The notes beneath the pieces are model-generated. The model saw only the letters and a list, made by a program, of their open reading frames with translations. It searched no databases and had not been told where the DNA came from. Below are positions 1 through 40,683 of a DNA stretch of 40,683 nt, piece after piece (position 1 is the stretch's first letter; each line of letters starts with the position of its first letter). The translations under genes were made by a program, and so were the position numbers. Source of the DNA: Candidatus Levyibacteriota bacterium (GTDB lineage: Bacteria; Patescibacteriota; Microgenomatia; Levybacterales; UBA12049); NCBI GenBank assembly GCA_017991775.1, contig JAGOPV010000007.1, positions 1 through 40,683 of the forward strand, given 5' to 3'.

Positions 1-512
1 GTCGCAATTTTAACTGGGTAAAGTTAAAGAGACACTCATCCGGCGAGTTGCAGGATACAATTGATTGCGTGATCCTAGGCTACATTTATGGTAGGGGCAA
101 GCGGGTCGACTTTGGGGCAGGGGCACTCCTGGTGGGAATATATGATAAAGAGACAGATGAGTTTGTCTCTGTGAGTAAGATCGGCACAGGGTTATCAGAT
201 GATGAATGGCGAAGTATCAAAGAGAAGACAAAGGGGCTAGAGGTCGATCATAAGCCAGCAAGAGTAAATTCAAAAGTTGAGCCATCTGTTTGGGTCAAAC
301 CAGAGATTGTGATAGAGGTGCTAGCCGATGAGATCACCAGAAGTCCCAATCATACTGCTGGAATGAAGATGAAAGATGGAAAAGTAGAAGAGCCAGGCTA
401 TGCGCTACGATTTCCAAGACTTTTGAAATTTAGAGATGAGGACAAGAAGCCGGAAGATGCGACATCAGTCAAAGAACTAATTGAAATGTTCGATCATCAG
501 TTTGGAAAATAG
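1..512 (+). CDS. ATP-dependent DNA ligase, C-terminal part (gene runs off the left edge)
   Basis: The reading frame is open from base 3, so this is the 3' end of a longer gene; the TTG at base 48 is not the true start. The first residues (FNWVKLKR) match nucleotidyltransferase motif V of ATP-dependent ligases, whose lysines contact the ATP phosphates. The rest matches the ligase OB-fold domain: the LGYIYGRGKR stretch, FGAGALLVGIYD, then VWVKPEIVIEV and GYALRFPRLLKFRDEDK. The enzyme would seal nicks in duplex DNA through an enzyme-AMP intermediate. The adenylated lysine motif (KxDG) lies upstream of the window. The stop codon abuts the stop of the convergent next gene with no gap. Family assignment is firm; length and partner genes are unknown. 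Confidence 0.93.
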   Translation, partial: RNFNWVKLKRHSSGELQDTIDCVILGYIYGRGKRVDFGAGALLVGIYDKETDEFVSVSKIGTGLSDDEWRSIKEKTKGLEVDHKPARVNSKVEPSVWVKPEIVIEVLADEITRSPNHTAGMKMKDGKVEEPGYALRFPRLLKFRDEDKKPEDATSVKELIEMFDHQFGK

Positions 513-989
513 TTATTTCGAAATTATTCTCACAGCCTTGAATGGCGAGCCATTTCCCCTGTGTGAGACAATCTTGTTTATTCCTATTTGGCTTTCTTCA
601 ACACGACCACTCTCATCTGAGTATCCTTGAATGATAGGTGGGCTTGTAATGGATCCGTCATTTGCTACCTCAATAACCCCTTTTATTGGAATTGGACTAA
701 CCTCAAGAGTCTTAGCCTCTTCAGGAGTTAGAGCACCTCCGTGTTCAAAAAGCTCTCTGGAAACTTCACTTAGGGGATGAGTATTCAAATCTCGATCGAA
801 TGCATATCCATAAAGTAGAAGAGATTCTGCATCTAAAGCATTAGGTCTAGCTGGAGTTGATGTTTCAGGTAGAGCTAAGAGTTTTTTTGAAGTAGGCTCG
901 AGCTTTGATGGATTTGATTTATGCTCCGATGATGCTGGGCCACGAGATAAGAAGTGTTCAAAAATAGCCATAGATTTCGACCTATCCAA
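513..989 (-). CDS. hypothetical protein
   Basis: I do not recognise this 158-residue protein. It is soluble, with no signal peptide or membrane segment; the N-terminal third is rich in Ser, Pro and Lys and probably disordered, and the rest looks folded and acidic. The start is uncertain: a TTG at 989 gives MDRSKSMAIF, while an ATG at 971 (MAIFEHFL) has a weak AGG upstream and may be the real start. A promoter lies about 35 nt before the TTG, so unlike many neighbours it would have a short leader. It ends tail to tail with the DNA ligase gene. Confidence 0.6.
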   Translation of the reverse strand: MDRSKSMAIFEHFLSRGPASSEHKSNPSKLEPTSKKLLALPETSTPARPNALDAESLLLYGYAFDRDLNTHPLSEVSRELFEHGGALTPEEAKTLEVSPIPIKGVIEVANDGSITSPPIIQGYSDESGRVEESQIGINKIVSHRGNGSPFKAVRIISK

Positions 990-1021
990 AAACCAAGAGG
1001 TTTCCCGAGGGGTATGTCTCT

Positions 1022-1051
1022 AGTATAGGGCAGATGTGACGTTGGTGGCAA
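1022..1051 (-). promoter_or_regulatory. promoter for the minus-strand hypothetical gene
   Basis: Read on the minus strand: TTGCCA (1051-1046), an 18-nt spacer, and TATACT (1027-1022). Transcription would start near 1015, leaving a leader of 25-45 nt. Confidence 0.5.
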
Positions 1052-1170
1052 GCTTTTCAATATCTTTCTTACACTTTAAGATTGCATGTATGTACAAATC
1101 TTGGTGCGTGGAGATATAATGTGGGAAGTAGGTCTTCAGAGAGAAGACACGAGAGGGGGTGAGTTATTAA

Positions 1171-1614
1171 ATGGCAAATACAAACAAAACAGGCAATGAC
1201 ATCATCGTAACCATGGAGGAATTCTTTAAAAAGGCACCTGCTCTTCCAGCAAATGCTCGAGAGTTCATCGTTAAGATCACTCCTTGGTTCGCAATCATCT
1301 TCGGAGTTCTTGGTGTTTTAGCAGGACTCGCAGCAGTTGGTGTTTCACCAGTTGCAGTTCTTGGAGGCGTTCAGGCTGGGGGATCAGTTCTCATCAGTGG
1401 CGTTCTCGCAATCGTAACAAGTGTCATCATGATCATGGCATATCCAAAGCTCAAGAATTCACAGATGGCCGGCTGGAAGCTTTTATTCTGGTCTCAAGCA
1501 ATTAGTGTATTATCATCACTTCTTGCTGGAGGTCTTAATGGTATAGTCGGAACTGTTGTTGGAGCATTAATTGGATTTTATATCCTGTTCCAAATTAAGT
1601 CTTACTACAAGTAG
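1171..1614 (+). CDS. small four-helix membrane protein, unknown function
   Basis: A 147-residue integral membrane protein. After a soluble N-terminus of about 35 residues (TMEEFFKKAPALPANAREF), four hydrophobic segments follow at about 38-60, 68-92, 100-120 and 122-143, ending in a basic tail (QIKSYYK). Gly/Ala-rich helices resemble small membrane proteins common in Patescibacteria genomes, but I cannot name a family. The ATG has a strong Shine-Dalgarno sequence (GGGGGTGA, 9 nt upstream). A TATAAT box near 1115 and a small hairpin (GTCTTC/GAAGAC) lie in the leader. A strong terminator follows, so it is probably a single-gene transcript. Confidence 0.8.
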   Translation: MANTNKTGNDIIVTMEEFFKKAPALPANAREFIVKITPWFAIIFGVLGVLAGLAAVGVSPVAVLGGVQAGGSVLISGVLAIVTSVIMIMAYPKLKNSQMAGWKLLFWSQAISVLSSLLAGGLNGIVGTVVGALIGFYILFQIKSYYK

Positions 1615-1631
1615 GCTTAGGATTTATTAGG

Positions 1632-1674
1632 CAACCCACATCTTGATTTATCAAGTGTGGGTTGTTCTCGTTTT
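1632..1674 (+). terminator. intrinsic terminator
   Basis: CAACCCACA and CTTGA pair with TCAAG and TGTGGGTTG around a TTTA loop, followed by a T-rich tract (TTCTCGTTTT). It ends the small membrane protein gene. Confidence 0.85.
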
Positions 1675-1702
1675 GAGCCTCTTTAAGTCAAAAAAAAGAT
1701 GT

Positions 1703-1710
1703 GCTATAGT
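1703..1710 (+). promoter_or_regulatory. -10 box placing the pth start codon at the transcript 5' end
   Basis: TATAGT at 1705-1710 lies 8 nt before the ATG of peptidyl-tRNA hydrolase, with no Shine-Dalgarno between. The mRNA would begin at or next to the start codon. A weak -35 (TTTAAG) sits 16 nt upstream of the box. Confidence 0.5.
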
Positions 1711-1718
1711 GGTGTCAC

Positions 1719-2360
1719 ATGAAGCTAATCGTTGGTCTTGGTAATCCTGGAGAAGAACATCGCAATACTCGCCACAACCTCGGCTTTTTAGTAGTCGAGC
1801 AATTCCTCAAAGATATGCAGCCACCAGAAAAGGCTGTATGGACACACGAGAAGAAGTTTAAAGGTGAAATATCGTCATTTGAATACAAGCCCTCAAATGG
1901 CGACTTGTTCAAGGTTGTTCTTCTGAAGCCGCAGACCTACATGAATCTTTCAGGGGAGTCAGTTGCCCTCATAAAGAATTTTTATAAGATTGAGTCGGAG
2001 GATATCTGGGCAATTCATGATGATCTTGATTTACCAGTGGGTGGGATCAAGATACGACTTGGTGGAGCTGCCGGTGGACATCACGGTGTTGAGTCAGTCA
2101 TCGCACAGTTAGGAACAGATCAGTTTTATCGATTTAAAGTAGGCATTGGGTCACCTGTCGAGAAGAAGATTGATCCAGATGGCGAGATCCATATGAAAAA
2201 GTCACTCTCTCGTGGCAAGGTGGATAACTATGTCCTCGGAGTTTTTGATGATCATGATGAGCCCAAGATCAAGCATGCTATTAAGACTTGCTCTCGTGCA
2301 CTCGAGTTAGCACTAGAAAAGGATATCTTAGCCTCCCAGAACATGTACAACACCAAATAG
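1719..2360 (+). CDS. pth: peptidyl-tRNA hydrolase
   Basis: Cytosolic enzyme that hydrolyses the ester bond of peptidyl-tRNAs released from stalled ribosomes, recycling tRNA. Family hallmarks are visible: GLGNPG with Asn9, NTRHN with catalytic His19, KPQTYMNLSG around residue 68, the HDDLDLPVG segment with the catalytic Asp, and GGAAGGHHGVESV. At 213 residues it is slightly longer than the usual 185-200 because of inserts near residues 34-55 and 150-170 (EKKIDPDGEIHMKKS). There is no Shine-Dalgarno; the -10 box 8 nt upstream implies a leaderless mRNA. The hypothetical gene at 2392 follows after 31 nt and has its own weak TATAGA box. Confidence 0.97.
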   Translation: MKLIVGLGNPGEEHRNTRHNLGFLVVEQFLKDMQPPEKAVWTHEKKFKGEISSFEYKPSNGDLFKVVLLKPQTYMNLSGESVALIKNFYKIESEDIWAIHDDLDLPVGGIKIRLGGAAGGHHGVESVIAQLGTDQFYRFKVGIGSPVEKKIDPDGEIHMKKSLSRGKVDNYVLGVFDDHDEPKIKHAIKTCSRALELALEKDILASQNMYNTK

Positions 2361-2391
2361 GTGTGCTACAAATGGTATAGAGTCAGAAAAT

Positions 2392-4380
2392 ATGTCAGAA
2401 CAGAGTGAAGCATCTATACCAGCAGAAGTTCCGCAATCCAACTCAGAAGAGCATGGCGATGTTCTTGTAAAAAAAGACGCAACAGCTCCATTAGACTCCT
2501 CAATATTTACAGGAGAGCATATAGTTCCCGTGAATTGGGATATACAAAATGTCTCAGGATTTGTTGAATTTATGAAGCAACAGCCTGAGGGCAGGTATCA
2601 GAAAGTGGGTCCAGATAATCAGATATTTGGCGGTGCCCCTGAAGCAGCTTTTGGACATGTAACTGAGATAGATGCCTCTGGTAAGAAAAGAAATGTTGGT
2701 CACACAGCAGATGGAATTGTCCTAAAACTACCTACTGTGAACATTTCAAAACCAGAGGAAGGGTATTTTGATAGTAGAAATCATAACTATGGTGAGTCCC
2801 TCGCAGTAGAATTAATGAAAGATCTTAGAGCGAGTAAAGAGATGCCGTTTATTATGTCTCGGCGGTCTAATGATTCTGAGGGAACAGATCTTTTGTATGA
2901 TGTCGGACAGGACGGTGTCGCAATGTATGCGCTAGATGAGTCTTCAAGCTCTGCTCACAAAGCCTCTCGAGAAGGGGAGTTTGAGAGATTTGCAACGATT
3001 TATGACAATGAAGGTAATGATGTCCGTTTTTTTATAAGGACAAAGAATGGTGAGGGCATCGAGGCAAGCCCATCACTTCTTCAGAGTCGGGCTGCATTAG
3101 CGCTTGAAACATGGCGGACCCTTGAAAATAAAAAGCAAGCTAGTCTAGAGCGAAATGCAGAGCGGGAATTTCCTCGAAGTACACTTCTCATAGACAGCTC
3201 GCTTCCAGCAGCTGTAGGAGCACAAGATAATGAAAAGCCGTCAGAAAAAGATGATACATTGGCACAAGTAGCTGATCAGAATGAGCAAGATAATGCTACT
3301 AAACTAGCTGAAGTTCAGGATCGAATTGAGGATCGTGTGGGAAAAGCAAAAGAGGAGATCAATATCTCGAGTGTTGTAAGTGCTTTTGATCAAAAACCCG
3401 CCCTAGAGAGTCTTGAGCTTCCAGACCAAAGAGGGCTTTCTCGACGAACTTTATTGAAAGGTGTTGCTGGTACGCTGCTTGGTGGTATTAGTGGCTTATT
3501 TGCTAGAAAGGTGCTTGCTCCAGGGTCCCAGCCTAATTCCATACAAGCTGTGACACACAGTGTTCCGACTGCGACACCTACCTCTGAAATAAGAGAGCAG
3601 CCAACTCGAACTGCAACGCCGCAACCAACAGCAACGTCAACCCCGTCTCCCGAATCGACATATACTGCAACTGCGGAGTCAACCAGTACGAGTACTCCTA
3701 CCAAAGAGCCGACAAGCACTCCTCCTCAAGAGACAGAGACGAGTACTCCTGAGCCCGAGCCAACAGAAGTAGAAACGATAGTGCCAACTGCTCAGCCAAC
3801 TGAACTGCCTACAGAAGTCCCAACAGAAGTGTCTACAAAAGAGCCGACAGAAATTCCTGTAGTTCCAACGCCTGATATTGATGAAATTCTAAAAGATTCT
3901 GAATCAGTTACGATCGCAGAAAATGGAACAATTTCTGAATCGATCGCTAAGCTAAATGGAAAAGATATCTCTACTCCTGAAGGACAGGAGTGGTGGAAAG
4001 AAAATTATTGGTACGCTGTAGAGCAGTTAGGAGCTTTTGAGCTTGCTAACTACGAAACTCTAGAGGAATCTTTTAAAGCTCGAAGTGTTGATTCAGACGG
4101 ACAAGAAGTTGAAATGGTGGCTGCCTCATTTCCTGAGGGATATCCTTCAAGGAAAGATATTCTTCAATGGATAGAACAGGCAAAGCAGGCGATGGGAGAC
4201 ATGGGGGTAGATCCAGATACATTACCAATCACCTATCAGGGGAAAGAGAATGACTTGAATACCATTGATCCGTTACTCCAGCTTCAAGAGGCATTGCACT
4301 GGGTGACTAAAGACGTAAGACTTTCTGTCCCTGATCCCAAGTACTCCTCAGCTATTATTGAATACTATTCTTCTAGATAA
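2392..4380 (+). CDS. membrane-anchored protein with internal twin-arginine motif and Pro/Thr stalk
   Basis: A 662-residue protein I cannot assign to a family. Residues 1-345 are hydrophilic, with a charged helix-prone stretch at about 285-325. Residues 349-373 read SRRTLLKG, then a Gly-rich hydrophobic helix (VAGTLLGGISGLFA), then RKVLA, which looks like a Tat-type signal or anchor placed inside the protein. Residues 380-500 form a low-complexity Thr/Pro/Glu/Ser linker typical of extracellular stalks. The final 160 residues are acidic and look folded. The likely topology is an N-terminal domain inside and a stalk plus C-terminal domain outside. It follows pth closely; a TATAGA box 10 nt before the ATG suggests an almost leaderless transcript. 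Confidence 0.75.
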   Translation: MSEQSEASIPAEVPQSNSEEHGDVLVKKDATAPLDSSIFTGEHIVPVNWDIQNVSGFVEFMKQQPEGRYQKVGPDNQIFGGAPEAAFGHVTEIDASGKKRNVGHTADGIVLKLPTVNISKPEEGYFDSRNHNYGESLAVELMKDLRASKEMPFIMSRRSNDSEGTDLLYDVGQDGVAMYALDESSSSAHKASREGEFERFATIYDNEGNDVRFFIRTKNGEGIEASPSLLQSRAALALETWRTLENKKQASLERNAEREFPRSTLLIDSSLPAAVGAQDNEKPSEKDDTLAQVADQNEQDNATKLAEVQDRIEDRVGKAKEEINISSVVSAFDQKPALESLELPDQRGLSRRTLLKGVAGTLLGGISGLFARKVLAPGSQPNSIQAVTHSVPTATPTSEIREQPTRTATPQPTATSTPSPESTYTATAESTSTSTPTKEPTSTPPQETETSTPEPEPTEVETIVPTAQPTELPTEVPTEVSTKEPTEIPVVPTPDIDEILKDSESVTIAENGTISESIAKLNGKDISTPEGQEWWKENYWYAVEQLGAFELANYETLEESFKARSVDSDGQEVEMVAASFPEGYPSRKDILQWIEQAKQAMGDMGVDPDTLPITYQGKENDLNTIDPLLQLQEALHWVTKDVRLSVPDPKYSSAIIEYYSSR

Positions 4381-4422
4381 TCCCTACACCCAGGATACTT
4401 GGCGTAGTGGTTGATACGCTAT

Positions 4423-4428
4423 AATATT
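4423..4428 (+). promoter_or_regulatory. TATAAT box, leaderless start of the next gene
   Basis: A consensus TATAAT ends six bases before the ATG at 4432, with TTGGCG about 15 nt upstream of it. There is no Shine-Dalgarno. Confidence 0.5.
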
Positions 4429-4431
4429 GTT

Positions 4432-4725
4432 ATGCAGTCTATCAAGTCAGTCCTCGATAAATTTAACCCCACAACTGATAAGTATATCTCTCGTGAATTT
4501 CAGACATTTGGAATACATCTCTCAGAAAGCCTGGATGATTATAAGCACAAGAGTCTTTATATCAAGCTCTCAAAGACAGTGCACCGATCAATTCTTGAAA
4601 AAGCACTCTCATTTGCCATTGATAGCAATGCTAAGAACAAAGGCGCACTTTTTATGTGGAAGTTGAAGGAGCTGCGAGAGCTTGAGAAAAAAGCAGCTGA
4701 AAAAATGCAGCAGAAACTCTTGTAA
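4432..4725 (+). CDS. small hypothetical protein
   Basis: A 97-residue basic, mostly helical soluble protein of unknown function, ending in a Lys/Glu-rich helix (ELEKKAAEKMQQKLL). I chose the ATG at 4432 over the in-frame TTG at 4411 because a TATAAT box lies between them: a transcript from that box cannot include the TTG. The FGIHLSESLDDYKHKSLYIKL segment suggests a real folded core. It sits alone between the stalk protein and the ATL gene, followed by an AT-rich stretch with an imperfect hairpin (GATATT...AATATC, 4755-4788). Confidence 0.65.
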   Translation: MQSIKSVLDKFNPTTDKYISREFQTFGIHLSESLDDYKHKSLYIKLSKTVHRSILEKALSFAIDSNAKNKGALFMWKLKELRELEKKAAEKMQQKLL

Positions 4726-4819
4726 CGCAAGATATTCAGAGATTAGGATACTACGATATTAAGAGGAAAGTACCCTTCCCTCAATATCTTAATTTCTCAG
4801 TATCTTAATATCAAATTTT

Positions 4820-5203
4820 ATGAAGACATCTCCTTTTAAAGATAAGGTTATCTCCATTGTCAATTCTATTCCAAAAGGTAAGGTCGTGAGTTACGGGCAG
4901 GTAGCTGCCTACGCTGGAGTACCACGAGCAGCGCGTGAAGTTGGGTGGATTATGAATGAATTAGGCGGGGAAGTGCCTTGGTGGAGGGTGCTCAACAACA
5001 AAGGTTACATCAGTATTCGTGGAAATGCGACTGCAGATAAGGAATTACAGAAGAAACTTTTAGAAGCAGAAGACATAGAAGTCTCTAGTGATTACGAGCT
5101 AGATATGAAGAAATATCGTTACTCTCCCGACCCGAAGATCTTAGAGGGATACGGAAATTCAGATGATTACATCACTACCCTCATTGCAAAATACAAACTC
5201 TGA
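4820..5203 (+). CDS. alkyltransferase-like (ATL) DNA-binding protein
   Basis: Related to the DNA-binding domain of O6-alkylguanine-DNA alkyltransferase (MGMT/Ogt). Visible landmarks are IPKGKVVSYGQVAAYAG (winged-helix region), PRAAREVGWIMN with the Arg finger that rotates the base out, and the active-site loop, which reads PWWRV where alkyltransferases have PCHRV. The acceptor Cys is Trp and the following His is also Trp. ATL proteins of this type cannot transfer alkyl groups; known members bind O6-alkylguanine and hand the lesion to nucleotide excision repair. At 127 residues it is a single domain with a C-terminal tail rich in Tyr, Lys and Asp. There is no clear Shine-Dalgarno. Confidence 0.9.
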   Translation: MKTSPFKDKVISIVNSIPKGKVVSYGQVAAYAGVPRAAREVGWIMNELGGEVPWWRVLNNKGYISIRGNATADKELQKKLLEAEDIEVSSDYELDMKKYRYSPDPKILEGYGNSDDYITTLIAKYKL

Positions 5204-5211
5204 GAATAACA

Positions 5212-5235
5212 GTACGATGCATTAATGCATCGTAC
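5212..5235. repeat. 24-bp perfect palindrome, left copy
   Basis: Each half reads GTACGATGCATT and the second half is its exact reverse complement. An identical copy occurs at 6846-6869. The copy begins 8 nt after the ATL stop codon and has no T-run, so it is not a normal terminator. The two copies bracket three unusual genes. Confidence 0.9.
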
Positions 5236-5248
5236 AAAACACCAGTAT

Positions 5249-5277
5249 TTGAATTGGCTTCGGATCAGGTATATAAT
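5249..5277 (+). promoter_or_regulatory. promoter of the palindrome-bracketed gene trio
   Basis: TTGAAT (5249-5254), a 17-nt spacer and a consensus TATAAT (5272-5277). It lies just inside the left palindrome and gives a leader of about 55 nt before the Shine-Dalgarno-led first gene. Confidence 0.7.
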
Positions 5278-5337
5278 CCACCTCATCTTTGCATGGCAGG
5301 TTGCCAGCAAGAAAGATCATAGTAAGGGAGAGATCTC

Positions 5338-5775
5338 ATGCCAGATTTTTTTAGGCAAGATCTTGTTGGCTCAACAAGTGCATTGCCTGAGATTCAAGAT
5401 GCTGAAGCCGAAGCTTGGGGAATTATCAATGCTTGCGAAGCTGCAAGTCTTCTGCTTGAAAGTATTGTATACAACCCAGGTCTGCCTGAGAAGGACACAG
5501 GCGGTCCGAAGCATAGTACAGATATGATTCATCGGACCACTGTAATCGTCAATCGGCGATTTTCAGGTGCTGGTGGGACTCAGCAAATACTTCTCTCAAT
5601 TGGTCCCAAGGAGGTGTGGAAACAACTTCTTGGAGTCGAGATCTCTGTGCGCCGTCTCGATACAGGCGCTATCATGGCAAGGAGCAAAGTTGGCGAAGAG
5701 GCTTACGTCAGATTTCCTGATGTTTCTTTTCACCATGCGTATATTTTCAGGCTAGAAGAGCCTGTCTCAGAATAA
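5338..5775 (+). CDS. hypothetical protein, first of a bracketed trio
   Basis: A 145-residue soluble protein of no family I recognise. The N-terminal half is helical and acidic (EIQDAEAEAWGIINACEAASLLLESIV); the C-terminal half looks like beta strands (TTVIVNRRFSGAGG, QQILLSIGP, VEISVRRLDTG, AYVRFPDVSFHHAYIFRLEE). The start ATG has a good Shine-Dalgarno (GGGAGAG) and its own promoter. The second gene begins 37 nt downstream behind another Shine-Dalgarno, so the two form an operon. Base composition and use of translation signals differ from most neighbouring leaderless genes, which suggests recent arrival. Confidence 0.75.
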   Translation: MPDFFRQDLVGSTSALPEIQDAEAEAWGIINACEAASLLLESIVYNPGLPEKDTGGPKHSTDMIHRTTVIVNRRFSGAGGTQQILLSIGPKEVWKQLLGVEISVRRLDTGAIMARSKVGEEAYVRFPDVSFHHAYIFRLEEPVSE

Positions 5776-5812
5776 ACCCTTGAGATTTCAGGGGCTTAGA
5801 AAGGAGATCGAA

Positions 5813-6226
5813 ATGCCTTTTAAGGCGATCGAACGGACTGCGCCGGTAAAAACGCTACGCGAGTTCCAGGTGCTATTAATGGGCTATGTCTTTAGCGTAG
5901 AGAAGGTCGAGTCAGGGAACGTCTCGCTCTACGGCGTCGACATCAGCCATCGCGTCGAAGTCGGAGAAGTTGCAAGAGACGGAATTTATCTTGTTCGTCT
6001 CGAATTTCAATTTCCTGGGCAGTTCTCTATCGGCTCATTTGAGCCAGAACTCGTGTTCAAGAGCAGGGTCTCGGGCATTGAACATTCTGTCCCATTTATT
6101 GTAGATAGGGACAGAATGGCAGAGGTCCAGTCGTACTGCATATTGGGGGATTATGAACTGACAATCAAGTTCTGCTCAACACACCGGCAGTACTGGGAAT
6201 GGGAGCGAACGCTATATCGCTTGTAA
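5813..6226 (+). CDS. hypothetical protein, second of the trio
   Basis: A 137-residue protein of unknown function, apparently mostly beta: alternating strands such as VLLMGYVFSVEKVESG, NVSLYGVDISHRVEVGE, GIYLVRLEFQFPGQFSIGSF and YELTIKFC. No signal peptide or membrane helix is seen. The ATG at 5813 is chosen over an upstream in-frame start at 5780 because AAAGGAG lies at the ideal distance before it. GC-rich third positions (for example the run CTCTACGGCGTCGACATC) set it apart from the flanking genes. An intrinsic terminator follows 9 nt after the stop, closing the two-gene operon. Confidence 0.75.
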   Translation: MPFKAIERTAPVKTLREFQVLLMGYVFSVEKVESGNVSLYGVDISHRVEVGEVARDGIYLVRLEFQFPGQFSIGSFEPELVFKSRVSGIEHSVPFIVDRDRMAEVQSYCILGDYELTIKFCSTHRQYWEWERTLYRL

Positions 6227-6235
6227 TTTTTATTG

Positions 6236-6267
6236 CACCGTCTCCATTCAGGGGACGGTGTTTTTTT
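6236..6267 (+). terminator. intrinsic terminator
   Basis: CACCGTC pairs with GACGGTG across an 11-nt loop, followed by seven T. It ends the first two genes of the trio. Confidence 0.92.
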
Positions 6268-6377
6268 CTTGGCGTAAGCTCCCACAGCTTATAGTTTGAA
6301 TTTTTCCTCATTTTTTGCTACGATACACCTCGTTTCTGCAGGTTGCAGACAGCACTTTTTATTAGACAGGAGAAGTC

Positions 6378-6752
6378 ATGTCGAAGGTTTCCGAAAGACT
6401 TGAAATCCTCGTTGAGACGATACCGACCGTTGAGGCCGACAAGCGACCACTCATGGTGAGAGTGGCGCAGGCCCTCTGCGATGAGGGCTTTGGCGCCAAA
6501 GAGGTTTGTGAGGCGATGACCTCTCCCAAGAACTGGGCAGACGCCATGAGTACAAACATCATGGGCGTCCACACGGTTTTGATCGACGGGTTCCAGATGG
6601 GCTGGATTCCAGCGCCCGGAGGCGTGTTTGGTCGGCTTGACGATTACGACATCGATGAAGCCACGGATGACACGCTTTCGAGCGAGGAATTCGTGCACGA
6701 ACTCTTAGAGGCCAACTGGCCTCTATCCGAGGCTTACAATCATTCGTATTAA
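6378..6752 (+). CDS. hypothetical protein, third of the trio
   Basis: A 124-residue acidic soluble protein of unknown function. The first 60 residues look helical (ERLEILVETIPTVEADKRP, VRVAQALCDEGFGAKEVCEAM), followed by a Gly/Pro-rich middle and an acidic C-terminus (RLDDYDIDEATDDTLSSEEF). It has its own transcription unit: a TACGAT box near 6320, a leader with a TCTGCA/TGCAGA hairpin (6335-6349), the Shine-Dalgarno AGGAG, and a strong terminator downstream. Codon use is clearly more GC-rich than in the flanking YibE/F and ATL genes. Minus-strand frames opposite it have no promoter or Shine-Dalgarno. Confidence 0.75.
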   Translation: MSKVSERLEILVETIPTVEADKRPLMVRVAQALCDEGFGAKEVCEAMTSPKNWADAMSTNIMGVHTVLIDGFQMGWIPAPGGVFGRLDDYDIDEATDDTLSSEEFVHELLEANWPLSEAYNHSY

Positions 6753-6786
6753 CGATTAGTTCTCCAGCAGTCCTGAACAATTTACG

Positions 6787-6819
6787 CCCGCTCTGCATTT
6801 TTTGCAGGGCGGGTTTTTT
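6787..6819 (+). terminator. intrinsic terminator
   Basis: CCCGC and CTGCA pair with TGCAG and GCGGG around a T-rich loop, followed by six T. It ends the third gene of the trio. Confidence 0.92.
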
Positions 6820-6845
6820 CTTGGGGAAAATTTGAGATTTACACT

Positions 6846-6869
6846 GTACGATGCATTAATGCATCGTAC
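6846..6869. repeat. 24-bp perfect palindrome, right copy
   Basis: Identical to 5212-5235; here the symmetry extends to 26 bp with a flanking T and A. It lies between the trio's last terminator and the stop of the convergent YibE/F gene, 1.6 kb from the left copy. Confidence 0.9.
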
Positions 6870-6881
6870 AGTCTGTTTAAA

Positions 6882-7994
6882 TTATTTTATTTTGATTTCG
6901 TTCTTGGCGAGGAATGCTGCCAGTAGGGTAGTGATTGGGACTGCTAAGACAAGTCCAATACTGCCAGCTATAGTTCTGACGATTTCCTCAGCTAATAGTT
7001 CACTGTTAAAGATGACCCACCAGGGATACTGCTGGCTTTGCAGACTCATGACGATGAAGATAAAGATGGCTATTCCTGCACCTGCATATGCTAGAACAAG
7101 TGTATTCACGAGGGAGGCGATATGCTCTCTTCCTACGATCATCCCGCGTCTGTAGAGCTCCTTCATAGAATAGGACGGATTGGCATCTGATAGCTCAGCA
7201 ACAGTTGTAGATTGAGTCGTGGTCGTATCATCAAGTACGCCAAGAGACCCAATGATAATTCCGCCAAGAAGAAGCCCGTGGAGGTTGATGGGAATTTGAG
7301 AGCCAAGCATGAGATTATATGCATCTTCACTTCCAAGTCCAGAAAGTGAACTAAGTTTTACTGCGATGATAGCAATTACGCCGGTTAGAAAAAGACTGAT
7401 GGCTGTTGCTATGACAGCGATAGTTGTTCTTTGGTTATAGCCATGGGCTAAATAGATTGTTGTAATCATAATGATGATAGATCCGATCACGCTAATAGTG
7501 AGCGGATCAGCTCCTTTAAGAATTTGCGGTACGATAAATCCAGCAATGACAATAAGGCTGATAATAAGACCTAAGAGTGACCCAAGACCTTTTTTCCCAG
7601 TCATAAGGATAACAAGAATGAAGAAAAGTGATGCAATAAAAAGAAGAGAAGGAATCCTGTAGATATCAGAGATGGTGTAGGTAGACTTATTGTTGCTGAG
7701 CAGTTTGCTTAGGATGACAGTATCGTTCTTTGAGAGCCGTTGGCTCTCGGTGATAACTCTTACGCCTCCGTATTCAAGAGTTAGAATTTTATTTCTCTCT
7801 GCACCATCTAGGATCTGTACTGTGACTTTTTGATAAGGATTCTTTTTACCACCGATATTCTTTACCTCATTCTTAATAATCGATGTTACTTTCGCCTTCG
7901 AAAATTCTTGAGTGCTTTGCGATTGAGCCAGAGTAGATTGGGGAAAGAGCGCTGCAATAAAAACGAGCAAGAATGTCTTGATGAGGATATTCAC
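6882..7994 (-). CDS. YibE/F family membrane protein
   Basis: A 370-residue protein with an N-terminal signal or anchor (LLVFIAALFPQSTLA), an extracytoplasmic beta-rich domain (about 28-110, with the VQILDGAERNKIL segment) and about seven membrane helices. The motif HGLLLGGIIIGSLGVLDDTTTTQ, followed by ELSDANPSYSMKELYRRGMIVGREHI, is diagnostic of YibE/F proteins. Their role is not established, though transport has been suggested. The start is GTG at 7994: a TATACT box lies 6 nt upstream and the overlapping ATG is out of frame, so the mRNA is probably leaderless. It is divergent from the Fur-ZIP pair across a shared metal-operator-like palindrome, hinting at a link to metal or stress response. 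Confidence 0.88.
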   Translation of the reverse strand: MNILIKTFLLVFIAALFPQSTLAQSQSTQEFSKAKVTSIIKNEVKNIGGKKNPYQKVTVQILDGAERNKILTLEYGGVRVITESQRLSKNDTVILSKLLSNNKSTYTISDIYRIPSLLFIASLFFILVILMTGKKGLGSLLGLIISLIVIAGFIVPQILKGADPLTISVIGSIIIMITTIYLAHGYNQRTTIAVIATAISLFLTGVIAIIAVKLSSLSGLGSEDAYNLMLGSQIPINLHGLLLGGIIIGSLGVLDDTTTTQSTTVAELSDANPSYSMKELYRRGMIVGREHIASLVNTLVLAYAGAGIAIFIFIVMSLQSQQYPWWVIFNSELLAEEIVRTIAGSIGLVLAVPITTLLAAFLAKNEIKIK

Positions 7995-8067
7995 ATGAGA
8001 AGTATAGCACTACCATATGTCGGTTTTAAGTTATCGGTCTATCAGGTGATATAAATTGCCTATTGCA

Positions 8068-8088
8068 ATATGCAACTAAGTTGCATAT
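8068..8088. promoter_or_regulatory. 21-bp operator-like palindrome, probable Fur-family binding site
   Basis: ATATGCAAC and its exact reverse complement flank a TAA centre. Extra half-sites (TTGCA, ATGCAAC, CGCAAATGCA) surround it up to 8115. It lies between the divergent YibE/F and Fur-ZIP genes, close to the YibE/F promoter. TGCAA-type palindromes are typical of Fur-superfamily sites; assignment to the adjacent regulator is inference. Confidence 0.65.
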
Positions 8089-8158
8089 ACTACATGCAAC
8101 TGACTCGCAAATGCAGCAGTTATACGTAACACAATACAAATATATTGATCTTGTAATA

Positions 8159-8185
8159 TTAAGGCCTCGCATTGCGAGGCCTTAA
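8159..8185 (+). repeat. perfect 12-bp inverted repeat just before the Fur gene
   Basis: TTAAGGCCTCGC and its exact complement flank ATT. It ends 14 nt before the Fur ATG. A TAATAT box at about 8154-8159 would put the transcript start inside it. It may be a 5' RNA hairpin, an operator, or a remnant terminator; there is no direct T-run. Confidence 0.6.
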
Positions 8186-8199
8186 GAATAAAATATTTT

Positions 8200-8610
8200 A
8201 TGCAAAACCATACGCAACTCTTGGGGGATTCAAATTTACGCACTACAGGTGCTAGGCTTGCGGTGCTCTCATTTTTTAATGAAACAGCTGGTCCGCTTGG
8301 AGCTGATGAAATTATTGAGCATCTTCTATCAGAGCATGAGAAAGTAGATAAGGCAACGGTCTATCGTATGCTTGAGACTTTCTACCAAAAGGGACTGATA
8401 AAGAGACTAGAGTTTGGGGAAGGTAAATATCGTTATGAGATAGCGGGGGAGGATCATCATCATTTAATCTGTGAGAAGTGTGGGAGTGTTCAGGATTTAT
8501 CAAATTGTAATATCCCAGAACTTGAAAGAGATATAATGAAAAAGAAGAAGTTCAAAGTCGTACGTCATTCTCTTGAATTCTTTGGAATTTGCGCATTATG
8601 CCAACACTAA
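8200..8610 (+). CDS. Fur-family metal-responsive repressor (Zur-like)
   Basis: A 136-residue regulator with the N-terminal winged helix (LRTTGARLAVLSFF, GADEIIEHL, KVDKATVYRMLETFYQKGLI) and C-terminal dimerisation domain of the Fur family. Metal ligands are visible: EDHHHLICEKCG with the His cluster and first CxxC, and ICALCQH with the second CxxC. It would repress target promoters when its metal is bound. The stop overlaps the ZIP transporter gene by 13 nt, so the regulator is translationally coupled to a divalent-metal importer; zinc sensing (Zur) is therefore most likely, but Fur or PerR activity cannot be excluded from sequence. It was probably autoregulated by the palindrome upstream. 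Confidence 0.9.
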   Translation: MQNHTQLLGDSNLRTTGARLAVLSFFNETAGPLGADEIIEHLLSEHEKVDKATVYRMLETFYQKGLIKRLEFGEGKYRYEIAGEDHHHLICEKCGSVQDLSNCNIPELERDIMKKKKFKVVRHSLEFFGICALCQH

Positions 8611-9371
8611 TTTACATTATTATTTTTACAGTTCTCGCTAGTCTTTTATCTCTTGCTGGAGGAGTGCTCCTTCTGACAAGGAAAAAGCTCTCGCACAAAG
8701 TTACCCATGGTCTTGCAGCATTTTCTGCTGGGTCGTTGTTGGGAGTGGCATTTCTCGATCTACTTCCTGAAGCATTTCATCACCTCGAAGAGCTCGGAGT
8801 AGTCGAAGTTGAGCGGACTGTCATGCTCTATGCGCTTGGCGGAGTGCTATTATTTTTCCTCTTAGAAAGATTTATACATTGGTTCCACCACCACCATCGA
8901 GATCATAAGCAAGAGGCTGTAAAACCTATTGTTGCTCTAATTGTTTTTGGAGATGGCGTACATAATTTCATCGATGGAGCAGTTATTGCTGCCACATTTA
9001 TGGTGGACATCAGATTGGGGATGATCACGACCCTTGCGATTATTGCGCACGAACTTCCTCAAGAGATAGGTGATTTTGGACTTCTTTTAAGTCAGGGCGT
9101 ATCCAGGGCGAAAGCTCTCGTATACAACTTATTGAGTCAGCTTACAGCTGTTCTTGGCGGAGTGTTGACATTTTTTATTGGCGCATCTGTTGAAGGTCTT
9201 TTGCCGGTTCTTATTGCGATCACGAGTGGATTCTTTATCTATATTGCCCTTACTGATCTTGTCCCAGATATTCATAGCGAAAATAAGAAAGGCTTTGCTG
9301 TTATGGAAACTGCACTTCTATTTTTGGGAATAACTGTTGTTTCTGTATCAGTTATGCTGCTTGAGCATTAG
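8598..9371 (+). CDS. ZIP-family divalent metal transporter
   Basis: A membrane importer for zinc or related divalent metals. After an N-terminal helix pair (LLSLAGGVLLL, FSAGSLLGVAFLDLLPEAFHHLEEL) comes a His-rich cytoplasmic loop (WFHHHHRDHK), then the ZIP signature helices 4 and 5: GDGVHNFIDG and IIAHELPQEIGDFG, which carry the binuclear metal-site residues. About eight helices fit in 257 residues, the normal size. I chose the ATG at 8598 (MPTLIYII) over a TTG at 8589. It overlaps the Fur gene by 13 nt, giving a regulator-transporter operon. Its 3' end overlaps the convergent CPSC membrane protein by 20 nt. Confidence 0.95.
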   Translation: MPTLIYIIIFTVLASLLSLAGGVLLLTRKKLSHKVTHGLAAFSAGSLLGVAFLDLLPEAFHHLEELGVVEVERTVMLYALGGVLLFFLLERFIHWFHHHHRDHKQEAVKPIVALIVFGDGVHNFIDGAVIAATFMVDIRLGMITTLAIIAHELPQEIGDFGLLLSQGVSRAKALVYNLLSQLTAVLGGVLTFFIGASVEGLLPVLIAITSGFFIYIALTDLVPDIHSENKKGFAVMETALLFLGITVVSVSVMLLEH

Positions 9372-9882
9372 GAAAAATATCGCAGCTTTTGTTGTTATAA
9401 GATCTTAGCGAGAGATAAATACTTATAAGTAGTGCTAATACTACAAATCCCTGCATCCAGATGCTTGAGAATAAGAGCCCCAGAAAGCCTCCGCCCGAGC
9501 CAAAAAGCGCAAAGACTGAGAGGCTGCAGCTAGGACAGCCAACGCTTGCAAGCGAGAGTAGTCCAGTGCCACCCATCGAGAGTTTTGTTTTACCACTGAT
9601 AGCAATTTTTTTACCAACTAGGAAGATAAGCGAGATGTTTAGTCCTATGAGCAGAGCTGTAACTAGGAGTAGGATGATGTGTCCAAGATTGAACATCTGA
9701 AAATAGCCAATAATTAGTTGAGAGAGCACCGAGAACTTGTAGGTGATCGGGAATTTGTGAGTCAGAGTATTGATGACGAGGCTATTATTAAGGACGAATA
9801 CTTGCATGATGAGGTAGGCAGAAGCGACGCCAAGCGTGACAAGCAGTGTTCTCTTCTGTGTGACTGGACTAAAAAAAGACAT
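9352..9882 (-). CDS. membrane protein with conserved-looking CPSC motif
   Basis: A 176-residue protein with four hydrophobic segments, at about 12-32, 60-87, 103-130 and 138-160. The third segment contains GCPSCSLSVFALFG, a CxxC in a membrane helix context, which could be redox-active or bind metal. I do not recognise a named family. It lies 6 nt downstream of a DsbA-like gene on the same strand, so the two are probably co-transcribed. This makes a role in periplasmic thiol oxidation, such as handling electrons for DsbA, a reasonable inference. Two further Cys are absent from the core; one lies near the C-terminus (SCDIF). Confidence 0.75.
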   Translation of the reverse strand: MSFFSPVTQKRTLLVTLGVASAYLIMQVFVLNNSLVINTLTHKFPITYKFSVLSQLIIGYFQMFNLGHIILLLVTALLIGLNISLIFLVGKKIAISGKTKLSMGGTGLLSLASVGCPSCSLSVFALFGSGGGFLGLLFSSIWMQGFVVLALLISIYLSLRSYNNKSCDIFPNAQAA

Positions 9883-9888
9883 AGAGGT

Positions 9889-10680
9889 TTATTTCTTAAG
9901 TTGCTGATCAATGATAGTTTTAAATGACGCGTAGGGAAGTGCTCCTACAACGATCTGTCCGTTAACAAATGAGGTAGGTGTTGAGCTAACACTGATCTTT
10001 GCACCATCTGCCATGTCCTGATCGATTTTACTCGCATATTTCTTGCTACTAAAGCATGAGTTAAATTGCTCTAGATTAAGACCGAGCTGTCCAGCCCAGA
10101 GGCTAATATCTTCAGTAGTAACTGCGATAGTCCCTTCTCCCTTGAGCTCTTGCTCTGCAAAAGCTTTGTCATGGAATTCCCAGAACTTGTTTTGCTCATT
10201 TGCACACTCTGATGCCTCAGCTAGATCTCTGGCTGCTGGATGCATCTCGGGTGGCAGTGGATACTGTCTGAAGGCAAATTTTACGAGGCCAGTGTCAATA
10301 TAATCCTTTTTGATTTGTGGGAGAGTATCTTTCCAGAACTTACGACAGAACAAGCATTGAAAATCGCTGAATTCAACGATAGTTATTTTAGCGCTACTTT
10401 TCCCAAGAACAGGGAGGTGACCATTGCCGACTTTAAAAATGCCTGGGGTGGGGGTAGGTATTTGTCCAAGTGTGCCAGCCGATAAGAGTTCCTCTTTTTG
10501 CTCCCAGTAAGTGACCTTTGCAGTTTGATAGCCCACGAGTCCGCCAAGTAGTAGGAGGATTGCGATAAAAACGAGGGATGACCAGCCTATTTTCGGAAGA
10601 AACTTCGGGAGTTTGATTTGAACATAGTCCTTAGGATCTGTTTCAGGAGATTTTTTGAGGGTAGTCTTGCGTGCTGCCAT
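9889..10680 (-). CDS. membrane-anchored DsbA-like thiol-disulfide oxidoreductase (CLFC)
   Basis: A basic N-terminus, one membrane anchor (residues about 37-57, LVFIAILLLLGGLVGYQTA) and a DsbA/thioredoxin-fold domain outside the cell membrane. The active site is FSDFQCLFCRKF (CxxC), the cis-Pro loop is SSTPTSFVNG, and the inserted helical domain lies between. It would introduce or rearrange disulfides in exported proteins. I chose the ATG at 10680 over a start at 10716: the excellent promoter TTGACA-N17-TAGAAT overlaps that upstream start, and its TAGAAT ends exactly 7 nt before the ATG, giving a leaderless mRNA. It forms a probable operon with the CPSC membrane protein. It is divergent from the gene at 10742. 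Confidence 0.93.
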   Translation of the reverse strand: MAARKTTLKKSPETDPKDYVQIKLPKFLPKIGWSSLVFIAILLLLGGLVGYQTAKVTYWEQKEELLSAGTLGQIPTPTPGIFKVGNGHLPVLGKSSAKITIVEFSDFQCLFCRKFWKDTLPQIKKDYIDTGLVKFAFRQYPLPPEMHPAARDLAEASECANEQNKFWEFHDKAFAEQELKGEGTIAVTTEDISLWAGQLGLNLEQFNSCFSSKKYASKIDQDMADGAKISVSSTPTSFVNGQIVVGALPYASFKTIIDQQLKK

Positions 10681-10687
10681 GTGAATT

Positions 10688-10716
10688 ATTCTAGTGAAGC
10701 ACAGGGGGCATGTCAA
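10688..10716 (-). promoter_or_regulatory. strong promoter of the CLFC DsbA gene (leaderless)
   Basis: Minus strand: TTGACA (10716-10711), a 17-nt spacer, TAGAAT (10693-10688), then 7 nt to the ATG. Confidence 0.8.
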
Positions 10717-10728
10717 CGTTTTCTGTTG

Positions 10729-10734
10729 TATACT
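10729..10734 (+). promoter_or_regulatory. -10 box of the divergent membrane protein gene
   Basis: TATACT, 7 nt before the ATG at 10742. The upstream hexamer is weak. It is the plus-strand half of a compact divergent promoter region. Confidence 0.6.
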
Positions 10735-10741
10735 ATGTTCT

Positions 10742-12358
10742 ATGGATCAACATACTATTGAGCCGGTAGCAACACCTGAAGTCGCCAAAGAAACACCACC
10801 TTCGAGGGAGCTCTCAAAGCTATTCGCGATGGTTACGGACCGCTTCGTACATCCACAAGCTGGTCCAAATCATGAGCACAAGATTACTGTTAACCCCTTT
10901 GTTTCAAAGATGGCATCAGCGTATGAGAAGTTGCGAAATGCAATGGAGTATCGGGAGGAGGAGGTCATTCTACGAGCTACGATTGAGAGAATTTTACGAC
11001 GTAGACTACTGCTGGGTGGTACGGCTAAGTCTACAGCAGAGCCACTGATCCGTGAGTTGATCTGGGCCCGTTATCTTGCTGATAATGAAGTGCCTGAGAG
11101 TGCTGTCGTAAAAATCGAAGAGGTTATAGACGTGTATCTTGCGCTTCGTTTGCGTATTCTTGATAAGCATCAGATGAGAGTAGGCGAGCTCAATGATCTC
11201 ATCTACCACTTAATGTCTGCTGCTATTGAGCACGTCCTTAATCCAAATGAAGAAAAACAGATCATGGCAAATTTCATGTACAAGGTCCTTCTTGATGATG
11301 TCGAGATTATTGAAGAGACCGAGGAGACAAGAAATGCTCAGGTCTATCTTGCAGTTAGGAGAGCCTTTGCGAAAGATGATCACGCCTTTCTTCAGTACCA
11401 CATCTTTTCACTTTATTTTGGTGAACTAACCAAGGCCAACTTAGATCATGTTGTGCAGAATTTCCCATCTGGATTAAAGGAGATAAATAGACAACTCGTA
11501 TATCCTAAGCGAGATAGGATATTCTCATATGTTAAGAAGCGTGCAGCAGCATTCTTTGTTCTTGAAGTACTGATGCGCGAGAATAAAGATGGGTTAAAGG
11601 CGCTCTTGAGCGACGAGAAGAAGGTTGAGGAGAAAGCCCAGGAGATCTGTAATCGTCAGTATCGAAGTATATCTTCAAAGGTGAGAAGAGCAATTGTTCG
11701 AAGCGTCATTTTTATTTTGATGACGAAAGTACTCTTTGCATTTGCCATTGAAGGTACGTATGAAAGGCTCGTATATGGCGGAATCCAGTGGACAACACTC
11801 TTAATTAATACGAGTATACCGCCACTTCTTATGGTCGTGGTGAGTCTATTTATACGTTCTCCTGATCAAAAGAATACCAATAGGATCTATGCATATATTC
11901 AAGCGCTACTTTATGATGAAAGTCCAAGACTTGGCGGAAGACTTCAGATTCATAAGAACGCAGACAAGCCCAACCTAGCATTTAATCTTCTCTGGCTATC
12001 AGCATTTGTGATCTCATTTGGTGCGATCATCTCGCTCCTTTCTGCACTGCATTTTAACATTGTGAGTCAGGCGATCTTTATCTTCTTTGTCACGGTCGTA
12101 TCATTCTTGGCATATAGAATTAGTCTCTCTGCGCACGACTTCTCTGTTGGGGACAAGCAGGATCTCTTGACTCCATTTATAGACTTCCTTTTTGTGCCAG
12201 TTATCAGAGTAGGGAGAAGATTGACACAGAGTATCTCCCAGATCAATTTCTTCCTCTTTCTTTTTGACTTTATCATCGAGACGCCCTTTAAATTAATCTT
12301 TGCTTTTATCGAGCAGTGGTTCAAATTCCTTCACGAAAAGACCGAGGACTTAGGATAA
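10742..12358 (+). CDS. large hypothetical membrane protein
   Basis: A 538-residue protein of no family I recognise. Residues 1-310 are soluble and helical, with charged stretches (LRNAMEYREEEVILRATIERILRRRL; KKVEEKAQEICNRQYRS). The C-terminal part has hydrophobic segments at about 322-340, 353-378, 425-447, 450-471 and 498-525. The ATG at 10742 is chosen because a TATACT box lies 7 nt upstream; an earlier in-frame start would be outside the transcript. It stands between the two arms of the thiol-disulfide cluster, with the DsbB gene starting 21 nt downstream behind its own -10 box. Proteins of this architecture appear to be conserved in Patescibacteria, but that is recollection rather than a search. 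Confidence 0.8.
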   Translation: MDQHTIEPVATPEVAKETPPSRELSKLFAMVTDRFVHPQAGPNHEHKITVNPFVSKMASAYEKLRNAMEYREEEVILRATIERILRRRLLLGGTAKSTAEPLIRELIWARYLADNEVPESAVVKIEEVIDVYLALRLRILDKHQMRVGELNDLIYHLMSAAIEHVLNPNEEKQIMANFMYKVLLDDVEIIEETEETRNAQVYLAVRRAFAKDDHAFLQYHIFSLYFGELTKANLDHVVQNFPSGLKEINRQLVYPKRDRIFSYVKKRAAAFFVLEVLMRENKDGLKALLSDEKKVEEKAQEICNRQYRSISSKVRRAIVRSVIFILMTKVLFAFAIEGTYERLVYGGIQWTTLLINTSIPPLLMVVVSLFIRSPDQKNTNRIYAYIQALLYDESPRLGGRLQIHKNADKPNLAFNLLWLSAFVISFGAIISLLSALHFNIVSQAIFIFFVTVVSFLAYRISLSAHDFSVGDKQDLLTPFIDFLFVPVIRVGRRLTQSISQINFFLFLFDFIIETPFKLIFAFIEQWFKFLHEKTEDLG

Positions 12359-12366
12359 TCGTATGG

Positions 12367-12372
12367 TATACT
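12367..12372 (+). promoter_or_regulatory. -10 box of dsbB (leaderless)
   Basis: TATACT ends 7 nt before the ATG at 12380. The in-frame GTG at 12377 lies too close to the box to be transcribed reliably. Confidence 0.55.
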
Positions 12373-12379
12373 GAATGTG

Positions 12380-12814
12380 ATGAAATTACTTAAAGCCAAT
12401 TCCCATTACCTTGCCTTTCTCATAGCTCTCTCGGCGACGGTAGGGAGCCTTTTCTTTAGTGAAATTCTTCATTATCCTCCCTGTGTTCTCTGTTGGTATC
12501 AAAGAATATGTATGTACCCAATCGTTGGTTTACTCGCTCTTGGCATCTATTTTGGCGAGAAGACAGTTTATAGAGGTGTGCTTTTGCTTAGTAGTATCGG
12601 ACTTTTGATCTCGATTTATCACAATCTTCTGTACTACAAGATTTTGCCAGAGGCTGCAGCTCCATGTCTGCTTGGAGTATCATGCACCACAAAGTTCATT
12701 GAGTGGTTTGGATTTATTACGATCCCATTACTTTCTGGGCTCGCGTTTGCATTCATAATTATCACTATGCTACTCTACAGAAACTTCGTTAGCTCGAAGG
12801 CTAAGAAAAAGTAA
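12380..12814 (+). CDS. dsbB: disulfide bond formation protein DsbB/BdbC
   Basis: A four-helix membrane protein that reoxidises DsbA-type proteins and passes electrons to quinone. The first periplasmic loop carries the CVLC pair in HYPPCVLCWYQRICMYP, the classic DsbB motif. The second loop carries the other pair in AAPCLLGVSCTTKF. At 144 residues it matches the short BdbC-type family. It is followed one base later by a DsbA-like gene, forming an oxidant-pair operon, with thioredoxin and thioredoxin reductase genes next. The mRNA appears leaderless, starting at or near the ATG. Assignment is firm. Confidence 0.95.
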   Translation: MKLLKANSHYLAFLIALSATVGSLFFSEILHYPPCVLCWYQRICMYPIVGLLALGIYFGEKTVYRGVLLLSSIGLLISIYHNLLYYKILPEAAAPCLLGVSCTTKFIEWFGFITIPLLSGLAFAFIIITMLLYRNFVSSKAKKK

Positions 12815-12815
12815 T

Positions 12816-13472
12816 ATGCGAAAAGAAGGAATTATATTAGGACTTATCGGACTCATCACGGTCGTGATTGTTGTGGGCGCTGCGCTTTTACTTAGTCAGC
12901 CTAAAGAGGCGACAGAGCAGGCAGCTACTGTAACTGATACAGCACTTTTGCTTGGACCAGAGAAAGATCGCCAGGCAATTGGCTCATCTTCTGCAAAAGT
13001 TACTATCGTTGAATTTGGCGACTATCAGTGTCCTGCATGTAGACTTGCTCATCCCGTAGTCAAGCAAATCCTCGAAGAATATAAAGATAAAGTTTATTTC
13101 GTGTTTAGAAATTTCCCATTGCCAATGCATCAGAATGCACAGCTAGGAGCGACAGCAGCTCTCGCAGCAGGAGAACAAGGGAAGTTCTGGGAAATGTATG
13201 ATCTCCTCTATGAGAATCAAGAAGAGTGGGGCGAGAGTGCAAAGGCAAAAGATCTTATTAAGGAGTATGCGGCAGATCTGAAGCTTGATACGGCAGCTTT
13301 CTCGCAGGCATTAGATGCGCAGTTTGGTAAAGCAGTTATTCAAAAGGATCAAGATGATGGCTATCAATTGGCAGTTAATTCAACTCCTACCTTCTATATT
13401 AATGGCGACAAAGTCGTCGGAGGCATCGACTACGATACCTTTAAGAAAGAAATAGACAAACGCCTAAAGTAG
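12816..13472 (+). CDS. DsbA-like thiol-disulfide oxidoreductase (CPAC)
   Basis: A 218-residue exported protein with an N-terminal signal-anchor (residues 6-27, IILGLIGLITVVIVVGAALLL). The DsbA-like domain follows, with FGDYQCPACRLAHP as the active site (CPAC) and NSTPTFYINGDKV as the cis-Pro loop. It starts one base after the DsbB stop, so the two are co-translated and DsbB is its likely oxidant. It is paralogous to the CLFC protein at 9889-10680: both share a KVTIVEF/KITIVEF strand before the active site and a related segment around FRNFPLP/FRQYPLP. It would act on exported Cys-containing proteins. Confidence 0.95.
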   Translation: MRKEGIILGLIGLITVVIVVGAALLLSQPKEATEQAATVTDTALLLGPEKDRQAIGSSSAKVTIVEFGDYQCPACRLAHPVVKQILEEYKDKVYFVFRNFPLPMHQNAQLGATAALAAGEQGKFWEMYDLLYENQEEWGESAKAKDLIKEYAADLKLDTAAFSQALDAQFGKAVIQKDQDDGYQLAVNSTPTFYINGDKVVGGIDYDTFKKEIDKRLK

Positions 13473-13492
13473 GTTACTAAGTGGTAAGTATA

Positions 13493-13521
13493 TTGACACA
13501 ACTTTGTTTTTGGTGTTAGAT
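13493..13521 (+). promoter_or_regulatory. promoter of the thioredoxin gene
   Basis: TTGACA (13493-13498), a 17-nt spacer, TTAGAT (13516-13521), then 14 nt to the ATG. Confidence 0.7.
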
Positions 13522-13535
13522 AAGAATTCCAAACT

Positions 13536-13862
13536 ATGGCAGACATCACCCTCACAGACGCAAATTTTGAAGATGAGATCGTAAAATCTACAGTTCCAGC
13601 TCTTGTGGATTTCTGGGCTCCTTGGTGTCCTCCCTGCAAGATAATTGGTCCTATCGTTGAGGAGCTCGCAGTTGAGTATGCAGGCAAGCTCAAGGTAGGA
13701 AAGATGGATGTTGATCAGCATCAAATTGGATCTGAGAAATACGGCGTAATGTCTTTGCCAACCCTTCTCCTTTTTAAGGATGGTAAGCCGGTTGACTCTA
13801 TTATCGGTGCGCAGAGTAAAGAATTAATTAAGCAAAAAATAGAAGCACTAATTAGCGGTTAG
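13536..13862 (+). CDS. trxA: thioredoxin with CPPC active site
   Basis: A 108-residue cytosolic thioredoxin that reduces protein disulfides using electrons from thioredoxin reductase. The fold is complete: ALVDFWAPWCPPCKIIGPIVEELA around the active site, then VGKMDVDQH, and YGVMSLPTLLLFKDGKPV with the cis-Pro. The active site is WCPPC instead of the usual WCGPC. A Pro for Gly in this position alters redox potential in engineered and natural variants, so the protein may be tuned differently. It has its own good promoter with a very short leader. The thioredoxin reductase gene follows after 84 nt. Confidence 0.96.
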   Translation: MADITLTDANFEDEIVKSTVPALVDFWAPWCPPCKIIGPIVEELAVEYAGKLKVGKMDVDQHQIGSEKYGVMSLPTLLLFKDGKPVDSIIGAQSKELIKQKIEALISG

Positions 13863-13946
13863 TTAATAGCGTATAGCGTTTAGTAGAAATATGTTAGTAT
13901 AAGCATGTAACTAGGCGCTATCTGCTAAGGTCTATCCGCTTTTTTT

Positions 13947-14891
13947 ATGGAAAATATATACGATGTCATCATCATTGGCTCTGGCCCATCTGGCCTAACT
14001 GCCGCTACATACACCACTCGCGCTGCTCTTAAGACCCTAGTTTTGGCTGGGGAAAAATGGGGGGGTCAACTTATGTTGACTTCAGTTATTGAAAATTTCC
14101 CTGGTTTTCCAGAGGGGATCGAAGGGCCAGAGTTGATGGCAAACATGCGAAAGCAGGCAGAGCACCATGGAGCTGAAATACTCAATGAAAATGTCACAAA
14201 GATCGAGATGTCTGAAAGGCCATTTAAAGTGAGTACTTCCACAAGGGGTTATGAAGCAAAGTCGATTATCATCGCAACAGGGGCTGATGCCCGTTGGCTG
14301 GGTGTACCAGGTGAGACTGAGAGAATTGGAAGAGGGATGTCTTCATGCGCAACATGTGATGCGATGTTCTTTAAAGGTAAAAACGTCTTTGTTGTAGGTG
14401 GAGGAGACAGTGCGATGGAGGAGGCCCTCGTACTTTCAAAGACTGCAAATAGCGTAACGCTTTTGCACAGAAGAGATGTGTTTCGTGCGAGTGACATTAT
14501 GATCCAGAGAGTCAAAGAGAATTCTAAGATCACCCCACTCTTAAATTCTGAGATTGTGGAGGTTAAGGGGGAGATGCGGGTCCAATCTGTCATGGTCAAG
14601 AATAATCAGACGAGTGAGATAAAAGAGATGAAGGTAGACGGTGTCTTTGTGGCGATTGGGCATATCCCGAATACGACATTTTTGAAGGATATCGAGCTAG
14701 ACGAGGAAAAATATATAAAGGTCAAAGATGGTTTCAGAACAAATATTGACGGCGTCTTCACAGCAGGGGATGTGCATGATAGGCACTACCGTCAGGCTAT
14801 CACAGCTGCAGGCTTTGGATGTGCCGCAGCGCTTGAAGCAGAGCGTTGGCTTGCAACTGATGGTAAAGACCTCAATTTCAAAGCGAATTAA
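13947..14891 (+). CDS. trxB: thioredoxin reductase
   Basis: A 314-residue NADPH-dependent flavoenzyme that reduces thioredoxin. It has the FAD-binding GSGPSGLTAA motif (11-20), the redox-active CATC pair (around 134-137, SSCATCDAMFF), the NADPH-binding VVGGGDSAMEEA motif, and the C-terminal FAD motif TAGDVHD. Length and order match the low-molecular-weight bacterial type. It follows trxA, the natural substrate. The 84-nt gap contains TTAGTATAAG-like promoter elements and ends in a T-rich run right before the ATG, with no Shine-Dalgarno, so it may also have its own promoter. Confidence 0.97.
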   Translation: MENIYDVIIIGSGPSGLTAATYTTRAALKTLVLAGEKWGGQLMLTSVIENFPGFPEGIEGPELMANMRKQAEHHGAEILNENVTKIEMSERPFKVSTSTRGYEAKSIIIATGADARWLGVPGETERIGRGMSSCATCDAMFFKGKNVFVVGGGDSAMEEALVLSKTANSVTLLHRRDVFRASDIMIQRVKENSKITPLLNSEIVEVKGEMRVQSVMVKNNQTSEIKEMKVDGVFVAIGHIPNTTFLKDIELDEEKYIKVKDGFRTNIDGVFTAGDVHDRHYRQAITAAGFGCAAALEAERWLATDGKDLNFKAN

Positions 14892-14897
14892 TTCCTA

Positions 14898-14926
14898 TTG
14901 ACACAAAAATAAATTGAGGATATCGT
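14898..14926 (+). promoter_or_regulatory. promoter of the NHL-repeat gene (leaderless GTG)
   Basis: TTGACA (14898-14903), a 17-nt spacer, TATCGT (14921-14926), then six bases to the GTG start at 14933. Confidence 0.75.
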
Positions 14927-14932
14927 TGAGTT

Positions 14933-17836
14933 GTGGACCAAACCGACAGAGCGACAAAAGTAAGTATCATAGGTGATCGCCTTAAAAACCTCCTTAAATA
15001 CAAGCATTTTTTTGTCCCAATTATCCTCCTTATCACACTTCCAGTGGTTCTTTTTCAGGTCTTTCGATCCCAGGACAATCGTCAGTTTGCTGCGCTATCA
15101 TATGAGCCAACTGCAGTTCGTGGAGTGGAAGGGGATCTTTGGGCTGATATCGTCCTGGGTAGACGCGACTTTACGGAGATTTCTCCACGAGAAATTGTTC
15201 CTTATAAGTTATTTAATCCAGGTGGAGTCATCGTTGATCGCTCGGTGAATCCTGGTAGGATGTATGTCTGGGATGGGGGAAACAATCGAATATTGGGCGT
15301 CGACCTTTCAAAGTGCTATGCCCAAAACAGTCCGTGCACAGCAGATCTTGTTATTGGCCAGCCGTCTGGCAGTGATTTTGGAGCTTGTAATGGAGACTCT
15401 AGCTATCAATATTATCCTCAACGGGAAAAGTCATCAGCTTCGACTCTCTGTGGTGTCTGGGAAGGCACACATACGACTCTTGAAGATGGCGGACATGCAA
15501 ATATGTTCGTTGCAGATAATGGCGATCTTTATGTGCCAGATTTTCGCAATAATAGAGTCCTTAAATATATCAGTCCATTTACAACAGATACGATCGCTGA
15601 TGAGGTTTGGGGCCAAGCAGACTTTATAGGAAATAATTGTAATTCGACAGGCATAACCACAAGTCCTCCTCCAACAGCCTCTACCCTTTGCTTTTTATCT
15701 ATTGGTGATGGCGGGGAAGGGCGTGGTAATGGGGTCGCTCTAGATTCGCATGGAAATTTATGGGTTGCAGACGGTGGTAATAGTCGGGTGCTCCGTTTCT
15801 CAAAAGATGAAGAAACTGGTCAAATCTCCAAAGTGGCAGACCTTGTCCTTGGGCAGCCAGATCTTACAACGGGTGGAGACTGGGTATATGGCTCAAATCA
15901 AAATCAAATGCATGGACCAAGAGCTGTACGGGTAGATGACCTGGATAATGTCTATGTTGCAGATTCAGGCAACAACCGTATTCTTGTTTTTGCTCCTCCA
16001 TTTACCTCAGGCATGAATGCTTCAAGCGTTATCACAGAAGGCCTCCAAGACTTTAGCCCGGCTGGACTTGAGATTGACCCACAAGGGAGAGGTTTGTGGA
16101 CTGTAGACAATGTGAATTGGGATGCAAAGCTCCATCTGCGTAGTTTCGATGGGACAATCCAGAAAGAAGTAACTAATGGGAATAGGAGTGTTGGATCTAT
16201 AGGTATTGATACACAGGGAAATCTTCTTTTTGCAGCAACTGTTTATGGTCAGGATGTCGTTCGTTTTGGTGAGCAGTCAGATGGAAATTATGCTGAGACA
16301 AAGAGCCTTTTCTCTCCTCCTCAAGGATACAATCTGTCAACTTCACGAAGATTAGAGCCCTCGGGCTGGGTAGGAGTTGGAGTGGTAGGTAATCAGGTTA
16401 TTGCTGCTGACAACCGTATCCTCTTTTGGAATAATTCTGAGTCCTTGACGAATGGACAGGCAGCAGACGGCTTTGTTGGAGTTACTAGCTTTACTCAATT
16501 CCCTGAGATTGGCTTCCAGACGCTGAAAGTGGATGGCGACAATAGGGTCTGGGCAAGTGATCTCTCAAAAGTTGTTGTGTATCAAGGTCCACTTACACAA
16601 GGGGAGTTGCCTATCAAAACAATTGTCTCGCCACTGCCAGTGGTCGGTGGTGGTCAGATAACTTTTGGGCATATTGCAGGGATTGCTCCAACAACTCACT
16701 CGGACTATGTTTGGTTCTCAGATGTTGACAATAATCGCGTTTTTCGTGTTCGTAATCCTCTAACGACACCTGTTGTTGATACTGTCTTAGGACAAGAGAA
16801 TTTGGTCGCATCTCAATGTAATCAAGGGCTCTATCCGCAGGCGGAGGCAACAGGCAAGCTAGATGTGCTTTGTTCTCCAGGCAAGCTTTCCATAGATAAA
16901 AAAGGCAATCTCTATGTTTCCGATCATTACATTGAGACGGCAGGGAATTGGAGGCTTCTCATGTTCTCTCCCTCTACTTTTTCAGCTTCACCATCTGCGG
17001 TTATTTTTGCTCCCAATGCAACAAAGGAGTTTCCTCGACAACCTGCATATACGCAGGGCCAGTCGCATGCAACATTTGAGGTAGCTTTTGATAGCACTAA
17101 TAGAATGGTGACAGGATATAATCCATATCTAGGACCTCGTTTTGTTGAGTACTACAACGACCCAACCAAGCTAAATGTGGGCAACCCTTCCGATCCTGCT
17201 TTTGCACTCTCAGATGGTCAGCTCAAAGATTTTTATGGTTGGCCTGTAGCCATGACATTTGATAGTAGTGACAACTTATATGTTTATGATGCGAATAGGG
17301 GCCAGGTCCGAAAATACATTACGCCTTTTGGCCCTATGAACCCTCCACTTACTGACACTCCTACGCCAACACCTACCCCAACGAGGATTCCCACTGCTAC
17401 GCCGCGCCCAGCTACTCCAACTCCAACCAAGACACCTACACCTACTCCAAAGCCTCCAACACCTACCCCAACAAAAAAACCGACTCCAACACCGACTAAA
17501 ACACCTACACCAACTGCGACTAAGACTCCAACACCAACACCCACCCCAGTTGATTTGACGCCACCAACAGTTAGCATAACTCAGCCTGCAAATAACGCTA
17601 CGGTGACACGTGGTAGATCATCGACGATCAGTGCAAGCGCATCTGATGCTTCAGGTATAAGTAAGGTCGAGTTTTATGTGAATGGGGTTCTAAAATGCTC
17701 AGACAGCGCCAGTGCATACTCATGTAGTTGGTCAGTCCCTTCACCCGCGAATGTTACGTATTCACTGACAGCTAAAGCCTTTGATAAGAAGGGGAATACA
17801 AAGATCTCATCGGTAGTTACCGTTAAGTCAAAGTAG
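14933..17836 (+). CDS. surface NHL-repeat beta-propeller protein with Pro/Thr linker and Ig-like domain
   Basis: A 967-residue cell-surface protein. A membrane anchor lies at residues 25-46 ([19 protein letters not shown]). Residues about 70-800 hold repeated NHL-like units with phrases such as [42 protein letters not shown] and [14 protein letters not shown], predicted to fold into one or two beta-propellers. Residues about 803-872 are an almost pure Thr-Pro linker. The C-terminal 90 residues are a bacterial Ig-like domain ([29 protein letters not shown]). Such proteins are usually adhesins or ligand binders; the ligand here is unknown. The GTG start fits a promoter ending six bases upstream. 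Confidence 0.88.
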
Positions 17837-17863
17837 CAATTTTTCTTAAGGGCCATAAAGGTG

Positions 17864-17893
17864 TTGACAGCCTCAATTCACCTATGGTACTAT
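17864..17893 (+). promoter_or_regulatory. rRNA operon promoter
   Basis: TTGACA (17864-17869), an 18-nt spacer and TACTAT (17888-17893). It lies between the NHL gene and tRNA-Ala, showing that the tRNA-23S-5S unit starts here. The remaining 220 nt up to the tRNA hold no gene that I can see, only AT-rich sequence with CTAGTT-type short repeats. Confidence 0.75.
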
Positions 17894-18114
17894 AGCTCTC
17901 ACAGTAAAGCGAAAAAGTCGTTTTTTTATGCCTAGAAATTCACACATAACATTTATTATCCTTTAAGGGATACCGTGACTTTCTACATCCTCTTTTTCAC
18001 ACTACTGTAAATCGCACATTTTATTGGTTGCTGGCTGATTAGTTTTTAGTTTTCAGTTACTAGTTCCTAGTTTCCAAACTAGCTACTATTGCCTAATAAC
18101 TAATTCCCAAATAG

Positions 18115-18187
18115 GGGCCGGTAGCTTAGTTGGTAGAGCGCGTCATTTGCAATGATGAGGTCGAGAGTTCAAATCTCTTCCGGTCCA
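18115..18187 (+). tRNA. tRNA-Ala (anticodon TGC)
   Basis: A 73-nt cloverleaf. The acceptor GGGCCGG pairs with CCGGTCC (one G-T), the discriminator is A, the D arm carries AGCTTAGTTGGTAGAGC, and the anticodon stem CGTCA/TGATG encloses TTTGCAA with anticodon TGC. The T loop is TTCAAAT. The CCA end is not encoded (CCG follows). Placed before 23S as in a normal 16S-23S spacer, but without a 16S gene upstream. Confidence 0.96.
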
Positions 18188-18374
18188 CCGAGTCAGACTC
18201 GGCTTTGCTGAGTTCAGAATTGAAACGTCATACGTTTCATTATTAATAATTTAGGTAAGGTTCAAGGCTTCGTCCTTTCGGACAAGCCCCCTAGTTAGAG
18301 GGGGTTTTTCTGAAAGGTTAGGTAGTCTTTCGCTAACTTCTCCCAAGGAGGGGGGCCGAGAGATCACCTTTGAT

Positions 18375-18398
18375 GAGAGCTCTTTAATAAGTGAAGAG
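18375..18398 (+). promoter_or_regulatory. boxA-like element and 5' arm of the 23S processing stem
   Basis: GCTCTTTAATAA matches the rRNA antitermination boxA (GCTCTTTAACAA). The same 24 nt pair with 21907-21930 downstream of 23S with two adjacent mismatches, forming the stem that RNase III would cut. A second hairpin (ATTCCGAATTCGCC with GGCGAATCGGAAT) lies at about 18400-18430. Confidence 0.75.
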
Positions 18399-18469
18399 AA
18401 TTCCGAATTCGCCTCCTGGCGAATCGGAATAAATTTGTCTAAATCCGGTTTAAAATCCGGAAATATTAG

Positions 18470-21817
<3,348 letters not shown>

Positions 21818-21906
21818 ATAAAGACTTTGATGTAAATCAGAGCAGACAAATTTTTTCCACCTTCAATTATTTCTTGAGGTAACTTAAGGAATGGTTGAGG
21901 GTACAT

Positions 21907-21930
21907 CTCTTCACTTATTAAGAAGCTCTC
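21907..21930 (+). other. 3' arm of the 23S processing stem
   Basis: Pairs with 18375-18398 (22 of 24 positions), enclosing the whole 23S gene. The rest of the 180-nt 23S-5S spacer holds no tRNA. Confidence 0.75.
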
Positions 21931-21942
21931 TAGAGCGACGAA

Positions 21943-21963
21943 ATCCTGAGCCTGTCGAAGGAT
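21943..21963. repeat. short REP-like element in the 23S-5S spacer
   Basis: ATCCT...AGGAT with the core GAGCCTGTCGAAGG. This core is a widely seen intergenic bacterial repeat; related 13-mers occur at 24689-24702 and 40004-40016. Confidence 0.5.
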
Positions 21964-21998
21964 CAAGGTTTCATCTTTAACAAGCTAGTTCCTGTCAA

Positions 21999-22121
21999 GC
22001 ATTTGTCGGTGTCGCGAGCGAAGTGGTCCCACCTCTTCCCTTTCCGAACAGAGAAGTGAAACGCTTTAGCGCCCACGATACTGGTTTTTACCGGGACAAT
22101 AAGTCGATGCCGGCGATTGCT
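21999..22121 (+). rRNA. rrf: 5S ribosomal RNA
   Basis: Contains GTGGTCCCACC, the CCGAACAGAGAAGTGAAACGC block and TAGCGCC, all diagnostic of 5S. Helix I forms between GCATTTGTCGG and the CCGGCGATTGC side. Outside it GTTCCT and AGGAAC pair as a processing stem. Ends are approximate to a few bases. Confidence 0.93.
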
Positions 22122-22148
22122 TGCAAGGAACGGCAAGAAACAAACTTT

Positions 22149-22169
22149 CCCCCGTAAGGGGGATTTTTT
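22149..22169 (+). terminator. terminator of the rRNA operon
   Basis: CCCCC-GTAA-GGGGG followed by A and six T. Confidence 0.92.
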
Positions 22170-22173
22170 GTGC

Positions 22174-23601
22174 CTAAATCCGTTTCCAGACCTCGTATCC
22201 GTAGACCTTTTCTCTTAACATGTAGTTTTTCTCGAGGTACGTTCTTGTGCTGCCAGTCTTAAGTTGATTAAGCGGATGGGTGAGGACATATGTCACTTTT
22301 TGTCTCTCAAGGGAGTATAGGAGTTCTGCTTCTAGGCTCTCAGGAAGTCCCGGAAAGTCAAAGCGAGTAGGGTTAGGCTTATCCAGGAGGAAATAGAACA
22401 TTGGAGCATAGTAGTTAAGGTATATTTTCTCATCATCCTTAATGTTTTTCGTCTTGAACTCTTTGAGAATCTGTATTTCGCGTGCTGTTTCTTTATCTGA
22501 CCAGATCATCACTCTTTCATCGGGAATAAAAGTATTTTGAGTGATCAATTGCGGTTTCCACCGATAATACGGGAAATTAAGCGATGTGTAAAAGCCTGAT
22601 ATGGTAAGCAAAACCATAATAACAAGCGTTATTTTACGTACAAGACCTTTTGCCTGAAGAAGAGGCATGAATGCTAGGGCAGATATCGCTAGAAGCGGTG
22701 CAAGATGGATGTAGTCAGTCTCTGGCCTGATGCCTAGGAGATAATAGGTCGCGACAGTGAGTGGAAGAAAAACGCTTACTTTAGATCTGTATCGCCATAC
22801 ACAAAAGAGCGAAATAAGAAGTGGCGAAAGATATATGAAGATTTTGAAAGGCATTGCGATTCCGCGACCTAGATCGATTGGAGTATTAAGTGTGCCTTCT
22901 GAGACAAACATTTCGAACGTATATGTCATGATGTTTTGGATAAAAGGGGATAAGGCACCAGTTGCTAGAAGAATAAAGCCAAAGATAGCTGAGGCTATGC
23001 TCAGCCCTGCTAATAGCTGTAAAGCAACGAGCTTTTTATCAACTTCTTTCTGGAGTAAAAGTGCTGCCAGGCTAGATGCAAAAAGCGCTCCACCAAAGTT
23101 CTGCTTTGCTAGAAATGCGATTAGTATGAAGACCCCAGTTATCCCGAGTAGTAGAGTGGACTTCTCTTTGACCCCTCGCATCCAGGCATAAGATGCAATG
23201 ATCGCAGTTGATACGGCGATCATACCGGGATTGATGAAATTAATATGTGCTGGTCCCCATGATGCATAAAGTAGGACAAGGAGCATTCTCTGCCACGTCT
23301 TTTTTGAGAAGTATCCCGAGAGTCTATAGATAAAAAATGCCGTGATCATCGCAACTGCCAGCGACAACATTCTCTCTCCAAAAATACTTTTACCAAAAAG
23401 GATAAACGCAAGACAGTCTAGAAGTGGAGTCAAAGGAGTATAGACAAAGTCAAAGTCTTTATAGAGTATTTGCCCGTTCATTATTCGACTTGCAGCATGG
23501 AGGATATATCCCTCATCGGGGAGAGAAAGCCCACGAGTAGCGGTATAGAGAAGATACGCGCCAAGCCCGATCCAGCTAGTAATAAATACATAGTTTTTCA
23601 T
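22174..23601 (-). CDS. GT-C type membrane glycosyltransferase-like protein
   Basis: A 475-residue integral membrane protein with about ten hydrophobic segments and a C-terminal soluble part of about 110 residues. The first outside loop carries SLPDEGYILHAASRIMNGQILYKDF, an acidic motif in the place where GT-C (GT39/GT87-like) enzymes keep their catalytic Asp; VYTPLTPLL follows. Such enzymes transfer sugars from polyprenyl-phosphate donors outside the membrane. The donor and acceptor cannot be read from sequence. I chose the ATG at 23601 over 23619: the promoter TTGAGT-N17-CATAAT ends 6 nt before it and includes the upstream ATG. It is divergent from the gene at 23689 and ends next to the rRNA terminator. 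Confidence 0.85.
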   Translation of the reverse strand: MKNYVFITSWIGLGAYLLYTATRGLSLPDEGYILHAASRIMNGQILYKDFDFVYTPLTPLLDCLAFILFGKSIFGERMLSLAVAMITAFFIYRLSGYFSKKTWQRMLLVLLYASWGPAHINFINPGMIAVSTAIIASYAWMRGVKEKSTLLLGITGVFILIAFLAKQNFGGALFASSLAALLLQKEVDKKLVALQLLAGLSIASAIFGFILLATGALSPFIQNIMTYTFEMFVSEGTLNTPIDLGRGIAMPFKIFIYLSPLLISLFCVWRYRSKVSVFLPLTVATYYLLGIRPETDYIHLAPLLAISALAFMPLLQAKGLVRKITLVIMVLLTISGFYTSLNFPYYRWKPQLITQNTFIPDERVMIWSDKETAREIQILKEFKTKNIKDDEKIYLNYYAPMFYFLLDKPNPTRFDFPGLPESLEAELLYSLERQKVTYVLTHPLNQLKTGSTRTYLEKNYMLREKVYGYEVWKRI

Positions 23602-23607
23602 GAGCGT

Positions 23608-23636
23608 ATTATGCAGCATGTCACACAGCTACTCAA
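23608..23636 (-). promoter_or_regulatory. leaderless promoter of the GT-C gene
   Basis: Minus strand: TTGAGT (23636-23631), a 17-nt spacer, CATAAT (23613-23608), then 6 nt to the ATG. Confidence 0.65.
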
Positions 23637-23652
23637 CTACAAAGTACCGCAA

Positions 23653-23681
23653 TTGACATTACTATAAGTTTTTTCTATACT
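23653..23681 (+). promoter_or_regulatory. leaderless promoter of the coiled-coil protein gene
   Basis: TTGACA (23653-23658), a 17-nt spacer, TATACT (23676-23681), then 7 nt to the ATG at 23689. Confidence 0.8.
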
Positions 23682-23688
23682 CCCAGGC

Positions 23689-24603
23689 ATGAGCTGGATC
23701 AAAGATTATGAAAGAAGTGTGCAAAAACAGGAGCAGCGGGAGGCTGAGGCTGAAGTGGTCTTGGTGAGAAGACAAGCAGAGATGGAAGAGTTAAGAAGGA
23801 AGGAGGAGGATCAGCGAAGATTGGACGCAGAATTAGTGGAGAGAAGGCGAGAGAATGAGAGGAGAGACAAAGTTATCTTGGAGACAAAGGGGAAGTATCT
23901 GGAGGCAGTATTACTTTTGGAAGATACTGGGGCCATGACATTGCTATCTGATATAAGAGATGAATATTGGAACGGTGGAGAAATATCGACATCAGAAGCG
24001 TATGTTCTTCCAAGGGTTTCGCACTATGGCTATAGCTATGATGACTTAAATACAGCCCCACGTGCTCTTTTAAAGGGCGAGTTTCATAAAGTAGTAGCGG
24101 AGCCAGATTTTGAGGAGGTGGTAGATTCTGACTGTATTCCATTTCATATCTACAATAAGCAGGTGGGCATTTCAAAGAGAGAGAGTAATGTGCGCACCCA
24201 CATTGGCCTTGTATACAGCTTTGATAATGACAAGCTCTTCCTGAGATCAAATATAGCAAATGCTTATCGAGATTTCTTCACAATGAACAACGCTGATTCC
24301 TGGGAAGATGCACATGTTAAAAATGTTGTTCGCCAAATGCCATATGGATCCGTTGAGCAGTTGTTCAATTCTGCCAGGAAGAAGTTTGATTCAGGAAATA
24401 GATTTGGATTTGATATAGGAACTGGAGAAGATACGAACATTGAATATCAAAGTCAAGCACAGATGGGCGATTTCTTTGCTGCGGATACTCTAATGAGGAG
24501 GGCTCTTGGATTCACTCCTGGGCAGTACGATCCAAATCCAAAGTCGACGTTTTTAGAAGACCAAAGAAGAGCAAAAGCAAATTCTCGATGGTATAAGAAA
24601 TAG
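23689..24603 (+). CDS. hypothetical protein with N-terminal coiled coil
   Basis: A 304-residue soluble protein. Residues 8-75 are a highly charged helix (EQREAEAEVVLVRRQAEM, then ELRRKEEDQRRLDAELVERR), very likely a coiled coil. Residues 75-304 look globular with no family that I recognise; phrases such as THIGLVYSFDNDKLFLRSNIANAY and NRFGFDIGTGEDTNIEY are good query material. No signal or membrane segment. A near-consensus promoter ends 7 nt before the ATG, so it is a leaderless gene. The S1-domain gene follows after 64 nt with its own TATACT box. Confidence 0.8.
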   Translation: MSWIKDYERSVQKQEQREAEAEVVLVRRQAEMEELRRKEEDQRRLDAELVERRRENERRDKVILETKGKYLEAVLLLEDTGAMTLLSDIRDEYWNGGEISTSEAYVLPRVSHYGYSYDDLNTAPRALLKGEFHKVVAEPDFEEVVDSDCIPFHIYNKQVGISKRESNVRTHIGLVYSFDNDKLFLRSNIANAYRDFFTMNNADSWEDAHVKNVVRQMPYGSVEQLFNSARKKFDSGNRFGFDIGTGEDTNIEYQSQAQMGDFFAADTLMRRALGFTPGQYDPNPKSTFLEDQRRAKANSRWYKK

Positions 24604-24627
24604 CTTGCGGGAGGGGGATATTGGTGG

Positions 24628-24633
24628 TATACT
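24628..24633 (+). promoter_or_regulatory. -10 box of the S1-domain gene
   Basis: TATACT, 34 nt before the ATG at 24668. Here a real leader is present, with GAAAGG about 13 nt before the start codon. Confidence 0.5.
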
Positions 24634-24667
24634 GACTCAACTCTAATTATGAAAGGCGCAACGCTAA

Positions 24668-25804
24668 ATGGCTTCCTCAAACTCTAACCCTTCGACAAGC
24701 TCCACGTCAAACGTGACTGCTGCAGGGTCTTCGACAGGTGCTACCTCGATGGCTGATTTGATGTCAAAAACATCAGCAGCTCCAATTGTTTCATTTAAGA
24801 AAGGCGATCTTGTTAGTGGTACTATCAGCAAGCTTTCTAAAAAAGAAATTCTTGTTGATCTTTCAGCAAAAGGTCAGGCTGTTGTTCTTGAAAAAGAGCC
24901 GCGCTTAATGCGCAATCTCTTAGCAAGTCTCGCAGTAGGAGACAAGGTCGAAGTCTCAATCCTTAATCCAGAGTCAGATCTTGGCCAGCCAGTTGTCTCC
25001 CTCAGGCGTTTCATGGATAACATCACATGGAAGAGGATTGACGAGCTTAAGAAATCTCAAGAAAAAATTGATGTCACTATCACAGAGGTCACAAAAGGTG
25101 GCTACGTTATCGTCACAAGTGACGGCATGAATGGATTCCTTCCTAACTCTCACACTAATTCGTCTCAGGGCACACTCACAGTTGGTAAGAACGTTCCAGT
25201 ATCTGTTGCTGACATAAATCGTGAAGATCGCAAGATCATCGTATCGCAAAAGAGTAGTCTGACAGATGCTCAGTTCGCATCCATTATGGCATCACTTAAA
25301 AAAGGCGCAAAAGTAAAAGCAACTGTGAGCAACGTTACGACATTTGGATTCTTTGTCACTCTTGCACCTGACTCATCAAAGCCAGATGAGTTAATCGATG
25401 GTCTTGTACATATTTCAGAACTTGCTTGGACAAAGGTGGATGATATTTCATCTATGTATAAAGTGGGAGATAGTATCGACGTGGTAGTGGCTGGATTTGA
25501 TAAAGATGCACGAAGAATTGATCTGTCTGTAAAAAGACTTACTGAAGATCCGTTCGAAAAGATCAAGGGAAGTTATCCAATTGAGAAGAAAGTATCAGGT
25601 AAAGTTGTGCGAACCGAAGACGGAAGCGTTATAGTTGATCTTGGAGAAGGCGTAGAAGGTATCATCAAGAAAGAAAAAGTTCCCGCAGGTGTTACTTATG
25701 AAGCAGGTAAGAGCCTTAATGTCACAATAGTCGCTCATGACTCAAGACGACGTCGCCTCGAGCTCGTCCCAGTGCTCTTGGATAAGCCCCTCATGTACCG
25801 CTAA
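24668..25804 (+). CDS. rpsA: ribosomal protein S1-like RNA-binding protein (four S1 domains)
   Basis: A 378-residue protein. After a Ser/Thr-rich tail of about 40 residues come four OB-fold S1 repeats, starting near KKGDLVSGTISKLSKKEILVDL (about 45), KIDVTITEVTKGGYVIVTSDGMNGFLP (about 130), KKGAKVKATVSNVTTFGFFVTL (about 210, with LIDGLVHISELAW) and EKKVSGKVVRTEDGSVIVDLGEGVEGII (about 305). Such proteins bind single-stranded mRNA; short four-domain S1 homologues are common outside Proteobacteria. In a genome with many leaderless mRNAs its part in initiation is an open question. The N-terminal tail coding sequence contains a REP-like 14-mer (24689-24702). Confidence 0.9.
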   Translation: MASSNSNPSTSSTSNVTAAGSSTGATSMADLMSKTSAAPIVSFKKGDLVSGTISKLSKKEILVDLSAKGQAVVLEKEPRLMRNLLASLAVGDKVEVSILNPESDLGQPVVSLRRFMDNITWKRIDELKKSQEKIDVTITEVTKGGYVIVTSDGMNGFLPNSHTNSSQGTLTVGKNVPVSVADINREDRKIIVSQKSSLTDAQFASIMASLKKGAKVKATVSNVTTFGFFVTLAPDSSKPDELIDGLVHISELAWTKVDDISSMYKVGDSIDVVVAGFDKDARRIDLSVKRLTEDPFEKIKGSYPIEKKVSGKVVRTEDGSVIVDLGEGVEGIIKKEKVPAGVTYEAGKSLNVTIVAHDSRRRRLELVPVLLDKPLMYR

Positions 25805-25853
25805 TTAGTTGCTAGCAAGATGCTAGTTCCTAGACGCTACAACATTTATCTAG

Positions 25854-25859
25854 TAGAAT
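25854..25859 (+). promoter_or_regulatory. -10 box of radA (leaderless)
   Basis: TAGAAT ends 7 nt before the ATG at 25867; no Shine-Dalgarno is present. Confidence 0.55.
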
Positions 25860-25866
25860 CACCAAT

Positions 25867-27228
25867 ATGGCTTCCAAGAAACTTAAAGTCTCATTTGTTT
25901 GTCAGGAATGCGGGTATGATGCCCCAGCATATATGGGAAAATGTCCCGAGTGTGGCAATTGGAATACGTTTAAAGAGTTCAAGGAGGCCCGAATATCTTC
26001 ATCAAGCATCTCCTCATCTATTTTGGCTGACATTCCCGAAAGACCGCAGAAATTATCTGAAATTGCATATCAAGAAAAGCTGAGGCTTCAAACTAAAATA
26101 CATGAGTTGAATAATGTTTTGGGTGGCGGGATAGTTGCAGGATCTGCGACGTTATTGGCTGGAGATCCCGGTATTGGCAAGTCAACCTTGCTTTTACAGC
26201 TCTGTCTTTCGCTTGCTGAGGATGGGAAAAAAGTCTTGTATATCTCAGGTGAGGAGTCAGTCGAGCAGATCAAGATCAGAGCGGATAGGGTAATTGGCAA
26301 TAAGCAGGCGGGCAAGTCAGCGGGAAAGCAGAACGTAGATGGCTTGCTTCTGATCTCATTATCAGATCCTGATGTGGCGATAGAGCATCTTGCCTCTATT
26401 AAGCCAGATCTAGTCGTGGTTGACTCGATTCAAACAATGCAGTCAGCCAATCTTGAAGGTCTTGCAGGCTCAGTGGGGCAGGTTAGATACTCAGCGCTTC
26501 ATTTTATTCGTGCTGCAAAAAAGTTGCAAATTCCACTCATTCTTGTGGGCCACGTCACAAAAGATGGCAATGTCGCAGGTCCCATGGTGCTCTCTCACAT
26601 GGTCGATACGGTACTTTTTCTTGAAGGTGAGCCCATGACATCGACAAGACTCCTGCGATCTTTCAAGAATCGCTTTGGACCAGTTGATGAGGTGGGTGTT
26701 TTTCAGATGGAGGAGTCGGGGATGACAGAGATTTCCAATCCAGAGCAGATCTTTCTCTCAGAGAATACAGCGACAGTTCCTGGATCTGTCCTTGTAGTGA
26801 CGATGGAGGGGTCAAGAGCTTTCTTGGTAGAGATACAAGCGTTGGCAGTGCGTTCCTATCTTCCTATGCCGCGTAGAGTCGTTTCAGGACTCGATCAAAA
26901 ACGCGTTGAACTTCTCCTTGCGGTCTTGCAAAAGCACTGCAATCTGTCGGTCGAAACGATGGATGTCTTTGTCAATGTTGCTGGAGGCTTAAAGATATCT
27001 GATAGGGGAATTGATCTGGGAATTTGCCTTGCTATCTATTCAAGCATCAAAAATATTTCACTTGCTAAGACTGTAGGTGTTGGTGAAGTCGGACTTCTAG
27101 GTGAGATTCGAACAGTGCCCCTGCTTGAAAAGAGAGTGAGGGAAGCAGAGAGACTTGGCTTTTCAAATGTTTTGACTGTTAACTCAAGCAAATTCCTCAA
27201 TGCTATGTTACAATCTGTGGGTAAATAG
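25867..27228 (+). CDS. radA: DNA repair protein RadA (Sms)
   Basis: A 453-residue ATPase that drives branch migration of recombination intermediates and aids repair of stalled forks. The N-terminal zinc finger reads CQECGYDAPAYMGKCPECGNW. The RecA-like ATPase core has Walker A GDPGIGKST, Walker B-like LVVVDSIQT and the RadA-specific KNRFG motif (in SFKNRFGPVDEVGVF). The C-terminal Lon-like domain has MDVFVNVAGGLKISDRGIDLGI and GEVGLLGEIR. Length is typical. The PIN-TRAM gene follows after about 76 nt, the same gene order seen in many Gram-positive genomes (radA then yacL-like). Confidence 0.97.
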   Translation: MASKKLKVSFVCQECGYDAPAYMGKCPECGNWNTFKEFKEARISSSSISSSILADIPERPQKLSEIAYQEKLRLQTKIHELNNVLGGGIVAGSATLLAGDPGIGKSTLLLQLCLSLAEDGKKVLYISGEESVEQIKIRADRVIGNKQAGKSAGKQNVDGLLLISLSDPDVAIEHLASIKPDLVVVDSIQTMQSANLEGLAGSVGQVRYSALHFIRAAKKLQIPLILVGHVTKDGNVAGPMVLSHMVDTVLFLEGEPMTSTRLLRSFKNRFGPVDEVGVFQMEESGMTEISNPEQIFLSENTATVPGSVLVVTMEGSRAFLVEIQALAVRSYLPMPRRVVSGLDQKRVELLLAVLQKHCNLSVETMDVFVNVAGGLKISDRGIDLGICLAIYSSIKNISLAKTVGVGEVGLLGEIRTVPLLEKRVREAERLGFSNVLTVNSSKFLNAMLQSVGK

Positions 27229-27257
27229 GCACGCAAAATTTAATGTTGTTACAAGTT

Positions 27258-27300
27258 AACGAGCTAACGCGTTAGCATGTTAACCCGTTAACCTTTTAAC
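27258..27300. repeat. cluster of short palindromes upstream of the PIN-TRAM gene
   Basis: GCTAACGCGTTAGC is a perfect 14-bp palindrome flanked by three GTTAAC palindromes and two further TTAAC units within 45 bp. It fills the radA to PIN-TRAM gap. It could be a binding array or a degenerate repeat. Confidence 0.55.
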
Positions 27301-27304
27301 CAAT

Positions 27305-28126
27305 ATGGCAACACAAAAGACAACATCAGCTGTAATTGCAGCAAAAAAGACTAAAGTTGTTACTTCCTCAAATCGTGAATACGATAATCCTCTCAGACTC
27401 TCTCCAAAGCTCGTTGGCGCGCTCGCAGACGAGGTCGCGCGAACGCTCGTAACTCGGCTTCCGAGCATGCTCCCACGCTCGAGGACACGTTCTGCCTCTC
27501 GAAAAAAGAAATCTGTCGAGCAAGGAGTATTCCTAGATACCTCAGCTATCATTGATGGACGTATCTTTGACCTGATTCACACAGGCCTACTCAATGGCTC
27601 TGTTGTCATCACCCAAAGCATTCTCTCAGAGCTAAAGCATTTAGCAGACTCGCAAGATATGGTGAAAAGGGAGCGGGGTAAAAAAGGTCTCTTTTATCTT
27701 GATCGGCTCAAAAAAAGTAAAGTTATAAAAGTGGTAGTTCTGGATGAAGAGAATGAGAAAGGACTTGAGGTAGGTAAGAAAATAGAGGTAGATGAGAGAC
27801 TTATTCGAATTGCCAAAAATCATAAAGGTAAGATCGTGACCTGTGATGCCAACCTCGAGAAGAAGGCTACAATAGAGGGAGTTACGACGATCAATGTGAA
27901 TGTATTAGCAAATGCGCTCAAGGTCATTGCTGTCCCTGGCGAGTCACTCCACATAAGGCTACTTCATATTGGAAAAGATGTGTCACAGGGCGTTGGATAT
28001 CTTGAAGATGGGACGATGATCGTGGTGGAAGAGGGAAGTCATCTGGTGGGAAAGTCTATCGATGTTGTTGTCTCGCGTGTTATTCAAACAGTCACTGGTC
28101 GCATCCTCTTTGCCAAAAAGATCTAA
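27305..28126 (+). CDS. PIN-TRAM domain protein (YacL-like)
   Basis: A 273-residue predicted ribonuclease. After a basic tail of 70 residues (RSRTRSASRKKKS) comes a PIN domain with acidic metal ligands: Asp78 and Asp84 in VFLDTSAIIDG, the ELKHLAD segment, VDERLI and VTCDANLEKKA. The C-terminal 60 residues are a TRAM-type RNA-binding beta barrel (GVGYLEDGTMIVVEEGSHLVG, TVTGRILFAKKI). Members such as B. subtilis YacL lie beside radA but have N-terminal membrane helices; here these are replaced by a short soluble basic segment. The start ATG directly follows the palindrome cluster and lacks a Shine-Dalgarno. Confidence 0.92.
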   Translation: MATQKTTSAVIAAKKTKVVTSSNREYDNPLRLSPKLVGALADEVARTLVTRLPSMLPRSRTRSASRKKKSVEQGVFLDTSAIIDGRIFDLIHTGLLNGSVVITQSILSELKHLADSQDMVKRERGKKGLFYLDRLKKSKVIKVVVLDEENEKGLEVGKKIEVDERLIRIAKNHKGKIVTCDANLEKKATIEGVTTINVNVLANALKVIAVPGESLHIRLLHIGKDVSQGVGYLEDGTMIVVEEGSHLVGKSIDVVVSRVIQTVTGRILFAKKI

Positions 28127-28128
28127 AG

Positions 28129-28548
28129 TTATTTTTCTTCTTGTTTCTTCTTCCATTCATTTGCCAGCTGTAAATTTAAGCTATCTATAAGTTCGTTGTT
28201 AGGGTCGTCTGGTTTCCAATATGCTGCGTGCGGTTTAATTTCTGTGACTGGTAATCCGATTGCTTGAAGTCTCCCTGCGAGATCAAAGGCTCCACGATAA
28301 TTGTCAGTCAGATTTAAATAGAGGAAGAGATCTTTCTTGCTACTTCCTTGCCATTGCTGAACCCGCACTTCGCCAACCTCGCCATGAGTAGGGGAAGTGA
28401 ATCTGTCGATATAGATCCAGCTTCCTGCTGGGTCATAAAAAACCCTAGAATTCTCCTGTGTATCATCTAGGTCAAAATTGTCTTTTACTTTTTCCGTAGC
28501 CTCTTCAAGGGGATATCTTCTGGTTGGTTCACGATTCCTATCATCCAT
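28129..28548 (-). CDS. hypothetical protein
   Basis: A 139-residue acidic soluble protein of unknown function. The N-terminus is charged and flexible (MDDRNREPTRRYPLEEATEK), the middle looks like beta strands (SWIYIDRF, EVRVQQWQ, DLFLYLNL) and the C-terminus is a Lys/Glu-rich helix. I chose the ATG at 28548 over a longer frame beginning at 28653 because TTGACA and an AT-rich -10 region lie just upstream of it (28580-28552), again leaving almost no leader. It ends 2 nt from the stop of the convergent PIN-TRAM gene. Confidence 0.65.
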   Translation of the reverse strand: MDDRNREPTRRYPLEEATEKVKDNFDLDDTQENSRVFYDPAGSWIYIDRFTSPTHGEVGEVRVQQWQGSSKKDLFLYLNLTDNYRGAFDLAGRLQAIGLPVTEIKPHAAYWKPDDPNNELIDSLNLQLANEWKKKQEEK

Positions 28549-28777
28549 GGGGATAGTTTTGCATGAGTGATAAATGATGTCAAGATTTGTGATTTTTCCA
28601 CAAAAAAGCCTGCTTATATTCTCAAAAGAGGTAGGAATCCCTGCCCAAGACACCTACCTCATTTGATCTCATAAACAGGCTAAAGTCGGTATAACTAGGT
28701 CCATGTATCTAAAAATGGATCATGAAAAATCCATCCCTGTCAAGAAAAACGATCACTTTTAGCTTCTACTAAAAACC

Positions 28778-28806
28778 TTGACAAAGTATTACACATTTCT
28801 TATAAA
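28778..28806 (+). promoter_or_regulatory. promoter in the gene-poor 28.65-29.33 kb stretch
   Basis: TTGACA (28778-28783), a 17-nt spacer and TATAAA (28801-28806). No ORF follows on this strand. Confidence 0.7.
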
Positions 28807-28812
28807 TGTACT

Positions 28813-28920
28813 TGGCATTTAGTTTTATTCCTGCCTGAAGGACTAACTGCCTTTTACCCTAAGAGCATTGCTTTACGTACCGAAATTATCATCTGAGTAG
28901 CGTGAGTGATGCTCTTTTTG
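28813..28920 (+). ncRNA. candidate small RNA, unknown class
   Basis: About 107 nt from a near-consensus promoter to an intrinsic terminator. The 3' end is a 12-bp stem, AGAGCATTGCTT with GAGTGATGCTCT (two G-T pairs), holding a loop of about 30 nt and followed by five T. No ORF with a start codon is contained. I compared it by eye with SRP, tmRNA, RNase P and 6S consensus blocks and saw none. Its 3' end lies 17 nt from the stop of the opposite-strand small gene. Confidence 0.5.
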
Positions 28921-28936
28921 GTGGTAAAACCACCTC

Positions 28937-29089
28937 TTATAATAGTCCTACAGGCACGGATAGCCCCTGATCTACTAATTTTTGGAACTGCTCTCTTCCT
29001 TGTCTGACCATCATTTCTCTCTGATACTGCGCCAACGTTCTTCGTCTTGTCTTTCTTTCAATGTGTAGTAGTGAGCGTATCAGTCGCAT
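28937..29089 (-). CDS. 50-residue basic protein, leaderless small gene
   Basis: A 50-codon gene. The protein is strongly basic and helical: MRLIRSLLHIERKTRRRT, then LAQYQREMMVRQGREQFQKL, ending VDQGLSVPVGLL. The promoter is nearly ideal (TTGACA, 17-nt spacer, TACTAT) and ends 9 nt before the ATG, matching the leaderless pattern of many genes in the window. The function is unknown; a small nucleic-acid-binding or ribosome-associated protein would fit the charge. Codon use and the promoter support a real gene, but no homology could be tested. Confidence 0.6.
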   Translation of the reverse strand: MRLIRSLLHIERKTRRRTLAQYQREMMVRQGREQFQKLVDQGLSVPVGLL

Positions 29090-29098
29090 ATTGAAGGA

Positions 29099-29127
29099 AT
29101 AGTAACACAAGGTATTTCCTCTGTCAA
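29099..29127 (-). promoter_or_regulatory. promoter of the 50-residue protein gene
   Basis: Minus strand: TTGACA (29127-29122), a 17-nt spacer, TACTAT (29104-29099). Confidence 0.75.
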
Positions 29128-29258
29128 CCTATAGCGATTTGTCCTCTAAAAAGACCTAGGCCTAGAGTCTTTAACCCCCAAAATAGCTTGATATAGCAAG
29201 CTAATTTAATATTCAAAAAACATGTGGATAACTTTTGGATAAGTAAAATACAACAATT

Positions 29259-29320
29259 TGTCATCCTGAACTAGTTTCAGGATCTATGAATTGGGATGCT
29301 GAAATAAATTCAGCATGACA
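29259..29320. repeat. REP/MITE-like inverted repeat
   Basis: A 62-bp element with TGTCAT and ATGACA ends; CCTGAACTAGTTTCAGG and GCTGAAATAAATTCAGC form two adjacent hairpins. Elements with TGTCATxCTGAA ends occur in many bacterial genomes as non-coding mobile repeats. Only one full copy is in this window. Confidence 0.75.
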
Positions 29321-29334
29321 GTCTCGTGTGTGGG

Positions 29335-30108
29335 TTAGGCTGAGGGGCGGATTTTGTTGTTAATGGGGTGGAGAAGTGACTGAATTGAGATCTCAGATTT
29401 GTAGACGAAGCGTGCGCGAAGCCAGAGCTTGGCATGGGCGACTGCTTTTTTGCTAACGGTTTCAAAGTCTGAGCCTTGAATAAGCGTTTTGATATAAAGA
29501 TGCTGATTGAGATTGGCGAACTGGCCATAGGGTAAAAGCTTGGCTAGAAGTGTTCGATAGATGACAGCATATTCTTGCGCCTCAAATTTAAGAAGATCCA
29601 TAGGGAGAAGATATCTATTGATCAGGACGCTCTCAAGATGGAGTGAGTTCTGGGTGAGGAATGTCTTACTGATTGTCTCATGGTCTGTTGGGAGATCACT
29701 CTTGATCTGAGTTTTTGATTCTGGGTCTACAGTCACCACCTGTGTCCCTACTCCCGCAACTTTTGGATGGCGATTGAGGTAGAAGAGCTGTCTCTTGAGC
29801 TTGTCTGAAGTGATGATGTCTGCTTGGTTTACAAAGCCTAGGAATTGACCGCGAGCCTCACGTAATGCTCGATTCAAGGTCACAGAAAGGCCATAGCGCT
29901 TAACATTGCGAGAGATGATGAGCCTCTTGTCGCGCTTTTTATATTCACGAAGGATCTTATATGAATCATCTTTGGAGTTGTCATCAATTGCGATCACTTC
30001 AAAATGAGGGTAGGTCTGCGAAAGAAGACTATCTAGGGTGTCTTTTAGCGTAGCCTGAGCGTTTGAGACCGGCAACAAAAGAGATATAAATTGTGGTTTT
30101 GTTTTCAT
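29335..30108 (-). CDS. GT2-family glycosyltransferase (GT-A fold), altered DxD
   Basis: A 257-residue protein with the GT2 N-terminus (ISLLLPVSNAQATLKDTLDSLLSQTYPHFEVIAIDDNS) and the RYGLSVTLNRALREARG segment. The expected metal-binding DxD reads FVNQADI, so the first Asp is replaced by Asn or shifted; activity is less certain than for a canonical member. The C-terminal third is basic. It is the last gene of the minus-strand glycan cluster, separated from the GT-C gene by 136 nt and driven by its own promoter with an 80-nt leader. It probably acts at the inner membrane face on a nucleotide sugar. Confidence 0.85.
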   Translation of the reverse strand: MKTKPQFISLLLPVSNAQATLKDTLDSLLSQTYPHFEVIAIDDNSKDDSYKILREYKKRDKRLIISRNVKRYGLSVTLNRALREARGQFLGFVNQADIITSDKLKRQLFYLNRHPKVAGVGTQVVTVDPESKTQIKSDLPTDHETISKTFLTQNSLHLESVLINRYLLPMDLLKFEAQEYAVIYRTLLAKLLPYGQFANLNQHLYIKTLIQGSDFETVSKKAVAHAKLWLRARFVYKSEISIQSLLHPINNKIRPSA

Positions 30109-30193
30109 ACGGTTTTTGGCTTGAAGAACGGTGCAGGTGGGTTCCTAGGCAGTCAAGGCCAGTATAGGCAGAAGAATTTGTAGGTAGGTGTTA

Positions 30194-30222
30194 ACGATAC
30201 CAATTTTAAGCTCATGTGTCAA
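30194..30222 (-). promoter_or_regulatory. promoter of the last GT2 gene
   Basis: Minus strand: TTGACA (30222-30217), a 17-nt spacer, TATCGT (30199-30194). The leader is about 80 nt long. Confidence 0.75.
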
Positions 30223-30244
30223 GTTTTGAGGCTAGAACTTGTGA

Positions 30245-31891
30245 CTAATAGTTAATATATCTGCCCCGTAACTCGGCAAATTGAGCGATATAGTGAGGCG
30301 GGAGTATAATGTCCATCGGCGTGCCCCAGGCAATCACCCACGCTCCTTTTACGACAGTGCTCTCTGTTATGCGTTTTCCGTCTGTCAGGCCAGTTTTGGC
30401 CATGACCTCACGGACCGTATTTAAGCAGAGCTCTTTATCTTTGTTGCAGTCAATACCTTCGGGATATATTGTTGCAGCCTTGGCAGTAAAGATGCGAGTT
30501 GAAGTAGATGGCTTGAGATATTCATTTGTGAGAAGGTCGATATCTTCTTGAGGTATGTATCCACAAGCATCCTTCACTTTCTGGACATCAATTTTGAAGA
30601 CATAGGCTTTCTTGCAGCGATTCTGGGAGAAATACACAGCAGTCTCAAGTGATCCGCCATTCTCAACTCCAAGTGTTCTTTCAATAAATATCTCAGGTGT
30701 CGGGTTATAGAGACCAGGTGCAACTGTAAGCATTGCTTTGGCATATGGTGAGTGCCCGAACGAGTCGTTGTAATTAGGGAATAGGAGTCCGTTAAATATC
30801 AAAATCGGGATTTGGATCACCAATAAAAGGACAAGTAGCTGATCTTTCCAGCGACTCTTTGCCACAAAGCTCGTACCTAGGAAAAGTAGGAAAGGAATAA
30901 GAAAGAGTGAATATCTGTTTGGACCATAGCCAGGGGCACCATGATTCCAATTCGTGATAGTGGTGTACAGCACTGACGTGCAAGCACAGATAAGAAGAAA
31001 AGGGAGAAGGCCTTTCTTTTTATAGTGAATGATGCCAACTATCCCAAAGATGAAGAGAAGGGGAGCATAGAAAAAGAGGCCAAAGTTGGGGTCAAAGAAA
31101 AGCTCGAGTGGCTTTTGCATCGTAAAGTTGGAGAGGCCAAAGCCAGCCAGTTTGGCAAAAGCTGTCGGACTATTAAAAAGGAAGAAGTAGTAGATATTTG
31201 GGACAGCTAGAAAAAGAGCCAGGGCAAGATTCTTTTTCTGTAAGCCATGCTTTTTGTACCCTGTTACAGTTTGATTGAGGAGCACTGCTAGGGGAATAAG
31301 GAGAAGTGGCTGGCTCTGCCATGAGGCAATGATCATGAAGAGAATTCCTAGCGTAGAGCGGCCATTTTTGAGGAGGAATATCCCAGCTAAAAGCAGGCAG
31401 ATTATCAGAAGTTCTGGTCCTGGCCAAGTAATGTAGAAAAACACAGGGCTAACAAGAAGTAATAATAGAAAAGGTATCTTCTCTGATTCTTGCTTAAAAC
31501 CATTTTTTAGGCAAAAAAGCCCGGTTAGAAATAGAATGAGTAAATTTAAAAGTGAAAAGCTCAAGAGCTCATTTAAGTGAAAGATATGCAATGCAGTTCT
31601 AATCGGCATTGCCAAAATAGAGTAGAGTGGGAAATGAGTTGGATAGCGCAAGTTATTTCTGCCCTCGAGATAATACTCGCCATTCTCTTGGTAGATAGGG
31701 CCGATAATTTTTTTGATGACAGCCTTGTCGCTTTCTTTGAGATCAAGCGTCGCGTGTGAAGAGAGAGTCTGAGTGATTCCTAGATACTCCACGATATCCC
31801 CGCCAATTTTTGGTGGGTGAGTCAAGATTAAAACAGCACAAATAAAGCTAAAAAGACTAAGTCCAATAAGTGCTAGCGAATTTTTGCCCAT
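30245..31891 (-). CDS. GT-C type membrane glycosyltransferase-like protein
   Basis: A 548-residue protein with about ten membrane helices in residues 5-385 and a soluble C-terminal domain of about 160 residues. The first outside loop has PPKIGGDIVEYLGITQTL, an acidic motif placed like the catalytic Asp of GT39/GT87-type enzymes, and TNWNHGAPGYGPNRYSLFLIPF resembles conserved loops of this superfamily. The Cys-rich C-terminus (NRCKKAYVFKI, VKDACGYIP, DCNKDKELCLNT) may form disulfides, fitting the genome's Dsb system. The start overlaps the upstream 1,256-residue gene by 19 nt, indicating translational coupling. The sugar donor is unknown. Confidence 0.82.
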   Translation of the reverse strand: MGKNSLALIGLSLFSFICAVLILTHPPKIGGDIVEYLGITQTLSSHATLDLKESDKAVIKKIIGPIYQENGEYYLEGRNNLRYPTHFPLYSILAMPIRTALHIFHLNELLSFSLLNLLILFLTGLFCLKNGFKQESEKIPFLLLLLVSPVFFYITWPGPELLIICLLLAGIFLLKNGRSTLGILFMIIASWQSQPLLLIPLAVLLNQTVTGYKKHGLQKKNLALALFLAVPNIYYFFLFNSPTAFAKLAGFGLSNFTMQKPLELFFDPNFGLFFYAPLLFIFGIVGIIHYKKKGLLPFLLICACTSVLYTTITNWNHGAPGYGPNRYSLFLIPFLLFLGTSFVAKSRWKDQLLVLLLVIQIPILIFNGLLFPNYNDSFGHSPYAKAMLTVAPGLYNPTPEIFIERTLGVENGGSLETAVYFSQNRCKKAYVFKIDVQKVKDACGYIPQEDIDLLTNEYLKPSTSTRIFTAKAATIYPEGIDCNKDKELCLNTVREVMAKTGLTDGKRITESTVVKGAWVIAWGTPMDIILPPHYIAQFAELRGRYINY

Positions 31892-34800
31892 ACTTCCTTT
31901 CTATAAGAATATAACAAAATGCACCCAGCCAGGCCAAAGATAAGTAGTCCTGCGTATTCTAATAGTTGAGGAAGATAGATGATGATGACCTCGCCCTCGC
32001 TATTTGGCGAAAGTATCCAGCCATTCTCCCAGTTATTGACCTTTGTGTGCGGGAGTGGGGTGGCAAAAAGGAAAGGTGCGAGTTTATTTACCGTGGTTGG
32101 CTTTTTGAGATGATACGCCATCCAGCCCCCGTTGTAGCCTTGTGAAAGCGTGATAAAGGTAGTTGTCTTACTTGGGGTCACCTCATATCTACTTAGAGAC
32201 TTTTTCACTGCTGTGATAGTCGTAGGCGTTGCACGATTTATTCTGACGCCCTGTCTGACAAGTGAAATCTGCGTGAGGAACTCGTAAGGGATAGGCGTTG
32301 CACTGAGTGAGACGAGCTCGTTGCTGCTAAGTGAGTCATTGTATGAATTGCTCCCCAACAGAAATGAGAGGCCATTATCGTAAGGGTAGAGAGGGGGGAG
32401 AATGAAATAGGAAACCTTCTCACTTTTAGCGTTTGGAGAGTATGTATAGATATGGCTTCTAAACTCTTGGTTGGTGAAGACGTTTAGGACAAAAGGAAAG
32501 CCGCTCCTATGTGTCGTTGTTGTCTTGAGGAGATAGCCAACTTGTGTTGAAAGATTGTTAGCGCGAAGGAGGATGTATGATGACGCATCACTAGCATTCG
32601 CTTGAAGTCTTTTTGGATCCGACTTCACCTTCAGCGAGAAAGGTCCAGGGAGTGAGCTATCATAATTAAGAGCTGATTCTTTGAAGCGATTTGCCTCGAT
32701 TGGATCTGAGTATGTACCCGCATCTTTTGACATCAGGATTCGCGCAGTAAGTTTGCCTCCTTTTTCAACCTGAATTTCATGAACGGAAGCTGCACCCTGA
32801 AGTTGAGTAACAGCAAAATTAGCTCCCCCAAGGTATGGGTAGGATGTTAGGTGAATCTGACTATACTCAATCTTCTTTGCCCTATTTCTATCTTCATCTG
32901 TCTGAGCCTCAAGAATCGCATGGAAATAAAGCGTATCATTTGGTCTATTGGCTTCAAAATAGTCAGTAAAGAGAGCGGGGGTTCTGGAGAAGCCTTTTAA
33001 TTTAAGATCTTTTTTATTGAGACATCCATTGATGTTTTGACTATAGATGCAGTACTGGGGGAATTCATCACTCGTCGATTTATAGAGAAAAGAGACGGCG
33101 ACAAGCGACGAATCAGTCAGACTAAGTGGCGTTTTATAGACGGTACAATTAGCAGTGTCATATGCTTTAAGCGATAGATTGTCAGCGGTGATATCAGTTG
33201 AGATGCTGGCTCCAGACGCCCTCTCTCCACAGTATTTTGCTTTGTTAAAGAGTGCCGTAGGTAAGTCCTGGGTGAGAGGTGAATCTGCGCGATAAAGCCT
33301 GAGACTGTTAGCATTATTAGCATTGGTTAGAGAGCTTGAGCCAAGTGAGATAAATTCGCCTGGAAGATCTGAGAGCGCGAAATAGTCATTGTTGTTGATA
33401 CTTAGAATATATCTATGCTGGGGTGAAGGTTCGTTGCCTAGTGCAACTTCGATGCTCTTGTCTGCTGGAGCGATCTCTTGATCGCCGATAAGAAATGACG
33501 GCTGAATTAGCTTCATTCGTACTGTTACTTCACCGTTATCCTCTTTTGCTTCAATTGAGACTGGGATTTGCGCGCTGTCTTTACCAAGAGATGGAAGTGC
33601 TAGGGTGTAATCGCCTTTGGGGATTGGCACGCTAATGTTGGTAAAGTCGCCATCCTCCTTTACAGTAAAGGATCTTTCAGTGGTAGTTCTTTTCGTAAAT
33701 AGTGCGTCAAATGGCATAAGGGTATCTGGAGTATTGCTGTTCTGATACATGCCGTTATTGAGAAAGAGTTGATCATTATCGATCGTTTGACCATTCATTA
33801 TGGAAGTCGAAGGTGGAGTAGTACTGCCCAATATATGCGCGACCGGTTTGCGTGCTAGATTAACTTTATATACTCTAATAGAATCTCCGAAGGTAGCATC
33901 AAGAGCGACTTTAGGGTTGTTCCTCAAGAGATCTTCTTGGTTAATTGCAAAGCGAAGAGAGTTGATGTTGTCTGCAAAAAGGAGACTGCTGTCATAGAGA
34001 ACATAGCCTACTTGGTATTTTTCTAAAATCGCATTGAACATCTCGAGATCTCTCTTCTGTAGCGCTAAAGAGAGCTCCCAGTAGTAATTCTCATTCTCCT
34101 TACTCCAGACGTCAAATGCTCGATCAAGGATCGGCTGCTCTATGCCGTACCAAATGAAGCCAGAGCCGCGAAGTCCCCATTTGTAGTAGTACCATCCCCA
34201 GAATCCGCCTTGAGGAAGATTCATGATGCGCTCATTCTTGTCTTGAAGTTCAAAATACTTAAAAAGGGAGAAATATTCTTGAGGGATCGCAACTCGCATT
34301 GTGGGCGAGATGAATTTGCCCTGAAATACAGGAAATGCTGTTAGAAGAATGAGGCCTATTCCTAGAAGTGGCGCGACAAGGGGCGAGAAGTTCTTTTTCT
34401 CAAGCCAACTCATGGCATATGCAGTAAAAAGTCCCAGTCCAACAGCAAAGAGAAAGACAATCGGTACGATGAATTTGGTGAATGGATTTCTAAAGATTTG
34501 ATTTACGAGGGGTAGGGCGCGGAGAAGTGAGTTGATGATAGATATGCCAAAGGTGTTGGAGAGGAAAATGATAAGACAAACGCCAAGGAGCGCCAAGAGT
34601 GGGAGTCTATATTTTTTAGTTATAAGAAGACCAGTCATGGATCCTAGGAAGAGTGCTATGCCTGCAATATAAACAAAGATTGTTCCATAATGAGCTCTCC
34701 ATGCAGACATCATGTACTCGAATTTACCCGTAGCATCGTTAAAGTCAAAGAAGTCGAAGTAGAATTCTTTGAGGAAAACCAGATTGTCGATCGTGCCTCT

Positions 34801-35643
34801 GTTCTTGTTCATTTGAAAGAACTTCTCAGTCGCCATTTGATTTTGGATTGCATCCTGCGTGACCGAGAGGTTGGTCAGCACAAAGTAGAGGTTGGGCAGT
34901 AGCCAGAAGGCATTGACGACAAAAATGGAAATGCATACAGTGACGATTTGCCTTAGATACGCTTTTGACTTTTTAGCGTAGAATAGTCCGCCAAGCAGTG
35001 CGGCAATTGAGATGATATATACCAAAAATATTGTCTGAACATATGCCTGGGGAGTAGCCAGGATGTTAATGCCAATAAAATAGAGTAGGTGTCTTTTTGA
35101 TGAAGTTTTGAGATAGAGAAGAAGGCTAGCAACTTCCCAGGGGAAGAATCCCCAGAAGGTGCTGTATGGCTCAAAGGGAACATAGAAGTACTGGATCGTG
35201 CCGAGGTTAAGAAGATAAAAGATGCTACCAGTAAGGCCTGCGAACTGTCGCTGCATCTTGGTGGTTCCTGGTTGGATGATGTGTGAGATAAGGAAATAGA
35301 TGCCACTCATGCCTACAAAGAGCATTAAGAAGTGATAGAAGTAACGCATGAATGAGGCAGGCATGAAGTAGCTTAAGATCCACAGGAAGACTTGGCGAAC
35401 AAGATCCGAAGCGTGAGCCATGCCGCCAAGAAGGCCAACACCCTGGTATTCTTGCCAGACGGCGTCAAGTGAACGTTGGATATTGAGGCCAAAGTTAAAT
35501 TCTGGATGGAGATTGTCCCAGCCTGTGAGGTATGTGCCTTTTGTGTAGTTGGTGGCAGCGACAATAATTGTTAGGCCTAATATTGCAAGATAAGGCCACC
35601 AGTTGGAAAGGTGATTAAGGACTCTAGGAAAATATTTCTTCAT
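31873..35643 (-). CDS. giant GT-C-like membrane protein with extracytoplasmic beta domain
   Basis: A 1,256-residue protein. Residues 15-445 contain about twelve membrane helices; the first outside loop reads GTYLTGWDNLHPEFNFG, with acidic residues as in GT-C transferases. Residues 450-1220 are outside the membrane and mostly beta. A final helix (LEYAGLLIFGLAGCILLYSY) and a basic tail anchor the C-terminus. The layout recalls AftD/DUF3367-like arabinofuranosyltransferases, but I cannot confirm that family. It overlaps the GT4 gene upstream by 20 nt and the GT-C gene downstream by 19 nt, so all three are coupled. A role in assembling surface polysaccharide or glycoprotein is the likely inference. 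Confidence 0.8.
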   Translation of the reverse strand: MKKYFPRVLNHLSNWWPYLAILGLTIIVAATNYTKGTYLTGWDNLHPEFNFGLNIQRSLDAVWQEYQGVGLLGGMAHASDLVRQVFLWILSYFMPASFMRYFYHFLMLFVGMSGIYFLISHIIQPGTTKMQRQFAGLTGSIFYLLNLGTIQYFYVPFEPYSTFWGFFPWEVASLLLYLKTSSKRHLLYFIGINILATPQAYVQTIFLVYIISIAALLGGLFYAKKSKAYLRQIVTVCISIFVVNAFWLLPNLYFVLTNLSVTQDAIQNQMATEKFFQMNKNRGTIDNLVFLKEFYFDFFDFNDATGKFEYMMSAWRAHYGTIFVYIAGIALFLGSMTGLLITKKYRLPLLALLGVCLIIFLSNTFGISIINSLLRALPLVNQIFRNPFTKFIVPIVFLFAVGLGLFTAYAMSWLEKKNFSPLVAPLLGIGLILLTAFPVFQGKFISPTMRVAIPQEYFSLFKYFELQDKNERIMNLPQGGFWGWYYYKWGLRGSGFIWYGIEQPILDRAFDVWSKENENYYWELSLALQKRDLEMFNAILEKYQVGYVLYDSSLLFADNINSLRFAINQEDLLRNNPKVALDATFGDSIRVYKVNLARKPVAHILGSTTPPSTSIMNGQTIDNDQLFLNNGMYQNSNTPDTLMPFDALFTKRTTTERSFTVKEDGDFTNISVPIPKGDYTLALPSLGKDSAQIPVSIEAKEDNGEVTVRMKLIQPSFLIGDQEIAPADKSIEVALGNEPSPQHRYILSINNNDYFALSDLPGEFISLGSSSLTNANNANSLRLYRADSPLTQDLPTALFNKAKYCGERASGASISTDITADNLSLKAYDTANCTVYKTPLSLTDSSLVAVSFLYKSTSDEFPQYCIYSQNINGCLNKKDLKLKGFSRTPALFTDYFEANRPNDTLYFHAILEAQTDEDRNRAKKIEYSQIHLTSYPYLGGANFAVTQLQGAASVHEIQVEKGGKLTARILMSKDAGTYSDPIEANRFKESALNYDSSLPGPFSLKVKSDPKRLQANASDASSYILLRANNLSTQVGYLLKTTTTHRSGFPFVLNVFTNQEFRSHIYTYSPNAKSEKVSYFILPPLYPYDNGLSFLLGSNSYNDSLSSNELVSLSATPIPYEFLTQISLVRQGVRINRATPTTITAVKKSLSRYEVTPSKTTTFITLSQGYNGGWMAYHLKKPTTVNKLAPFLFATPLPHTKVNNWENGWILSPNSEGEVIIIYLPQLLEYAGLLIFGLAGCILLYSYRKEVWAKIR

Positions 35644-36853
35644 AATACCTACTTCCTATTGTACCCCAAGAGCGTCTTCTCTTGAGTGTTTTTTCAAGTG
35701 AGGCGAGAGAATCTTTAAGCACCCTGTTCTTTAAAAGAGAAGTCACACTATCATTGAGATGTTCGGGGTCGAAAAGGAGAGACGTTTTATCGATGCCTTC
35801 TTTTTCGACGAGATCTTTAATGTCTCTTGTTCTAAAAAGAGGAGAGAGTGCTTTTGAGAGCAGGAAAGGTTTTTGTGCGCTGATCACAAAAGAGAGTGGC
35901 CCTGATGACGACATAAATGTTCTGTATGGCAGGATGCAGATATCACTTGCTGCAAAATAGTGAGGGATATCCTGCTCCTCAACAAATCCAGTGATAAGAG
36001 CACCAGTTCTGTCGGCTTTTTCTCGAACTTCTTTAAGATATTTCTTATAAAAAGGCTTTTTTACGTGATTTGGATTGGGTCCTCCTGCGATGATCAGAAG
36101 TGGCCTTTTGTCTTCAGGAATTTTTTCATAGGCATCAAGGAGGCTGTCTGTCCCTTTGTACCATGCAAGATACCCAAAATAGAGGAGAATTGGCCTGTCG
36201 CTTGAGATTTTAAGTTTTTTTCTGGCATCTTTTTGATTAAGAAAGTCGAGGTCTTCAACGCCATGTGGTATTACGACGACCTTTTTTGCGTCTGTGATCT
36301 TTGCTAATTCATCTTTAAGATAGGAGTCAAAAACAATTGTCTTGTCGGTCATAGTGAGAATGATCTGATAAAAAAGTCTAAGGAGGAATGTGTAGAGAGC
36401 GGTAAGCGGACTATGCTCTGGCAGATTGAGTTGTCCGTGGACATCGCTAGCTGAAGTTATTACCTGATGAAGAACTGTAGTGATTTGCATGCCTTTTATT
36501 TTTGCGGCGATAAGGAAAAGTGGAGTTAGGAGGAGTTGGAGTGGTCCACCAAACATGGCTAGCTCAAGCTCCAGCAAGAGCGTTTTGTCATTTGAAAATA
36601 GAATATGTTGGAGAATTGAGAACTGGCTTGAGATACTATTTCTTTTCCAGATTCTTTTGACACTGATCTGACCATCTTGATAGTTAGGGGAGGATGGTAA
36701 TTTCTCAGCGAGAACTGTGATTGAGAGGTCAGGATCTGATTTTACTAGGGAGGTGAGAGTGTTCTTGGTATACGTAGCAACCCCGACAACAGCCTTGTGG
36801 TGGGTGATGCCCTCTGGGGGATAGCTGCTTATGACAAGAAGACTACGTTTCAT
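35624..36853 (-). CDS. GT4-family glycosyltransferase (GT-B fold)
   Basis: A 409-residue cytosolic or membrane-associated transferase. The N-terminal domain starts with LLVISSYPPEGITHHKAVVGVATYTKNT, the usual GT4 glycine-rich entry loop; the linker VVVIPHGVEDLDF and the C-terminal Rossmann domain (PILLYFGYLAWYKGTDSLLDAYE, LLIIAGGP) are typical. The usual E(x7)E motif region reads FAASDICILPYRTFMSSSGPLSFVISAQKP, where the first Glu is not obvious. A hydrophobic stretch at 105-125 (PLQLLLTPLFLIAAKIKG) may tie it to the membrane. It lies 9 nt after the GT2 gene and overlaps the giant GT-C gene. Confidence 0.92.
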   Translation of the reverse strand: MKRSLLVISSYPPEGITHHKAVVGVATYTKNTLTSLVKSDPDLSITVLAEKLPSSPNYQDGQISVKRIWKRNSISSQFSILQHILFSNDKTLLLELELAMFGGPLQLLLTPLFLIAAKIKGMQITTVLHQVITSASDVHGQLNLPEHSPLTALYTFLLRLFYQIILTMTDKTIVFDSYLKDELAKITDAKKVVVIPHGVEDLDFLNQKDARKKLKISSDRPILLYFGYLAWYKGTDSLLDAYEKIPEDKRPLLIIAGGPNPNHVKKPFYKKYLKEVREKADRTGALITGFVEEQDIPHYFAASDICILPYRTFMSSSGPLSFVISAQKPFLLSKALSPLFRTRDIKDLVEKEGIDKTSLLFDPEHLNDSVTSLLKNRVLKDSLASLEKTLKRRRSWGTIGSRYYEEIFS

Positions 36854-36862
36854 AGTACTTCT

Positions 36863-37654
36863 TTATTTTATCAGGTTGGAAGAGCTTGAGTGAAGAGCAG
36901 TTCTTGGCTGCAAAACTGCTGAAAAATATCGTTTGAGGCGGTGATTCCAGATGATGAGATCAAGTTCAATAAATGTGCTCATAATCGCTGGAATAAGTCG
37001 TACCTTCGTTCTTTCATCGTTCGCCCATAACACAGGAATCTCCTGTATTTTAAGTGAAGATCTAGCAGCAAGGTAGACGATCTCAGCATCATATCCCCAG
37101 CGATTGATAATACTGTCTGAAAAGATAAGATTTTTCGCAGACTTTGAAAATGCTTTAAATCCACAAGTAAAATCAGTTACATTGCTTGAGATAGCGATCT
37201 GAGTGATGAGCGTAAAGCCTTTGCCCATAAGCTCTCTGTGAAGTGGCTGGTGCTTGGTCACTGTAGAGTGGCCATTCTTGCGTGTACCAATGATAACTGG
37301 GACATTATTCTTGAGTGCTGGCATGAATTTTTTTAATTCTGTCAGTGGTGTGGACATATCTGCGTCAAAAAAGAGCGCATAGTCACCAGATGCCTGGAGC
37401 ATGCCTTGCTTGAGAGCAAAACCCTTACCCATATTCAGGGAATAGCTAAGCAGTTTTACAGTATATTTTTTACTAAGAGGGGATTTCTCGATAAGCGTTG
37501 CAGTCTTATCTGTTGAGCCGTCATTAACAAAGATGATTTCTTTGAGTATTAGGCCACTAGGAATAGAAAGCTCTTTAAGAGCCTTAAATGTGAGGTCAAT
37601 TCTATCCTGCTCATTATAAACAGGGATGACAAATGATAGTGATATATTTTTCAT
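36863..37654 (-). CDS. GT2-family glycosyltransferase, polyprenyl-phosphate sugar synthase type
   Basis: A 263-residue GT-A enzyme. It begins LSFVIPVYNEQDRIDLTFKAL, has IIFVNDGSTDKT, the MGKGFALKQGM helix and a clean DxD in ALFFDADMSTP. NRWGYDAEIVYLA and the ALG5/DPM1-like layout suggest it charges a polyprenyl phosphate with a sugar from a nucleotide donor. The product would be the donor for the GT-C enzymes further down the operon, so the cluster makes sense as a unit. It is the first gene of the operon; a hairpin cluster occupies the 160 nt upstream. An AGGAGA sits 14 nt before the ATG, rather far for a Shine-Dalgarno. Confidence 0.93.
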   Translation of the reverse strand: MKNISLSFVIPVYNEQDRIDLTFKALKELSIPSGLILKEIIFVNDGSTDKTATLIEKSPLSKKYTVKLLSYSLNMGKGFALKQGMLQASGDYALFFDADMSTPLTELKKFMPALKNNVPVIIGTRKNGHSTVTKHQPLHRELMGKGFTLITQIAISSNVTDFTCGFKAFSKSAKNLIFSDSIINRWGYDAEIVYLAARSSLKIQEIPVLWANDERTKVRLIPAIMSTFIELDLIIWNHRLKRYFSAVLQPRTALHSSSSNLIK

Positions 37655-37668
37655 AACTCGATTTTCGT

Positions 37669-37803
37669 TCTCCTGTGAAGGAGATACTCATCAGTTCCGC
37701 TAGGCGGAAGAATCGAGGTATACAGGAGGCTGGTAGGCCCCCTGTATACCCGTGTAGAATCCCGTCGCGAGCGACGGGGTAACAAGGGTCAGGAGTCCTG
37801 ACC
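37669..37803. repeat. five consecutive inverted repeats
   Basis: In 135 bp: TCTCCT/AGGAGA (37669-37684), TTCCGC/GCGGAA (37695-37709), GGTATACAGG/CCTGTATACC (37717-37750, extended inward by GGC/GCC), CCCGTCGC/GCGACGGG (37761-37778) and GGTCAGGA/TCCTGACC (37787-37803). None has a T-run. They fill the gap between the membrane-anchored protein gene and the GT2 gene. Confidence 0.85.
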
Positions 37804-37813
37804 AGGTAAAGTG

Positions 37814-38443
37814 TTATTGGCTGAAGCCAAGTGCGTCTCGCCAAGGGCGTGGAGGAAACATCCTCCAATCGCCTGGGGCAAGATCGACTCCGTCTGCAAC
37901 CTGGATGCCATTTGGGCCGCCTTGAGCCTCCCATCCTGCAGGCAGTTTCATGCCATTAGGAAGGTAGACTTTGACTGCACCGAACTTGTCTTGAACAGTT
38001 GCTGACTGGAGAGACCCGCCGTTTTCCATGACGGTTTTCTTCACAAGTGCAACCCATTCGGCCTGGCTCGTGGGAACGTCCGCTGTTTGGGTGGAGGAAG
38101 ATCTCGAATTTTCATTCGGATCCTCTTCCGCTGCTGCAGCAGTTGGTTCGGGAGTAGAGATTGGATCGGCTTCGCCACCTGCGAGACCTGCCGCCTGTGT
38201 TTGCAGGGCCTCAATTGTGGCGTCTGTCGGATTGATGGTCGGCTCGACCGTGCCCATGAGAACTGCGATTTGTGTTTGCAGGGCCTCGATGGTGGCTTGC
38301 GCCGGATCGATGATCTCAGTAGCTGTGATAGCAGCGCCTGCTTGTGCCTTTCGATCGTTGATCTCTGCGCCTCTGTCTTGGAGGGCAGCAGCGATCAAAA
38401 TTGCTCCGACGATGATGACGAGAAGAATGGCTGCGCGTTGCAT
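37814..38443 (-). CDS. membrane-anchored protein with repeated ATIEALQTQ unit and shared C-terminal domain
   Basis: A 209-residue protein. A hydrophobic N-terminus (AAILLVIIVGAILIAAAL) anchors or exports it. Two tandem repeats follow at about 46-86: DPAQATIEALQTQIAVL and PTDATIEALQTQAAGL, separated by a Pro/Thr spacer; they are likely short coiled-coil units. A Ser/Glu/Pro linker leads to the C-terminal domain (about 125-209) with LPAGWEAQGG, DLAPGDWRMFPP and WRDAL, which matches the C-terminus of the secreted protein at 39742-40551. The start has a strong Shine-Dalgarno (AAAGGAG). GC-rich codons differ from the adjacent glycosyltransferase genes. No named family is recognised. Confidence 0.78.
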   Translation of the reverse strand: MQRAAILLVIIVGAILIAAALQDRGAEINDRKAQAGAAITATEIIDPAQATIEALQTQIAVLMGTVEPTINPTDATIEALQTQAAGLAGGEADPISTPEPTAAAAEEDPNENSRSSSTQTADVPTSQAEWVALVKKTVMENGGSLQSATVQDKFGAVKVYLPNGMKLPAGWEAQGGPNGIQVADGVDLAPGDWRMFPPRPWRDALGFSQ

Positions 38444-38490
38444 CTGAATTCTCCTTTAAAGATTGGTTCTGTAGGAAGCAAAGTTGCTGC

Positions 38491-39030
38491 CTACCAATCA
38501 GCTTTCCATATTCGTCTCACGATTCCGGGCTTTTTGGGCTCGGGCTGTTCGCGATGCGTGCGTGATATCCTCCGTTGAACGAGGTCATTCTTCGCAATGC
38601 GCACCTCGAAAGTTCCCTCCGGCTTTGCAGCTTTGACCTGTGCTTCAGGTGGCGGGGTGTGCCCAATGACTGTACCATCTTCCAAGCTTGAAGCCACTTC
38701 TCGAAACGCCTTGTTCCGATCGAAGTTGATTCCAAGCGAAAGGAGTCTGGCCTCCGCTTCCTCAGGATACATTCCCGTCAGGTCCGGCATGGAGACCATG
38801 CCACTGTCAACGGTGATCGTAGGCTGATTGAGGCGAAAACTGACAGGCAGCCCTTCTTCGGCTTGAGTGCCGCCTCGGGGAACCTGAGCCGAAATTCCTT
38901 CATCTCGATCATTGTCAGTTGTAACATTGACTGCGCCGAGTGTGAATCCATGCTCCTCGAGCACATCCTCCGCCTTTCGACGAGTGACAATGCCAAGAGC
39001 GCGAAGGTTTGGAACTTCTCTTTTTGCCAT
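38491..39030 (-). CDS. protein with two PASTA-like domains
   Basis: A 179-residue protein with two PASTA-like repeats: residues 5-68 (VPNLRALGIVTRRKAEDVLE, then QVPRGGTQAEEGLPVSFRL) and 79-148 (MPDLTGMYPEEAEARLLSLG, then HTPPPEAQVKAAKPEGTFEVRI). PASTA domains usually sit outside the cell on penicillin-binding proteins and Ser/Thr kinases and bind peptidoglycan fragments. Here there is no signal peptide or membrane helix, so either export is by another route or the domains have an internal role. The C-terminus is basic (QRRISRTHREQPEPKKP). An AAGGAAG precedes the ATG, and 47 nt separate it from the anchored protein gene, so they are likely co-transcribed. The 5' region is very long and structured. 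Confidence 0.8.
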   Translation of the reverse strand: MAKREVPNLRALGIVTRRKAEDVLEEHGFTLGAVNVTTDNDRDEGISAQVPRGGTQAEEGLPVSFRLNQPTITVDSGMVSMPDLTGMYPEEAEARLLSLGINFDRNKAFREVASSLEDGTVIGHTPPPEAQVKAAKPEGTFEVRIAKNDLVQRRISRTHREQPEPKKPGIVRRIWKADW

Positions 39031-39092
39031 GACTATTTCTTCCTTCTACTAGCACGCACACGATGTGCATACTCGAATTGTTATGCAAGGTA

Positions 39093-39116
39093 CCAACATG
39101 GTCCCTGCTATGTTGG
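39093..39116. repeat. hairpin in the PASTA gene leader
   Basis: CCAACAT pairs with ATGTTGG across a 10-nt loop, 60 nt upstream of the ATG. Confidence 0.6.
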
Positions 39117-39181
39117 GCGCGTGAGCGCTTAATAAAAGGGGATGAGGGCACCTATGTAACACTTTCTAACTTAGTCCTCAG

Positions 39182-39263
39182 GTGCCGACAACACATACGA
39201 TGTTTTTGCGTCTTATCATCCCTGCCCAAGATAATAAAACAACATCGTATGCTGTGACGGCAC
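39182..39263. repeat. long imperfect inverted repeat in the PASTA gene leader
   Basis: Arms of 23 nt (39182-39204 and 39241-39263) match at 19 positions, including GTGCCG/CGGCAC and CATACGATGTT/AACATCGTATG. The 36-nt loop has an inner TTATC/GATAA stem. As RNA it would form one long hairpin on either strand. Confidence 0.75.
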
Positions 39264-39301
39264 TTGAAGTAAGTTTTTCCTGTATACCTTGTTAATGTGC
39301 T

Positions 39302-39329
39302 CGTATTTAAGGCTTTAGCCCTAAATACG
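39302..39329. repeat. inverted repeat next to the attenuator T-run
   Basis: CGTATTTA and GGC pair with GCC and TAAATACG around TTTA. On the minus strand it directly follows the six-T run of the leader terminator. Confidence 0.75.
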
Positions 39330-39440
39330 AAAAAACCCGACTTGTGGTCGGGGAGAATAGTTGGGCAAATGATCTTTATGATAGGCAAGTTCCAACTATT
39401 TTCTCCGACCCTCACTTACGTGAGATAAGAATCACAAAGT
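39330..39440 (-). ncRNA. structured leader or small RNA with mutually exclusive stems (attenuator or riboswitch-like)
   Basis: The minus-strand transcript begins about 39440. It has a small hairpin CTCAC-GTAA-GTGAG (39424-39411). Then 39410-39392 pairs over 19 bp, with two G-U pairs, with 39364-39346. The last bases of that second arm (CCCGAC) can instead pair with GTCGGG at 39341-39336, which is followed at once by six T: an intrinsic terminator. The two stems cannot coexist. It may control the PASTA and anchored-protein genes 300 nt downstream, or end as a small RNA of about 110 nt. No known riboswitch class is recognised. Confidence 0.65.
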
Positions 39441-39446
39441 TGGTGT

Positions 39447-39475
39447 AGTGTAACACATACTATAAGACTTGTCAA
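39447..39475 (-). promoter_or_regulatory. promoter of the structured leader RNA
   Basis: Minus strand: TTGACA (39475-39470), a 17-nt spacer, TACACT (39452-39447). Confidence 0.75.
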
Positions 39476-39540
39476 GTAGGGTGGGAATGATATTTGTGAG
39501 TGTATTGAGGGTAATAGAGGCAATATTATGGGGTCGTTTT

Positions 39541-39720
39541 CGCTCTGCCGATAGCGTTACTAGCTTCGGAGAGACTCATCAGGCCGCCTATGGCGACGAA
39601 CGAATCTAGGGGCCAAAAGGCCGGGGTGGCACCTAGATCCGTTCATGAGGAAGATGCGCTAATGCATCACCGACAAACTGGAATTCAGGGTCCGGGTCCC
39701 ATTCTAACAGTTGTCAGCAA
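39541..39720 (-). other. densely structured non-coding region with three-way junction
   Basis: The 260 nt after the secreted protein gene have no plausible ORF. On the minus strand, CTCAT (39650-39646) pairs with ATGAG (39579-39575). Inside lie GAACG/CGTTC and ATCTAGG/CCTAGAT with a GGCC/GGCC tip, and a second hairpin CGCC-ATA-GGCG. Downstream CTCTCCGAAGC pairs with GCTATCGGCAGAG; upstream are GATGC/GCATC and GGG/CCC hairpins. Likely a structured RNA or 3' UTR element; unassigned. Confidence 0.55.
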
Positions 39721-39741
39721 AGCATCAACGCAGATAGTTGG

Positions 39742-40551
39742 CTACTTCTCGACCTTGAGGGTGTCGCGACAAGCGCCACCCGGTGGGTAGATGGAGTAGG
39801 TTCCAGGTGTCAAGAGATCGCCCCCGACATAGTCGAGAGCTCCGTCCTTAGCCGCCCATCCGTCTGGAAGGGTGGAGTCTTTGGCCACGTCAACTCGGAC
39901 ACCACCATACTTGGTAATGTCTTCTGGTTGCGTGTCCTGGACTGTCCAGCCCATCTGCTTGGCCATGTCCGCTCCGAGCATGCAGGTGTCATCAGATGAT
40001 GTCGAGCTTGTCGAAGCAGTTGTCGTTGACTTGCCGCCGTTATTCATGGCGGCCTGCCAGTCGTAGGTGTCGTCTTTGCCCGGCGGGTTGGCGTCATTCC
40101 AGACGTACCACGTCAAACGTGGTCCTGTAACGCTGCCGTCGTGCAGGCGGATGGTGTCATCACACGCTTCGGGGAAGTCCCCCTCGACAGTGGTTTTACC
40201 ATTGTAGACGAAGCCACATTCCTCGCGGCTTCCGTCGATAGCTCCGTTCACACTTGGTGAGAGGGTCACATCGCCGGGATAGCCTTCGAGAACGCCCAAG
40301 ACAACGAAGCCTTGGAATACAGATTTGGCGGATTTTGGATCGCATCGAAGTGGAACCGTTGTTATACGGTCCTCTTCGACTCCAGCAAGTGCTGCGCCGA
40401 ACGACTGAACATCCGCAGTTGTCTGCGGGAAATTCTTGGCGATCCAGTCGCACTTTTCTTTCGGGGTTGCCGCGCTAGCTGTGGTCACCATACCGGCGAA
40501 CACAAAGACGAAGAGCGCAAGCGCTCCAAGAGCGTGAAACAAACGGTTCAT
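39742..40551 (-). CDS. secreted protein of unknown function
   Basis: A 269-residue exported protein with a textbook signal peptide (MNRLFHALGALALFVFVF, cleavage after ASA near residue 27). The mature part contains several Cys (KCDW, LRCDP, EECGF, EACDD, DTCML, ACRDT), suggesting disulfides made by the genome's DsbA/DsbB system. A Ser/Thr linker (TTTASTSSTSSDD) precedes a C-terminal domain of about 75 residues with GGVRVDV, LPDGWAAKDG, DLLTPGTYSIYPP and CRDTL, shared with the anchored protein at 37814-38443. The Shine-Dalgarno AAGGAGG is perfect. GC content and codon use are higher than in most of the window. No family name can be given. Confidence 0.82.
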   Translation of the reverse strand: MNRLFHALGALALFVFVFAGMVTTASAATPKEKCDWIAKNFPQTTADVQSFGAALAGVEEDRITTVPLRCDPKSAKSVFQGFVVLGVLEGYPGDVTLSPSVNGAIDGSREECGFVYNGKTTVEGDFPEACDDTIRLHDGSVTGPRLTWYVWNDANPPGKDDTYDWQAAMNNGGKSTTTASTSSTSSDDTCMLGADMAKQMGWTVQDTQPEDITKYGGVRVDVAKDSTLPDGWAAKDGALDYVGGDLLTPGTYSIYPPGGACRDTLKVEK

Positions 40552-40683
40552 CGAACTTTCCCTCCTTAGGGATTGGTGACTTCTGAGCGCAAGCGCGCTC
40601 AGATTCTATCGAACTTGAACGAGACCTGGTCATAGGCACCACCCCTTTCTGGTGGTATTAAAAACGGACAATTGCTGTGGCTC
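40552..40683 (-). other. upstream region of the secreted protein gene
   Basis: Two perfect hairpins, CTGAGCGC/GCGCTCAG (40583-40602) and ACCACC/GGTGGT (40638-40656), lie in what would be the 5' leader. A convincing promoter is not visible before the window ends. Confidence 0.5.

Follow-up and report, generated by a model that had tools for sequence, protein, structure and literature searches.

A structured regulatory element is encoded on the minus strand of a single 40,683-base contig (here termed 'the window'; the whole of contig G000:C6 in a 0.81-Mb, 90.7% complete assembly from an ultrasmall Levyibacteriota bacterium), where it precedes an operon for surface proteins and glycosyltransferases approximately 9 kb in length. 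Its two competing helices both covary, it is kept at one operon in two families of Patescibacteria, and it is followed in every known copy by a boxA or a probable boxA variant. On balance, the element is probably a conserved transcription attenuator, intercistronic or leader depending on the genome, that is coupled to boxA processive antitermination; its conservation suggests that it serves the operon that follows as a switch, or at the least as a brake.

Architecture of the element

Transcription would begin at a sigma-70-type promoter (39447-39475, minus strand, as are all features of the element and operon), in which TTGACA (39475-39470) and TACACT (39452-39447) are separated by 17 nt with TG at the extended -10 position; this promoter had been correctly placed by an earlier reading made from the sequence alone. 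A motif that it shares with other promoters, TTGACANNTCYTATA, recurs in both genomes of the genus before very different leaders, and was set aside as a promoter feature only. Downstream lie a 5' hairpin (CTCAC-GTAA-GTGAG, 39411-39424) and then a long stem, the putative antiterminator, consisting of a 5' arm, GGTCGGAGAAAATAGTTGG (39392-39410), an apical loop of 27 nt (39365-39391) and a 3' arm, CCAACTATTCTCCCCGACC (39346-39364). The sequence-only reading located this stem accurately and described it as 19 base pairs in length; on the transcribed strand it comprises 17 pairs and two A.C mismatches in 19 positions. If the plus strand were read instead, the A.C mismatches would become G.U pairs, and that reading was rejected: the promoter, the T run and differences from the closest relative that preserve G.U pairing all favour the minus strand.

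The last bases of the 3' arm are common to an intrinsic terminator (39330-39352), all parts of which are present as first described: CCCGAC (39352-39347) within the second arm, a CACAA loop, GTCGGG (39341-39336) and six T (39335-39330). Its first base, C39352, is the one that stands opposite A39404 in a mismatch of the long stem. The computed energies are -8.9 kcal/mol for the terminator hairpin and -33.9 kcal/mol for the 121-nt transcript, the latter equalled by none of 200 dinucleotide shuffles (z -3.5). The terminator takes the 3' strand of the lower stem, and the two folds overlap across its lower six to seven pairs only, so that the earlier description of mutually exclusive stems holds for the lower stem; the upper stem is mostly still formed in the predicted terminator fold, both in the window and in its closest relative.

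The remainder of the leader begins immediately after the T run with a second short hairpin, TCGTATTTAGGGCT/AGCCTTAAATACGA (39301-39330), which is not conserved, and continues with a boxA-like sequence, GCACATTAACA (39290-39300), a block GGTATACAGG (39279-39288) and a large imperfect hairpin (39178-39267). The boxA-like sequence, which lies 30 nt downstream of the terminator and had gone unmentioned in the sequence-only reading, differs at two positions from the canonical GYTCTTTAANA.

Homologues and genomic setting

Seven other Patescibacteria genomes, from two families, carry homologues, which together with the window gives eight sequences in all. The same genus yielded one good match, G001 (E 1.4e-6), which keeps the promoter in the same place (TTGACA-N17-TATACT), the stem with both A.C mismatches, the terminator and the T run; its 5' hairpin (CTCCG/CGGAG) differs by two pairs changed on both sides with pairing kept, and downstream the two glycosyltransferase genes of the operon, GT2 (59% identical) and GT1 (44%), keep their order. 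Genome-wide searches with a model of the two same-genus copies gave no convincing match in other genera, and the sole weak match, in G265, looked unrelated. The GT1 gene served to locate the same operon elsewhere, leading to two genomes of a second genus, g2 (G002 and G056), in which the spacer after a gene for a DUF11-like surface protein contains GGTTGGAGAGAGAT...ATCTCTCCTCAATCGTAAAAGATTGAGATTTTG; when run unfiltered over these loci, the model of the window's genus scored the g2 spots at 17.0 and 15.6 bits, ranking them directly after the model's own sequences and their reverse complements. Three other GT1-bearing genera (G020, G012 and G032) have no spacer of this kind containing the element.

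A model built from these four sequences was then run over 82 genomes of the order, and returned one further clear copy, the fifth (in G024, E 3.8e-5), together with six weak matches with E values of 0.01-0.04. Three of the six were accepted: one in G047, and two (G061 and G065) in another family, f2. These three are individually weak (E 0.02-0.03 per genome) and were accepted on context, each lying 11-28 nt after the stop codon of a DUF11-like gene and being followed by a boxA 50-143 nt past the end of the model match; neither the other three weak matches nor still weaker ones showed a boxA. All four added copies have a DUF11-like gene immediately before them and a boxA 77-165 nt past the mismatch C. 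An exact stem pattern, applied to 84,980 genomes, recovered only G001 and a chance match without paired arms in a Cryomorphaceae contig, and no match in viral contigs.

Every homologue context that could be read has the same arrangement: a DUF11-like surface protein, the element, small secreted proteins and glycosyltransferases. The element begins 11-95 nt after the DUF11-like stop codon in five relatives and is not a 5' leader there; the copies of the window's genus are served by a promoter of their own and do not adjoin the DUF11-like gene. The operon of the window starts with a PASTA-domain protein of 179 amino acids (38491-39030; Pfam), whose counterpart in G001 is also a PASTA protein, and proceeds through a small secreted or membrane protein of 209 amino acids (37814-38443), the GT2 gene (36863-37654), the group-1 glycosyltransferase gene GT1 (35624-36853) and a large membrane protein of 1256 amino acids (31873-35643). 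The gene order of the two glycosyltransferases is conserved in relatives, and the operon in G061 and G065 goes on to a GT2 gene (fused to GT1 in G065) and a relative of the large membrane protein. In G047 and G024 the context is interrupted by contig ends, and G024 shows the end of its DUF11-like gene only. The operon probably builds the cell surface by which these bacteria meet their hosts.

Gene content at the head of the operon varies. Among the relatives read, a PASTA gene occupies that position in the window's genus only, and unrelated secreted proteins stand at its place in other genera. In G024 (L108, G024:C11), two small genes that by eye, from their translations, have the look of a RelBE-type toxin-antitoxin pair are inserted between the boxA and the next secreted-protein gene.

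Conservation and covariation of the two helices

An alignment of relatives, which the sequence-only reading had proposed as a check on its terminator/antiterminator design, revealed covariation in both competing helices between g2 and the window's genus. In the alignment of the window, G001, G002 and G056, six pairs of the long stem carry changes on both sides, with 93% of all cells paired, falling to 35-53% when the strands are slid by 1-3 columns; in the terminator helix three pairs are changed on both sides and 92% of cells are paired, versus 11-43% when slid, figures that are to be read as counts and not as probabilities given few and related sequences. The strand that the two helices share changes from CCGACC to TCAATC in g2, and both of its partner strands change to match. 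The computed antiterminator and terminator energies of the four best sequences are -30.9/-29.1, -38.8/-36.2, -24.5/-23.9 and -21.5/-22.6 kcal/mol, so that the gap between the two folds is at most 2.6 kcal/mol in all four.

All eight stems can be placed in one register, hand-anchored on a conserved GGAG and CUCC/CUGCC, in which 81% of cells are paired (30-51% when slid). An A.C mismatch is found at stem position 7 in all eight, and it is there that the 5' arm of the terminator starts. The six copies that lack the 5' hairpin have a four-pair extension at the base of the stem, which varies with pairing kept. The terminator, recognized as a hairpin and T-rich tail whose start lies no more than one base from the C opposite A7, is present in six of the eight: it is absent from both f2 sequences, has interrupted stems and weak T runs in G047 and G024, and in G001 is off by one base in register with one mismatch. 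Both helices are clear in one register in four of the eight sequences. Terminator overlap is common, not universal, so the comparison suggests that the stem predates the terminator or is the more widespread of the two; the f2 stems that lack a terminator imply that the stem has some role besides antitermination.

boxA downstream of the element

A boxA or probable variant follows the element in all eight homologues, 52-176 nt downstream; it is canonical in six of them and differs by two bases in the two of the window's genus. The six match G[CT]TCTTTRACA, taking the forms GCTCTTTAACA, GCTCTTTGACA, GTTCTTTGACA or GTTCTTTAACA at 75-165 nt past the mismatch C, and align with the GCACATTAACA that the window and G001 carry. 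GTATAC follows the boxA in all relatives except G047, and the window has GCACATTAACAAGGTATACAGG where relatives carry boxA and GTATAC; among 108 loci, the exact pattern of boxA with GTATAC occurs at these syntenic spots only. A canonical boxA is also present ahead of the 23S gene of the window (18379-18389). Across both genomes of the genus, the sequence GCACATTAAY is present at 16 sites (L050-L065, together with 39290-39300 of the window), as compared to four for a reversed control, and 10 of the 16 were judged by eye to lie in untranslated leaders, in most cases 15-60 nt after a promoter. It is therefore probable that this variant boxA is used at many operons of the genus. A Rho-like protein, recognized by eye, is encoded beside a DUF11-like gene on contig C2.

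Proposed mechanism and alternative explanations

In the proposed mechanism, the upper stem of the antiterminator would form first, and two outcomes could then ensue: (i) the six pairs of the lower stem close, and polymerase reads through; or (ii) the 3' arm of the terminator displaces the 5' arm of the lower stem from the shared strand, and polymerase is halted at the T run. Any polymerase that gets beyond the terminator would presumably load NusB/S10 at boxA, and might thereby resist Rho and pausing across the long, partly untranslated leader and the operon. Because boxA lies downstream of the terminator, it cannot itself cause read-through there. We infer that the choice of fold is regulated, and that an RNA-binding protein, NusA or polymerase speed is a likelier effector than a small molecule: the lack of conservation outside the stem makes an aptamer unlikely, and a protein that reads the stem around its constant A.C mismatch, or kinetics set by NusA or polymerase speed, fits better. 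A more ambitious form of this model is improbable: a taxon-specific regulatory RNA of Microgenomates that would form a new class, in which a factor would bind the A.C-mismatch stem, hold or release the terminator, and hand polymerase to the boxA complex, such that surface-protein and glycan expression would be set by two serial antitermination steps. Confidence in the switch reading itself is kept modest mainly because terminator overlap is not universal.

The main rival, which is possible if somewhat doubtful, holds that the stem is a substrate for RNase III or a protector of 3' ends that separates the surface-protein mRNA from that of the operon, and that a leaky terminator merely imposes a fixed polarity, with nothing being sensed. 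That all eight homologues have the stem and only six the terminator is in keeping with such a role, as are the closeness of the stem to a stop codon in the five relatives described above and its length of more than 20 pairs once the base extension is counted. A processing stem does not, however, by itself account for the way in which the 5' arm and the 3' arm of the terminator both track changes in the shared strand, or for the near-equal energies of the two folds. Nor does the element adjoin the DUF11-like gene in the window's genus, where a separate promoter precedes it. The suggestion that promoter and terminator bracket a stand-alone small RNA of approximately 110 nt, which describes the conserved block in the window's genus well enough, is highly improbable, since in g2, g24, g47 and f2 the element follows a DUF11-like gene with no comparable promoter noted, and the boxA and operon downstream are conserved together with it.

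The sequence-only reading had tentatively assigned sensing to the 27-nt loop and a 5' hairpin, and the long leader with its terminator/antiterminator layout would indeed suit a ligand-binding riboswitch of a new class. That assignment was not supported on comparison, and such a riboswitch is quite unlikely: the apical loop ranges from a few nucleotides to more than 60 nt with no conserved sequence, the 5' hairpin is absent in other genera, the G024 element consists of hardly anything but the stem (its loop has 6 nt, and its likely -10 box practically adjoins the stem), and no conserved ligand-binding aptamer was found among the eight homologues. The same reading had recognized no known class, and an Rfam covariance search of the window and homologues bears this out, having returned, at gathering and at relaxed thresholds, only weak microRNA, sRNA and leader models and nothing credible. 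Attenuation by a leader peptide appears very remote; some short TTG frames with an upstream GGAG do exist in the window, G001 and G024, but they vary in length and sequence, and their presence is not kept in g2 and f2. Least credible of all is a chance inverted repeat beside an ordinary terminator. Terminators are not rare in the window, which has five; yet a competing upstream stem of at least 16 of 19 positions is found at one of them only, that of the element (17 of 19), Markov simulations yield an expectation of 0.017 such terminators per window and none at 17, conservation and covariation speak against it, and a chance origin of the stem is already refuted by eight syntenic homologues.

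Relation to known systems

The attenuator favoured here resembles trp-type, PyrR, RAT/LicT and transcriptional-riboswitch attenuators in that one strand can pair in either of two structures of nearly equal energy, an upstream stem or a terminator. It differs from them in having no recognizable aptamer, leader peptide or known protein site, in being mostly intercistronic and in being followed by boxA. The antitermination of rrn operons, the suhB 5' UTR and CRISPR leaders by boxA and Nus factors employs, as the present element may, an untranslated boxA, of consensus GYTCTTTAANA, before long transcripts (Baniulyte et al., PMC5725501; boxA in CRISPR leaders is also mentioned in a passage of PMC7862264 that cites Stringer et al.), whereas here boxA comes after the stem and terminator, in a surface-glycan operon, and takes a variant form in the window's genus. 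LoaP with its leader hairpin, RfaH/ops and the EAR of Bacillales eps operons are antitermination elements found in the leaders of lengthy biosynthetic operons, many of them for polysaccharides (PMC12691694 and references therein); the hairpin described here is unrelated to theirs in sequence, and no LoaP- or RfaH-like paralogue was seen, the genome (90.7% complete) showing a single NusG-domain match.

A search of open-access literature on antitermination in Patescibacteria and on riboswitches of the Candidate Phyla Radiation brought up no account of such an element, and a perspective from 2024 terms cell-cycle regulation in these bacteria 'virtually unknown' (PMC11665869). Attenuator and boxA are each of a known kind, and what appears to be new is that this radiation combines them at this operon; the same loci place boxA outside rRNA operons in the radiation.

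Additional observations

A second pair of leaders, preceded by a similar promoter, is found in the two genomes of the genus (L033, G000:C2:2301, and L036, G001:C5:26332, both minus strand). In each, TCTGCC with GGCAGA or CAGAAGG forms a possible antiterminator and a terminator with T6-T7 lies within about 100 nt; beyond it come a large hairpin, GGTACCAGCTTCTGCATG...CATGCAGCAGCTGGTA, and a small-protein gene (its product apparently secreted in G000). The pair may represent a further attenuator that works in the same way. The 23S rRNA gene of the window (18471-21816) spans 3,346 bases as against a model of 2,925 positions, the approximately 400 extra bases representing an insertion or intron; it is flanked by tRNA-Ala(TGC) and 5S genes, yet the window yielded no 16S gene. 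Finally, a short palindromic motif, CATCAGGYCGCCTAWGGCGAC, is repeated in intergenic DNA of both genomes, including positions 39571-39616 of the window and positions 7601-7629 and 13820-13864 of L023.
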